NCBI GenBank assembly: GCA_026393895.1
Contig: JAPKZG010000069.1
Location: 1 to 52,200, forward strand
From: Candidatus Aminicenantota bacterium
Lineage (GTDB): Bacteria; Acidobacteriota; Aminicenantia; Aminicenantales; UBA4085
Direction of reading: 5' to 3'
Length of the DNA stretch: 52,200 bases
Shown here: positions 1 to 52,200 of the stretch, piece after piece
Position numbering within the stretch: position 1 is the first letter of the stretch
Layout: every line of letters starts with the position of its first letter
The notes under the pieces: generated by a model
Seen by the model: the letters and a program-made list of their open reading frames with translations, nothing else
Told to the model about the DNA's origin: nothing
Databases searched by the model: none
Program-made: the position numbers and the translations under genes

Positions 1-283
1 GGATCGTCTCCTTCAAGCCCATCCGCGTCTCCACCTGACTTATCTTCCGCCATACCAACCAGGATTGAATCCCCAGGAACGAATCTGAAAACAGACACGG
101 TACGAAGCGACGACGAATCGGTGGTTCGCGAACCTTGAATTGACCTGGTTGGCGATCCTCAAAACCACCGGCTCCTGGTCAGCGAAGAAAATCCGCCGAT
201 TATGTAACATATCCTAATGCGTCTACATTAGTTTTAAAATAGTCTAAGCCCTTATTGATGATCAATGATTCGGATTTTCATAC
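1..283. other. window edge, no gene assigned
   Basis: No convincing complete gene is seen in this stretch downstream of the neuD-like gene. On the minus strand an ATG at 51-53 opens a frame that runs out of the window, but only 17 codons are visible and no clear ribosome binding site precedes it. On the plus strand a roughly 40-codon open stretch ends near 214; it was not recognised. Confidence 0.4.
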
Positions 284-940
284 CTATGTCATTTTTTTAA
301 GAGGTTTGGCCGGGACTCCGACGACGACAATATGATCCGGAACATCTTTAACGACCACCGCACCAGCACCAATAACCGCACCGGTTCCAATGTTAATGCA
401 TTGGCGGATGATCGCCCCTGCACCCACATGCGCTCCTTTTCCAACCCGGACTGAGCCGGCAAGTCTCGCTCCGGTCGCAATATGCACGTGATCACTGATA
501 TTGCAATCATGTTCAACAATAGCCCCGCTATTGATAATAACATTCCTTCCTATTTCGGCTCTGGCGTTTATTATACTTCCAGGTAAGATTTGCGATCCCG
601 GTCCTATATTTGCCCATTGCGAAACAATCGACTTGGGATGTATTACCGTCAACGGCGATAATTGAAAGGAAAGTCCAAGTTCGAAAAGCCGTTGACGTGG
701 ACGGGTATCGCCGCTTCCTCCTAGCCCTACTATAAAACAATTCACGCCTTTCTCAATAAGCTGAATCAACATATCATCGGATCCCAATACGGGAATTCCC
801 AAAAACTCATGTCCCCAAAGATTCGGATTTTGGTCAAGAATGCCAAACAACTTCACGGACCGACTTATATTCAGATTAAGGCAATCAATCAATACGCCTG
901 CATGTCCTCCTCCCCCTAGAATCACGCATACGTTTTTCAT
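284..940 (-). CDS. NeuD/PglD/LegH-type sugar O- or N-acyltransferase
   Basis: About 218 residues. The N-terminus has a Rossmann-like start with the glycine-rich GGGGHAG motif, followed by left-handed beta-helix hexapeptide repeats from roughly residue 100 to the C-terminus (for example GAIVEHDCNISDHVHIATGA), ending in VVGVPAKPLKK. This is the NeuD/PglD family layout. These acetyl-CoA enzymes acetylate sialic acids or the 4-amino group of UDP-sugars. Because a LegC-type aminotransferase lies in the same operon, a LegH role (acetylating the 4-amino sugar) is as likely as sialate O-acetylation. The ATG at 938-940 is preferred over the GTG one codon earlier. It is the last gene of the operon, 24 nt after neuC. 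Confidence 0.85.
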   Translation of the reverse strand: MKNVCVILGGGGHAGVLIDCLNLNISRSVKLFGILDQNPNLWGHEFLGIPVLGSDDMLIQLIEKGVNCFIVGLGGSGDTRPRQRLFELGLSFQLSPLTVIHPKSIVSQWANIGPGSQILPGSIINARAEIGRNVIINSGAIVEHDCNISDHVHIATGARLAGSVRVGKGAHVGAGAIIRQCINIGTGAVIGAGAVVVKDVPDHIVVVGVPAKPLKKMT

Positions 941-964
941 CACTTTTTCAATGAAAATTGAATT

Positions 965-2122
965 TTATGTCTCAAAATCACAAAACTGCTTTATCAGTAA
1001 TCTATCATCCAGGGGAACCGTTTTAATCCTTTCAATAATAATTTCTGATGCTTGCCCGCTTCCATATGGATTTTTCAATTGGCGTAATGTTTCGCGAAAC
1101 CCAGGCTGGACGGCACGGCGAATACCCGCCAAGATCTCCGCATGATCATAATTAACATCAATAACATTGGCACTTCTAACTCGTCCCCTCTGACGAGTGC
1201 CGACATTAACAACGGGAAGCGCAAATGAAGGAGCTTCAATAAGCCCGCTCGAAGAGTTGCCGACCATCGCCACGCAATGTGCCATCAAACTAAAATAACC
1301 CTGGGAGCCAAAATTTTCCACAAGATAAGAGAATGCGTGCGTTCGAACGTATTCTCGAATCATTCGGAAAATGATGCGGCTATTAGTATCAGCGTTGGGC
1401 AATGTAAACACTACTGGAAGCGCAGCGTCCGTCAACGCAGCGAGAAACTCATTCATCTGCAACTCGGTTTGCTCATTCTCCAGTGTAACAGGGTGATAAG
1501 TCACTAACAGGGGGGGAGGGGTAAGGCAAATCTTATGATTATCTTCTATTTCTTTGATTGTCAATAGTTTGATACTCTTTAGGTTATCCAAACTAGGTGC
1601 ACCGGAAATGATAACCCTCCAGGGTTCCTCCCCCATTTGTTTCACTCTCCGGGCATATTCAACATTACTAACAAAATGCAGATGGCTCAGTTTGGTCATC
1701 GAGTGGCGCAATGCATCGTCGATCGCGCCTAGCGTGATTTCTCCGCCATGAATATGCGCGACGGGGATCCTAAATGGGAGCGCCGCCACCGCGGCGGCGT
1801 ACATCTCGAAACGGTCTCCGAGGACAATTAAAATGTCCGGGCGAAATCGACCAAAGGCTTGCGCGAAGCCGATCGTGCCCATACCGATGGATTTGGCGAT
1901 CCCCTCAGGAGAATCCGAAGAAAGTAGCATCTCCACCCGTTCTCCTATAGGAAAGCCGTCGGATTCGATCACCCGGACTGTCAGCCCAAATTCCGGCGAC
2001 AGATGCATCCCGGAGACTATCAAGTGAAGGCTTAATTCCGGATCCGCTTGGATCCTGCGCAATATGGGCATATAGATACCATAGTCGGAACGGGCGACCG
2101 TCACAAGGCCTATAGTTCTCAT
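965..2122 (-). CDS. neuC: UDP-N-acetylglucosamine 2-epimerase, hydrolysing (NeuC/LegG)
   Basis: A 385-residue protein of the GT-B-fold UDP-GlcNAc 2-epimerase superfamily, hydrolysing branch. It would release ManNAc, or the 2,4-diacetamido-6-deoxy-mannose analogue in a legionaminate pathway, together with UDP. Visible family motifs are LGDRFE at residues 101-106, HIHGGE at 123-128 and a C-terminal GNSSSGLIEAPSF stretch. The ATG overlaps the neuB stop in an ATGA arrangement, so the genes are translationally coupled. The product is the substrate for NeuB, encoded immediately upstream. The NeuC versus LegG substrate choice cannot be read from sequence alone. Confidence 0.9.
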   Translation of the reverse strand: MRTIGLVTVARSDYGIYMPILRRIQADPELSLHLIVSGMHLSPEFGLTVRVIESDGFPIGERVEMLLSSDSPEGIAKSIGMGTIGFAQAFGRFRPDILIVLGDRFEMYAAAVAALPFRIPVAHIHGGEITLGAIDDALRHSMTKLSHLHFVSNVEYARRVKQMGEEPWRVIISGAPSLDNLKSIKLLTIKEIEDNHKICLTPPPLLVTYHPVTLENEQTELQMNEFLAALTDAALPVVFTLPNADTNSRIIFRMIREYVRTHAFSYLVENFGSQGYFSLMAHCVAMVGNSSSGLIEAPSFALPVVNVGTRQRGRVRSANVIDVNYDHAEILAGIRRAVQPGFRETLRQLKNPYGSGQASEIIIERIKTVPLDDRLLIKQFCDFET

Positions 2123-3180
2123 CCCAGCATCTCCAAAGTCAAGATCGTTCCAGCCGGAATAAAAACGCGTGATGTGCGACCGATCACAAAAGAACTCATC
2201 GCCGGGGGAAGACCTGTGCCTGGCCGCCGGACGGCGATTTTATCCTTGGTCAGCAGGATCCCCGCCGGAATATCACAGGCCGCTATCAGACTTTTTCGCG
2301 CCGCTGCCGCCGTATTCGCTTCGGAGGCCGCCGGTTCCTTGCGGCCGTGTCCCAACGCTGCTTCAACCAGGCGGATGCCATGGACCAAAGAAGCCAATCC
2401 ATCCGGTTCCAGGGAAGAATGATGATCCGGACCGGGCAAAGCGCGATCCAGCGTAAAGTGTTTTTCTACGACACAAGCCCCCAAGGCGACCGCTGCGAGA
2501 GACACCTCTATGCCAGGCGTATGATCGGAATAGCCGACCGGGAGGCCGAACGCCGTCCCCAGCGTTTGCATAGCCCGCAGATTAATCTCAGCGGGATCCG
2601 CTGGATAATTGCTGACGCAGTGCAGCAAAATAACGTCGCGGTTTCCCGCTTTCCAGACGGCATTGACTGCCGTCTCCACTTCGCCCAGGGTTGCCATGCC
2701 TGTCGAAATGATCATCGGTTTTCCTAAACGGGCGACATGGACCAAAAAAGGAAGGTTCGTGATTTCTCCCGAAGGTATTTTAAAGGCCGCCACTCCCAGC
2801 GAGTCGAGAAAATCCGCGCTTTGCTCGTCAAACGGAGAAGATAGGAAAAGAATGCCACTATGGGCGCACAGGGCCAAGACCGCCCGGTGCGCCTTCGGGG
2901 AAAGCTCCAAACGCCGTAGCATCTCGAATTGTGACTCGGCAGAGTCCGTGTTATAACGCTGGTATTCGGCCTTCGGGGCAGAGAGCGTCACCAGCCGTTC
3001 GGCTTTGAAAGTTTGGAACTTGACGGCATCCGCGCCGGCCTGCTTGGCTTTATTGACCAAGCGACGAGCCAGATCAAGGCGACCGTTATGGTTCACGCCG
3101 GCTTCGGCGATGACGAAGCAGGGATAACCGGGACCGATCCGGCGGCTCGCGATTTCAAGAGAAGTTACCATATGGTCCAT
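2119..3180 (-). CDS. neuB: N-acetylneuraminate/legionaminate synthase (NeuB family)
   Basis: A 353-residue NeuB-family synthase, which condenses PEP with ManNAc or a 6-deoxy diamino analogue to give a nine-carbon sialic or legionaminic acid. The N-terminal TIM barrel opens with VIAEAGVNHNG (about residues 23-33) followed by DAVKFQTF. The C-terminal 60 residues form the antifreeze-like SAF domain (ARKSLIAACDIPAG to FIPAGTILT). Starts at 3180 or 3171 are both possible; the longer one overlaps the SDR gene by 16 nt. It sits between the SDR and neuC genes. Confidence 0.92.
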   Translation of the reverse strand: MDHMVTSLEIASRRIGPGYPCFVIAEAGVNHNGRLDLARRLVNKAKQAGADAVKFQTFKAERLVTLSAPKAEYQRYNTDSAESQFEMLRRLELSPKAHRAVLALCAHSGILFLSSPFDEQSADFLDSLGVAAFKIPSGEITNLPFLVHVARLGKPMIISTGMATLGEVETAVNAVWKAGNRDVILLHCVSNYPADPAEINLRAMQTLGTAFGLPVGYSDHTPGIEVSLAAVALGACVVEKHFTLDRALPGPDHHSSLEPDGLASLVHGIRLVEAALGHGRKEPAASEANTAAAARKSLIAACDIPAGILLTKDKIAVRRPGTGLPPAMSSFVIGRTSRVFIPAGTILTLEMLG

Positions 3181-3974
3181 CCGCCGTCGACAACGAGATT
3201 ATGGCCGGTGACGTAGGCCGAAAGATCGCTGGCCAAGAAAGCGACGGCGCCTTTCAAGTCCTCTTCTACCGCCATCCGATTGAGTGGCGTCTTCTCTCTA
3301 TAGCGTTGATGAAATTCCTCCGGCTGGTTTCTCCAAACTCCGCCGACGGTGATCGCATTGACACGCACATCCGGAGCAAGCATCGTCGCCAGCCATCGGG
3401 TCAATTGGAGAAGCCCGCCCTTGCTGGCGGCGTAAGCCGCCGGATTGCCTAGTGTCGTACCAGCATAAAGACTTTTGTCCGGGCCGACGATCCCGTAGAT
3501 CGATCCAATATTGATGACGGAGCCGTGACCCGAAGCTGTCAACATCGGGGCACAGGCCTGGGTCAGGACAAACGGAGCCGTCAGGTTGACTTCCAAGGCC
3601 AACCGCCACGTGTCCGCGCTCTGCTCCGAAAGCGGAGCCGCCCATCCTTTCATTTCAGAAGTGCCGACCAGCGCGGCGTTATTGATTAAAATATCCAGCC
3701 GCCCCATTTGATCCATGACCAAGCGTGGCACTGCCCTCACGGTATTTTCATCTGCTAGATCAATAGGCAGAGGAATGGAACGAATCCCAAATTTGGAACG
3801 CATCTGGCCGGCAGTTTCACGACATGCATCCTGGGCGACATCCAGCAAAGCCAGGTCCGCGCCAAGTTCGGCCAGAGATTCTGCCATCGTTGCTCCGATA
3901 TGTCCTGCGGCTCCGGTCAATAGGACCACACGCCCCTTCAGGTTCATGAGGGTTCTAAGCGATCGCGTGTTCAT
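3165..3974 (-). CDS. short-chain dehydrogenase/reductase, PtmA-like
   Basis: A classical 269-residue SDR. The nucleotide-binding motif TGAAGHIG is at residues 20-27, the NNA motif near 98-100, and the catalytic residues are Ser158 in NIGSIYG and Tyr181/Lys185 in YAASK. SDRs of this kind (PtmA of Campylobacter) accompany nonulosonate genes, where their exact reaction is unsettled. It is too short to be the extended-SDR 4,6-dehydratase LegB. It is coupled to neuA upstream by an ATGA overlap and to neuB downstream. Confidence 0.85.
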   Translation of the reverse strand: MNTRSLRTLMNLKGRVVLLTGAAGHIGATMAESLAELGADLALLDVAQDACRETAGQMRSKFGIRSIPLPIDLADENTVRAVPRLVMDQMGRLDILINNAALVGTSEMKGWAAPLSEQSADTWRLALEVNLTAPFVLTQACAPMLTASGHGSVINIGSIYGIVGPDKSLYAGTTLGNPAAYAASKGGLLQLTRWLATMLAPDVRVNAITVGGVWRNQPEEFHQRYREKTPLNRMAVEEDLKGAVAFLASDLSAYVTGHNLVVDGGWTIW

Positions 3975-4678
3975 GTTTTCGCCCTTTCCAGAAGGAATTC
4001 GGCGATCTCGAAATCCAGCTCCGTATCGATGTCCAGGGCGCGCTCGAATGGCACAATTCGGGCCATTACCTTGCCTTGGAACATAAAATCGGCGGTCAAC
4101 ACAAACTCGGGTCGGGTCGCATAGGCAATCGTCGTCATGTCGTATACGACGGGGACGTCTTGACGACGAAATGCCGTTTTTGAAGGCGGGATCACGAGTC
4201 GCGCATAGCCTTTATCGTCAAGCGTAACCATATTAAAATAGGGGCTTCGACCCGCCGGACTGACCGCAATAACTATATCGGCATCGCTTTCCAGGAGCAA
4301 TTCAATACACCCATCCACATCGGCAACGCTTCGCAAAGGCGAAGTGGTCGGCACGCATACGAACACCTTCCACGCAGGGCGACCATTCTCGCCGCATAAC
4401 GTTCGAATGGCATGTCGCCATGCCAACCATTCCGGCGAGTCATCCTTCGCCAAATCGGCTGGCCTCATGAATGGGACTTCAGCCCCATAGTTTCTAGCAA
4501 CGGCCGCAATTTCTTCATCTTCCGTCGAAACGACGACCCGATCGATAAAACGGCTCGCCCGGGCCGTTTCTATGGCGTAAGCGATCAGGGGTTTTCCCGC
4601 AAGCATTCGAATATTCTTGCGGGGCACTCCCTTTGAGCCGCCTCGGGCGAATATCCCAGCCACAATCTCGGGTTTCAC
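3971..4678 (-). CDS. neuA: acylneuraminate/legionaminate cytidylyltransferase (NeuA/LegF)
   Basis: A 235-residue CMP-nonulosonate synthetase that activates the NeuB product with CTP. The nucleotidyltransferase signature IFARGGSKGVPRKNIR lies at residues 9-24, with VVVSTEDEEIA and the CVPTTSPLRS motif further in. The start is GTG at 4676-4678, overlapping the stop of the preceding oxidoreductase gene as GTGA. No second domain is present, so this is the single-domain form. Confidence 0.9.
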   Translation of the reverse strand: MKPEIVAGIFARGGSKGVPRKNIRMLAGKPLIAYAIETARASRFIDRVVVSTEDEEIAAVARNYGAEVPFMRPADLAKDDSPEWLAWRHAIRTLCGENGRPAWKVFVCVPTTSPLRSVADVDGCIELLLESDADIVIAVSPAGRSPYFNMVTLDDKGYARLVIPPSKTAFRRQDVPVVYDMTTIAYATRPEFVLTADFMFQGKVMARIVPFERALDIDTELDFEIAEFLLERAKT

Positions 4679-5670
4679 AGTTGCACGACCCGCTGCTCGA
4701 TGGATGATTGCCTGGCGGCAAGCGCGATCTGCAAAACGCGCCTTCCCTCCTCACCACTTATGACCGGTTCGGATATACCCTTAACGCAATCTATGAAATG
4801 TCGAATTTCCCGAAGATACATGTCATTCCGGTCGATAGACTGGGCTGGGTGCATATCCGCCCACGTTTTCGTTATGGAAGAGAATAATTGCACCTGATGC
4901 GTTCCTCCGTCCCAGGTAATAGTACCTTCTGTGCCGATGATTCGGCAATAGCGGGCCGCTGCACGCTGTACCATGTCTAAATGAACGCTGCCGATAGTGC
5001 CGTTGCAGAAATGGAGTATGATCTCGGCTGTATCTTCAACGTCGATGTCTAAATCGCTCAACCGTCCGATTTGAGAGATGACCGTTTGAACCTCGCCGAC
5101 AAGCCATCGCACATAATCCAATTCATGGCTCAGCTCAAGTAACGCGCCGCCTCCTAATTCCGACTTGGCGCTGACACTCTGGCTGTAGTCGCCGGCGGGG
5201 CGCCAATCGGGCAAGTATTGGCCGACTTCCGCCCGGATTGATAGAACCCGCCCGATTCGTCCGTCCTGTAATGTTTGGCGCACGACCTGCAAGGGCTTAT
5301 AAAACCGAAAATTATATCCAACGAGTAAAACCAGATGGCGATGGCGACATCGATCGAGCAGTTCATCGACCCGATTAAGATTATTGGAGAGGGGTTTCTC
5401 TATAAATAGATGGACCCCCTGCTTCGCCAATTCCAACCCCGCATCCACATGCAGTGGTGAGGGATTCGTAATAAGGGCCGCCTCCGGCCGGGCGGCAAGC
5501 GCGTCTTCAAGCCGACTTACCAAACGATCTTCAGAGGATAAAAAGTCCTTGCATTCCGGAAGCCTCGATTCTTGATCCCAAACGGTAATGTGAACATTTG
5601 GATCGATGAGCCGCAAATTCGCCAAATGGCGGCGGCCGATGCTTCCCAAACCGACAATGAGCGCTCTCAT
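4675..5670 (-). CDS. Gfo/Idh/MocA family oxidoreductase in nonulosonate operon
   Basis: About 331 residues. The N-terminal Rossmann fold (LIVGLGSIGRRHLANL) binds NAD(P), the EKPLSNN motif carries the conserved EKP lysine, and the C-terminal alpha/beta domain has EDTAEIILHF. A Gfo/Idh oxidoreductase is a regular companion of ptm/leg-type nonulosonate clusters, but its substrate is not established here. The ATG at 5668-5670 is chosen over an in-frame TTG two codons earlier. Its stop overlaps the GTG of neuA. Confidence 0.85.
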   Translation of the reverse strand: MRALIVGLGSIGRRHLANLRLIDPNVHITVWDQESRLPECKDFLSSEDRLVSRLEDALAARPEAALITNPSPLHVDAGLELAKQGVHLFIEKPLSNNLNRVDELLDRCRHRHLVLLVGYNFRFYKPLQVVRQTLQDGRIGRVLSIRAEVGQYLPDWRPAGDYSQSVSAKSELGGGALLELSHELDYVRWLVGEVQTVISQIGRLSDLDIDVEDTAEIILHFCNGTIGSVHLDMVQRAAARYCRIIGTEGTITWDGGTHQVQLFSSITKTWADMHPAQSIDRNDMYLREIRHFIDCVKGISEPVISGEEGRRVLQIALAARQSSIEQRVVQL

Positions 5671-5809
5671 TTCCAATCGTTTTTGTTTTTTTTATTCAAC
5701 CGAAGCGTCCCTCTTTTAAGAGGATTATCCCTTTTCCCTTTTCCAATCGGCGCGATCTCTCTACGGAATTGCCATCCCGAACCAAGAAATAATCCTGCAG
5801 CGGCGCGCT

Positions 5810-6973
5810 TTATCTTTTCTCTAAACACGATATGACCCTTTCAATTCCTTCAGTTTTGAGGCCGATACTGCAGGGAATATTGAGAGTAACTTCGTGCAAG
5901 AATACAGCTTTTTCAATTTGATATCCATAGCAATTTCGATAGGGTTTTTGCTGATGATTTAAATACCATACCGGCCTCGTTTGGATTTTTTGTTGATCGA
6001 ATAAACTCATCAGCTGTTCTCGATCCATTCTATAAACGGTTTTATCGATTTGAAGGGCGTACATCCAATGATTATTTTCCGCATAATCCGGAGTTTCAGC
6101 CAAATGCAGACCGGGGATTCTATCGATGGGTCGCTTATACTGGAAATAATTCCTCTTTTTTATGCTAAGGTATTTTTCCAGATTTTCGAGCTGCGCAACG
6201 CCGATCGCCGCCTGAACGTTCGTCATTCTGAAATTGTAGCCGATTTCATCATGGATATAACGAATCTCATCGTCTTTGGCCTGCGTGGTCAAATACTTCG
6301 CCTTTTCTGCGTATCTCGGGTCATCGGTCAGGATCATGCCGCCACCGCCCGTGGTGATGATCTTATTTCCATTGAAAGAGAGGCATCCCAACTTTCCGAT
6401 TGTTCCGGCATGCTTTCCGGCAATTCGGCCAGCTTTATATTTTGTTCCCAGGCTTTCCGTAGCATCCTCAACGGCAACGATTTTTCTTTCGTGACAGACA
6501 TCCAGCAAGGAATCCAGATCAACGGCATTCCCGAATACGTGAACCGGCACAATAGCCGAGATTTTTTTCCCAGTCGTCAAATCGAAGGTCGCATCATTTT
6601 TAAAAACAGTCTGAGATTTAATAAATTCGACGGTTTTTTCGATATCGATATTGTAAAAACTATCGCAATCCATAAAAATCGGATCCGCGTCGAGATAACG
6701 TATGGCATTGACCGGAGCGATGAATGTCAGAGTCGGAACAAGGACCGCGTCTCCGCGTCGAACCCCGGCCAATTTTAACGCGATATGGAGCGCGGCTGTT
6801 CCGTTGACGCAGGCAATCGCGAAGCGCGCGCCCGAAAAGTCGGCGATTCTTCTTTCGAACTCATCGACATAAGACCCGGCCGACGAGACCCACTCCTTAT
6901 CCAGGCACTCCCTGACGTATTTCCACTCATTGCCTTGGATGGAAGGAACGGAAAGAGGGATAAACTCAGGCAT
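5810..6973 (-). CDS. LegC-type UDP-4-keto sugar aminotransferase (DegT/DnrJ/EryC1 family)
   Basis: A 387-residue PLP aminotransferase of the sugar-nucleotide DegT family. The cofactor Lys is K204 in LSFNGNKIITTGGGG; other motifs are the early PLSVPSIQGNEWKYV stretch, VNGTAALHIAL and VEDATESLG. The opening motif and overall length match the LegC subfamily, which aminates C4 of a UDP-4-keto-6-deoxy sugar during legionaminate synthesis. It is the first gene of the operon and is followed by a 139-nt gap. Base composition is visibly AT-richer than the housekeeping genes, suggesting transfer. The partner 4,6-dehydratase is not in the window. Confidence 0.87.
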   Translation of the reverse strand: MPEFIPLSVPSIQGNEWKYVRECLDKEWVSSAGSYVDEFERRIADFSGARFAIACVNGTAALHIALKLAGVRRGDAVLVPTLTFIAPVNAIRYLDADPIFMDCDSFYNIDIEKTVEFIKSQTVFKNDATFDLTTGKKISAIVPVHVFGNAVDLDSLLDVCHERKIVAVEDATESLGTKYKAGRIAGKHAGTIGKLGCLSFNGNKIITTGGGGMILTDDPRYAEKAKYLTTQAKDDEIRYIHDEIGYNFRMTNVQAAIGVAQLENLEKYLSIKKRNYFQYKRPIDRIPGLHLAETPDYAENNHWMYALQIDKTVYRMDREQLMSLFDQQKIQTRPVWYLNHQQKPYRNCYGYQIEKAVFLHEVTLNIPCSIGLKTEGIERVISCLEKR

Positions 6974-7079
6974 TGGATTTTTCCGGATAATAAAGAGCCC
7001 GATTCTCGGATAACCCCCTGATCCTTTCTATCAGCCCTTTTTCTGGATTATATCGGGGCTTCCAATTTCTTATCTTGAT

Positions 7080-7690
7080 AAGTCAATTACCCCGCGGCAA
7101 GCCGCGGGGCATCAAGAGCGCAGCTTCAAAGCCAGCTGCGCAGGCCCGTGCTCCAGTTCCCGGTGACTAACGATATATTTCCGTATCACCTCACTCGTCA
7201 TGCGGTCTCCGACCGTCCTGGCAAAATAACCGTCCTCCCATAGCTCCCCGCCCCAAAATCTCTTCTTCAGCCCCGGGAACTCGCGAAACAACCCCCGCCC
7301 ACTCAGACTCTTTATGATGCGAACCGCCTCCCCAATCGATCGCGATGGCGAGAACGATACCAGCAGATGAATGTGATCCTCTATCAGTTCCATCTCTTGA
7401 ATCTCGATATCGTAAGCTTCGCAGATCTCCCCGATCATCTGTTTCGCTCGTTCCCGAACGTCCTCCCGCTCAAAAACCTTCTTTCGATACTTGGGGCACC
7501 AGACCAGATGGTAGGACGTGTCGTAGACCGAATGACTCGTTCGTCGGAGCGTCACCCCTGTAATTTATCACACCGCCGAGCACGGGCCTAGCTGGATAAG
7601 GGGAACTTTCCGGTCCCCCTTATAACCCCCTCGGAGCGGCAGGCATTCTTCCCCGCGGCAAGCCGCGGGGCATTCTGCAAAGGGTTTCGT
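7080..7690 (-). mobile_element. minimal IS200/IS605-type insertion sequence
   Basis: A single Y1 transposase gene is bracketed by two copies of the same 23-nt subterminal hairpin, ATGCCCCGCGGCTTG plus GCCGCGGGG on the minus strand. The right-end hairpin is at 7090-7109, one base after the transposase stop, and the left-end hairpin is at 7651-7670. Single-gene elements with hairpin ends and no inverted terminal repeats are typical of IS200. The exact cleavage points cannot be read without an empty site, so the outer limits are approximate. It separates the nonulosonate operon from the Wzz gene. Confidence 0.8.
7112..7555 (-). CDS. tnpA: IS200/IS605 family transposase TnpA (Y1, HUH)
   Basis: A 147-residue Y1 transposase of normal length and apparently intact. 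The HUH metal-binding motif is H61-I-H63 in EDHIHLLVSF, and the catalytic tyrosine is Y127 in VIRKYIVSHRE, the spacing expected for IS608-like enzymes. It would cut and rejoin single-stranded DNA at the element's hairpin ends. There is no accompanying tnpB. Its stop codon abuts the right-end hairpin. Confidence 0.92.
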   Translation of the reverse strand: MTLRRTSHSVYDTSYHLVWCPKYRKKVFEREDVRERAKQMIGEICEAYDIEIQEMELIEDHIHLLVSFSPSRSIGEAVRIIKSLSGRGLFREFPGLKKRFWGGELWEDGYFARTVGDRMTSEVIRKYIVSHRELEHGPAQLALKLRS

Positions 7691-7878
7691 AAAAGAGCCT
7701 TTTAACAGATCTGTAAAGTCATTGGCAATTGCAGATAGCAGGGTAGTCCATTGCCGTAAGTACAAGCCCAATATTTCAAAACACACATCCTTCTGAGCGA
7801 AAGATATCATTTCGAGTTGTTCTAATGTTGTTCCTGAGGAGAATCTTGGGCTCCGATCGGGATAGTCGAAGCTGATCT

Positions 7879-9114
7879 TCAAGTTTTCGGCAGACTTCCT
7901 CTTTTTCGTTTTTCCATATTTTCTCTGAACAATACGATTCCCGATGAAAGACAGAATCCAAGAAATCCGGCGATCAAGACGATCATTCTCTTGTTAGGAA
8001 ATACCGGGCCGAACGAAGGTGTCGGATCCTTGACGAGCTGGGTGTAATCAATTCGATTCTTCTTATCTTCAAACAGCTTGATATCATTATTTGAATTGCT
8101 GATCGTATTTTTAATCTTACGGATTTCGTTGTTGATTGTGTCGATTTCCGCTCGAATCGTATCTCCGGTCGTTTTTATCTGGCTGACTTGATTATCAATT
8201 TGTCGTAATTCCTGCTCATTGCTCTTAATCGAATATGTCAAATTTTCGGTATTCAAGCGCTCGCTACTGATTTTTTCACTCAGCGTATTATAGTATTGCA
8301 GATTCCGTTGGACCTCGTTCGAATATAGAAGAAGGGCCAGCGTCTCCGTCCCCTCCTTTTTTTCGGCCAGGGATTGTTGCTGTTGTTTGTCTAATTCGTC
8401 AACACGGGTTTTGATCGACTTCATCTCCTCTTGAATTCCGGCGATCCGTTCTTCGGTAATTTTGAGTTTATTTTTATCGGATTCGATTTCTTTGTTGGTT
8501 TTATCTTTCTCGATCAGGCGGGATTCGACGTCAAGTTCTTTGAGCTTGATGTCGTTTTGCTTCTTTTTGATGTCATTTTCCCGCGTCTTGATTTCGTTTT
8601 CAAGATCGAGAATATCATTTTTCTTTTGTTCGATCTGGGTATCCAGACTTTTAATTTCGACGTCGATCTTTTTATCAAATTCGCTTTTCAAATGATTAAA
8701 CAGCGCCAAGAGAATCTGCTTCCCTTTTTGCGGATCTTTCTCTCGGACGGAAATGCTGACAAGATTGGTGTCCCGCAGATTTTCGGCTTTGATCTTGGGG
8801 AATTCCCGAGCAGGGATATTAAGCTCCGCGCCGATGAGCGAATTGTATGCCCCTTGACTAATCTGACCCGCGATTTGCTTCGGTTCGACGACGAGAACCT
8901 GCTTGAATTCCCCTGTTTGGTTCTGGGTGAGAAACTTGCTCGGGATGATAATGGCATCCACTTCCCAGAATTTCGGCAGAAGGAAACTCACGATACCCGC
9001 TAACACGGCAAGCACAACCGTCGGGATGATAATTTGCCAACGGTGCTTCCAAGCGATATTGACATATTCCATCAAATCGATGCCTTCAAGTTCCATTTCT
9101 TCTTGTTGATGCAT
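7879..9114 (-). CDS. Wzz/chain-length-determinant-type polysaccharide co-polymerase
   Basis: A 411-residue inner-membrane protein with the PCP layout: cytoplasmic N-terminus, first membrane segment at about residues 26-46, a long periplasmic region and a second membrane segment at about 376-396 followed by a short basic tail. The middle is very rich in K, E, D, N and I and predicts an unusually long coiled coil (about residues 150-345). Such proteins set the length of O-antigen or capsule chains. The gene is distinctly AT-rich compared with lptD upstream, as is the legC gene, consistent with an acquired surface-polysaccharide locus. No kinase domain is present. Confidence 0.8.
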   Translation of the reverse strand: MHQQEEMELEGIDLMEYVNIAWKHRWQIIIPTVVLAVLAGIVSFLLPKFWEVDAIIIPSKFLTQNQTGEFKQVLVVEPKQIAGQISQGAYNSLIGAELNIPAREFPKIKAENLRDTNLVSISVREKDPQKGKQILLALFNHLKSEFDKKIDVEIKSLDTQIEQKKNDILDLENEIKTRENDIKKKQNDIKLKELDVESRLIEKDKTNKEIESDKNKLKITEERIAGIQEEMKSIKTRVDELDKQQQQSLAEKKEGTETLALLLYSNEVQRNLQYYNTLSEKISSERLNTENLTYSIKSNEQELRQIDNQVSQIKTTGDTIRAEIDTINNEIRKIKNTISNSNNDIKLFEDKKNRIDYTQLVKDPTPSFGPVFPNKRMIVLIAGFLGFCLSSGIVLFRENMEKRKRGSLPKT

Positions 9115-9173
9115 AAAACAATCCTTAATTTTTTGTCAGAGCGAGTTTATCACGCTAGGGATTAAGAACAAAA

Positions 9174-9656
9174 TCATCGCGTCTCTCCGATAGTACAATT
9201 AAGCTTATACGCACCATATCCGTCGATCGGGACGCGGCCGACTTTTTGCCAATCGCCTTCGGGAAGGAAGGTCACTTTAGCGTAGCATTTTTTTATCTCG
9301 ACGCCGGGCTGAGCGTCTACCGAAGAAATTAAATGAAACGTAAAGCTGTGATACAGATTCGGCTTCGCGGCGATGATCTGATCGAGCGCGATTTTGGAGA
9401 TTTCCAGAAGCTTCTCCTTCACCGGTCGTCCCTCAACCCGAAGCCAATAAAACCGGTTGATCGGAGAAATCCCGATCGTCTCGGTTTTCAATACCTTGAT
9501 CTTTACGCCTGACGCCGTCGAAACCAGAGTTTCGTCGATCTCGGAGATTACCGCAACGGCCACCGTCGACTCCGATCCCCCCCTGCCCTTACCGCAGGCC
9601 GAGGAAAGCATGACGCCGATCACGATTCCCCCAAAGAAAATCCATCCCCTTTTCAT
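9174..9656 (-). CDS. putative lipoprotein of unknown function
   Basis: About 160 residues with a lipoprotein signal: MKRGWIFFGGIVIGVMLSSA followed by the lipobox cysteine (LSSAC), then a Gly/Ser-rich linker. The mature part is beta-rich with no recognised domain (segments such as GISPINRFYWLRVEGRP and VEIKKCYAKVTFLP). An in-frame extension reaches 9926, but the strong AAGGGGG ribosome binding site just before 9656 and the signal peptide favour the short start. It lies between the UDP-sugar dehydrogenase and wzz-like genes, so an envelope role is likely but undefined. Confidence 0.65.
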   Translation of the reverse strand: MKRGWIFFGGIVIGVMLSSACGKGRGGSESTVAVAVISEIDETLVSTASGVKIKVLKTETIGISPINRFYWLRVEGRPVKEKLLEISKIALDQIIAAKPNLYHSFTFHLISSVDAQPGVEIKKCYAKVTFLPEGDWQKVGRVPIDGYGAYKLNCTIGETR

Positions 9657-9775
9657 GACCATCCCCCTTGGTCCGTCGACCGACGGGCCCTTTGTTCCCT
9701 TTATGACGGCAAAAGTAATATGTCGAAGCCCTGTCTCAAACCGACGACGGTCGAGCAGAAAGCCAAGAAAATGGG

Positions 9776-11188
9776 CTATGCCGTCGGCGAACCCACGGCA
9801 ATGATCGTAAAGCCGGCCTTCCGCAGGGGCCCGTAAGCGCTTTGGAGCATCCGCCGGCCGTCCATGAGGAGCGGGCGTTTTCTGAGTTTTTTGAGAAGTT
9901 CGTCCAATCCGCGGAATTGCGACCAATCCGTCGCGATGATGACCGCATCCGCCCCGGCGATGGCCTCGGACTCCGCGCCGACGTACTTGAGTTTGGACGA
10001 AGGAGGAAAGACCCGCCGAAAGTCCTCCATGGCGGCCGGGTCGTAAATCCGTATGTCGCGGATCTTCTTCCCCGCGAGGAAAGGAACGATCTCTAGGGCG
10101 GGAGAATTGCGGATGTCGTTCGTGTTCCGCTTGAAGGCCACGCCGAGGAGGGCGACCCGTTTGTTCGTCCAGTCGAAATGCGCTTCGGGCTCGGCCCGGT
10201 CGAGAAAGCCCTGCAGCTGGCGGCGGTTCGCGCCGTAGATCTCGTGAACCAGGGAAGCGTTTTTTTCCCGGCCTTGAAGCTGGAAACGCAGGGACCGCGC
10301 GTCTTTGATGAAGCAGCTCCCGCCCGCGTACAGGCTGTCGTATAAACCCCAGGCGCCGATCCGTGGATCGCTCGAGAGAATTTGCCGGACGTTCTCAAAG
10401 TGAATTCCGGGAAACGATTCGCATGTCCGGCCGATCACGTCGAAACAAATGGCCAACCGGCTGAAGAGGGTGAAATTGGCCAGCAATTTGCCGGCCGCCG
10501 CTTCCTGGGGATTGACTTCGATGTATCGGACGGTGGGCGAATTCAGGAAACGCTGGTAAATCCGGCGAAGGATCGCAAAATCCTTTTTCCTTTCCGCGCC
10601 GATCACGATCCGGTCCGGCCGGAGCGCCCCCATGACGGCTTGTCCCTCGACGAGAAACTCGGGGTTGGAAACGACCCCGACGTTGCGGACCTTCGCGGCG
10701 TCGAGAATTTCCCTGGTTTTGTTGATCGTATCGATGGGGACGGTGCTCTTATTGACGATCACGACGTATTGGCCTTGAGCTCCTCTGTTCCGTCGGCGGA
10801 GGGAAGCGGCGATTTTTCGGGCGGCATCGAGATAGAAGCTGAGATTGCTTTCTCCCGTATCGTTGATTTCCGGAGTCGGGAGACACATGAAAACGGCGTC
10901 ACACCGGTCGAGAAACGCCTCGACCTTGCGGTAATCGGCCGTGAATTCAAGGCGATCCCGGTTTCGGACGAGAAGGTCGCCGAGCCCTTCTTCGTAGATG
11001 CACGATTCGACCAGATCGCGATCGCCGGAGCGGAGTTTACCGATTTTCTGCCGGTCGATGTCATAGACCAGGGTCGTGTGGCCGCTGTCGGCGGACACGG
11101 CGGCCGAACAGGCGCCGACGAATCCCGCGCCCAGATACAACACGTTCATCCCGGATACGGAGTTTTCAATTCTCGTTTTTCTCGTCAT
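9776..11188 (-). CDS. UDP-glucose/UDP-GlcNAc 6-dehydrogenase
   Basis: A 470-residue member of the UDP-glucose/GDP-mannose dehydrogenase family, which oxidises C6 of a UDP-hexose to the uronate using two NAD+. The Rossmann motif GAGFVG is at about 20-25 and the catalytic Cys292 is in GGSCFIKD (family consensus GGxCFPKD, here Ile for Pro). The last third is the UDP-binding domain (VALLGVAFKRNTNDIRNS). A GGAG box before the ATG at 11188 supports that start. With the WlbA-, WbpD- and WbpI-like genes further along, oxidation of UDP-GlcNAc (WbpA role) is plausible; plain UDP-glucose dehydrogenase is equally possible. Confidence 0.88.
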   Translation of the reverse strand: MTRKTRIENSVSGMNVLYLGAGFVGACSAAVSADSGHTTLVYDIDRQKIGKLRSGDRDLVESCIYEEGLGDLLVRNRDRLEFTADYRKVEAFLDRCDAVFMCLPTPEINDTGESNLSFYLDAARKIAASLRRRNRGAQGQYVVIVNKSTVPIDTINKTREILDAAKVRNVGVVSNPEFLVEGQAVMGALRPDRIVIGAERKKDFAILRRIYQRFLNSPTVRYIEVNPQEAAAGKLLANFTLFSRLAICFDVIGRTCESFPGIHFENVRQILSSDPRIGAWGLYDSLYAGGSCFIKDARSLRFQLQGREKNASLVHEIYGANRRQLQGFLDRAEPEAHFDWTNKRVALLGVAFKRNTNDIRNSPALEIVPFLAGKKIRDIRIYDPAAMEDFRRVFPPSSKLKYVGAESEAIAGADAVIIATDWSQFRGLDELLKKLRKRPLLMDGRRMLQSAYGPLRKAGFTIIAVGSPTA

Positions 11189-11406
11189 TTCGGACTCCGA
11201 AAAATGGACAGAATGACCTCGGCTCCTCCCGGAGGCAGGCTACCGCTGTTGCCCCTGGGGAATCCCGCGGCTGAACATCAAGAGCCTGTCGGGGAAGGTC
11301 ATGAAACAGGGCTAAAGCGCCCGAGAACCGATCCTTCCTGTCCCCTTGGGAAAAATGATATAGAAAAAAGGCGGAAAATGCAATAAACCCATATAATTAC
11401 TTGATT

Positions 11407-13719
11407 TTACAGATCCCTGCCACCCAGGAATTCCGAGGTCGATCCGATATTTCCCAGGCCCAGGGACATCTGGAATTGGACTTCCGGGGTTCCCCGAAAG
11501 AAAAACGCCCGGACGTTCATCTTGACGTCGATGCATTGATAATGCCAGACTGCGGCCAGCCCCGTATAGAGCACTTTTTTCGCGGCGAGGTTGTACTCAA
11601 ATTCGCCCAGCGCTTCCAACTGGAGCCAGGGGATCTTCGCCCCTCCGCTGAGGCCGATTTGATGGCGGCTCGTGCTTGTGAAGCCGTAATAGGGATTGAT
11701 GCTTTTATACCAGGAAACCGAGATATGGGCTTTATCGGACGAATCCCCGAGGCCGGCAGAGGCGCGGACGCTCGAGAGAGACTTTTTGTACGTGTTGTAT
11801 CCCAGGCTGACGTCCAAGCTGACCGCAGTCACAGGAAAGAAACGGAGTTTGTTCGTTATCTCTGAGAATCGCGGGATGCTCCCGTCCTCGAGCTTGTACC
11901 GGCTCAACGGGCTGTTTTTCGGGTCAAAGTAGAAAGTCTGGGCGATCTCCCAAGCTAAAACCTCCCGGGGGCGGTCGTCGCCGCTTTTGACCAGAATCTG
12001 ATTCTGCAGGCCGTATTCGAGATAGTGATAGTGGAAAAAATATCCGGACGTCGTGACGATCCGGTCCGAATCGACGGTCGGGGTGTCGTACCGGTATGTG
12101 ATTGTCGGCTCGATGATGTGTTTGAGCCGCGTGGTGGAATCGTTGAAATCGAAAACCCGATAGAAAATCGGACCGATCATGGTCGCCGAAAAGGAGCCGT
12201 TTCCGCTCAGGAACCCTTGATCGACGACTTTACGACTCACGGGATCGCGGCTGTTTCCATAATAATTGAGGTTTCCGGAAACGGATAAATCGAAACCGAG
12301 CCAGGGGATCTCGTTGAAGGGAAGGCTGATCTCCGGGGAGAGGTAAAGGACGCTGGATTTGACCTGCGTGCCCTTCTCGAATTGGGTCGAGTACCCATAC
12401 TGCCAATTGTTATAACCCGCGCTCATAGAAAAAAAAGTCGGCCCCAACAGTTTTTTCTTAAACAGGCTGTAATTGATTTGAGGCAAGGATTGGCGGATGC
12501 GCGCATATGTCCACGCGGGGTACGTCGTTTCGAACCGACTGACGCGCAGGCTAAGATTAGAGGCACCCCAGCTCTTGGTCAGGTAGACCTGCGAACTTCG
12601 ATTGTAACTGAGGGCCCGGGCGAAATTGTTGTCAAACTCGCGCGAGAAAGTGAATGAATTCTGATAATCGACGTTGGCCACGAAGTCGATCTCGCCGGGG
12701 AGCTCCTGATTATGTTTCCAGCGAAGGATGAACGCATTGTCCGGTTTGACGCCGGCCGCGGGAGCGCGATAAACGAAATAGTAGGCGTTTAGCTGGCCAC
12801 CCATTCCGCCAGCGAACACGTACCGATACTCGATCCCCGCGCCAACGCCTTTGGCTGCATAATAATCCAGGGAAAAGGTGGCATCCATATTCCGGGCAAT
12901 GGCCCAATAGAACTGCTGGGACAGGGTAAATCCCTTGCGTCCGGAATAGCCGATCCGGGGAAATAGAAAACCCGTTGCCCGGTCCTGATGGAGAGGATAT
13001 TTCAGGTAAGGGAGATATAAAACCGGGACGTCTTTGATCCGAAGGACGGGATTCCACATCATGATGTATTCATCGCGCACGAAATCGGCCCTGGATACGG
13101 AGAATTCCCATCGGGGAACGGGTTGGGAGCATCCGGTGATCGTGCTTTTTCCGAGGCTGAACAAGTCCGGGCTCTTGCGCTCGACTTCGGCCGATTCGTA
13201 TCGGTACTGAGGCTGGACGAGCCCGATGACGTTTTCCGCCTTGCCGAGGCCCGTATCCAGATTCAAGGCGAACCGGTCGGCCGTGAAGGCTTCGTTCGGG
13301 CGGATCAACGACACGTGGCCGACGGCCAAAGCGTCCTTGGTCTTTTCATCAAAAACGACCTGATCGGCGTAGAGAATGATCTCGCCGTAGCGGATCTCGA
13401 CGTTTCCGGAAGCGGTGAGTTTGTCGTCGAGCCGTTCCTTGTAATCCGCTTTGATGACGAGTTTGGCGGAGGATGTATCGATCGGGGAGGAAGCGGCGGT
13501 CTCGGGAGGGGCGGTTTGGGGGGGAGTATCGGGCGCGATTTGAGGGGGGGCGGGAGCCGGAACGGAAACGGAGAGGGCCATCATCCGATAGAAGAATGAG
13601 AGGGCCGCGGCCGGCGCGAACGGATTGATCGGGGATTGGGAAAATGCCGTGGCGGTCGAACAGAGGACGAGCGCGCCGGCAAAGACGGCGCGTATTCGAT
13701 TCCGGCCGGGGTGCATCAT
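11407..13719 (-). CDS. lptD: LPS-assembly outer-membrane protein LptD
   Basis: A 770-residue protein with a Sec signal peptide (first ~28 residues), a Pro-rich linker (about 55-75), an OstA/LptA-like jellyroll (LTASGNVEIRYGEIILYADQ to about residue 190) and a long C-terminal beta-barrel rich in alternating aromatic residues. It inserts LPS into the outer leaflet of the outer membrane with LptE. Motifs such as VPVLYLPYLKYPL and GFLFPRIGYS are typical of LptD. Two ATGs at 13719 and 13716 are possible starts; a TAAAAT -10-like box at 13740-13745 lies just upstream. It demonstrates a diderm cell with LPS. Confidence 0.92.
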   Translation of the reverse strand: MMHPGRNRIRAVFAGALVLCSTATAFSQSPINPFAPAAALSFFYRMMALSVSVPAPAPPQIAPDTPPQTAPPETAASSPIDTSSAKLVIKADYKERLDDKLTASGNVEIRYGEIILYADQVVFDEKTKDALAVGHVSLIRPNEAFTADRFALNLDTGLGKAENVIGLVQPQYRYESAEVERKSPDLFSLGKSTITGCSQPVPRWEFSVSRADFVRDEYIMMWNPVLRIKDVPVLYLPYLKYPLHQDRATGFLFPRIGYSGRKGFTLSQQFYWAIARNMDATFSLDYYAAKGVGAGIEYRYVFAGGMGGQLNAYYFVYRAPAAGVKPDNAFILRWKHNQELPGEIDFVANVDYQNSFTFSREFDNNFARALSYNRSSQVYLTKSWGASNLSLRVSRFETTYPAWTYARIRQSLPQINYSLFKKKLLGPTFFSMSAGYNNWQYGYSTQFEKGTQVKSSVLYLSPEISLPFNEIPWLGFDLSVSGNLNYYGNSRDPVSRKVVDQGFLSGNGSFSATMIGPIFYRVFDFNDSTTRLKHIIEPTITYRYDTPTVDSDRIVTTSGYFFHYHYLEYGLQNQILVKSGDDRPREVLAWEIAQTFYFDPKNSPLSRYKLEDGSIPRFSEITNKLRFFPVTAVSLDVSLGYNTYKKSLSSVRASAGLGDSSDKAHISVSWYKSINPYYGFTSTSRHQIGLSGGAKIPWLQLEALGEFEYNLAAKKVLYTGLAAVWHYQCIDVKMNVRAFFFRGTPEVQFQMSLGLGNIGSTSEFLGGRDL

Positions 13720-14097
13720 CGGGGATAATTCCTCGCCCTATTTTACCACAACCGGCGCCGCTTCTAATTCGTTCCATCCTTAATTCGGGGACAGATCACT
13801 CATTTCCCGATTAGCGCGAATCGAACAAATCGTGTTATTTCGAGGATGAGTGAGTGCCGCCCCCCGTAGGGGCCCTGGCCCCGAATAGCGGCAAATTGCG
13901 GGGCGGCGCCTATTCTCTCCGCGGAAATGAAATCGGGAGCGACGGTCGGAGGCGACGTGCTAGATGAGCTACTATGGTAGTGTCGTTTGTCGGCGAAAAG
14001 GGAAACAAAACGGACGAAATAAAGTGCAGCCGTGGACCCCGCCTTCCGTTATGGATTTTCAAGGGCCAAATAATCAAGGGGGCGTTGCCTCTTTAGC
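13720..14097. other. intergenic region with one repeat copy
   Basis: This gap between the divergent lptD and antitoxin genes holds one copy of the long palindromic repeat (13782-13888). The remainder (13889-14097) has no open frame with recognisable similarity and no convincing hairpin-plus-T-tract. No RNA gene was recognised. Confidence 0.5.
13782..13888. repeat. long palindromic repeat, copy A
   Basis: The left arm reads TTCGGGGACAGATCACTCAT and the right arm is a degenerate inverted copy containing the GCCCCCCGTAGGGGC insert hairpin and ending near TGGCCCCGAAT. Between the arms lies GCGCGAATCG...CGTGTTATTTCG, itself partly self-complementary. It belongs to the family that surrounds the RAYT gene at 27186. 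Confidence 0.8.
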
Positions 14098-14126
14098 TTG
14101 ACAAACTTGAATTTAGTAGCTATAAT
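14098..14126 (+). promoter_or_regulatory. near-consensus sigma-70-type promoter
   Basis: TTGACA at 14098-14103 and TATAAT at 14121-14126 are both perfect consensus hexamers separated by 17 bp. Transcription would begin near 14133, about 28 nt before the ATG of the antitoxin-like gene. It is the strongest promoter match in the window and marks the start of the toxin-antitoxin pair. Confidence 0.88.
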
Positions 14127-14160
14127 CGAGTCTCATTTGTAGTCACACCAAGAAACGACA

Positions 14161-14634
14161 ATGCGATTCGTCAACGTCAGGGAGCTAAAGAGTAAGACCT
14201 CGGAGATCCTCAGGGCGGCGGCCGGCAAGGATATCGTCGTCACGAATCGGGGAAAGCCGATCGCCGTCGTCCGCGGATTCGATGGATCGGAATTGACAAT
14301 ACCCGCCATGCCGGCAACGGGACGAGTGCGCGAAACCCGCGCGGCATATGAACCGAGGCTTGACGGGCTGAATCCACTCAAGGCCGTATTCTGGGACTAT
14401 CCGGAACTGACAGACGAAGTGGCCCTGCGCGGCAAGATCCAGGAGGCGCGGGATTCACCCATTCAAGACGCCTTCCACTGGTATTTAGCCCGTTTTTTGG
14501 AAAGAGGTCGGGCGGTGGATGCGTTGCTTTTTTTCCGGCTGGATGAAATCCGGCGGATCATGCCGTCGTTGAGGATTTCGCCGCGCGTCGTCGCCAAATG
14601 GATAGGCATCCTGGAATTCTATGGAAATCCTTAA
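14161..14634 (+). CDS. Phd/YefM-type antitoxin with extra C-terminal domain
   Basis: A 157-residue protein. Residues 1-45 match the Phd/YefM antitoxin fold (MRFVNVRELKSKTSEILRAA, then VVTNRGKPIAVVRGF), which binds operator DNA. Residues 75-157 form a second segment (AVFWDYPELTD, LARFLERGRAVDALLFF, ISPRVVAKW) that resembles the DUF6922-like proteins often paired with AbiEii-type toxins; this resemblance is from memory. At about twice the usual Phd length it appears to be a fusion. Its 3' end overlaps the next gene by 14 nt. By analogy it would autoregulate the promoter just upstream. Confidence 0.75.
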   Translation: MRFVNVRELKSKTSEILRAAAGKDIVVTNRGKPIAVVRGFDGSELTIPAMPATGRVRETRAAYEPRLDGLNPLKAVFWDYPELTDEVALRGKIQEARDSPIQDAFHWYLARFLERGRAVDALLFFRLDEIRRIMPSLRISPRVVAKWIGILEFYGNP

Positions 14635-15367
14635 AGAATTGTCCGCGGGCTATGCTTCCCCGGCTCAAAAATCCGGCCTAGCGGCCTTGAGCCGGGACCC
14701 GATCGTTAAAGAAGCGTTCTTTCTGACCGGCGGAACGGCGCTATCCGTTTTCTACCTCGGACATCGGGTTTCGGACGATATCGACCTCTTCACAAGAGAG
14801 CCGCTCGACTTGCCGGCCGTTACGGACATTGTTCTCCGACCGTGGGGCGGGGAGACCATCGTGGTCGCGCGGGAAACGTCCTTTGTTTCTGTCTTCATTC
14901 GGAACGTCAAGGTCGATTTCGTTGTCAATCTCCTGGCGGAACTCGAAGCACGCCCCGTGGCCGACCTCGAGTCCGGCGGCCGCCTAACCGTGGACTCCCT
15001 GGAGGCCATCGCCGCCAACAAGCTGGCGACCCTGCTCGGCCGCGTCGAACCCAAAGACTTCATCGACTTCTATTTTCTAAAGAAAGAATTTCCCCAATTG
15101 AAGGCCGATTCCATCTTCGATCGCGCGAGAAGGAAAGACGCTATATTCGACGATCCCCCAGCGGCGGCCATGCGCCTCAACGAGGGTCTGCGAATCATCC
15201 TCAGGTCCGCCCCAAAGGCCGCGGCTCGGGATCGCGATGGTGCCCGCCACCACGCGCTGATCCCGTACCCTCGACTTCTTAAGCCCGTCGATTGGACGGA
15301 ATTCGAGCGGGTCTTCGAAGATCTGGTAGATTGGCTCACGGGGCATGGGGAACCGGCGGTTGTCTAA
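14621..15367 (+). CDS. AbiEii/AbiGii-type nucleotidyltransferase toxin
   Basis: A 248-residue protein with the DNA polymerase beta-type nucleotidyltransferase core of the AbiEii family: GGTALS at residues 37-42 and the acidic DDIDLF motif at 52-57, with a third acidic strand near KVDFVVNLL. Family toxins transfer nucleotides to tRNA acceptor ends or other targets and block growth or phage. Its start lies inside the antitoxin gene (14-nt overlap), the usual coupling for toxin-antitoxin operons. The ribosome binding site overlaps antitoxin codons. Confidence 0.82.
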   Translation: MEILKELSAGYASPAQKSGLAALSRDPIVKEAFFLTGGTALSVFYLGHRVSDDIDLFTREPLDLPAVTDIVLRPWGGETIVVARETSFVSVFIRNVKVDFVVNLLAELEARPVADLESGGRLTVDSLEAIAANKLATLLGRVEPKDFIDFYFLKKEFPQLKADSIFDRARRKDAIFDDPPAAAMRLNEGLRIILRSAPKAAARDRDGARHHALIPYPRLLKPVDWTEFERVFEDLVDWLTGHGEPAVV

Positions 15368-15386
15368 TTCGAATTCGGGGCGGCGT

Positions 15387-16739
15387 CTACTCCGCGCGGA
15401 TCAGCCAATCCATTAAAGCCGCGTCATCCCTTCCTCCGGCCGTTTTCGCCTCTTTTCTCCATCCGTGGGACAACTTCGCCCGGAGGGCTGGAAGGTTGCG
15501 CTTGATCAACGTCCGAATCCATCGAAGGTAATAGAAAACCAGGCGCGGGGACCTTGGAGAGACGGGATACAGGCTCGCGAGGAATGCGGGCGAGGGAAAC
15601 GCCCGTCGAAAAGCCAGCGCGAGTTTCGCCCGGATTCCCTTCCGGCCGAAAAGCAGGATGAGGTTCGGATTGCCTGGATTGCCTGCGTTTCCCGAAGAGC
15701 GATCGTCCCGATTCAGGAGAATCCTTTCCCGCGCTGAGTCGAAAAGCGTACCGGAATAATCGGGTGGGAGGAGTTCGGCCAGGACCGCCTCCGGGACGGC
15801 CGACCCGAGCATGCGGCGGGAAAGGAAAAGGGTCAGCCAAACGGGGCGGACAACGCGAAGCTGCCGGGCGCGGCCGGCCAGGAGTTTCCAGTCCAGGGGA
15901 AGGCGGTCGATCGATTCCGCGACGTCGACGAGGGCTTTCAGCCCGAAGTTGTACGAATGAATCCCCGCGTGAACGGCCAAATGACAAACCAAATCCTCGG
16001 GAGAAAGGGTCAGAACGTCCGCCTTCGCAATTTTAGCGGGAACGGCCGCCGGCCAAACGACCTCCGATTTCATGGCATAAGGATATTCGGACTTGAAAAT
16101 TTCCCAATGGAGCTCGATGATATCCCGGCTTTTATGATGGACGAAATGAAATTCATTGGCGTCGGTGGGCGGTTCGAGTCGATATTCCCGCGGGTCATAA
16201 CCGGTCGAACGGAGGGCCTCGGCTGCCGCCGGTATATTCTCCCGCCGGACGAGAATGTCGATGTCGCCCATGACGCGGAGGCCGATGTTCCCATAAACCG
16301 CCTCGGCCAGGTAGCCGCCCTTGAGAACGATCACAGGGACGGTCGCGGCGGTCAAGGCCCGGAGGGCGATCCCGAGATAATGAAAACGCTGGAGATTGAT
16401 CGCGACGTTGTGATAATACGCCCGCCGAAGTTCGGCCAGGACGCAATCGGGAATATCGGCGGAGCGGAACCCGGTCGAAGTGGGACTCAAGGGCGCGGAT
16501 TCGGCTGAAAGCTGAGAACGGAGTTTATGATAGAGATACGGCGCCAAGCCATGCCGGCCTGCTTCTTTTAAAACGAGCTCCCAATCTTCGGGCGTCAATG
16601 AGCATATTTCGAAAGGAGGAGAATTCGAAGAATTCGGGGACAGGGCACTCATTTCCCAATTTGTCGATTTGTTTTCGAAACCGGAAGTCCCTCGATTGGC
16701 GCGGAGAAGATAAAGCAGCGCTTCCTGCGGACGGTTCAT
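15387..16739 (-). CDS. nucleotidyltransferase family protein (PF14907 type)
   Basis: About 450 residues. The core motif VIVLKGGYLAEAVYG followed by RVMGDIDILVRRENIPAA is that of the uncharacterised PF14907 nucleotidyltransferases, commonly found near exopolysaccharide genes; substrate unknown. The first ATG of the open frame (16799) lies inside a palindromic repeat, so the internal start at 16737-16739 (MNRPQEALLYLLRA) is preferred. Near residues 22-41 a segment reading NKSTNWEMSALSPNS is the translation of a repeat half-unit inserted in frame, interrupting what is otherwise a normal N-terminal helix region. It is convergent with the toxin gene. Confidence 0.78.
   Translation of the reverse strand: MNRPQEALLYLLRANRGTSGFENKSTNWEMSALSPNSSNSPPFEICSLTPEDWELVLKEAGRHGLAPYLYHKLRSQLSAESAPLSPTSTGFRSADIPDCVLAELRRAYYHNVAINLQRFHYLGIALRALTAATVPVIVLKGGYLAEAVYGNIGLRVMGDIDILVRRENIPAAAEALRSTGYDPREYRLEPPTDANEFHFVHHKSRDIIELHWEIFKSEYPYAMKSEVVWPAAVPAKIAKADVLTLSPEDLVCHLAVHAGIHSYNFGLKALVDVAESIDRLPLDWKLLAGRARQLRVVRPVWLTLFLSRRMLGSAVPEAVLAELLPPDYSGTLFDSARERILLNRDDRSSGNAGNPGNPNLILLFGRKGIRAKLALAFRRAFPSPAFLASLYPVSPRSPRLVFYYLRWIRTLIKRNLPALRAKLSHGWRKEAKTAGGRDDAALMDWLIRAE
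16630..16660. repeat. repeat half-unit inside a coding region, copy B
   Basis: AATTCGGGGACAGGGCACTC followed by ATTTCCCAATT, one arm of the palindromic repeat, lies within the PF14907 gene and keeps its frame open. The second arm is absent. Confidence 0.8.
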
Positions 16740-16777
16740 CGGCCGGATTTTATCACAAATCGAAATAAATTCGGGTG

Positions 16778-16907
16778 AATTCGGGGACAGGGCACTCAAA
16801 CCTGAATTACTATCTGGTTAATTATCAGTGAGTTAGAAAATCAGAACGCTCGAATTCGGGAATTGAATGAGTGCCGCCCCCCTTAGGGGCTCTGTCCCCA
16901 AATTAAA
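16778..16907. repeat. long palindromic repeat, copy C
   Basis: The left arm (AATTCGGGGACAGGGCACTC) lies upstream of the PF14907 gene and the right arm (GAATTCGGGAATTGAATGAG, then the GCCCCCCTTAGGGGC hairpin and TGTCCCCAAATTA) reaches the stop codon of the wlbA-like gene. The repeat fills almost the whole gap between the two genes. Confidence 0.8.
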
Positions 16908-17868
16908 TGAGCGGGTGGCGGTCGCCACGGTTGGAATCGACGGCGGCGTGCCGGATATCATGGGCGATCTCGACCGCCCGGCGGTTTTCCTCGAGGCCGA
17001 AACCGCGGCCGTTGAGAATTTCCTCGTAGATGCGTGTATGCAACCCCGCGAATCCCGCAGTGAAGTCCAAGGGCTCTCCGTCGATCTTAATTTGTCGGAA
17101 CGCCCGCTGATCCTCATGCCGGCATTTTTCGGGAAGATCGTCGGCGCGGAGAGAGAGAAACCACCGGACCCGGGCCCGGCGGAGTTCCAGAAAACCGGCC
17201 GCCCTGTCCGCGTCCTTCAAATGGACGATGTTTCCTCCCGGGACGGCCCTGCCGAAGATCCAGGCCAGCGCATCGAAAAAGTGGATGCCGATATTGGTCG
17301 CGATTCCCCCCGATCTCGCCTCATCCCCTTTCCAGGAATAAAAATACCAGCGACCGCGGACCGTGACGTTGGTGAGTTCGATGTCGTAAACGCGTCCGGA
17401 CCGGTCGTTTTCGATCCGGGATTTCAGGGCTTGGATCACGGGATTAAGGCGCAACTGAAGAACCGTGTAAACCTTTTTATCATATTCGTTTTCGATGGCT
17501 TTCAAAGCGTCGATATTCCAGGGATTGAGGACGACGGGCTTTTCGCAAATCGCGCAGGCTCCGACGCGAAGGGCGAAACGGATATGAGCGTCGTGAAGGT
17601 AATTGGGCGTGGCGATGCTGAGGCAATCGATGCCCTTGGCGGGGTCGTCGCGGCGGAGTTTTTCCAGGAAACGGTCGAAGCGCTCGAATTCGGTGAAGAA
17701 CGCGGCTTCGGGAAAATAGGAGTCGAGAATGCCGACGGAATCTGATTTATCCATCGCCGCGACGAGGAGGTTTCCGGTGTCCTTGATCGCGTTCATGTGC
17801 CGGGGCGCGATATAGCCGGCGGCGCCGATCAGGGCGAATCGTTTGAGCAATGGAATGGATTCCTTCAT
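16903..17868 (-). CDS. WlbA/WbpB-like UDP-sugar 3-dehydrogenase (Gfo/Idh/MocA)
   Basis: About 321 residues. The N-terminal Rossmann fold has FALIGAAGYIAPRHMNAI, typical of WlbA/WbpB, and the EKP motif is in CAICEKPVVLNPWN. These enzymes oxidise UDP-N-acetylglucosaminuronate at C3 on the way to UDP-2,3-diacetamido uronates. The start at 17868 has an excellent AAGGAGAAGG box; the longer open frame to 17925 has none. Its stop codon is supplied by the edge of repeat copy C. Partner enzymes (WbpD-like 20861, WbpI-like 21630) lie nearby on the other strand. Confidence 0.82.
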   Translation of the reverse strand: MKESIPLLKRFALIGAAGYIAPRHMNAIKDTGNLLVAAMDKSDSVGILDSYFPEAAFFTEFERFDRFLEKLRRDDPAKGIDCLSIATPNYLHDAHIRFALRVGACAICEKPVVLNPWNIDALKAIENEYDKKVYTVLQLRLNPVIQALKSRIENDRSGRVYDIELTNVTVRGRWYFYSWKGDEARSGGIATNIGIHFFDALAWIFGRAVPGGNIVHLKDADRAAGFLELRRARVRWFLSLRADDLPEKCRHEDQRAFRQIKIDGEPLDFTAGFAGLHTRIYEEILNGRGFGLEENRRAVEIAHDIRHAAVDSNRGDRHPLI

Positions 17869-17926
17869 GGGCGCCCTTCTCCTTATGTCCTGGGGAATCA
17901 TAGCGGAAAAGGAACCGTCGCTCAAC

Positions 17927-20602
17927 TCATATTTGGGGCTTGGTCCGGTTGGCCCGGCAGAAGTCCATCATCGCGTCGATGGCCCGTTGAACCGACGCCG
18001 GCGCGCCGTCCTGGCTGGCAAACGCGTCGACAAAGGCGAGCAGGTCCGGAGCCGCCGGCCGCTTTCCGTAATCGTGAAAGACGTTGACGATCCCGGCGTC
18101 GAGGCCGCGGTCCATCGCCCGGGCCAGGTACGCGCGGCAGACGCCCGTCCGCCGGCCCGGCAGGTCGCGGACAGAATTCGTAACGCCGAGCGAAAAGTGA
18201 ACCCCTTTGAACGCCGGATCGGACTTGAGCCTCCGGATCGTCTCGAACGCCCGGTAGGTATATCCCGGTTTTTCCGCATCCATCGGAACGTCGATCGACA
18301 GCGGAAAGACGGTCGAATCGAAGAAAATATCCGAGGGGGCGAACCCGAACCGTCCGGTCGCGGTTTGAAAGAGCTCCCGAGCAAGAGCCAGAAGCTCCTC
18401 CACGCCGTAGGCGCCGTCGCGGCCGGCTGTTTTTTCATCCACCAGCAGCCCGATGAAACGGTACGGATTCCGGGCGGCCAACGGCAGCAGCCGCTCCATC
18501 GTGTATGTCTTAATGGAGTTGAGAAGGGGTACGGCGGACCGACGGCCCTCTTCCGTCGAACCCTCGTACCATGCGGCCAAACCCGCCTCGAGCATGTCCG
18601 GCGAGCCGCTGTCGACGCAAACGGGGACGCCGGAGGAATGTTCGCGGATCAGGCGGACGAAAAATCGCAGGATCTCTTTTCGGAATTCGAGATTGTCGTC
18701 ACTGAGGGCGTCGACGTTGACGTCGATGAACGCGGCCCCGTGTTTGACCTGCATCTTGATGAGCGAGACGAGATATCCGAGAGCGGCCGATCCGGTCGCA
18801 CGGAGAGCCGCCGGCGGAGCGCCGATAAGCCCCCCGTCGATCACTTCCTTCATCGCCGCCGCGGTCCGCGGTATGCTGGCGTGAAGAAGCTCGGCAATCT
18901 GGATCAACGGGACGCGCCGGGTATGATCGCGGTCGAAAAGATAATTCAGGACGGCGGAAGAATGTTCGAGGGCGGCAATCCGGGGCGGATGCGAGACCGC
19001 GGCCAAATCGGCGATCCCGCCTGTCGCCTCGATCGGCAAGCCCGGTATCCGCTCCGCCGGCCGCCTTCCGGCCGCGGCGGCCGCCAGGTATATCGATTCG
19101 GCCACGCAGACGCGTTTGACATTGTTCCCGCATTGGCCGTCTGGCGTGGCGTCGCCGCAGGGCGGATTAGGCAATCCCTTGTCGCAATCCCCGAGCGTGC
19201 AGTAACTGAAATTTTCGGGCAGGAAACAATCGCCGCAATCTTCGCAATTGAACAGGACCGACTTGGACGCCCCTTCCGCGCCGCGAACCCACCGGAAAAG
19301 CAATCCTTCGCCCCGGTCAAGGGATTTGAACAAGCGGGCCGTCCCGGCGACGGCCGGGCCAAGCCGTTTTCCCTTGGTTAAAAAATTCCGGTGGAGAAAA
19401 TCGAAATGCCGTTGATGAAACGTCCTGCGGCGCACGGCCGGCCGGAAAACCGTTTTCGAGGAAACGGGGCTTTCCTCCGAAGCCGCGCCGTAGAGGTAGA
19501 ACGGCTCCTTCCCTGAGGCAAGCCGGGGCGGCGGATAATCGAGAATTTCGCGGCGCTCCCGCCATCCGGTTCCGATTTCTTTCGCCCGAACGACGATCTT
19601 CGCAAGAGTATCGAAATCGGGCAGACCGCCGAGGTCGACGCCCGCGGCCCCGAAGTCGCGGTACATGGCGACCTGGCAGGCGGCGCGCTCGAGGTGGGCG
19701 TCCGTTTTTTCCCGCCGGACGGCGGCCAAAAGCTCATCGGAAACGTAACATCCCGGAATCTGGCCGTCGTGCATCAGGCGGACGGCGGGATTGGCGTTGG
19801 TAAGATAATAGACATTACCGAAAACCGGGACGTCGATCCGCGCGTCGCGGAGATACCGGAACAACTCCCCGGATTTTCGTGAATCCCAGCCCATTTGCAT
19901 AAGCAGCGCGGAGGCGCCGGCCCGGATTTTCTTGCCGAGTTTGAAATATTGCTGGAGAAGCGAAGCTTCGGTGTATTTAAACGGCGAAACCGCGGCCAAG
20001 GCGAAAAACTGCGGGACCGCGGCAAACCCGGATAGGCCGCGGGCGGAGGTCGCCGGGTCGCTAAACAGCGCTTCCCCGATCCCCCGGAAAACTCCGGGCG
20101 CCGGCGGAAGGGATGAAACAAGGGGAGAAGAAGCGGGCGGTGCGGCGAGACGTGGGACCGGCGTCCGCTGGAAAGCGTCGAAATTCAGCTCGGAGATGAG
20201 TTCGAGAAGGCCGATGGAATCGAGCTCGAACACTCGCTTTCCCGACGCCGGCTTGTCGCCGGTAATCGCCAAGACGGTCGTGAGGCCGAGCGCGCGAAGG
20301 CCGAGAAGCGAGGAACGGAGCGCGTCGGCGTTTTGGTCTTTGCCCGTGACGTGGAGGATGACGTCGAGGTCGGCCCACAATCCCCGGCCGGCCGTATTTT
20401 TTGAGGCGATGATCGAATAGACTTCGACAGGATCGAGCATAGCGTTGCCGCGCGGGTTTTGGGGAAGAGTGATTCCTGCCAGCCGAACCCCGGCGGGAAA
20501 TTTGGACTTTCCGGCGGCATAATCAAGGAGAAAACGCTCGATCGGGCGGACGTCGTCCGCCTGTGCGGGAACGAGTTCGGCCAGGAGCAAAAACGGTTTC
20601 AT
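17927..20602 (-). CDS. MetF-MetV-methyltransferase fusion (methyl branch of C1 metabolism)
   Basis: An 891-residue protein with three parts. Residues ~1-340 are a MetF-type methylenetetrahydrofolate reductase barrel (LLAELVPAQ, AITGDKP). Residues ~450-495 carry a cysteine cluster (CEDCGDC, then CTLGDC and PPC) as in the MTHFR C-terminal/MetV domain. Residues ~560-880 are a pterin-binding methyltransferase barrel like AcsE/MetH: FIDVNVDA, VPVCVDSGSPDMLEAGL, LLNSIKTYT and GVTNSVRDLPGRR. It would reduce methylene-THF and bind methyl-THF for transfer to a corrinoid protein. The open frame reaches 20704, but a promoter at 20633-20661 and a repeat place the start at 20602 (or 20617). Confidence 0.8.
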   Translation of the reverse strand: MKPFLLLAELVPAQADDVRPIERFLLDYAAGKSKFPAGVRLAGITLPQNPRGNAMLDPVEVYSIIASKNTAGRGLWADLDVILHVTGKDQNADALRSSLLGLRALGLTTVLAITGDKPASGKRVFELDSIGLLELISELNFDAFQRTPVPRLAAPPASSPLVSSLPPAPGVFRGIGEALFSDPATSARGLSGFAAVPQFFALAAVSPFKYTEASLLQQYFKLGKKIRAGASALLMQMGWDSRKSGELFRYLRDARIDVPVFGNVYYLTNANPAVRLMHDGQIPGCYVSDELLAAVRREKTDAHLERAACQVAMYRDFGAAGVDLGGLPDFDTLAKIVVRAKEIGTGWRERREILDYPPPRLASGKEPFYLYGAASEESPVSSKTVFRPAVRRRTFHQRHFDFLHRNFLTKGKRLGPAVAGTARLFKSLDRGEGLLFRWVRGAEGASKSVLFNCEDCGDCFLPENFSYCTLGDCDKGLPNPPCGDATPDGQCGNNVKRVCVAESIYLAAAAAGRRPAERIPGLPIEATGGIADLAAVSHPPRIAALEHSSAVLNYLFDRDHTRRVPLIQIAELLHASIPRTAAAMKEVIDGGLIGAPPAALRATGSAALGYLVSLIKMQVKHGAAFIDVNVDALSDDNLEFRKEILRFFVRLIREHSSGVPVCVDSGSPDMLEAGLAAWYEGSTEEGRRSAVPLLNSIKTYTMERLLPLAARNPYRFIGLLVDEKTAGRDGAYGVEELLALARELFQTATGRFGFAPSDIFFDSTVFPLSIDVPMDAEKPGYTYRAFETIRRLKSDPAFKGVHFSLGVTNSVRDLPGRRTGVCRAYLARAMDRGLDAGIVNVFHDYGKRPAAPDLLAFVDAFASQDGAPASVQRAIDAMMDFCRANRTKPQI

Positions 20603-20632
20603 CGAATTATTTTCCATCCCAAGGTGGGCTCT

Positions 20633-20661
20633 ATAATAAACGATTGGTCCCGGCGACACAA
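20633..20661 (-). promoter_or_regulatory. promoter of the methyl-branch fusion gene
   Basis: On the minus strand TTGTGT (20656-20661) and TATTAT (20633-20638) are 17 bp apart. Predicted transcription start near 20626 gives a leader of about 24 nt to the ATG at 20602. The promoter lies downstream of the longest open-frame start, which argues for the shorter protein. Confidence 0.6.
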
Positions 20662-20670
20662 TATCAGGGA

Positions 20671-20769
20671 CGCAGCCCCTATAAATCGGGGACAGGTTAC
20701 TCATTCCCCGAATAGCACGAAATAGCCAAAATCTGGCAAATCGTGTTATTCGGGACCTGTCCCCGAATT
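20671..20769. repeat. long palindromic repeat, copy E
   Basis: TCGGGGACAGGT at the left pairs with ACCTGTCCCCGA at the right, and inside these GAATAGCACGA pairs with TCGTGTTATTC around the central AATAGCCAAAATCTGGCAAA. It lies between the divergent fusion gene and the WbpD-like gene. A short extra fragment (AGGGACGCAGCCCCT) precedes the left arm. Confidence 0.85.
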
Positions 20770-20860
20770 AAAAGACTTCACCTTCATCTTGAGGCAAGCC
20801 CGGTTTTCCGGTATATTGGCTTTCGGCCGAAAGGAAGCCAGCGGCCGCGGGAGAATCGAT

Positions 20861-21625
20861 ATGGGAAAAACGGCCCCCTCCTCAACAAACGCCGGCAAAA
20901 AGCGCCTAAAAACGCCTGTCAAAAAAACAGCCAAACGGGGAGCCGCGGCGAAAATCTCCCAAAGTGCGGCCGCGAATTTGAAAATCTCAAAATCGGCTCC
21001 CCGGCCTGAAACCGTGCGCCCGGTTGTCTCTGCCTCGCCGCCGTTTTTCGTCCACCCGACCGCCGTCGTCGACCCCGGCGTCGAAATCGGATCCGGTACC
21101 AAAATCTGGCATTTTTCCCACGTTCAGACGGGCGCGCGGATCGGAAAGAACTGCGTTCTCGGGCAGAACGTCAACATCGCCGAGAACGCGACGGTCGGAA
21201 ATTTCGTCAAAATCCAAAATAACGTCTCGGTTTATTCCGGCGTCATCCTGGAGGACTACGTGTTCTGCGGCCCATCCATGGTCTTCACCAACGTCATCGT
21301 GCCGCGAAGCAAGTATCCCCAGCATGGGGCGTCTTATTATCGGACGACCCGAGTCAAGGAGGGGGCTTCGCTCGGGGCCAATTCGACGATCGTCTGCGGC
21401 AACACGATCGGCCGGTTCGCCTTTGTCGGCGCCGGCGCGGTCGTGACGAAAGAAGTCCCCGACTTCGCCCTGGTCGTTGGCAATCCGGCCCGGCTCATCG
21501 GCTGGCTGAGCGAAGCCGGTGAGAAATTGAAATTCGACACCGACGGATTTGCTTCCTGCCCGCGCTCCGGACGGCGGTACCGGTTGGGAAACGGCCGCGT
21601 CCGCGACGTCACCGACGAGGGGTAA
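20861..21625 (+). CDS. WbpD/WlbB-like UDP-amino-uronate N-acetyltransferase
   Basis: About 254 residues. From about residue 65 on it is a left-handed beta-helix acetyltransferase (FFVHPTAVVDPGVEIGSGTK, then NVNIAENATVGNFVKIQNNV) of the WlbB/WbpD type, which acetylates the 3-amino group of UDP-2-acetamido-3-amino-glucuronate. The first ~60 residues are an unusual Lys/Ala/Pro/Ser-rich basic extension not found in the ~190-residue family norm. A GGGAGAA box 5 nt before ATG 20861 supports this start. It overlaps no neighbour; the epimerase start follows after 4 nt, so the two form an operon. Confidence 0.84.
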   Translation: MGKTAPSSTNAGKKRLKTPVKKTAKRGAAAKISQSAAANLKISKSAPRPETVRPVVSASPPFFVHPTAVVDPGVEIGSGTKIWHFSHVQTGARIGKNCVLGQNVNIAENATVGNFVKIQNNVSVYSGVILEDYVFCGPSMVFTNVIVPRSKYPQHGASYYRTTRVKEGASLGANSTIVCGNTIGRFAFVGAGAVVTKEVPDFALVVGNPARLIGWLSEAGEKLKFDTDGFASCPRSGRRYRLGNGRVRDVTDEG

Positions 21626-21629
21626 TCGG

Positions 21630-22748
21630 ATGAAAATCGCCACAATCGTCGGCGCCCGTCCTCAATTCATCAAGGCGGCGCCGGTCAGCCGGGCGATCCG
21701 GGCGGCCGCCGCCGGCCGAAATATATCGGAAATCCTGGTTCATACCGGTCAGCATTATGACGACAACATGTCGGCCGTCTTTTTCGAGGAACTGGGCATC
21801 GCCGCGCCCGATTACGACCTGGGAATCGGGTCGGCCCCCCACGGAGTCCAAACCGGGGCGATGCTCGCGGCGATCGAACGGATTCTGGAGCGCGAGCGTC
21901 CGGACGAAGTGCTCGTTTACGGCGACACCAATTCCACCCTGGCCGGAGCCCTGGCCGCGGCCAAATTAAGTATTCCCATCGCCCACGTGGAAGCGGGCCT
22001 CCGGTCCTACGATCGGAGAATGCCCGAGGAAATCAACCGCGTCGTCACCGATCATCTCGCCTCTCTCCTGTTTTGTCCCTCGCCCGCCGCCGCCTCAAAC
22101 CTCAGGAAGGAGGGCATCCGCGAGGGCGTTTACGTCGTCGGCGACGTAATGGTCGAAGCCTTGACGGAAGCCGTTATTCAGGCGAAAAAACGGGAAACGA
22201 CCCGGGGTTCTGAATTCGGGTTGGCACGGCTGGGACTGGAGGATGGAGGTTACTTCCTGGCAACCGTTCACCGGGCCGAAAACACGGACGATCCGGCCCG
22301 GCTCCAAAACATCCTCGCCGCCCTGAAAACGATCTCCCGCGATCGTCCGGTCGTGTTCCCCGTCCATCCGCGAACGAGAAAAATGATCGCGGCGGAGCGG
22401 CCGGCGGGTATTCGATTCATCGACCCGGTCGGCCATCTCGAGATGGCCCGTTTGGAAAGCGGCGCGGCGATGATTCTGACCGATTCGGGCGGCATGCAAA
22501 AGGAAGCGTATTGGCTCAAGGTCCCGTGCGTCACGCTTCGGGACCGGACGGAATGGGTGGAAACCGTCGCCGCCGGGTGGAACGTGCTTGCCGGGGCGGA
22601 CCGGACGCAGATCGTTCGGGCCGTAAGGAATTTCAAACGCCCTCGCAAGTCCGCCCCTCTTTACGGCGGTGGTTCAAAGACGCGGACGACGGCGGCGAGT
22701 CGAATCGTCAAGACTTTGTTGGGGACATGTCAATCAACCCATAAATAG
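21630..22748 (+). CDS. UDP-N-acetylglucosamine 2-epimerase, non-hydrolysing (WecB/WbpI)
   Basis: A 372-residue GT-B-fold epimerase. Family motifs are VGARPQFIKAAPVSRAI at the N-terminus, VHTGQHYDDNM, VYGDTNSTLAG, HVEAGLRS, the LTDSGGMQKEAYWL motif and TLRDRTEWVET. These define the non-hydrolysing UDP-GlcNAc 2-epimerases; next to a WbpD-like gene the WbpI role (epimerising UDP-GlcNAc(3NAc)A to the manno form) is favoured over plain WecB. The start at 21630 follows a GAGGGG box; the frame opens upstream within wbpD but without support. Confidence 0.88.
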   Translation: MKIATIVGARPQFIKAAPVSRAIRAAAAGRNISEILVHTGQHYDDNMSAVFFEELGIAAPDYDLGIGSAPHGVQTGAMLAAIERILERERPDEVLVYGDTNSTLAGALAAAKLSIPIAHVEAGLRSYDRRMPEEINRVVTDHLASLLFCPSPAAASNLRKEGIREGVYVVGDVMVEALTEAVIQAKKRETTRGSEFGLARLGLEDGGYFLATVHRAENTDDPARLQNILAALKTISRDRPVVFPVHPRTRKMIAAERPAGIRFIDPVGHLEMARLESGAAMILTDSGGMQKEAYWLKVPCVTLRDRTEWVETVAAGWNVLAGADRTQIVRAVRNFKRPRKSAPLYGGGSKTRTTAASRIVKTLLGTCQSTHK

Positions 22749-22765
22749 CCCATCATGCTGATATT

Positions 22766-22822
22766 ATTGAATTTCGGGGTTAAGTGAGTGTCGCCCCCCT
22801 TGGGGCTGCGTCCCCGTATTAA
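22766..22822. repeat. repeat half-unit at atpZ start, copy J
   Basis: AATTTCGGGGTTAAGTGAG, then GCCCCCCTTGGGGC and GTCCCCGTATTAATT, closely matches the right arm of copy C. The only available start codons of atpZ lie inside this sequence. Confidence 0.75.
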
Positions 22823-23039
22823 TTATCGCCGGCTGGCGGAGGCCACCTCGTTGGGCCTGGCCCTGCCGTCGGGGATCGCCATCGGTATGTTTATCGGCTA
22901 TTGGCTGGACAAATGGCTGAAAACCGACCACTGGATGATCATCATCTGGACGCTTCTGGGTGTCGCCTCGGGATTGATCAGCCTTCTCCGAGGCCTTAAA
23001 AAATTTATCCGGGACGCCGAGGCCGGGAAAGAGGACTAA
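22788..23039 (+). CDS. atpZ: AtpZ/AtpI-family F0 accessory protein
   Basis: About 83 residues with two membrane helices (ATSLGLALPSGIAIGMFIGY and MIIIWTLLGVASGLISLL) and the YWLDKWLKT junction typical of AtpZ, a small accessory membrane protein encoded at the head of F0 gene sets. There is no ATG: GTG at 22788 or TTG at 22800 must be used, and both lie in repeat copy J, with a TGA directly upstream. The original start was therefore probably replaced by the repeat. It begins the atpZ-atpI-atpB-atpE group. Confidence 0.8.
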   Translation: MSPPLGLRPRINYRRLAEATSLGLALPSGIAIGMFIGYWLDKWLKTDHWMIIIWTLLGVASGLISLLRGLKKFIRDAEAGKED

Positions 23040-23081
23040 CCTCCTCCTCCGTGCTAAAATAGCACGGAAAGGACGATACTT

Positions 23082-23546
23082 ATGACTTCCGAAAACTCCA
23101 ACCCCGTCGCCAGGCCGCCTTCCCCGTCCCCTTCCGCGGGCTCAACGGACGGCCCCCCTGTCCGGTCGTTTGAGGAAACGGCGGTTCGGCGCATTCCCGT
23201 CGAAATCATCGCGCTTTCGGCCGTCGTCGCGGTCGCGCTTTTGTTGATTTTCGACCTTTCGACCGGGATTTTCTTCTTCGCGGGAGGAATTCTTTCGACC
23301 GTGTCCTTTCTTTGGATGAAAAATACGCTGGCCGGGATCCTGAACCGGAAAAAGGCCGAGGCGGTCCGCTCGGGCTTGATCTTCTACGCCCTCCGATTTG
23401 TTTTGATTTTGGGAGTTTTTTTGCTTATAATTCTCGCCTATCAGGATAGGATTTTGGCGTTCGCCGCAGGCTTTTCGATGGCCGTTCCGGCTTTCATCAT
23501 CGAAGCGGCTAAGGCGTTCGCCCTCATGAAAACATGGAAGGATTAG
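23082..23546 (+). CDS. atpI: ATP synthase subunit I-like protein
   Basis: A 154-residue protein with a Pro/Ser-rich cytoplasmic N-terminus (residues 1-40) and four predicted membrane segments (about 42-62, 64-82, 97-118, 122-142), the ATP_synt_I layout. AtpI-like proteins help assemble the c-ring or import Mg2+/Ca2+. An AAAGGA box precedes the ATG. Its last 13 nt overlap the atpB start. Confidence 0.8.
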   Translation: MTSENSNPVARPPSPSPSAGSTDGPPVRSFEETAVRRIPVEIIALSAVVAVALLLIFDLSTGIFFFAGGILSTVSFLWMKNTLAGILNRKKAEAVRSGLIFYALRFVLILGVFLLIILAYQDRILAFAAGFSMAVPAFIIEAAKAFALMKTWKD

Positions 23547-24325
23547 AGCACACTCTCGGGATCGTCGTTCTGGTCAACCGCTTGATCGGACGTCCGGTCG
23601 CGTCGTTGCTTGCCCTGTTCGGCATTCAAGTCGCCGATCCCGCTCATTGCATTCCCGATTACATCGTGATGGTTTTCATCGTCGCCGTGATCATGATCGT
23701 CCTCTTTACCCTGGCCGGAAAGAAACGCGACCTCGTCCCCGGAAAGTTCCAGGTCGTTTCCGAATCCATCATCCGGTTTTTCGAGGGGCAGATCGTCGAG
23801 ATCGTCGGGCCGGAGGGGAAAAAATACACCCCGGTCATCGGGACGGTCGGTCTCTTCATCGTCTTCTGCAACCTGCTGGGTCTGATTCCGGGACTCATGT
23901 CGCCCACGGCCAAGCTCAATGTCACCATCGGTTGCGCCTTGTCCGTTTTTCTCTATTATCATGGACAGGGAATCAAGGCCCAAGGGTTACTCAAATACCT
24001 CAAACATTTCATGGGCCCGATCCCGGCCATCGCTCCGCTGATGATCCCGATCGAGTTGATCAGCCATTTTTCCCGAGTGATCTCGCTGTCGATCCGGTTG
24101 TTCAGCAACATCTTCGCCGAGGAAGTGTTGATCGTCGTCATCGCCTCGATCGTCCCGCTCTTCCTGCCCCTGCCGTTTATGGTTCTTTCCATTTTTACGG
24201 CGCTCCTGCAAGCGTTCGTGTTCGTTCTCCTTAGCTGCATTTACCTCGCCGGGGCGGTCGAAGAGGAAGCGGAGCACGCGGTCTCCGCTTCGTCCGAAGC
24301 CCATCTCAAAGAAGCCCACGCGTGA
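23534..24325 (+). CDS. atpB: F0F1 ATP synthase subunit a
   Basis: A 263-residue polytopic membrane protein. The stator arginine sits in RVISLSIRLFSNIFAEE, the counterpart of E. coli aR210, and LIGLIPG-type sequence appears as NLLGLIPGLMSPTA. It provides the ion half-channels facing the c-ring. The start overlaps atpI by 13 nt and its stop codon overlaps a potential GTG upstream of atpE. The C-terminus carries an EEEAEHA acidic tail. Confidence 0.93.
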   Translation: MEGLEHTLGIVVLVNRLIGRPVASLLALFGIQVADPAHCIPDYIVMVFIVAVIMIVLFTLAGKKRDLVPGKFQVVSESIIRFFEGQIVEIVGPEGKKYTPVIGTVGLFIVFCNLLGLIPGLMSPTAKLNVTIGCALSVFLYYHGQGIKAQGLLKYLKHFMGPIPAIAPLMIPIELISHFSRVISLSIRLFSNIFAEEVLIVVIASIVPLFLPLPFMVLSIFTALLQAFVFVLLSCIYLAGAVEEEAEHAVSASSEAHLKEAHA

Positions 24326-24345
24326 ATATCATAAGGAGTCTTGCC

Positions 24346-24690
24346 ATGTCGAAAACGTCGAAAACGTTCGGTCTCACGCTCTTTTTCGCCGCCCTCGCCT
24401 GGATGCCGCTTCTGGCCCAGGAAGGCGGCGCGCCCGACGCCAAGTCCAAGCTTTACATGGTGTCGCTGATCGTCGCCGGCGGGATCATTACGCTGGCCGC
24501 GGCGGCCGGGGCTTTCTGTCAGGCCAAGGCCATCAGCAGCGCCTGCGAGGGCATCTCCCGCAACCCGGCGGGCGCCCCGACGATCCGTTTCCTCCTTCTG
24601 CTGGGCCTGATTCTGATCGAAACGCTCGTCATTTACGCTCTTCTCGTGGCTTTCATCATCCTCATGGTCAAGTGGGGCAATTACGCGTGA
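24346..24690 (+). CDS. atpE: F0F1 ATP synthase subunit c with Na+-type ligands and signal peptide
   Basis: The mature part is a normal two-helix c subunit, but the 114-residue product starts with a cleavable-looking signal peptide (MSKTSKTFGLTLFFAALAWM, then PLLAQ). Helix 1 has Q59, exactly 15 residues before the loop proline of SRNP, and helix 2 has E92-T93 with Y97 (ILIETLVIY). These match the Ilyobacter Na+ ligands Q32, E65, S66 and Y70, with Thr for Ser, so Na+ coupling is inferred. A TAAGGAG box sets the ATG at 24346. No atpF, atpH or F1 genes follow; the next gene is unrelated. Confidence 0.88.
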   Translation: MSKTSKTFGLTLFFAALAWMPLLAQEGGAPDAKSKLYMVSLIVAGGIITLAAAAGAFCQAKAISSACEGISRNPAGAPTIRFLLLLGLILIETLVIYALLVAFIILMVKWGNYA

Positions 24691-24705
24691 TCTGAAGACC
24701 GGATT

Positions 24706-24748
24706 CCGGTCCGTTCGGCGCGCGGGTCTTCCCCGCCGAACGGGCCGG
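24706..24748 (+). terminator. strong hairpin after atpE, possible terminator
   Basis: A 15-pair stem, CCGGTCCGTTCGGCG with CGCCGAACGGGCCGG (one T-G wobble), encloses a 13-nt loop just after the atpE stop. There is no downstream T-run, so it may be a Rho-independent-like or mRNA-stabilising structure rather than a classical terminator. It separates F0 genes from the YihY gene. Confidence 0.45.
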
Positions 24749-24768
24749 CGTTCGGCTGAGACACGTTG

Positions 24769-25659
24769 ATGGCCGCGCCAATCTTCCGGCTCCTCGTCGA
24801 AACCTTCAAGCGGTTCAACCGCGACCGCTGCTTTCAATACTCCATCATCATTTCCTATTTCGCCCTGATGTGCGCCGTGCCGCTCCTGGCGCTGTTTGCT
24901 TGGGTCACGACCCGGTTCATGGGAAATTCGGAAATCGCCGTCCGGAGTCTGAACGTCTTCACCGAGGATTTCTTCGCCAAATTCAGTCCATCCTTTTTCA
25001 GCAAAATGGCGGGGGTAGCGAACAACCTCGACCAGTTGGGCTGGATCGGCCTGATCGGTTCGCTGATCGCCGCGAGCCTGCTGTTCTCCAACCTGATCCG
25101 GATCATCAACGAAATCTTCAGAACGACCTACCAGCGGTCGTTCGTTTACAACCGGCTGATGGAATACCTGATCATGTTCGTGATCGGGGTGATTCTGTTC
25201 ATCTCGCTTTCGATCACGGCCGTTTGGGCGGCCGTTCACCGGGCCATCGAAGCGAGCGACTTCGTCCAAGAATACCTCAATCCGGACGTCATCAAACTCG
25301 TCGACAACATCTTTATCCAGTACCTGATCCCGATCGCCCTGAGCTGGTTCGTCCTGTTCGTGATGTACAAATTCATCCCCGAACGGAAGGTCCACACCCG
25401 GGCGGCCGCCCTGGCCGCCGTCATCGCGGCCGCGTTCTGGGAAATCTTCAAACGGCTCTTCGTCATCTGGGTCGTCCGCTTTTCCGCGATCGGCGTCGTC
25501 TTGAGCAAGGTCGTCCAGGGAACGCTGACCTCGATCATTTTCTTTTTATTGTGGCTGTCGTTCTCGCTCGTCATCATGTTGTGGGGGGCGGAGTTGGCGG
25601 CCGTCGTCAACGAACGGTTGGACGAACGCCTCAAGACGAAAACGGTTCAGGCCTCATAA
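24769..25659 (+). CDS. YihY/BrkB family inner-membrane protein
   Basis: About 296 residues with six predicted membrane helices and the YihY/BrkB signatures SYFALMCAVPLLALFAW, NEIFRTTY and the final LWLSFSLVIMLWGAELAAVV. The family was once called ribonuclease BN; its true role is unknown and transport is suspected. The ATG at 24769 is preferred to the TTG one codon earlier. It lies directly behind the F0 genes but behind a strong hairpin, so shared transcription is uncertain. Confidence 0.85.
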   Translation: MAAPIFRLLVETFKRFNRDRCFQYSIIISYFALMCAVPLLALFAWVTTRFMGNSEIAVRSLNVFTEDFFAKFSPSFFSKMAGVANNLDQLGWIGLIGSLIAASLLFSNLIRIINEIFRTTYQRSFVYNRLMEYLIMFVIGVILFISLSITAVWAAVHRAIEASDFVQEYLNPDVIKLVDNIFIQYLIPIALSWFVLFVMYKFIPERKVHTRAAALAAVIAAAFWEIFKRLFVIWVVRFSAIGVVLSKVVQGTLTSIIFFLLWLSFSLVIMLWGAELAAVVNERLDERLKTKTVQAS

Positions 25660-25685
25660 TAAAGCGTTTGCGATTCGGAATTAGT

Positions 25686-25885
25686 TCGGGGACAGGTTAC
25701 TCATTTCCCGAATTCCAAAATCACACGTCCGGTAAGTCATTCATAAAACAGTATTTGACAATTTGGGGTTTGAGTAACCTGTCCCCGATTTTTTCCCGAA
25801 TTTCGGAATTTGCCGAATTTTCCCATCACCAACACAAATTTGTCCGATTCGGGATATGTGGAATTTAAGGAATGCGTCCCCGAAT
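25686..25885. repeat. palindromic repeats, copies F (composite)
   Basis: A full unit (TTCGGGGACAGGTTACTCAT at the left, GAGTAACCTGTCCCCGA at the right, about 25686-25790) is followed by a second, degenerate segment (GAATTTCGGAATTTGCCGAA... to GCGTCCCCGAATGAG, about 25796-25885). Together they fill the gap between the YihY gene and lpxD. Confidence 0.82.
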
Positions 25886-25917
25886 GAGAAAGAATATAAT
25901 AGGGACGGGAGGCCGGG

Positions 25918-26982
25918 ATGAAAATCACCGTTCGGCAACTTGCGGATCGCCTAGGATTGGACTTTGAAGGAGACGGCTCGGTCGAAATCACGGGCGTATC
26001 GAGTCTGGACAAGGCCGAGCCGGGGGATCTCGTTTTCTACGCCCAAGCCAAATGGCGCCCTCAACTCGAAGGCACGCGCGCGGCGGCCGGAATACTTCCG
26101 GTCGACGAATCTCGGGACCGGGTCCCGCTGCGGGCGGTTCTTCGGGCGGAAAACCCGCATCTGGCGTTCATCCGGGCGATCGACCTGATCGTTCCCGCCC
26201 GCCGTCCCGCGCCCGGCATCCATCCAACCGCCTGCGTCTCTCCGACCGCGCGCTTGGCCGGGGACGTCTCGGTCGGAGCGATGTCTTTCATAGGCGACGG
26301 GGCGGACATCGGGCCGGGCACCGTCATCTTCCCGCTCGTTTCCATCTACGAGGGCGTCCGCGTCGGCGCGGCCTGCCGCCTTCACTCGGGCGTCTCGCTC
26401 CGCGAGGACGTCCGCCTCGGCGACCGCGTCATCCTGCATAACGGCGTCCAGATCGGCGGCGACGGCTTTGGGTACATCAAAGGCCCCGACGGGACCCACC
26501 TCAAAATCCCCCAGGTCGGGACGGTCGTGATCGAAGACGATGTCGAAATCGGAGCCAATTCGACGGTGGACCGGGCGGCGCTCGGAACCACCGTCATCGG
26601 CCGCGGGACGAAAATCGACAACCTCGTTACGGTCGCCCACAACGTCGAGGTCGGCGAGAACGCGATTCTCGTCGCCCAGGTCGGGATCGGAGGAAGCTCG
26701 AAGATCGGGCGCGGCGCGATTCTCAGCGGGCAGGTCGGAATTCCCGATCATATCGAAGTCGGTGACGGGGTCATCGTCGCCGCCAAAACCGGCGTCACAA
26801 AGAACATCCCGGCCGGTCAAATGGTCGCCGGAATCCCCCATCTCGACATCCGCGACTGGCGCAAGCTCTGGGCCGTCGCCCCCCAGCTCTACGACATCGT
26901 CAAGGATTTCAAAAAAGTGAAAGTTCGGGTCGCCGAGCTTGAGGCCGAACTCGCCCACCTACGGGCCGATTCAACCCGCTGA
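25918..26982 (+). CDS. lpxD: UDP-3-O-acylglucosamine N-acyltransferase LpxD
   Basis: A 354-residue lipid A enzyme that adds the N-linked acyl chain to UDP-3-O-acyl-glucosamine. The N-terminal domain (MKITVRQLADRLGLDFEGDG to about 95) is followed by the beta-helix and the catalytic His in VTVAHNVEVGE. The C-terminal helix KVKVRVAELEAEL is the part that is duplicated downstream of the RAYT gene. A TATAAT at 25895-25900 and a GGGAGG box precede the ATG. The last 11 codons appear altered relative to the downstream copy, probably through the RAYT-linked rearrangement. Confidence 0.93.
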   Translation: MKITVRQLADRLGLDFEGDGSVEITGVSSLDKAEPGDLVFYAQAKWRPQLEGTRAAAGILPVDESRDRVPLRAVLRAENPHLAFIRAIDLIVPARRPAPGIHPTACVSPTARLAGDVSVGAMSFIGDGADIGPGTVIFPLVSIYEGVRVGAACRLHSGVSLREDVRLGDRVILHNGVQIGGDGFGYIKGPDGTHLKIPQVGTVVIEDDVEIGANSTVDRAALGTTVIGRGTKIDNLVTVAHNVEVGENAILVAQVGIGGSSKIGRGAILSGQVGIPDHIEVGDGVIVAAKTGVTKNIPAGQMVAGIPHLDIRDWRKLWAVAPQLYDIVKDFKKVKVRVAELEAELAHLRADSTR

Positions 26983-26992
26983 TTGATTCGGG

Positions 26993-27103
26993 TAATTCGG
27001 GGACAGATTACTCATTTCCCGAATTATTATTTGCTGTAATATGAATCAGTTAGAGAGCATGAGTAATCTGAATTCGGGGGTTGAGTAATCTTTCCCCGAA
27101 TTT
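26993..27103. repeat. long palindromic repeat, copy G (left of RAYT)
   Basis: AATTCGGGGACAGATTACTC...CCCGAATT on the left and GAGTAATCTGAATTCGGGG plus GAGTAATCTTTCCCCGAATT on the right. It begins 10 nt after the lpxD stop and ends about 80 nt before the RAYT start. Confidence 0.85.
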
Positions 27104-27185
27104 TCACTCTCTCTTAACTCGCCCGAATTCCATCTGAGAAAACCGAAGGCGTCCCCGCGTCTTTAGAATATCAGGATTAAATCAT

Positions 27186-27920
27186 ATGCCTCGAATAGCG
27201 CGTGTCGTCGTTCCAAATTGTCCTCACCACATCACAAACCGGGGAAACCGCCGCCAGGCTATTTTTTTCGGCGATGAGGACAAAAAGCTCTATCTCCGCC
27301 TTCTCTTGCGATATGGGGATCTTTTCGGACTCAAGTTCTGGGCGTATTGCTTGATGCACAATCATGTTCATTTAATCGCGGTTCCCCTGAAGTCGGACAG
27401 CATGAACCTGACCATAAGGGAGGCCCACAAGAAATACACGAGTCAGGTCAATCTCCAGATGAATTGGCGGGGTTCTCTCTGGCAGGGGCGATATTACTCA
27501 TTTCCTCTGGAAGACATTCATCTCTATCGGGCGCTTCGCTACGTAGAAAATAATCCGGTTCGGGCCGGAATCGTAAAAATCGCCGAGAACTATCCTTGGT
27601 CAAGCGCATCCTCACACGTTCTCGGAAAACCGGACGACATGCTCTCTCCAGACGGACTCGGGATCCGCGGGAAGGCCTGGCGGGCCTATCTTCGCGAACA
27701 AGAGGAGGAAGAGGAAATCAAGGATATCCGCAATCACATCATGACCGGCCGGCCGCTGGGTGGAGAGGATTTCATCAATCAGTTGGAAAATACCCTGGGA
27801 CGGGAGGTCCGGCCGAAAAAACCGGGACGTAAGAAACATAATGGATCCGAAGACGATTCGGACAACTCCGGAATAGTTCAAGCAATTCGGGGACAGATCA
27901 CTCAATCCCCGAATTCATAA
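27186..27920 (+). CDS. REP-associated tyrosine transposase (RAYT)
   Basis: A 244-residue Y1/HUH single-strand nuclease of the RAYT (TnpA-REP) class. Motifs: ITNRGNRRQAIFF, the HUH pair H60-V-H62 in MHNHVHLIAVP, SLWQGRYYS and Y119 in ALRYVENNPVRAG, the catalytic tyrosine. RAYTs process and disseminate REP-type palindromes rather than moving themselves. Here the gene is bracketed by two copies of the window's repeat, and its last 11 residues (IRGQITQSPNS) are encoded by the downstream copy. The C-terminus before that is basic and Lys-rich. No strong ribosome binding site is seen. Confidence 0.92.
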   Translation: MPRIARVVVPNCPHHITNRGNRRQAIFFGDEDKKLYLRLLLRYGDLFGLKFWAYCLMHNHVHLIAVPLKSDSMNLTIREAHKKYTSQVNLQMNWRGSLWQGRYYSFPLEDIHLYRALRYVENNPVRAGIVKIAENYPWSSASSHVLGKPDDMLSPDGLGIRGKAWRAYLREQEEEEEIKDIRNHIMTGRPLGGEDFINQLENTLGREVRPKKPGRKKHNGSEDDSDNSGIVQAIRGQITQSPNS

Positions 27921-28016
27921 GACATACCTAGCGAACTTATTCATATAAAAGCAATGAATAATTAAGTAAACGAGTGATTTGGGAATTCGGGAAATGGGTA
28001 ACCTGTCCCCGAATTA
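27883..28016. repeat. long palindromic repeat, copy H (right of RAYT)
   Basis: AATTCGGGGACAGATCACTC...CCCCGAATT lies inside the RAYT 3' end; the opposing arm GAATTCGGGAAATGGGTAAC plus CTGTCCCCGAATT ends two bases before the duplicated lpxD tail. Confidence 0.85.
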
Positions 28017-28018
28017 TT

Positions 28019-28081
28019 AAGGATTTCAAAAAACTGAAAGTCCGGGTCGCCGAGCTTGAGGCCACGCTCAAGGATAAATAG
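28019..28081 (+). pseudogene. displaced duplicate of the lpxD 3' end
   Basis: Positions 28019-28063 match 26902-26946 inside lpxD with only two mismatches over 45 nt, and the frame continues to a TAG at 28079-28081, encoding a tail reading KDFKKLKVRVAELEATLKDK. This looks like the original end of lpxD, now separated from the gene by the RAYT module. It overlaps the 3' end of the convergent trxB by 14 nt, which is a natural place for the ancestral lpxD stop. Confidence 0.8.
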
Positions 28082-29027
28082 GGGGCGTGGCCCCTTCAAG
28101 ATATTCGACGACACTCAACGCCGCCGTGACGCCGGTCCCGGCGGCCGTGGCGACCTGGTGCGGGGCGCCCTCGACGACGTCGCCGGCTGCGAAAATCCCG
28201 GGTCGGGAAGCCGCCATGTGTTCGTCGACGCGGATTTCGTTCCAATCGTTGAGGGACAGCAGGCGCTTGACGAAATCGCTTTGCGGGTCCATTCCGACCG
28301 AAATGAAGACTCCCTCCACTTTGACCTCCCGTAGCGACCCATCCCGCGTGTCCCGGAGGACGATGCCCTCGACATGATCGTCCCCGAGGATCCGGTCGAT
28401 GACCGAATTCCATTCGACCGTGATTTTGGGATTGTCGAAAATCCTTTCCTGGAGGATCTTCGCCCCGCGGAGCTTGTCGCGCCGATGGACAAGGCGTACT
28501 CGGGAGGCGAACTTCGTCAGATACACCGCCTCCATGAGGGCCGTGTCTCCGCCGCCGACAACGGCGATCTCCCGATCACGGAAAAAAGCCCCGTCGCACG
28601 TGGCGCAATAAGACACGCCGCGGCCGACCAACCGGCCCTCCTCGGCGAGCCCCAACCGGCGGTATCGGGCGCCGGCAGCGATGATGACCGCCCGGGCCGG
28701 ATAATCGTCTTTCTCCCCGCGGACGACCCACCCCTTCGAGTTGCCCGAATCCGCGTCGGACACGATTTCGCGGGCCTCGTCGGTGACGATCTCCGCCCCG
28801 AAGTGAACGGCCTGTTTTTGGAATCCTTCCATCAACTCAAACGGCGCGACCCCGTCGGGAAATCCGGGATAATTCTCGATCCAGTCGGTGATCAGGATTT
28901 GCCCGCCCGGGATGCCTTTCTCCAAGACGACGGTCGAAAGGCGGGCCCGGCCCGTGTAGATCGCGGCCGACAGCCCGGCCGGGCCGGCTCCGATGATCAC
29001 GACGTCGGACCGCTCGCGGACGCTCAT
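28068..29027 (-). CDS. trxB: thioredoxin reductase
   Basis: A 319-residue flavoprotein using NADPH to reduce thioredoxin. FAD motif VIIGAGPAGLSAAIYTGRA at the N-terminus, redox CATC in YCATCDGAFF, NADPH-binding VVGGGDTALMEA and the C-terminal GIFAAGDVVE motif are all intact. The start ATG overlaps the trxA stop (ATGA), so trxA-trxB are coupled. Longer in-frame extension to 29258 lies inside trxA and is not used. Its final codons run into the displaced lpxD tail. Confidence 0.95.
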   Translation of the reverse strand: MSVRERSDVVIIGAGPAGLSAAIYTGRARLSTVVLEKGIPGGQILITDWIENYPGFPDGVAPFELMEGFQKQAVHFGAEIVTDEAREIVSDADSGNSKGWVVRGEKDDYPARAVIIAAGARYRRLGLAEEGRLVGRGVSYCATCDGAFFRDREIAVVGGGDTALMEAVYLTKFASRVRLVHRRDKLRGAKILQERIFDNPKITVEWNSVIDRILGDDHVEGIVLRDTRDGSLREVKVEGVFISVGMDPQSDFVKRLLSLNDWNEIRVDEHMAASRPGIFAAGDVVEGAPHQVATAAGTGVTAALSVVEYLEGATPPIYP

Positions 29028-29353
29028 GAAAGATGTTTGCTGATCGCCGCGACGATTTTGTCTTTCGAAACGGCGCCGACGATCGATTCCTTCAGATCGC
29101 CGCCCTTGAATAAAAGCAGCGTCGGAATGCCCCGGATGCCGTACTTGGCCGGCGTTTTGGGGCTCGCGTCCACGTCCATCATCCTGACCTTGATCCGGTC
29201 CTTCATCTCGACGGCCAGCGCGTCGACGATGGGGGCGACCATCTTGCAGGGCATGCACCAGACGGCGGAAAAATCGATCAACACCGGAAGTTCGGATTTC
29301 AGGACTTCCGCCTCGAAATCGGCGTCGGTCACGGACGGAACGTTATCAGACAT
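29024..29353 (-). CDS. trxA: thioredoxin
   Basis: A 109-residue thioredoxin fold with active site W32-C-M-P-C36 rather than the canonical WCGPC, and the cis-proline in GIRGIPTLLLF. It supplies reducing equivalents and is recycled by TrxB encoded next to it. A GGAGGAT box 5 nt before the ATG is strong; the start overlaps the stop of the preceding GT5 gene by 8 nt. Confidence 0.93.
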   Translation of the reverse strand: MSDNVPSVTDADFEAEVLKSELPVLIDFSAVWCMPCKMVAPIVDALAVEMKDRIKVRMMDVDASPKTPAKYGIRGIPTLLLFKGGDLKESIVGAVSKDKIVAAISKHLS

Positions 29354-30314
29354 GAGATCCTCCTCTCCGTAATATCATGGCCTGTCGATAGACTTCGGCG
29401 ACTTCCGGGCCCGACGCCGGAGCCTCGAATTTAAACCGCGCGTTCGTGTCTTCTCCTTGTCCGTTCCCGTCTTTTTTTTCTTTCTTGGAAATCTCCCCGG
29501 CCGCCCGCGTCCGCCGGGCCAGAATAGCGGGCAGCTCCGCGCCCGCTGCGCCCGTCCGGACGGCTTCGGCCGACGCTTCGTCGCCGGCACTCAGGGAATC
29601 GGCGAAAAGAAAACCGGCGGCGGTGAAATTGAACCTCCCGGCGGGGGCCAGCCGTTCCGGCGTAAAGAGATCCCAGGAGAGACCGGTCAGGGCGAACGAC
29701 TCGGGCGGGAAATCGCCCTGGGCCGTCGGATTATGAACGGTGAAAACGGAAGCGGTCTTTCGGAAATGGCGCCGGCCGCCGTACTCGGTCCGGAGGAAGA
29801 GGGGAACCAACGCCGTCGGCCAATCGTGGCAATGAATGATATCGGCGCCGATCCGGGCCCGCCACAGGAATTCCAGGGCGGCCCGGCTGAAAAACGTGAA
29901 CCGTTCGTCGTTGTCGAGGTACGGAGCGTTTTCCGATCCGAAAATCCGCTCACGGTCGAAATATTTCGCGTTCTCGATGAAATAAATACGAAAACGGCGG
30001 GCCGGAGGGTCCGGGTCGACCGGGCAATCAACCGGAGAAGCGGGTGAGACGGCCGCCTCCGCTTGATAAACCGACGAGGAGACCTTGTTCGACCCGATGG
30101 GGATGAGGAAACGCTGAAGAACCGGCGAAAACGGAAGCGCCTCGATCGCCGGGCGGCGGTATTTCGGTACGACGAGGGAAACATCGTATCCCAAACGGGA
30201 CAATGATTCCGGAAGCGATTGAATCGCAAGCCCGGAAGTACCGGAGCCGGCAAAGGGGTAGGCCTCAGCGGAAATCAAGACGACGCGCAATTTCTTTCTC
30301 AGGAGAGATTTCAT
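29346..30314 (-). CDS. lone GT5 (glycogen synthase N-terminal) domain protein
   Basis: A 322-residue protein covering only the N-terminal half of glycogen/starch synthase: LRVVLISAEAYPF, DERFTFFSRAALE, DIIHCHDWPTALVPLFL and SVFTVHNPTAQGDF. The C-terminal GT1 half that binds the nucleotide is missing; a Lys/Glu-rich tail (EISKKEKKDGNG) takes its place. The substrate-binding KTGGL motif reads GSGTSGLA (residues 23-30), lacking the key Lys. It is therefore probably not an ordinary glycogen synthase; a regulatory or sugar-binding role is conceivable but not shown. It sits between nadK and trxA. Confidence 0.75.
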   Translation of the reverse strand: MKSLLRKKLRVVLISAEAYPFAGSGTSGLAIQSLPESLSRLGYDVSLVVPKYRRPAIEALPFSPVLQRFLIPIGSNKVSSSVYQAEAAVSPASPVDCPVDPDPPARRFRIYFIENAKYFDRERIFGSENAPYLDNDERFTFFSRAALEFLWRARIGADIIHCHDWPTALVPLFLRTEYGGRRHFRKTASVFTVHNPTAQGDFPPESFALTGLSWDLFTPERLAPAGRFNFTAAGFLFADSLSAGDEASAEAVRTGAAGAELPAILARRTRAAGEISKKEKKDGNGQGEDTNARFKFEAPASGPEVAEVYRQAMILRRGGSHV

Positions 30315-30320
30315 CCTCGT

Positions 30321-30343
30321 GTGTCCGACCTAAGATAAGTCAT
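30321..30343 (+). repeat. 23-nt repeat, copy 1
   Basis: GTGTCCGACCTAAGATAAGT followed by CAT fills the short gap between nadK and the GT5 gene. The same 23 nt occurs inverted at 45960-45982 with two mismatches. Confidence 0.55.
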
Positions 30344-30357
30344 CGCCAAAGGCTTCA

Positions 30358-31203
30358 TCATCCCCACCGGAGCTTCTCCTGGAGCAGGTCGAAATAATTG
30401 CGCTGCGGCGACGTCACCAATTGGAGAACACAATCCGCTTTCCGGATATCGACGATATCGTCGCCGTCCATATCCCCGCCCCGCTGGCCGTCCAAGGTCA
30501 GGTAGACTTCCTCGCCGGGTGTTTTCAACTCGATCCGGATTCGGGAATCCGAGGAAATGACCGTCGGCCGGAACGAAAGGGTATGCGGACAAATCGGCGT
30601 CAGCAGAATCGCCGGAACGTACGGTTGGAGAATCGGTCCCCCGGCCGACAGCGAATACGCCGTGCTTCCGGTCGGGGTCGCCACGACCAGGCCGTCGGCC
30701 CGCAGTTTAGCGATTTCCCGGCCGTCGACCGAGATGACATACTGGATCATCCGGGCCTTGGCCGCCTTGTTAAGGACGACGTCGTTCAAGGTCAATTCGG
30801 TGTTTTTCCGGTAGGTCGACTCGAGCATCATCCGGGGACTGATGACGTCCGTCCGGCCCGAAAGCACGGCGTCCAGAGCGAGGGTCATTTCCGCCAAAGG
30901 AACTTCCGTGAGAAATCCGAGACTCCCCAGATTGACGCCCATGACCGGGACGTTCAAACGAGCGGCGATATGGGCGATGCTGAGAAGCGTCCCGTCTCCA
31001 CCGAGTACCACGACGAGGTCGGATTCGGCAGGGACGCGTTCGCGCGGCAGGCCGTCGGTCCGGCCGATTTTTTCGGCCGCCGCCTGCTCCAAAACGGGTT
31101 TGACCCCTTTGGCCGTGAAATACCCGCGCAGCTTGACGATGACTTCGGCCACGCCGGGCGCGTGGGGTTTGATGACGACGCCGGCCCGTTGAAAAGCCTT
31201 CAT
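30358..31203 (-). CDS. nadK: NAD kinase
   Basis: A 281-residue NAD kinase that makes NADP+ from NAD+ and ATP. The diagnostic GGDGTLL motif appears in VVVLGGDGTLLSIAH, with NLGSLGFLTE, TGSTAYSLSAGGP and LTLDGQRGGD following in order. The ATG at 31201-31203 overlaps the stop of tlyA (ATGA). The open frame extends upstream inside tlyA without support. Confidence 0.94.
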   Translation of the reverse strand: MKAFQRAGVVIKPHAPGVAEVIVKLRGYFTAKGVKPVLEQAAAEKIGRTDGLPRERVPAESDLVVVLGGDGTLLSIAHIAARLNVPVMGVNLGSLGFLTEVPLAEMTLALDAVLSGRTDVISPRMMLESTYRKNTELTLNDVVLNKAAKARMIQYVISVDGREIAKLRADGLVVATPTGSTAYSLSAGGPILQPYVPAILLTPICPHTLSFRPTVISSDSRIRIELKTPGEEVYLTLDGQRGGDMDGDDIVDIRKADCVLQLVTSPQRNYFDLLQEKLRWG

Positions 31204-32114
31204 CCCGGGAACCCTCCATCCGGTTTTTCCGCTCCATCGACGGCCGCGGAAATCCATTCTAACACGCCCTCGGGGAGAGGTTCCAGGCGGGCTTCCCCCC
31301 AGCTCTCCGCCGACCACCCCAGCTCGAATCTTCCAAAAAATTCCTGGTTCCCCTTTTGTCCCCGCGTCTTTAATCGAACGAGACCCGTCAACCGGAATCC
31401 GACCGCCCGGGCGTCCCGGGCGATCCGGGTCAGAACTTCCCGATGGACGCCGGGATCCCGAACTACGCCGCGCTTCCCGACACTGTCCCGGGCCGCCTCA
31501 AACTGCGGCTTGATCAGGGAGAGAAGAACGGGTCCGGATCGCGGCTTCTGCCCGCCGTCACGCGCGTTCTCTCCCTCTCTCCCGCCCTCTTTCCCGTTCC
31601 CCCGCCTGCGCCGCAACACTTCGGCCAGGGCTGGAAATATTTTGAGAATCGAAATGAATGAGACATCCATGACGGCAAGCCGAATCGGTTCGGAAAAATC
31701 TTCCGACTTGATGTTCCGGGCGTTTTTTTCGATCAAAACGACGCGCGGGTCCCGACGCAGGCGGTCGTCGATCTGGCGGGTGGAAACATCCACGGCGTAA
31801 ACCCGCGCCGCCCCCCGCTGGAGCAGGCAGTCCGTGAATCCGCCGGTCGAAGCCCCGATGTCGGCGCACGTCAGGCCCGCGGGCGAAACGCCGAATGCGT
31901 CCAGCGCTTCGGCCAGCTTCAAACCGCCGCGGCCGACAAACGGCGACACCGGTTCAAGTGAAAGGGGGGCGTCCGCCGCCAGCAACTCGCCCGCTTTTTC
32001 AACCCGCCGGCCCGCCGACGCGACCAGGCCCGCCATGATGAGGGCTTGGGCTTTGGCTTGGGAATCCGCCTGGCCGCGTTCCACGAGGAGAAGATCGGCT
32101 CTTGTTTTTTTCAT
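31200..32114 (-). CDS. tlyA: TlyA-type rRNA 2'-O-methyltransferase
   Basis: A 304-residue protein with an N-terminal S4 RNA-binding domain (KTRADLLLVERGQADSQAKA) and an FtsJ-type SAM methyltransferase domain whose motif I is ADIGASTGGFTDCLL. TlyA methylates 2'-OH groups of cytidines in 16S/23S rRNA. The middle contains a Gly/Glu/Arg-rich insertion (about 185-205) not typical of the family. It lies between dxs and nadK, the usual order in many bacteria. Confidence 0.9.
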   Translation of the reverse strand: MKKTRADLLLVERGQADSQAKAQALIMAGLVASAGRRVEKAGELLAADAPLSLEPVSPFVGRGGLKLAEALDAFGVSPAGLTCADIGASTGGFTDCLLQRGAARVYAVDVSTRQIDDRLRRDPRVVLIEKNARNIKSEDFSEPIRLAVMDVSFISILKIFPALAEVLRRRRGNGKEGGREGENARDGGQKPRSGPVLLSLIKPQFEAARDSVGKRGVVRDPGVHREVLTRIARDARAVGFRLTGLVRLKTRGQKGNQEFFGRFELGWSAESWGEARLEPLPEGVLEWISAAVDGAEKPDGGFPG

Positions 32115-32150
32115 CGAACTGCGCGAAAGGATACCGCCCGCCCCAGTTTA

Positions 32151-34067
32151 TCAGGATTTCGTACCGGGCTCCGCCGGGTCGCCCGGACCGCCGAAAAACA
32201 ACCGGAATTGCCCCGCCAATCCCGCCGTGTCGAGCCCATAACGTTCGCGGAGTTGCGCACGTTTTCCGACCGGGAAAATGTCGATCGGAAGTCCGAAACA
32301 TTTGATCCGGACATTGAGGAGCCCATGGCGGTTGAGCAATTCCAAAACGGCGCTGCCGAACCCGCCCGCGAGCACTCCCTCCTCCACTGTGGCGATCGCT
32401 TTTCCGGCCCGAGCGTACCGGAGGATCAATTCCTCGTCGAGCGGTTTGCAGAACTTCGCGTCGACGACGGCGAGGCTGAATCCTCCGCCCGAATCCGCTT
32501 CAGCCCGCTCGGCCGCTTCCAGCGCCGGAAGGACCATGCTCCCGTAGGCCAGCACCAGGTCCGTTCCGGCCTTGAGAGTTTCCGATTTTCCGAGCGGAAC
32601 AGCCCGCCACGTTTGGTCCATCGCCACGCCGACGACCTCGCTCTTGGGGAAACGGATCGCGACCGGACGGTCGTAACCGAACGCGGCTTTCAACATGTGC
32701 CGCATTTCGTTCTCGTCGCGGGGGGCCATGAGAACCATGTTAGGCATATGCCGGAGATAGGCGATGTCGTTGACGCCCTGATGGGTGGGGCCGTCGTCCG
32801 GGACGAGGCCGGCCCGGTCGAGGACGAAAACGACGGGGAGATTCTGGAGGCAGACGTCGTGATAAATCTGATCGTAGGCCCGCTGGAGAAACGTCGAATA
32901 GATGGCACACACCGGCCGCCGGCCGCCGACCGCCAAGCCGGCGGCGAAATTGACGGCATGCTGTTCGGCGATTCCGACGTCGAAAAATTGACCCGGCCGC
33001 CGGGCGGCGTATTCGAGAAGTCCCGTCCCCTCGCACATGGCCGCGGTGATGGCCACGACGCGTTCGTCCTCGCCGGCGATCCGCAGCATGGTGTTCCCGA
33101 AAACCGCCGAATAGGACGGTTTGGCTCCGGGCGTGGTCGGCTCGCCGGATTCGACGTCGAACGGCGGCGCCCCGTGGAAATGTTCGGGGCTGTCCTGGGC
33201 GGGGCTGTAGCCGCGGCCTTTCCGGGTCACGCAATGAATCAGCACCGGGCCGTCGGTTTCCGTCTTGGCCTTTTCAAACACTTCCAGAAGCGAGGGAAGG
33301 CTGTGGCCCTGGACGGGACCGACGTACCGTAATCCGAGCTCCTCAAAAACGAGCCCCGGGAAAAACGTCTTCTTGACCATTTCCTCAAGCGCCCGGGCGG
33401 CCTTGATCATCGGGCCGCCCACGCCGGGAAGCGATTTGAGCAGGGTCTTGGCCTTGTCCTTGACCCGGAGGTAGTGCTGGCCCGATGTCAGATACCCGAG
33501 ATATTTGGAGATGGCCCCGACGCTCTGGGAAATCGACATCTCGTTGTCGTTGAGAACGATGATCAGGGGAATCCGGAGATGGCCGATCTGGTTGAGGGCC
33601 TCCCAGGAAACGCCACCCGTGAGCGAGCCGTCGCCGACCACGGCGATGACCCGGCGGCGTTCTCCGGCCATGTCGCGGGCGACGGCCAGGCCCAGCGCAG
33701 CCGACAGAGCCGTCGAGGCGTGTCCCGTGTTATACGGGTCGTACGGGCTTTCCTCGCGCGAAGGAAAGCCGAGAAGCCCGCCCTGGCGGCGAAGCGTCGA
33801 GAACTTATCCCGACGGCCGGTGACGATTTTATGGGCATACGTTTGATGGCCGACGTCCCAGACGATGAGGTCCCGGGGCGTGTCGAACACCCGGTGGAGG
33901 GCCAGGGTGATTTCGACGACGCCGAGGTTGGAGGACAAATGCCCGCCGTTTCGGGATACGACATCAAGAATCTCGGCCCGGATTTCGACCGCCAGCTTGG
34001 CCAAATCCTCGATGGAAAGCCTTTTCAGATCGGCTGGAATGTTGATCGAATCGAGTATTTTTTTCAT
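32151..34067 (-). CDS. dxs: 1-deoxy-D-xylulose-5-phosphate synthase
   Basis: A 638-residue thiamine-diphosphate enzyme, first step of the MEP isoprenoid pathway (pyruvate plus glyceraldehyde-3-phosphate). The TPP motif VVGDGSLTGGVSWEALN and substrate-site sequences GHQTYAHKI and GIAEQHAVNFAAGLA are complete; length is normal. A TATAAT box (minus strand, 34162-34167) suggests its own promoter with an ~85-nt leader. There is no recognisable Shine-Dalgarno sequence before the ATG. Confidence 0.95.
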   Translation of the reverse strand: MKKILDSINIPADLKRLSIEDLAKLAVEIRAEILDVVSRNGGHLSSNLGVVEITLALHRVFDTPRDLIVWDVGHQTYAHKIVTGRRDKFSTLRRQGGLLGFPSREESPYDPYNTGHASTALSAALGLAVARDMAGERRRVIAVVGDGSLTGGVSWEALNQIGHLRIPLIIVLNDNEMSISQSVGAISKYLGYLTSGQHYLRVKDKAKTLLKSLPGVGGPMIKAARALEEMVKKTFFPGLVFEELGLRYVGPVQGHSLPSLLEVFEKAKTETDGPVLIHCVTRKGRGYSPAQDSPEHFHGAPPFDVESGEPTTPGAKPSYSAVFGNTMLRIAGEDERVVAITAAMCEGTGLLEYAARRPGQFFDVGIAEQHAVNFAAGLAVGGRRPVCAIYSTFLQRAYDQIYHDVCLQNLPVVFVLDRAGLVPDDGPTHQGVNDIAYLRHMPNMVLMAPRDENEMRHMLKAAFGYDRPVAIRFPKSEVVGVAMDQTWRAVPLGKSETLKAGTDLVLAYGSMVLPALEAAERAEADSGGGFSLAVVDAKFCKPLDEELILRYARAGKAIATVEEGVLAGGFGSAVLELLNRHGLLNVRIKCFGLPIDIFPVGKRAQLRERYGLDTAGLAGQFRLFFGGPGDPAEPGTKS

Positions 34068-34390
34068 CGGGAGAAAGGAAAACTAAACAAAGCGTGAAAG
34101 CCGCTTTTGATCGGCCGTCCGGCGGTCATTCCGATACATCTTTTTATCTCCACAAATAATAATTATAACACGAAATCAGATCGGTCGAGGAACAGGCGCC
34201 GCACGGATTCCGGGAATCGCGAATTTCGTCTATTACTATGAAAATAAAAGAATAAAGAGCCGCGTTTCCGAAGATCCACGGATTTAAATCGGTGGAATCT
34301 ATCCTTTACCGACGTTGGAGCGCCGGTCCCCGAAGCGGAATGTTCGCTATCCGCCTACGGAAAATCGTCCATGGAGTTCCGCGAAGGGGA
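34068..34390. other. dxs-xseB gap without gene
   Basis: This 323-nt gap contains the predicted dxs promoter (-10 at 34162-34167) and an AT-rich stretch, but no open frame or recognised RNA. In many bacteria ispA sits here between xseB and dxs; it is absent. A short CCAC/GTGG hairpin around 34278-34297 is the only structure noticed. Confidence 0.5.
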
Positions 34391-34741
34391 TCAAAACGGA
34401 AGTTCGGAGTCATCCTCGCCTTTTTTGGCCTTGGGATGGGTCTTTGAGGGGGCGCTTCCGGCATTCACAACCGGCGACTCCCCGCCCTCCGCATCCTCCA
34501 GGCTGAAGGATTCGGGATGGACGCCGCCTTTGTCATCCTTCAGGAGAATCTCGATTTTTTTCTCGGCCTTGTCCAGCTCGTTCCGGAGAAACCGGGAAAG
34601 CCGGACACCCCGTTCAAATCGGATGAGCGATTCATTCAGACTGAGGCCGCCTTTTTCAAGTTCGTCCACGATCCGTTCGAGGTCGGCCAGGGCATTCTCA
34701 AAATCAAGGTCCGGTTTTTTCCCCTTTTCCTTTTCTTTCAT
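34391..34741 (-). CDS. xseB: exodeoxyribonuclease VII small subunit
   Basis: A 116-residue protein whose first 75 residues are the helical XseB core (LDFENALADLERIVDELEKG, then LSLNESLIRFERGVRLS). The C-terminal 35 residues are an acidic, low-complexity tail beyond the usual ~80-residue length. It packs with XseA to form exonuclease VII. A GGAGGAG box 4 nt upstream fixes the start, which overlaps the xseA stop by 4 nt. Confidence 0.9.
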   Translation of the reverse strand: MKEKEKGKKPDLDFENALADLERIVDELEKGGLSLNESLIRFERGVRLSRFLRNELDKAEKKIEILLKDDKGGVHPESFSLEDAEGGESPVVNAGSAPSKTHPKAKKGEDDSELPF

Positions 34742-36258
34742 GATCTCCTCTTTCCTTCGTCCGAATTTCGGTCCTTCCGTTCCGGAGCATCGGCCCCGCC
34801 GACGGCGCCGATCGACTCCTCGATGGATCGAGCGGGGTCGACGCTCCGCACTTCGGCGGAAATTTCCCCGCAATAAAACGAGACCACGACCGCGTCTCCC
34901 GGCCGGACGTTTTCAACGCCGGTGACCGGGATCCGCGGCGATCCTTCCAGCCAAACGACGGCATAACCTTTTTTTAAAACGCTCAGCGGGCTTTGGGCCT
35001 GGAGCGAAGCCGAAAGGCGTTCCCACTCGCCGGTCCTTTTTCCGAGGAACGTTCGAAACGCGCCGATGATCCGTTCCTCGACCAAGGCCGCCCGTCCCGC
35101 GGCATCGCCCAGCCGGCGTCCCAACACGGCGGCCATGCGCTCCGCGGCCAGCGTCGCCCGTGATATTCCGTCGGCGATCCTTCGCCGTTCCTCGTTGACG
35201 ACGTCCCAAGCCCGCGATTCGAGCTCGTCGACGCGCTGCCCCAAGGTCCAGAGGCGGCGCTGGAAGCCCTCAAAAACGCCGTGCCGGGCGAGCTTGTCGA
35301 CTCCGCCCCGGCGGGTCTGGAGTTCATACCGGAGAGCCTGCTCGGCCCGGCGCCGGAAATTTTCGATCCGTTCCGAGAACGCCTCTTCCTTTTCCACGAC
35401 CATTTCGGCGGCAGCCGTCGGAGTGGAGGCGCGGATGTCGGCGACGAAATCAGCGATCGTGAAATCGACCTCGTGGCCGACGGCCGAGATGACCGGGACC
35501 GGGCAAGCGAAAATCGCCCGGGCGACGGGTTCCTCGTTGAAGGCCCACAAGTCCTCGATCGACCCGCCGCCGCGGCCGACGATGATCACGTCGATGCCAG
35601 GGCGGCTCCCTAAAAAATCGATCCCCTCGACGATTTCGGCCGCCGCCCCGTCGCCCTGAACCCGGGCCGGATAAATCACGATCCGGACCTTGGCGAAACG
35701 CCGGTCGATCGTCCGCAGAATATCGATCAACGCGGCCCCGGTCGGGGACGTCACGACGCCTATCGTTTTCGGAAGGAGGGGGAGTTTTTTCTTGCGTTCG
35801 GGGTCAAACAGCCCTTCCGCCCGGAGTTTTTCCTTGAGCTGCTCAAAGGCGAGTTGGAGGGCGCCCTTGCCCTTGGGTTCAACTTGGTCGATGATGAGTT
35901 GATAGCTGCCGCGGGGCGGGTAGACGTCGATCCGGCCGCGGCAGACGATCTGCAGACCGTCCTTGAGTTCGAACTTGAGACGTTCGGCGCTGTTTTTCCA
36001 GAGGGCGGCGGACATCGACGCCCCCGCATCCTTGAGGGTCAGATAAATGTGGCCCGACCCTGATCGCCTGACGTTGGAGACTTCGCCGGCGACCCAGACC
36101 TGCGGGACGGCGGTTTCCAAAGCGGCCTTGATGACCTGGGTGATTTCGGTGACGGAATAGATGTGATTGCGGAGAACCAGGCTGCCTTCGCGGACGAGGC
36201 CCTGGACGCCCTTCTCTTCATTCGGGACGCGCGCTCCGCTGCCGTTTTCCTCGGGCAT
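34738..36258 (-). CDS. xseA: exodeoxyribonuclease VII large subunit
   Basis: A 506-residue nuclease subunit degrading single-stranded DNA. N-terminal OB domain (VPQVWVAGEVSNVRRSGSGH), catalytic domain with GVVTSPTGAALIDIL, IIVGRGGGSIEDLWAFN and ISAVGHEVDFTIADFVAD, then the long helical region that binds XseB. The ~30-residue N-terminal extension is unusual but preceded by a good GGAGG box at 36262-36266. Confidence 0.93.
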   Translation of the reverse strand: MPEENGSGARVPNEEKGVQGLVREGSLVLRNHIYSVTEITQVIKAALETAVPQVWVAGEVSNVRRSGSGHIYLTLKDAGASMSAALWKNSAERLKFELKDGLQIVCRGRIDVYPPRGSYQLIIDQVEPKGKGALQLAFEQLKEKLRAEGLFDPERKKKLPLLPKTIGVVTSPTGAALIDILRTIDRRFAKVRIVIYPARVQGDGAAAEIVEGIDFLGSRPGIDVIIVGRGGGSIEDLWAFNEEPVARAIFACPVPVISAVGHEVDFTIADFVADIRASTPTAAAEMVVEKEEAFSERIENFRRRAEQALRYELQTRRGGVDKLARHGVFEGFQRRLWTLGQRVDELESRAWDVVNEERRRIADGISRATLAAERMAAVLGRRLGDAAGRAALVEERIIGAFRTFLGKRTGEWERLSASLQAQSPLSVLKKGYAVVWLEGSPRIPVTGVENVRPGDAVVVSFYCGEISAEVRSVDPARSIEESIGAVGGADAPERKDRNSDEGKRRS

Positions 36259-36313
36259 CGGTCCTCCGCGGCTATTTTAAAGGAATCGCCGCCGCCACGC
36301 CAATTTAAATTCA

Positions 36314-36428
36314 GATTAATCGGGGACAGATCACTCATTTCCCGATTATTAGAAACGCACATTCCCCAAGTCATTCAATAAAAAGAAAATATGAATTCGG
36401 GGAATGAGTGATCTGTCCCCGATTAATC
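36314..36428. repeat. long palindromic repeat, copy I (most perfect)
   Basis: GATTAATCGGGGACAGATCA...CTCATT (36314-36339) and its exact 26-nt inverse complement at 36403-36428 flank a 63-nt centre. It is the cleanest copy and the easternmost one; the stop codon of ymdB lies within its outer arm. Confidence 0.9.
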
Positions 36429-37256
36429 TTCGATCAGGATTTCGCGGACGATCGAGAGGGCTCTTCCGGTCGCCGGGTCGATTTCGACGACAACCCCGGA
36501 CAAGAACGAACCGCCCTTGTCCGGTTCGAACCGGATCGGCCGGGACGTCAGGAACTTCTGGATCGCTTGTTCCTTCCGAATCCCGATCACGGAATTCCGC
36601 GAACCGGCCATTCCGAGATCGGTGATGTAGGCCGTCCAGCCCGGAAGGATCCGTTCGTCGGCGGTCGGAACGTGGGTATGCGTCCCGACGACGGCCGAAA
36701 CCCGGCCGTCCAGGTAGAATCCCAGGGCGACCTTTTCCGACGTGGCTTCGGCGTGAAAATCGACGATAAGACACGGAGTCTCTTTCCGGAGTTCTTCGAT
36801 CTCAGCGTCGGCTTTCCGGAAAGGGTCGTCGATCGCTTCCATGAACACCCGGCCTTGGAGGTTTAAAACACCCAATTTAAACCCGTCCGGACCGGAAACG
36901 ACGACGCTCCCCTTACCGGGGGCGGGCGAAGGATAATTGGCCGGACGGATGACCCGGGGTTCCTTCTCCATGTAGGCGATCCCCTCTTTTTTATCCCAGA
37001 TGTGATTGCCGCTCGTCAGGACGTCGACCATGGAAAAAAGCTCCCGCCCGACCTCTTCGGTTAATCCGACGCCGCCGGCTGCGTTTTCGCCGTTGGCGAC
37101 GACAAACGCCGGACGGTGCCTGTCCCGCAGCACCGGCAGATGCCGCCGCAGGGCGTCCCTTCCCGCCCGGCCGATCACGTCCCCGATGATCAAGACGCGG
37201 AAGGACGGCCGCGGTCCGGCCGCTCCGGTCGTTTCCGCCTCCGATTTATCGGGCAT
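36423..37256 (-). CDS. ymdB: YmdB-type metallophosphoesterase (2',3'-cyclic-nucleotide phosphodiesterase)
   Basis: A 277-residue TIGR00282-family enzyme. The metal and substrate motifs IIGDVIGRAGR, NGENAAGGVGL, TSGNHIWDKKE, VDFHAEATSEK and GTHTHVPTADERILP occur in order. B. subtilis YmdB hydrolyses cAMP isomers and affects biofilm genes. It is encoded directly after rny (11-nt overlap), the usual pairing. Its stop TAA is within the outer edge of repeat copy I. Confidence 0.92.
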   Translation of the reverse strand: MPDKSEAETTGAAGPRPSFRVLIIGDVIGRAGRDALRRHLPVLRDRHRPAFVVANGENAAGGVGLTEEVGRELFSMVDVLTSGNHIWDKKEGIAYMEKEPRVIRPANYPSPAPGKGSVVVSGPDGFKLGVLNLQGRVFMEAIDDPFRKADAEIEELRKETPCLIVDFHAEATSEKVALGFYLDGRVSAVVGTHTHVPTADERILPGWTAYITDLGMAGSRNSVIGIRKEQAIQKFLTSRPIRFEPDKGGSFLSGVVVEIDPATGRALSIVREILIED

Positions 37257-38811
37257 ATTCGACCGCCCGCATCTCCCGGATGACCGTGACCTTGATCTGG
37301 CCGGGGTAGTCGAGTTCGTTCTTGATCTTCGTCGCGATGTCTTTGGCGATCAGTCCGGCCCGGTCGTCGCCGACTTTTCCGGCATCGACCATGATCCGTA
37401 TTTCGCGGCCGGCCTGGAGAGCAAAGGCCTTGGCTACGCCTTCGAAGCCCTTAGCCAGCGTTTCGAGTTTTTCCAACCGCTTGATGTAGTTTTCGAGAAG
37501 CTCCCGGCGGGCGCCCGGCCGGGCCGCCGACAGCGTATCGGCCGCCTGGACTAGGACCGCCTCAAACGACGGAAAGTCGACGTCGCGGTGGTGGGAAGAG
37601 ATGGCCGCAACCACCGCCTCGTTCTCGCCGTATTTCCGGCAGAGATCGACGCTCAACTCGGTGTGCGTTCCTTCCACTTCCCGGTCGATGGCTTTGCCGA
37701 CATCATGAAGAAACCCGGCCCGGAGCGCCGTCTGGGTGTTCAATCCCAGTTCCTGGGCCATGGCCGCGCTGAGGAAGGCCACTTCCTTGGAATGCTGAAG
37801 GACGTTCTGGCCGTATGACGTCCGGAATTTCAACTTGCCCATCAGCTTGATGAGTTCGGGGTGGAGGTTCTGAACGCGAAGCTCCATGGCCGCGGCCTCC
37901 CCTTCCTGGCGGATTTTGTCTTCGAGTTCGGCCTTGACGTTTTCGACGACTTCCTCGATCCGCGCGGGATGGATGCGGCCGTCCAGGACCAGCCGCTGGA
38001 TGGCCAGCCGGGCCGCTTCCCGGCGGACCGGGTCGAAACTCGATAGGATGACCGCCTCGGGCGTGTCGTCGACGATGATATCCACCCCGGTGGCCACTTC
38101 CAGGGCGCGGATGTTCCGGCCTTCGCGGCCGATAATCCGGCCCTTCATATCTTCGCTCGGGAGGTCGACGACGGAGACCGTCGATTCGACGACGTGCTCG
38201 GCGGCCGACCGCTGGATGGCCCCGCTGATGACCTCGGCCGCCAATTGGCGGCTCTTGGCCCTCGTTTCCTCGTCGATCCGTTTGACGGTCTGCATGGATT
38301 CGAGGCGCGCCTCATCCTCGACCTTGCGGATGATCACGGCCTTGGCCTCTTCCTGGGTCATTCCGGAAACGCGTTCGAGCTCGACCAGCTGGTTCTTGAT
38401 GATCTCGGCGACCCGCTTCTCCTCCTGCTCGACGTCCTTCTCCTTCTGGAGGATGCCGCGCTCCTTGGCCGTTACGTCCCGGTCCCGCCGGTCGAGCCCC
38501 TGGATCTTGCGGTCGAGGTTCTCTTCCTTGTGGACGAGCCGCCGTTCGGTTTCAGTGAGTTTGCGGCGTTTGTCCTGGGTCAGGCGTTCAAACTCCGCGT
38601 CGGCCGAGGATAGTTTCTGGCGGGCCTGATTCTGGGCCTGACCGACGATTTTTTGGGATTCGCTTTTGGCCTGATCGATGATTTTGGACGCTTCTTCCCC
38701 GGCCCGGAACAATCCCTTCGTCCCGGAGCTTTTCTTGAACTGGAAGATCAGGATGCCGGCCGCCAGGACGATCAAGACGGCCAGACCGATATAAACAATA
38801 AGGCTGTTCAC
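37246..38811 (-). CDS. rny: ribonuclease Y
   Basis: A 521-residue membrane-anchored endoribonuclease initiating mRNA decay. N-terminal transmembrane helix (LIVYIGLAVLIVLAAGILIF), long coiled coil to about residue 200, KH domain (MKGRIIGREGRNIRALE) and HD domain with the catalytic HD in GFLHDVGKAIDRE. The start is GTG at 38811, preceded by a GGAGGAG box. Full length and intact. Confidence 0.94.
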   Translation of the reverse strand: MNSLIVYIGLAVLIVLAAGILIFQFKKSSGTKGLFRAGEEASKIIDQAKSESQKIVGQAQNQARQKLSSADAEFERLTQDKRRKLTETERRLVHKEENLDRKIQGLDRRDRDVTAKERGILQKEKDVEQEEKRVAEIIKNQLVELERVSGMTQEEAKAVIIRKVEDEARLESMQTVKRIDEETRAKSRQLAAEVISGAIQRSAAEHVVESTVSVVDLPSEDMKGRIIGREGRNIRALEVATGVDIIVDDTPEAVILSSFDPVRREAARLAIQRLVLDGRIHPARIEEVVENVKAELEDKIRQEGEAAAMELRVQNLHPELIKLMGKLKFRTSYGQNVLQHSKEVAFLSAAMAQELGLNTQTALRAGFLHDVGKAIDREVEGTHTELSVDLCRKYGENEAVVAAISSHHRDVDFPSFEAVLVQAADTLSAARPGARRELLENYIKRLEKLETLAKGFEGVAKAFALQAGREIRIMVDAGKVGDDRAGLIAKDIATKIKNELDYPGQIKVTVIREMRAVEYAR

Positions 38812-38939
38812 GGTCTCTCCTCCTTCCTAAAAATGCGGCGAGGAAGAGCCGTCCGGCAGGAGGGGCTTACGGCGTGCGACCGTTCCGAAGGACGATTGAA
38901 GGCCGCCGATCTTCGGCGGCCGGCGCTTTTTCGCTCGGT

Positions 38940-39239
38940 TTAAACATGCTCATCCTTGAACAGGTTCGACTCTACGGTCGCGATCTCGGCTTCCATCCGG
39001 TCGATGCGTTCGTCCACTTGGTCCAGCCGCTTCTGGCTGACAAAGTAGTCGTCGGCGATATTCAAAGCCGCGAGGACGGCGATCTTCGTGGAGTCCTCGG
39101 ATCGCGACTTCACCGCAATTTCCTGCATTTTCTGGTCCACATAGGACGTCAGACGGCTGATATATTCCTCGTTTTCCTCGCCTTTCACTCGAATTGTGTA
39201 AGTCCGTCCGTAGACTTTGATCTCGATGATATCGCTCAT
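38940..39239 (-). CDS. zapA: cell division protein ZapA
   Basis: A 99-residue ZapA: the N-terminal beta-hairpin MSDIIEIKVYGRTYTIRV followed by coiled coil with VLAALNIADDYF. ZapA crosslinks FtsZ filaments at midcell. The ATG and the zapB stop overlap as TGATG; a GTG one codon earlier (39242) is possible. Confidence 0.9.
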   Translation of the reverse strand: MSDIIEIKVYGRTYTIRVKGEENEEYISRLTSYVDQKMQEIAVKSRSEDSTKIAVLAALNIADDYFVSQKRLDQVDERIDRMEAEIATVESNLFKDEHV

Positions 39240-39499
39240 CACATGCCAAGTCTGTCGATCTGGGAAATGATCGCCTCGATCTTCCCCTTCATTTCTTCCC
39301 TTTCATTTTCATATTTTTTGACGTCGCCGTCAAGTTTCGCGATTTTCCGGGCAAGGTCCTCGGTGTCTTTTTTCTCGGCTTTGAGGTCCTTGACCATCTG
39401 CCGAAGCTTGTCGTTTTCCGCCGAAAGCCGGTGGACATGATCGATCACGCCGGCGATTTTTCCCTCGAGGATCTTCAACCGGTCGATTTCATTGGTCAC
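39239..39499 (-). CDS. zapB: ZapB-like coiled-coil protein
   Basis: An 86-residue protein that is almost entirely coiled coil (LKILEGKIAGVIDHVHRLSA, ENDKLRQMVKDLKAEKKDTE). Position between pheT and zapA and composition suggest the ZapB-like division protein common in this operon, but short coiled coils are not diagnostic. Overlaps pheT by 4 nt and zapA by 1 nt. Confidence 0.7.
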   Translation of the reverse strand: MTNEIDRLKILEGKIAGVIDHVHRLSAENDKLRQMVKDLKAEKKDTEDLARKIAKLDGDVKKYENEREEMKGKIEAIISQIDRLGM

Positions 39500-41553
39500 G
39501 CGCCGCCTCCTTTGCGAAGCTCGATCTTAAAGGCCGCTTTCAGGGTTTTCAGAATCTTTTGCTCGGACTTGTCCGCCTCTTCGGCCAGGAGGGTGGCCTG
39601 GGGATTCCGGTAGACAAACCGCATCGAAAGCGAAGTTTGACCGGGCGGATTGTTCGGGCCGGCATACCGGTCGATGACGTCGAACGACTCCAGGAACTTG
39701 ACCGCCGCCCGCTCGACGGCCGATTTGATGTCCTGGTAGGAGACGTCGCGGGCGACGAAAAACGAAAGATCGCGGACGACGGCCGGAACCTTGGGGGACG
39801 GCTCGTAGGCAAACGTCCCGGCCTTTTTTTCCAGGAGAACGCCCAGGGCGATTTCCACCGCAAACGCCGGCCCGGCCGCCCCGTAGGTTTCGCATATCGC
39901 ATCCCGAACGCGGCCCATAATTCCAATCCGCTCCCCCTTGTATAAAACCGCCAAGGCCGATCCCTCCTCAAACGAAGGATGTTCGGCCGGTTCATAGACG
40001 AGCATCGCGTAGCGCAGGGCTCCGAGGGCGGATTCCAGAGAGCCCTTGAGATGATGGAAGTTCGCCGCCGCGGGCGGACGGCTCCATTGGGGAAGTCCCA
40101 GCGGTCCGGCGCTCAGCAAGCCCAAGGTCAGTTCCTCGACATGCCTGGATTCGTCGGCCCAGGAGAAGACCTCTCCGATTTCGAAAATATGGACGGCCTC
40201 GGTTCCGTGGTTTTGATTGTGCCGGAGATTCACCAGAAGCCCGCCGAGAAGCGTCGTGCGCAGAATCGCCGCATGGACGGAGAAAGGATTCCGCAGGGTC
40301 ACCGGCCGGCGGCCTGTTCCCAAGACGGTTTCCTTGTCCGGATCGGCGAAACTCGCGTTGACGACTTCGTCGAACCCGAAGTGAAAGAATTGCTGAGACA
40401 GGCGCCCGATCTGGAGCCGGTCCGAGGCCACCGGATCCAGGATCCCCAGCGAAGCAACGACGGCGGGGATTCGATCGTACCCGAAGAAACGGGCGATCTC
40501 CTCGATCAAGTCGGCTTCGCGCTCGATGTCGACCCGGAACGAAGGAACCAGGACGCGCCAGGATCCCTGGGCCGACGGTTTGACGGAAAAACCGAGGGCG
40601 ACCAGGGTTTTTTCGATGAATGCATCGGGAACGGCGACGCCCAGAAGATCGGCCGTCCGGAGGGAACGAAGCACGAGTTCCTTGGCTTTGCGCGGTTTAG
40701 GATAAATGTCGACCAGTCCCTTGGAAACCCGTCCGCCGAAGGAACAGAGGAGAGAAGCGGCCATCGCCGCCGCTTCGGGGGCGAACCCGATGTCCGCGCC
40801 GCGCTCGAATCGATAACAGGCGTCGGTCTGAATCTCCAGGGCCTTCCGGGTCCGGCGGATCGAGGCCGGGTCGAAAACGGCGCTTTCAATGAAGACATCC
40901 CGGGTGGCTTCGGTGATTCCGGATTCTTCCCCGCCGATGACGCCGGCCACGGCCACCGGGCGCTTCTCGTCGGCGATGACGAGCATGTCCGGCCCGAGGG
41001 CGGCATTCTTGCCGTCCAAGGTCCGGAGAGCTTCCCCTTTCTTGGCCCGGCGGACCACTACCCGCGGTCCAGCGACTTTCTCCAGGTCGAACATATGGAT
41101 GGGCTGGCCGGTGGCGAAGAGAACCGCGTTGGACGCGTCGACGACGTTGTTGATGGGCTTGAGGCCCATGGCTTCGATCTTTTTCCTGAGATTCTCGGGT
41201 GAAGGTCCGATTTTGACGCCCTTGACGACAAATCCCGTGTACCGGGGGCAGAGATCTTCGTCCAGGACCTGGACTTCGACGATCTCGGAAGTCGGGATCG
41301 GGAGCTCAACGACCGGATGAATCCGTTCCTTGAGGGGAAATCCCGTCATCGCCGAAATTTCGCGCGCGATCCCGAGATGACCGAGGGTGTCGGGACGGTT
41401 GGCGTAAGTTTCGATGTCGAAGACCGTATCTCCGTCCGGAGTCTCCGTCCATTTCTCGCAAATAAGGCCGATCATCGTCAGGCGGTCGAGAAGCTCGTTC
41501 CGCGGCATCTCGATGTCCACGTATTCCCTGAGCCAGTTCAGACTGATTTTCAT
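39496..41553 (-). CDS. pheT: phenylalanyl-tRNA synthetase beta subunit lacking the B2 domain
   Basis: A 685-residue beta subunit, ~110 residues shorter than usual. It begins normally ([20 protein letters not shown]) but passes directly from GLICEKWTE to DTVFDIETYANRPD, so the EMAP-like tRNA-binding (B2) domain is missing. Editing B3/B4 (EIQTDACYRFERGADIGFAP), B5 and the C-terminal FDX-ACB domain (FLESFDVIDRYAG) are present. The ATG at 41551-41553 overlaps the pheS stop. The loss looks clean, with no frameshift. Confidence 0.92.
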   Translation of the reverse strand: MKISLNWLREYVDIEMPRNELLDRLTMIGLICEKWTETPDGDTVFDIETYANRPDTLGHLGIAREISAMTGFPLKERIHPVVELPIPTSEIVEVQVLDEDLCPRYTGFVVKGVKIGPSPENLRKKIEAMGLKPINNVVDASNAVLFATGQPIHMFDLEKVAGPRVVVRRAKKGEALRTLDGKNAALGPDMLVIADEKRPVAVAGVIGGEESGITEATRDVFIESAVFDPASIRRTRKALEIQTDACYRFERGADIGFAPEAAAMAASLLCSFGGRVSKGLVDIYPKPRKAKELVLRSLRTADLLGVAVPDAFIEKTLVALGFSVKPSAQGSWRVLVPSFRVDIEREADLIEEIARFFGYDRIPAVVASLGILDPVASDRLQIGRLSQQFFHFGFDEVVNASFADPDKETVLGTGRRPVTLRNPFSVHAAILRTTLLGGLLVNLRHNQNHGTEAVHIFEIGEVFSWADESRHVEELTLGLLSAGPLGLPQWSRPPAAANFHHLKGSLESALGALRYAMLVYEPAEHPSFEEGSALAVLYKGERIGIMGRVRDAICETYGAAGPAFAVEIALGVLLEKKAGTFAYEPSPKVPAVVRDLSFFVARDVSYQDIKSAVERAAVKFLESFDVIDRYAGPNNPPGQTSLSMRFVYRNPQATLLAEEADKSEQKILKTLKAAFKIELRKGGGA

Positions 41554-42599
41554 TTGAGGTGAAACTGCCGGGTGAACCTGAGGTCGTTTTCGTAAAAGTA
41601 CCGGATGTCGGGGATGCCGTAGGCGAACATGGCGGTCCGTTCGACCCCCAGGCCGAAGGCCCAGCCGGAATATTGTTCGGGGTCGATGTTTACGTTTTTG
41701 AACACCTGGGGGTCGACCATCCCGCTGCCGAGGATCTCCTTCCAGCCGGTGCCGCCGCAGACGCGGCAGGCCGGGTCTTTTTGCCCGCAGGCCAGGCATT
41801 CGATGTCCACTTCGGCCGAAGGCTCGGTGAAGGGAAAGAAGCTCGGCCGGAAACGCGTCTTCAACTTGTCGCCGAACAACCGCTTGAGAAAATATTCGAG
41901 CGTTCCCTTGAGATGAGCGAAGGTGACGTTCCTGTCCACGACCAAGCCCTCGACCTGGAAAAACATCGCCGCGTGGGTCGGGTCGGGCGTCTCGCGGCGA
42001 TAGACCTTGCCCGGAATGATGATCCGGATCGGCGGCTTGTGTTTCTCCATTATCCGGATCTGGACGGGCGAAGTGTGCGTCCGGAGGAGCAGGTTGTCGT
42101 TGATGTAGAGAGTGTCCCAATCGTCCCGGGCCGGATGATTGGGGGGGAAATTGAGGGCCTCGAAATTATAGTAATCGGTTTCGATTTCCGGTCCGTCCTC
42201 GATCCCGAACCCCATTTCCTGAAAAATCGACTCGATCTCCCGCTGGAAAATCCGTAGCGGATGGGCCGCCCCCCAGGTCAGGCGCTCTCCGGGAAGGGTC
42301 AGGTCGACCCCGGGCCCGCCGGCCGCCGGCGTGCGGAGACTCTCCTCAAGGGCCGCCAATTTTTCCTGGATTTCGGTTTTCAGAAGGTTGAGCAGCTGTC
42401 CGGCGGCCGGCTTGTCGGCGGCCTCGAACTTCTTCAAATCCTCGAAGAGCAGGGTGACGAAACCCCGCTTCCGGCTGAGATACCGGTTGCGGAGTTCCTC
42501 CAGCCCGGCGGCATCCCGGACCGCGGCGCATGCGTCGGCGAGTTTCGCCCGGTGGGCGTCGATCGCGATCCGGAATTTTTCGAGATCAGGCGAGGGCAT
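41550..42599 (-). CDS. pheS: phenylalanyl-tRNA synthetase alpha subunit
   Basis: A 349-residue class II catalytic subunit. N-terminal coiled coil (about 1-90), motif 2 region [20 protein letters not shown] and motif 3 [14 protein letters not shown]. An internal zinc-ribbon-like insertion [19 protein letters not shown] sits near residue 285, as in a subset of bacterial PheS proteins. It overlaps rplT by 14 nt. Confidence 0.95.
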
Positions 42600-42942
42600 C
42601 TTTGACTTGGGCGACGATGCGGCCGAACGCCTCCGGGGCGTTGACCGCCAGCTCGGCCAGGACCTTGCGGTCGAGGTCGCACTTGATCTTCTTCAACCCC
42701 TGGATGAACCGGCTGTAGGTCAGGCCGTTGGCCATGGCCCCCGCCTTGACCCGGACGATCCACAGGCGTCGGAAATCCCGCTTTTTCGCCCGCCGGTCGC
42801 GGTAGGCGTACAGCAGCGATTTTTCGACGGCCTCTTTCGCCGTCCGGTAGTTCGAGCCTTTGGCGCCCCAGTAGCCTTTGGCCAGGCCCAGGACTTTCTC
42901 CCTCTTGTTCCTTCTTTTGACTCCGCGTTTGACTCTCGCCAT
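42586..42942 (-). CDS. rplT: 50S ribosomal protein L20
   Basis: A 118-residue L20 of standard length: [20 protein letters not shown] opening, [20 protein letters not shown] and [13 protein letters not shown]. It is required for early 50S assembly and often represses its own operon in trans. The gene is 10 nt after rpmI. Confidence 0.97.
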
Positions 42943-42952
42943 GGGATTCTCC

Positions 42953-43153
42953 TCAGAATTCGTAGGGCATCATTTCTTTGACGGCCCGACGGTTGGTTTT
43001 GTTCAACACCGCAACCTTCCCGAGATTACGTTTGCGGTTTGATGTTTTCTTGGTCAGGATGTGGCTTTTGTTCGCTTTTTTGTGCAGGATTTTCTTTCCC
43101 GCCGTCACCGTGAATCTTTTCCTGGCTCCCCGGTGGGTTTTTAGTTTTGGCAT
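42953..43153 (-). CDS. rpmI: 50S ribosomal protein L35
   Basis: A 66-residue L35 ([20 protein letters not shown], then [14 protein letters not shown]). An AGGAGG box 5 nt upstream marks the start. The first 128 nt of the gene lie inside the infC coding region in a different reading frame, an unusually long overlap. Confidence 0.96.
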
Positions 43154-43706
43154 CTTTTCCTCCTGTCTTCGTGGGGATGAGCACCGACGAAACGGCCCAG
43201 TCCATTTTCCGAAACTCGCTGTCCACCTTCCCCAAGCCGGCGCAATCGGCCACGACTCGGTTCAAAACGGCCACGCCCATCTCCGGGCGGGACTTTTCCC
43301 GGCCTCGCAGCATGATCGTGATCTTGACCTTGTTCCCCTCTTCGAGGAAGCGCTGGACGTGCTTCAACTTGAAGGTGTAGTCATGAATCGAGATTTTCGG
43401 CCGGAATTTGATCTCCTTCAACAAGACCTGTTTCTGGTGCTTCTTGGCCTCGTGGTCGCGCTTATGCAATTCGTACAGAAACTTGCCGTAATCCATGACC
43501 CGGCAAACCGGGGGCTGGGCTTGCGGCGCGATTTCGACGAGGTCCAGGCCGCGCTGGCGGGCGATAACCAGCGCTTCGGCGGCAGACATGACGCCGAGCG
43601 GCTTTTTCTCCTCGTCGATCACCCGGGTTTCCCGATGGGTGATCAGTTCGTTCGTCCGGTGAAGTCTCTGCTTGATCGGCGGCAGCGTTGGGTGTCGTCT
43701 TAAGAT
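43026..43706 (-). CDS. infC: translation initiation factor IF-3 with ATC start
   Basis: 226 residues if translation starts at ATC (43704-43706), 6 nt after an AAGGAGG box (43713-43719). From there the frame reads RRHPTLPPIKQRLHRTNELI, then the conserved TRVIDEEKKPLGVMSAAEAL; a GTG at 43622 would delete conserved N-domain residues. Rare AUU/AUC/AUA starts let IF-3 repress its own synthesis. After the C-domain (EFRKMDWAVSSVLIPTK) a ~45-residue hydrophilic tail runs through the first 128 nt of rpmI. It follows thrS by 25 nt. Confidence 0.9.
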   Translation of the reverse strand: MLRRHPTLPPIKQRLHRTNELITHRETRVIDEEKKPLGVMSAAEALVIARQRGLDLVEIAPQAQPPVCRVMDYGKFLYELHKRDHEAKKHQKQVLLKEIKFRPKISIHDYTFKLKHVQRFLEEGNKVKITIMLRGREKSRPEMGVAVLNRVVADCAGLGKVDSEFRKMDWAVSSVLIPTKTGGKDAKTKNPPGSQEKIHGDGGKENPAQKSEQKPHPDQENIKPQT

Positions 43707-43731
43707 GGGCGTCCTCCTTGATGTCCTCGAA

Positions 43732-45516
43732 TCAATATTCGATCGTCAACGACCGGCGGTCGTCGAGCGATTTGACCTTGGTTAAAAATTCGTCCAGGTC
43801 CACGGTCCCTTTGTCTCCCTGCCCGTGGACCCGGAGCGAGGCCGTCCCGGCCGCTGCTTCCTTGTCCCCGGCAACGAGAATGAGCGGAACTTTCTGCTTT
43901 TCCGCTTCGCGGATCTTGTATCCGAGCTTCTCCCGGCGCAGGTCGGCCGAAGCCCGCAGGCCCCGGGCCTTGATCTTTTCGACCAGCGAGCGGGCATAGT
44001 CGTCGTGGCGCTCGGCGATCGGGATCACTTGGATCTGGACGGGCGCGAGCCACAACGGGAAGTTGCCGTTGTAATGTTCGATCAGGACGCCGAAAAACCG
44101 TTCGAGCGATCCCATCAGCGCCCGGTGGACCATGTAGGGCCGGTGTTCCTTGCCGTCTTCGCCGATGTACGACATGTCGAACCGTTCTGACATATTGAAA
44201 TCGAATTGAATCGTGGTGCATTGCCAGTAGCGGCCGAGGGCGTCCTTGACCTTGATGTCGATCTTGGGCCCGTAGAAAACGGCCTCCCCTTCCATCCGCT
44301 CGTACGGCAGGCCGCGGGTTTCCAGGGCCTTGACGAGCGACGCCTCGGCCTGGACCCAGTGTTCGTCGGCGCCGCAGTACTTGTCCGTGTTTTTTGGATC
44401 GCGTACGGAAAGCTCGATTTTGTTGTCGGTGAAGCCGAAATCAGCCAGGATGCTTAAGGAGAAATCCAGCACCCGGAGGATTTCGTCCTCGATCTGGTCG
44501 GGTGTGCAGAAAATATGGGCGTCGTCCTGGGTGAATCCACGGACGCGGAGCAAGCCGTGGAGGACCCCGCTCCGCTCGTAACGGTATACGGTCCCGAGTT
44601 CCGCCCAGCGCAGCGGCAGGTCCCTGTAGGACCACATCCGCGATTTGTAAATCTGAATGTGAAACGGGCAGTTCATCGGTTTCAGGTAATAATTCTGTCC
44701 GTCGATGTCCATCGGGGCGTACATGCTGTCCTTGTAAAAGCCCAGGTGGCCGGACGTTTGCCAGAGGATTTCGCGCCCGATGTGCGGCGTGTACAGGACT
44801 TCGTAGCCGCCGTCCCAGTGGCGGTTCCGCCAGTATTGCTCGATGATCGCCCGGATCCGGGCGCCCTTCGGATACCAGAGAATCAACCCGCTGCCGAGGT
44901 CCTCGGCCGTGCCGAAAAGGTCGAGCTCGGCGCCGAGCCGGCGGTGATCGCGTTTTTTCGCTTCTTCAAGAAGATGGAGATATTCCTCGAGGTCCTTGGC
45001 CGTCGGGAAGGCCGTGCCATAAATCCGCTGGAGTTGAACGCCCTTTTCGTCACCCTTCCAATAGGCGCCCGAAACCGAAAGAAGTTTGAAATACCTGATC
45101 AGGCCAGTCGAGCCAAGATGCGGCCCCAGGCAGAAGTCGGCGAAACCGTCCTGGCGGTAAACTGAAACAACGTCGCCGCCCTTTTCCCGGACGAGTTCCA
45201 CCTTGAGCGTTTGTCCGCGGCTTTCGAAAAGGCGGATGGCTTCGGCTTTCGGGAGCATTTCCCGGACGATGGGAGCGTCGGCCGCCGCGATCTCCCGCAT
45301 CCTGGCCTCGATTGCGGCCAGGTCGTCGGACGAAAACGGCTCGTCCCGGAGAAAGTCGTAATAGAAGCCGTTTTCCACGGCCGGGCCGATCCCGGCCTGG
45401 GTTCCCGGGAACAAGTCCAGGACGGCGTGGGCGAGCAGGTGGGCCGTGCTGTGGCGCAGGGTCTCCAGCTCCACAGCCGCTTCGTTTTTCGATTTTTCCT
45501 TATTCATTTCAGTCAT
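43732..45516 (-). CDS. thrS: threonyl-tRNA synthetase lacking the TGS domain
   Basis: A 594-residue class II synthetase. It begins directly with the editing domain (LRHSTAHLLAHAVLDLFPGT) and lacks the ~60-residue N-terminal TGS domain of typical ThrS. The catalytic core is complete: zinc ligands in LKPMNCPFHIQIYKSR and the later HRALMGSLERF, plus the C-terminal anticodon domain (PVQIQVIPIAERHDDYA). The start follows a GGAACGG box at 45520-45526. tRNA-Val lies 163 nt upstream. Confidence 0.94.
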   Translation of the reverse strand: MTEMNKEKSKNEAAVELETLRHSTAHLLAHAVLDLFPGTQAGIGPAVENGFYYDFLRDEPFSSDDLAAIEARMREIAAADAPIVREMLPKAEAIRLFESRGQTLKVELVREKGGDVVSVYRQDGFADFCLGPHLGSTGLIRYFKLLSVSGAYWKGDEKGVQLQRIYGTAFPTAKDLEEYLHLLEEAKKRDHRRLGAELDLFGTAEDLGSGLILWYPKGARIRAIIEQYWRNRHWDGGYEVLYTPHIGREILWQTSGHLGFYKDSMYAPMDIDGQNYYLKPMNCPFHIQIYKSRMWSYRDLPLRWAELGTVYRYERSGVLHGLLRVRGFTQDDAHIFCTPDQIEDEILRVLDFSLSILADFGFTDNKIELSVRDPKNTDKYCGADEHWVQAEASLVKALETRGLPYERMEGEAVFYGPKIDIKVKDALGRYWQCTTIQFDFNMSERFDMSYIGEDGKEHRPYMVHRALMGSLERFFGVLIEHYNGNFPLWLAPVQIQVIPIAERHDDYARSLVEKIKARGLRASADLRREKLGYKIREAEKQKVPLILVAGDKEAAAGTASLRVHGQGDKGTVDLDEFLTKVKSLDDRRSLTIEY

Positions 45517-45679
45517 TCCGTTCCTGAAGACAGAAGGCCCGCTGATTTACTCTCGCCGGATAACGAACCCCTCTTTTATGGAGAACGGCCGGCCCGGCCA
45601 TCATTACAAAACGGCCGGCGTCGTGGACGGCGAAAACAGCTTCTGTCTCATCGGACTCCGCCTATGGCCTCGGCAAGGG

Positions 45680-45754
45680 TGGTAGGCGCGGAGGGGATTG
45701 AACCCACGGCCTCTTCCGTGTCAGGGAAGCGCTCTCCCACTGAGCTACGCGCCT
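45680..45754 (-). tRNA. tRNA-Val (GAC)
   Basis: A 75-nt cloverleaf with encoded CCA: acceptor stem AGGCGCG/CGCGCCT, D arm GCTCAGTGGGAGAGC, anticodon stem CTTCC/GGAAG with loop CTGACAC (anticodon GAC) and T loop TTCAATC. One T-T mismatch occurs in the T stem. A promoter lies just upstream; no other tRNA is adjacent. Confidence 0.93.
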
Positions 45755-45777
45755 GTATCCGTCGCTGAAGCCCAACT

Positions 45778-45806
45778 ATATTAATGAAAACGCTTCTCCA
45801 GGTCAA
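45778..45806 (-). promoter_or_regulatory. tRNA-Val promoter
   Basis: On the minus strand TTGACC (45801-45806) and TAATAT (45778-45783) are separated by exactly 17 bp, placing transcription start near 45771, 17 nt before the tRNA 5' end. Confidence 0.75.
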
Positions 45807-45959
45807 CAACCTCCTTTGGAGAGAAACCCTTACTTGGATTTCTCTCCTGGCCTTGCCGTCCTCCCCACTTCTTAGTGCGAGGGCAACGCTCCGGCACCGC
45901 ATCTCCAAGGTCGATGGCAGGAAACCGTCGCTGCCTCTCTTCCAATGTAGCCTAATTCC

Positions 45960-45982
45960 ATGACTTATCTTAGGCGGGACAC
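45960..45982 (-). repeat. 23-nt repeat, copy 2
   Basis: Read on the minus strand this is GTGTCCCGCCTAAGATAAGT plus CAT, differing from the copy at 30321-30343 at two adjacent positions. Confidence 0.55.
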
Positions 45983-46060
45983 ATTATGATTTACCCGAGG
46001 GACTCTCTTTTCTGGGTTCCCTCTAAGGCCTCCCCGCCCTTGGCGCGAGGGCCCGCGGAT

Positions 46061-46090
46061 TTGCTCGGGAGGAACGTGCTCCGGTATAAT
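46061..46090 (+). promoter_or_regulatory. promoter implying a leaderless transcript
   Basis: TTGCTC (46061-46066) and TATAAT (46085-46090) with an 18-bp spacer. The ATG of the phosphodiesterase is at 46097, only 6 nt after the -10 box, so transcription would start at or near the start codon. Confidence 0.55.
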
Positions 46091-46096
46091 CCATCC

Positions 46097-46579
46097 ATGA
46101 TCGGAATCCTGTCGGATTCTCACGACAACCTGGACGCGGGCCGGCGGGCGGTCCGGTTTCTTCGCAACGCCGGATGCAGCCTCGTTATCCATGCCGGCGA
46201 TTTCGTCGCACCCTTTTCGGCCCAGATCCTGGGGGAAGTCGGGTGCGCCGTCAAGGCCGTTTTCGGCAATTGTGACGGGGAAAAATATGGGCTGAAGGCG
46301 ATGATCGGACCGATCGGGACGATCCGCAAGGCCCCCTTCGTCTTTTCCCATGAAGGAAAAAAAATCGTCATCACCCACCTTAATGGCCCGGTGGAGGAGC
46401 TTTCGGCGCGCCGGGAGTATGACCTCATCGTCTACGGACACACCCACCGGCCGGAAATTCGGAGGGTTGAAAACACACTCATCGTCAATCCGGGCGAAGC
46501 GGGCGGCTGGGTGACGGGGCGAAGCACCCTCGCCCTTTATGATCCCGGGGCGGGAACAGCCGAAATCGTCTTCTTTTAA
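46097..46579 (+). CDS. YfcE/MJ0936-type metallophosphoesterase
   Basis: A 160-residue calcineurin-like phosphodiesterase. Metal ligands appear in MIGILSDSHDN, VIHAGDF, VFGNCDGE, ITHLNG and VYGHTHRPEI, in family order. Enzymes of this group cleave phosphodiesters in vitro; natural substrate unknown. The frame extends upstream to 45986, but the promoter position and family length support the start at 46097. No Shine-Dalgarno sequence precedes it, fitting a leaderless mRNA. Confidence 0.88.
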   Translation: MIGILSDSHDNLDAGRRAVRFLRNAGCSLVIHAGDFVAPFSAQILGEVGCAVKAVFGNCDGEKYGLKAMIGPIGTIRKAPFVFSHEGKKIVITHLNGPVEELSARREYDLIVYGHTHRPEIRRVENTLIVNPGEAGGWVTGRSTLALYDPGAGTAEIVFF

Positions 46580-46580
46580 C

Positions 46581-46727
46581 ATGTCTCACGCGGTTTCTAA
46601 CCGACAAAAACCCATCTGGAAACAGATCCGCAAGCCCATCCCCCCGCCGGGTCGTCCCCAAACGACAAAAAAAGGGGAAAAAGCTTATAACCGCAAGGAT
46701 AAATCCTGGAAATCCCAAGTTACCTGA
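46581..46727 (+). CDS. small basic protein, conserved-looking
   Basis: A possible 48-residue protein starting one base after the preceding stop, rich in Lys, Pro, Arg and Gln: KPIPPPGRPQTTKKGEKAYN followed by RKDKSWK. The KPLPP...KK..YNRK pattern recurs in tiny basic proteins of several phyla (recalled, not searched). Function unknown; possibly RNA- or ribosome-associated. No clear ribosome binding site, but position suggests translational coupling to the gene before it. Confidence 0.5.
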   Translation: MSHAVSNRQKPIWKQIRKPIPPPGRPQTTKKGEKAYNRKDKSWKSQVT

Positions 46728-47130
46728 CCTCCTCCATCTTTTCTTCTTTCAACCCAAACAAAAGCCGTCCCGGCTAATGGCCAATCGCCTGACGCAATCG
46801 GGCGACTAAAATCCGATCCATGAATGAGAGCGAGGGGGTTCTGAGGGGTGGGATACTAGGCCTTTTTTCTTCTTGTAACCCCCTACGACAGACAACCGGC
46901 TAATCACTCCGGTCAAGATCTCTGGACGACCTAGAAAACCCGTTTGAGGGAAGGGATACCGGGGGTGAGGGATCGAGAGCTTCCTGCGCCCGGGTGACGC
47001 GGAGATGCCCTAGCTCCCAAGGGTCGCGTAGGGCTGGCAAGGCCTTGGGACCCGGGCGCAGGAAGCCTTTTCAACTAGCCGCCCCCCCAGAACACTCTCT
47101 CAAACGGACTTTTCAGGCGCCTTGCGTGTG
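46728..47130. other. long non-coding region upstream of the carbamate kinase operon
   Basis: No protein gene was found. The region holds the structured element at 46940-47107, a GGGGGTT/AACCCCC pair (46834-46840, 46877-46883), and short hairpins near 46783-46804. It is the largest gene-free stretch of the window outside the repeats. Confidence 0.6.
46940..47107 (+). ncRNA. candidate 6S-like structured RNA
   Basis: A 12-pair closing helix (46940-46951 with 47096-47107, one G-U) encloses opposing unpaired stretches of 27 and 29 nt, then a perfect 16-bp GC-rich helix (46979-46994 with 47051-47066) and a distal 8-bp helix (47015-47022 with 47043-47050). Closing stem, large central bubble and terminal stem-loop, about 170-200 nt overall, is the architecture of 6S RNA. 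The strand is not certain because the arms are symmetric; no sequence-level 6S signature was recognised. Confidence 0.4.
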
Positions 47131-47160
47131 TTGATTAGCAGGGGGCGTCTGTTGTATACT
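47131..47160 (+). promoter_or_regulatory. promoter of the cpgS-arcC-argF operon
   Basis: TTGATT (47131-47136) and TATACT (47155-47160) with an 18-bp spacer. The ~50-nt leader contains CTCCTTA (47163-47169), the exact complement of the TAAGGAG (47196-47202) that forms part of the ribosome binding site. Confidence 0.7.
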
Positions 47161-47216
47161 ACCTCCTTATTTTTTTAAAACTTACGGTTCGATTTTAAGG
47201 AGAAGGAGAAGTTTTC

Positions 47217-48521
47217 ATGAAAAAGGTCATCATCATGGGCGCGGCCGGCCGCGACTTCCACAACTTCAACACCTATTTCCGCGACAATCCCAATTTTCAG
47301 GTCGTCGCCTTCACCGCCACACAGATCCCCGACATCGCCGGCCGCAAGTATCCGGCCGTCCTAGCCGGAAAAATGTATCCGGATGGAATCCCGATCTTTC
47401 CTGAGGAAGACCTGGACGCCCTGATCAAAAAACACAACGTATCCAAAGTTTATTTTTCCTACAGCGACACCTCCCACGAATACGTTATGCACCGGGCTTC
47501 CCAGGTGCAGGCGGCGGGGGCGTCGTTCATCCTTCTCGGTCCGAACGACACGATGGTCAAAAGCACCAAGCCCGTCGTCTCGATTTGCGCCGTCCGGACG
47601 GGGTGTGGAAAAAGCCAGACGACCCGCAAAGTGGGCGGCATTCTCAAAGCCAAGGGCCGCAAGGTGGCCGTCGTCCGGCATCCCATGCCCTACGGCGACC
47701 TGGCCGCCCAGAAGGTTCAGCGGTTCGCCACATACGAAGACCTGGCCAAACACGAATGCACGATCGAGGAACGCGAGGAATACGAGCCCCACATCAAGGC
47801 GGGGATCATCGTCTACGCGGGCGTCGATTACGAGGCCATTCTCCGGGAAGCGGAAGAAGAGGCCGACGTCATCCTCTGGGACGGCGGCAACAACGATTTC
47901 CCCTTCTATAAATCCGACCTCGAGATCGTCGTCGTCGATCCCCACCGGGCCGGCCACGAGCTTCTTTATTATCCCGGCGAGACCAATTTCCGCCGGGCCC
48001 ACGTCCTCGTCATCAACAAGATGGATACCGCGCCCCAAGCCGGCGTCGACACGATCCTCGCAAACATCAAGAAGTACAACCCGACCGCGATCGTGATCAA
48101 GGCCAACTCCCCCACCCACGTCGAAAACGGCGAACAAATCAAGGGCAAACGCGTCCTGGTCATCGAGGACGGCCCGACCGTCACCCACGGCGGAATGCCC
48201 TTCGGCGCGGGGGTCGTCACCGCCGAAAAATACGGAGCGGCCGAAATTGTCGACCCCCGGCCGTTCGCGGTCGATTCCATCGCCGCGACCTATGCCAAGT
48301 ATCCCCATATGGTCAAGATCCTGCCGGCCATGGGCTACGGCGAAAAACAGGTCGCCGACCTGACCGCGACCATCGAGAAGGCCGACTGCGACCTCGTCAT
48401 CAGCGCGACCCCGATCGACCTCAACCGGTTGATCAAGACCCACAAGCCGATTTTGTCGGTCGGATACGACCTCGAGGAAATCGGCTTGCCGACGCTCGAG
48501 CACGTCCTGGCGAAATTTTAA
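47217..48521 (+). CDS. cyclic 2,3-diphosphoglycerate synthetase family P-loop protein
   Basis: A 434-residue protein of the COG2403-type family. An N-terminal Rossmann-like domain (KKVIIMGAAGRDFHNFNTYF) is followed by a P-loop GCGKSQTT at residues 129-136, a DGGNNDFPF motif and a VINKMDTA G4-like motif. Archaeal members make cyclic 2,3-diphosphoglycerate; bacterial members often sit beside carbamate kinase and OTC genes and their reaction is not established. A long AAGGAGAAGGAG box precedes the ATG. First gene of a three- or four-gene operon. Confidence 0.82.
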   Translation: MKKVIIMGAAGRDFHNFNTYFRDNPNFQVVAFTATQIPDIAGRKYPAVLAGKMYPDGIPIFPEEDLDALIKKHNVSKVYFSYSDTSHEYVMHRASQVQAAGASFILLGPNDTMVKSTKPVVSICAVRTGCGKSQTTRKVGGILKAKGRKVAVVRHPMPYGDLAAQKVQRFATYEDLAKHECTIEEREEYEPHIKAGIIVYAGVDYEAILREAEEEADVILWDGGNNDFPFYKSDLEIVVVDPHRAGHELLYYPGETNFRRAHVLVINKMDTAPQAGVDTILANIKKYNPTAIVIKANSPTHVENGEQIKGKRVLVIEDGPTVTHGGMPFGAGVVTAEKYGAAEIVDPRPFAVDSIAATYAKYPHMVKILPAMGYGEKQVADLTATIEKADCDLVISATPIDLNRLIKTHKPILSVGYDLEEIGLPTLEHVLAKF

Positions 48522-48538
48522 ACCGCAAAACGACGCCG

Positions 48539-49516
48539 ATGTCCGCCGCCAAACGCCGTCTCGCCCTGATTGCTTTCGGAGGGAACGCCCTTCTCTCCGA
48601 ACGACAGAAAGGCACGCAGGAAGAGCAGATCGAAAACGCCGAGCAGGCCGCCCGCCTGATGGCTTCCGTCGTCCGCAAGGGCTACGAGCTGATCATTGTT
48701 CACGGCAACGGCCCCCAGGTCGGCAATCTGCTCATCCAACAGGAAGCGGCGGCCGAACATATTTCCTCCTATTCCCTAGATATCTGCGACGCCATGACCG
48801 AAGGGAGCATGGGATACATGCTCGAACGGGCCCTGGTCAACGAATTCCGGCGCCATTCCGTCGACAAGGAAGCCACCACCGTGGTCACGATGGTCCTGGT
48901 CGATAAGAACGACCCGGCCTTCGCCAAGCCGACCAAACCGGTCGGGCCGTTTTACACCGCGGACCGGGCGGAGAACCTGATAAGCGAAAAAAACTGGACG
49001 ATGGTCGAGGACGCCGGCCGCGGCTGGCGCAAGGTCGTGGCCTCACCCAAGCCGATCGACATCGTTCCCAAATGGATCATCAGCGACCTGGTCCGGGCGG
49101 GCCGGATCGTCATCGCCGCCGGCGGCGGCGGAATCCCCGTCATCCTCAACCCAAACGGCCTGTACGAGGGCGTCGAGGCGGTCATCGACAAGGATTACGC
49201 CAGTAGCCTCATCGCCCGTGAAATCGGGGTCGACCTGTTCATCATCCTGACGGCGGTCGATCGCGTCTGCGCCGATTTCGGCAAACCCACGCAACGCGAT
49301 CTTCCGGTCCTCCCCGTCTCGGAAGCCCGGCGGCTTCTCGGCGAAGGGCAATTTCCTCCGGGTTCGATGGGACCGAAAATTCGCGCGGCCGTCGAATTCA
49401 TCGAAGCGGGCGGGAAGGAAGTCCTCATCACCGACGCCGCCCACCTGCGGTCCGCCCTCCTCGGCCGGTCCGGGACCCGGATCGTCAAAGACGCGCGCGC
49501 GCAAGAAGGAGCCTGA
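48539..49516 (+). CDS. arcC: carbamate kinase
   Basis: A 325-residue amino-acid-kinase-fold enzyme: LALIAFGGNALL at the start, IIVHGNGPQVGNLL, ASPKPIDIVPKW and the VIAAGGGGIPVIL motif. It interconverts carbamoyl phosphate plus ADP with carbamate and ATP, a substrate-level ATP source in anaerobes. Located 17 nt after the cpgS-like gene and 2 nt before the carbamoyltransferase, a clear operon. Confidence 0.95.
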   Translation: MSAAKRRLALIAFGGNALLSERQKGTQEEQIENAEQAARLMASVVRKGYELIIVHGNGPQVGNLLIQQEAAAEHISSYSLDICDAMTEGSMGYMLERALVNEFRRHSVDKEATTVVTMVLVDKNDPAFAKPTKPVGPFYTADRAENLISEKNWTMVEDAGRGWRKVVASPKPIDIVPKWIISDLVRAGRIVIAAGGGGIPVILNPNGLYEGVEAVIDKDYASSLIAREIGVDLFIILTAVDRVCADFGKPTQRDLPVLPVSEARRLLGEGQFPPGSMGPKIRAAVEFIEAGGKEVLITDAAHLRSALLGRSGTRIVKDARAQEGA

Positions 49517-49518
49517 TC

Positions 49519-50436
49519 ATGAAAAAAGATTTCATCTCCGTCCACGACCTCACCCGATACGAGTTCTTCGAATTGATGGACGCGACCCAAAAGATCAAGG
49601 ACGACCCGGACGATTACCGCAAGAAACTCAAAAACCAGATCCTGGCGATGGTCTTCGAAAAACCGTCGCTCCGCACCCGGATGACGTTCGAGGTCGGGAT
49701 GCTCGAGCTCGGAGGGAAGGCGATCTACCTCAGCCCCAACGAGATCCAGATCGGAAAACGGGAAACCGTCGAAGACGTCGCCCACAACCTCGAGCGCTGG
49801 GTCGACGGGATCATGATCCGGACCTTCGCCCACGACAACGTCGTCCGCCTGGCCAAGGCCTCCTCCGTTCCCGTCATCAACGCCCTGACCGACCTCCTTC
49901 ATCCCTGCCAGGCCATGGCCGCCTTTTTCACCCTGAAGGAACACAAGGGAAACATCAGCAAAATCAAACTCGCCTGGGTCGGCGACGGAAACAACGTCTG
50001 CCACAGCCTGATGTTCGCCGCGGCCAAGGCGGGATGTAAGATGAGCGCGGCCGTCCCCAAGGGATACGAACCGAGCCCCGAAATCGTCAAACTCGCGAAG
50101 GCCGACGGCGAAGGGTCCGAATTCGAACTTTCGGTCACCCACGACCCGGGCGAAGCGGTCCGCGGCGCTGACGCCATCTACACCGATGTCTGGACATCGA
50201 TGGGTCAGGAAGCAGAAAAGGAGGAGCGTCTGAGGTTGTTTGCGCCCTACCAGGTCAATGAAGCCCTGATGGCCAAAGCCAAGGACGACTGCGTCTTCAT
50301 GCATTGTCTTCCCGCCCATCGCGGGGAGGAAGTCAGCGCCGAAGTCTTCGATGGACCGCGGTCCATCGTCTTCGACGAGGCCGAAAACCGTCTCCACGCC
50401 CAGAAAGCGATCATGCTGGCCCTGATGGGAAAATAA
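49519..50436 (+). CDS. argF: ornithine (or related) carbamoyltransferase
   Basis: A 305-residue ATCase/OTCase-family enzyme. Carbamoyl-phosphate site FEKPSLRTRMTFEVG (SLRT in place of the commoner STRT), MIRTFAHDN, LLHPCQAMA, and the ornithine-binding FMHCLPAHRGEEV. The HCLP motif supports ornithine rather than aspartate as acceptor. With carbamate kinase next to it, a catabolic role (citrulline to carbamoyl phosphate) is plausible; an anabolic role cannot be excluded. AAGGAG box present. The symbol is a family label. Confidence 0.9.
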   Translation: MKKDFISVHDLTRYEFFELMDATQKIKDDPDDYRKKLKNQILAMVFEKPSLRTRMTFEVGMLELGGKAIYLSPNEIQIGKRETVEDVAHNLERWVDGIMIRTFAHDNVVRLAKASSVPVINALTDLLHPCQAMAAFFTLKEHKGNISKIKLAWVGDGNNVCHSLMFAAAKAGCKMSAAVPKGYEPSPEIVKLAKADGEGSEFELSVTHDPGEAVRGADAIYTDVWTSMGQEAEKEERLRLFAPYQVNEALMAKAKDDCVFMHCLPAHRGEEVSAEVFDGPRSIVFDEAENRLHAQKAIMLALMGK

Positions 50437-50446
50437 AGAGAAACCT

Positions 50447-52200
50447 ATGGAAAAGGACAACGTTCTCGTCCAGGTAACCCCGGACGACATCTCCTTCGTC
50501 GAAAAGGAGCTGGCGGCTTCGCGGAAACCGACGACAACCAAGGATCTTGCCGGAAAACTCGCCTACCAAAAAACCGCCGGAGAGCGGACCCGGGACGTCA
50601 AACTCTACGATCCGGCATGTTTCTATGAAGTCGGCGACACGATTTGTAAGGAATACGACGAAGAGCTGACCGTCGGCTCGAAAGTCCATGAGCATTTCCG
50701 CGGGGCCGTCGTCCTGACCGTCGTCCACAAGATTTATTACAAGGACTTCGGCTGCGAAATGCTCGAGGTCGACTACACCGGGGGCGGCACCTTCCGCAAG
50801 TACATCGACTACATGAAAAAGGTCAAGACCCAAGTGATGCTCCCGGCCAACGAGGGCGGCGCGAATAAGCCCCCCCGGATCATGCCCCACGCCGAGGATC
50901 CGCGGCTGACCGAGCTTCCGATGACGGAACGCGATCTCAAATCCCTGGAACGGCAATTGCGGGCGTCCCTGGCCAAATCCCCGGCCTTCTTCGTCTGGGG
51001 CGACTGGTGGCAATTGACCGCCGCCCAACCGGCGTTCCCGGAAGACAAGATCAAGGACATCGAAACCCATCTGGCCGCGACGAAGGCCTCGGTCCCGACG
51101 ACCGACTTGATTCAGAAATTATTCGGGCTGGAACCGTCCCACGATCTCTTCGATCTCCACTGCCTGGCCCTCAACCATCTGCTCGAAACGAAATTCCGGA
51201 AAGATTTCGTCCTGGTCCATCCGGTCGGCTGGGGCAAATGGATCCTTAAAAGCGTCCTGGCGGCGATGCCCGAGGGCCTGCCGCTGGCGGCCCCCGCCGC
51301 CGCCCTTCCTCCGTTCGAGGGCTCCGAGACGGTTCCCATCACGCCGTTTCACGATTTCCCGTTGAAGGTTTATCTCGGCTGGCGGGAAATCCTGTCGGGC
51401 GGAGTGAAAATCCCCAAGGGGTTCAACAAGGAATTGTCCCAGGCCCGCGAATATATTTTCACCGACGCCGACGAAAAGCGGAACTACATCGTATATTATT
51501 TCCCCCTGCAAGGTTATTTCCTGGGGTTGCGGGAATTTTTCGAGACCGCGGCGATTCCCCAGGGCACGAGCATGACCCTGGAAAAGGCCGGGCCGGTCCA
51601 GTTCAACTTCTGGCTGAAAAAGTCGAAGAAAAAAATCCAGGTCGCCAAAATGTCCTACGAGACCAACGGCGACGCCTTCGCCGAGACGGGCGATACAGCG
51701 ACGCTGGCCATGCCGAACAAGATCATCTACCTCGAGCGCGATCATCTCCAGCGGTTGACGTCCCTGATTCCGCAGAGAACGGCGCTGGATCTCAAGGGTC
51801 TCCTGATCCTGATCTTCAAGCATTTCAGTTTTCAATCGGCGAATTTTTCCCTGCATTACCTCCGGGCCTATCATCTCGTTGACATGCTTCGGCGGACGAC
51901 CCAGGAAGACGTCGAGTTTACCCTCCTCAACAGCCCCGAATTCGAGAAATCGGACAAGAAAAAGGGAATTTTCTACTACCACGAAACCCTCTCCGAGCTG
52001 CCGGTCGAGGAGGAAGAAGCGGCCGCCGCCCCGGCCGAAGGAGCAGCCGTCGCCGCCCCCGAAGCGGCCGGCGAACTGACCTCGGACGATTTCCTCGAAC
52101 ACGAGTTCACGATCCTTGAGCAAGCCCCTCCGCCGAAACCGCCCGCGGCCCGGAAGACGGAGGAGGCGGCGGCGATCGCCGAAGCCGAGGCCGAGCTCGA
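50447..52200 (+). CDS. large protein of unknown function, cut by the window end
   Basis: An open frame of at least 584 codons from ATG 50447 with no stop before the window edge, 11 nt after the carbamoyltransferase gene. The product begins MEKDNVLVQVTPDDISFVEK and includes FYEVGDTICKEYDEELTVGS, several Trp-rich segments (FVWGDWWQLT, HPVGWGKWIL) and, from about residue 525, Ala/Glu/Pro-rich low-complexity sequence. No family was recognised and no membrane segment or signal peptide is seen. Codon use matches the operon, so it is a real gene, probably co-transcribed. Confidence 0.8.
   Translation, partial: MEKDNVLVQVTPDDISFVEKELAASRKPTTTKDLAGKLAYQKTAGERTRDVKLYDPACFYEVGDTICKEYDEELTVGSKVHEHFRGAVVLTVVHKIYYKDFGCEMLEVDYTGGGTFRKYIDYMKKVKTQVMLPANEGGANKPPRIMPHAEDPRLTELPMTERDLKSLERQLRASLAKSPAFFVWGDWWQLTAAQPAFPEDKIKDIETHLAATKASVPTTDLIQKLFGLEPSHDLFDLHCLALNHLLETKFRKDFVLVHPVGWGKWILKSVLAAMPEGLPLAAPAAALPPFEGSETVPITPFHDFPLKVYLGWREILSGGVKIPKGFNKELSQAREYIFTDADEKRNYIVYYFPLQGYFLGLREFFETAAIPQGTSMTLEKAGPVQFNFWLKKSKKKIQVAKMSYETNGDAFAETGDTATLAMPNKIIYLERDHLQRLTSLIPQRTALDLKGLLILIFKHFSFQSANFSLHYLRAYHLVDMLRRTTQEDVEFTLLNSPEFEKSDKKKGIFYYHETLSELPVEEEEAAAAPAEGAAVAAPEAAGELTSDDFLEHEFTILEQAPPPKPPAARKTEEAAAIAEAEAEL

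Follow-up and report, generated by a model that had tools for sequence, protein, structure and literature searches.

The RAYT gene behind lpxD in this genome of Candidatus Aminicenantes belongs to an ordinary REPtron of an under-described phylum, which carries an unusual recombination scar. The scar, a duplicated end of lpxD on the far side of the RAYT gene, is most likely a one-off recombination product. The window analyzed here is the whole of a 52.2-kb contig from a MAG of 2.96 Mb in 106 contigs (G000), and it was compared with its relatives (G001, G002, G003 and others) in a set of 59 genomes.

The duplicated lpxD tail and the empty site

The lpxD gene (25918..26982, plus strand; 354 aa; TIGR01853, 361 bits) ends in an unusually long C-terminal tail, ...AELEAELAHLRADSTR followed by the stop. 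Codons of the C-terminal coiled coil of LpxD make up the upstream copy of a 45-nt direct repeat (26902..26946, plus strand). This copy is followed by a 46-nt stretch with the final lpxD codons and the stop (26947..26992, plus strand) and then by the RAYT unit, which consists of a 5' REPIN of 109 bp (26994..27102), the gene for a TnpA-REP-like Y1 HUH protein of 244 aa (27186..27920, plus strand), and a 3' REPIN of 132 bp (27884..28015). The downstream copy of the repeat, a relic of the ancestral lpxD 3' end, lies beyond the RAYT gene (28019..28063, plus strand) at a spacing of 1117 from the first. Its frame is that of lpxD, and KDFKKLKVRVAELEATLKDK is read up to the TAG at 28081, with the remaining ancestral tail (TLKDK and the stop) at 28064..28081 on the plus strand. 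The 3' end of trxB (thioredoxin reductase, 29027-28068, minus strand; TIGR01292, 359 bits), which is convergent with lpxD, falls inside this relic tail, and the overlap is 14 nt. A solo REPIN of two inverted REPs (25683..25791, 109 bp) lies between yihY and lpxD; over 43 nt, and in inverted orientation, it matches the outer arm of the terminal REPIN of the RAYT unit at 93% identity.

The two copies are identical at 43 of 45 positions (96%). This match, and the in-frame reading of the second copy to a stop that overlaps trxB, had been pointed out in the preliminary description and are confirmed here. The description had also placed a unit of repeat, RAYT gene and repeat between the copies. A REPIN-RAYT-REPIN unit was indeed found there, but the left copy stops 46 nt short of its REPIN. 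In a BLAST search of the whole genome, the stretch 26902-26992 matches just two places, the second copy giving E=2e-14 and the next best match E=0.125, and the repeat is therefore neither a chance similarity nor a fragment of an lpxD paralogue. The possibility that the second copy is an independent paralogue fragment is ruled out by the same search, in which no further copy was present in the genome.

The best relative, G001, which belongs to the same genus, has no RAYT. Its lpxD is followed by trxB, with the two stop codons about 18 nt apart, and the C-terminus of its LpxD (...VKEFKKMKARVAELETALKK, in a longer form ...KEFKKMKARVAELETALKK, with AELETALKK as the last residues before the stop) resembles the displaced tail. 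When the window is collapsed at the repeat, LpxD becomes 348 aa long, compared with 347 aa in G001, and the tails of the other relatives are similarly short. At both mismatches between the copies, the downstream copy has the base of most relatives, whereas the base of the upstream copy looks derived. The empty site in G001, the two protein lengths and the majority bases in the downstream copy place the ancestral end of lpxD at or near 28081, as had been proposed earlier. Judged from these comparisons, an insertion at the 3' end of the ancestral lpxD is supported. The empty site itself, with an lpxD tail like the displaced copy and then trxB, had been predicted for the junctions of related genomes and was found in G001, and RAYT-free relatives with the lpxD end of the window were not encountered. 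None of the 80 loci listed from the named genome collection belongs to a further species of this genus.

The RAYT gene and its REPINs

The unit between the copies is a REPtron, in which a RAYT gene is maintained by vertical descent together with its cognate REPINs; units of this kind do not hop as a whole. The RAYT has a Y1_Tnp domain (PF01797, 42.6 bits; cut-off 23), and the HUH motif MHNHVHLI (HNHVHL in the alignment) and the tyrosine motif YVENNPVRAG can be recognized in the predicted protein. The best NCBIfam model for it is NF047646 (REP_Tyr_transpos equivalog) with 59.9 bits, which is below the cut-off of 80. The RAYT of G002 (71.5) and a second RAYT of G000 on contig C4 (55.4) score under this cut-off as well. 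The model may under-cover this phylum, and membership is claimed at the RAYT-like/REPtron level, without NF047646 equivalog status.

Inverted REPs stand on both sides of the RAYT gene, and this REP type is dispersed in the genome, with 28 REP/REPIN elements in the sampled regions, these being the loci returned by a 13-nt REP core pattern. The cognate REP pattern has 27 matches in G000 and 32 in G002, and 0 in G001, G003, G004 and G005. The REP reads AATTCGGGGACAGRTTACTCATTTCCCGAATT, and the GT[AG]G tetranucleotide is absent at its foot. As REPtron classes without GT[AG]G have been reported (PMC6006769), this excludes the canonical subclasses but not the family. The second RAYT of G000 (C4:14887-15546; loci L002/L190) is 51% identical to that of the window and has a distinct REP type, GGGGACACAATACCAATTACCC, so that there is one RAYT per REP type.

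The locus thus resembles the described REPtron/RAYT (TnpA-REP) systems with REPINs (PMC2817692, PMC3116915, PMC6006769): a single Y1 HUH gene stands between inverted REPs of a type that is scattered over the genome, each RAYT (two here) has its own REP type, the gene is fast-evolving, and RAYT loci are positionally stable between genomes. It differs from these systems in the missing canonical foot, in the 45-nt duplicated gene tail, and in a RAYT ORF that ends within a REPIN. The final RAYT codons and the stop are supplied by the 3' REPIN (window 27880-27920; AIRGQITQSPNS and the stop); the G002 counterpart ends in LNSGVE before its stop (L035). With IS200/IS605 elements the window RAYT shares the Y1_Tnp domain and the HUH and tyrosine motifs. 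The window unit, unlike those elements, is not multi-copy, is flanked by REPINs rather than by IS ends, and has a long direct repeat, which IS200/IS605 do not make (PMC2817692).

Two further features were observed. An IS200-like element occupies positions ~7096-7655 of the window; its gene (7169-7537, minus strand) encodes a 147-aa Y1_Tnp protein (137.8 bits), CCCCGCGGCAAGCCGCGGGG hairpins flank it, and it differs from the RAYT. A CTGAGAAAA...CGTCTNTA/CGTCCCTAT-like string precedes the RAYT start codon in G000 (27130-27185) and in G002 (L035), and it precedes vapB in G003 (L036). Possibly, this shared string is a promoter.

RAYT neighborhoods and the lpxD/trxB junction in relatives

Across the order, the genes flanking RAYTs are conserved between related genomes in seven sets, namely G005/G004, G014/G020, G052/G050/G044, G056/G038/G036, G040/G026/G032, G034/G016 and G007/G010. 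The contig of G002 has the order trxA-REPIN-trxB-REPIN-lpxD-RAYT-REPIN-end of yihY, and its RAYT is directly 3' of lpxD without a REPIN between them. This RAYT and that of the window (G000_C105) form a sister pair with 100% support, and it is the closest RAYT among the 59 genomes. The two RAYTs are 63.5% identical in amino acid sequence, compared with 76-83% for LpxD and TrxB of the same two genomes. Because RAYTs evolve faster than their neighbor genes (PMC2817692), these values fit orthology.

The lpxD-RAYT block of G002 (L035, G002:C352) is inverted with respect to trxB and yihY, with each breakpoint inside one of a pair of inverted REPINs (41 nt, 93%). C135, the contig with yihY in that genome (end of L272), shares 87 nt with C352 at the edge of the inverted block, which may point to an inversion polymorphism or to a branch in the assembly.

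Other insertions are seen at the same place. In G003, a vapB-like/vapC (PIN) pair directly follows the lpxD stop (L036 position 2006; L036/L193), where the RAYT stands in G000 and G002; a toxin-antitoxin operon is reported to have replaced the REPtron locus in E. coli strains (PMC6006769). Other palindromic repeats are present downstream of lpxD in several genera, as seen in G010 (L043, GGGGTCAGGTCTAGAG...), G007 (L046, GGGGTCAGGTCTTAAG...) and G004 (L040, AAAAAGGGGACACTGAACCCC...). The lpxD/trxB junction is a recurrent insertion point between convergent genes.

The permissiveness of the junction, as seen from the palindromic repeats and the vapBC pair, would agree with a single illegitimate insertion or template switch, by which the RAYT unit, bringing 46 nt of its own left flank, entered an intact lpxD of this lineage and 45 nt of the target were re-copied. 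The adjacency in G002 would then have arisen separately, the junction being prone to insertions. This requires, however, that the closest RAYT of the 59 genomes landed twice behind lpxD by chance and that the 46 nt happen to be in frame and to resemble an LpxD tail. Such a course of events has a modest probability.

The preliminary description had pictured a recent insertion of the RAYT module together with a long duplication. The position of the sister RAYT of G002, also behind lpxD, the kept neighbors, and the lack of comparable duplications all speak against a recently mobile module for which such a duplication would be characteristic. Duplication of flanks was scored as the direct similarity between left and right flanks, the 99th percentile of mismatched flank pairs being 11.5. 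None of the 28 REP/REPIN elements in G000 scores above 11, whereas the RAYT unit scores 39. The other scorable RAYT loci, those with enough flank on both sides, have no clear long non-REP direct repeat, the strong repeats being REPs; a weaker and possibly REP-associated exception is the RAYT locus of G034 (49 nt, 80%). A long target duplication as a general trait of this REP/RAYT family is ruled out by the 28 elements and the scorable RAYT loci, and the duplication is a singular event.

The terminal inverted repeats, the flanking direct repeat, and the site that is empty in G001 might all be explained by transposition of the whole unit, catalyzed by the RAYT and accompanied by a 45-bp target-site duplication. 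The repeats, however, do not abut both ends of the element as such a duplication should: the right copy is 2-3 nt from its REPIN, and 46 nt of non-REP sequence separate the left one from its own. RAYTs moreover keep their genomic place, and no comparable clear duplication accompanies the REPINs and single REPs or the other RAYT loci scored above. A larger target duplication is not expected of Y1 HUH enzymes, and IS200/IS605 members make none; mobility of the IS kind is not apparent in RAYTs (PMC2817692). REPtrons are mostly transmitted vertically, without transposition as a unit (PMC6006769). Transposition by the RAYT is thus very improbable. That the RAYT/REPIN unit moved whole and recently, making the 45-bp target duplication by means of a non-domesticated RAYT with a chemistry unlike that of other Y1 HUH enzymes, is likewise very improbable. 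The earlier interpretation is retained for the insertion at the ancestral lpxD 3' end and given up for the recently mobile module.

Origin of the scar and its meaning

Past the 45 nt, the upstream copy goes on as GAACTCGCCCACCTA... without a change of frame and encodes ELAHLRADSTR before the stop. The stretch 26947-26992 has no other occurrence in this genome by BLAST. Compared with the lpxD tail of G003, its first 15 nt are identical at 12 positions, a level that is reached by 5 of 104,370 15-mers of the window. This match suggests that the two tails may be genuine LpxD tails of two alleles, and not one tail copied by a transposase.

Two alleles on a MAG contig might also be the result of an assembly chimera of two metagenome strains. 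The join at 28016-28019, however, holds no long word common to lpxD that could mislead an assembler, and the contig is 52 kb long with flanks syntenic with those of relatives. A chimera is possible though unlikely, and the probability given to it is small.

In a species tree built from the concatenated rpoB, secA, trxB, trxA and lpxD proteins, G000 and G001 are favored as sisters (UFBoot 85), and the alternatives are not rejected (AU 0.14 and 0.13); the pairing is thus weakly indicated by the protein sequences. The gyrA gene is absent in G001 and partial in G002. G000 has a second, divergent secA homologue (G000:C1:26183-28204) besides the copy on C94. The REP pattern is found in G000 and G002 and is missing in G001, while G000 and G001 are the favored sisters, which makes a secondary arrival or exchange in G000 plausible.

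The same distribution, with lpxD-RAYT adjacency common to G000 and G002 and a favored sister of G000 without RAYT and REPs, could be the outcome of an old insertion that has been maintained. In that case, the ancestor shared by G000, G001 and G002 would already have had the unit and the second tail; G001 would have lost the unit through recombination between the tails, an easy deletion between direct repeats, and G002 would have lost the relic. The copies, however, differ from each other at 2/45 positions and from G001 at 6-7/45, so that gene conversion in G000 has to be assumed, and the total lack of the REP pattern in G001 requires a further loss. This history, too, has a modest probability.

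The origin that we prefer, at somewhat short of an even chance, is the entry of a segment with an lpxD end and the REPtron into an lpxD/trxB junction that had no RAYT, through recombination or a template switch; the source of the segment, the direction of its transfer and the mechanism are what we infer. The lineage of the window, or a close relative of it, would keep the REPtron behind lpxD. The incoming segment would consist of the end of a RAYT-bearing lpxD (from 26947), REPIN, RAYT and REPIN, and the recipient would be a RAYT-free junction like that of G001. The left join would lie in matching lpxD tail sequence (GAGCTTGAGGCC), and the right join would be illegitimate, connecting the outer REPIN edge to the native lpxD tail at a point from which 63 nt remain up to and including the stop codon. 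The outcome would be a working lpxD with a regenerated tail and a relic tail still holding the 3' end of trxB. Selection would favor such a scar because lpxD and trxB overlap, and both frames stay whole only if the insertion duplicates the overlap.

In homology-facilitated illegitimate recombination at DNA uptake, one end is joined by homology and the other illegitimately, and recipient sequence may become duplicated. The scar of the window, with its two presumed joins, one homologous and one illegitimate, would resemble the product of this process. One point against the joining of a segment is that window-specific codons are common to both tails over their first 45 nt, which calls for a very near relative of this species as the donor or for a switch placed exactly at the end of the repeat. 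Further points against it are that the upstream tail resembles that of G003 over just 15 nt and that the alternative trees are not rejected. A mosaic lpxD with a donor-derived 3' half was considered, and the sliding identity to G001, G002 and G003 gave no sign of it.

RAYTs are regarded as genes that are inherited without a change of place. Close relatives show this locus in three states: empty, filled in inverted orientation, and filled with a scar. These states suggest that ordinary recombination can hand on a REPtron together with an adjoining gene end and that REPINs around a gene can flip that gene. The locus is useful for RAYT biology and for the question of how RAYTs reach new places; the view of RAYTs as immobile is not overturned.
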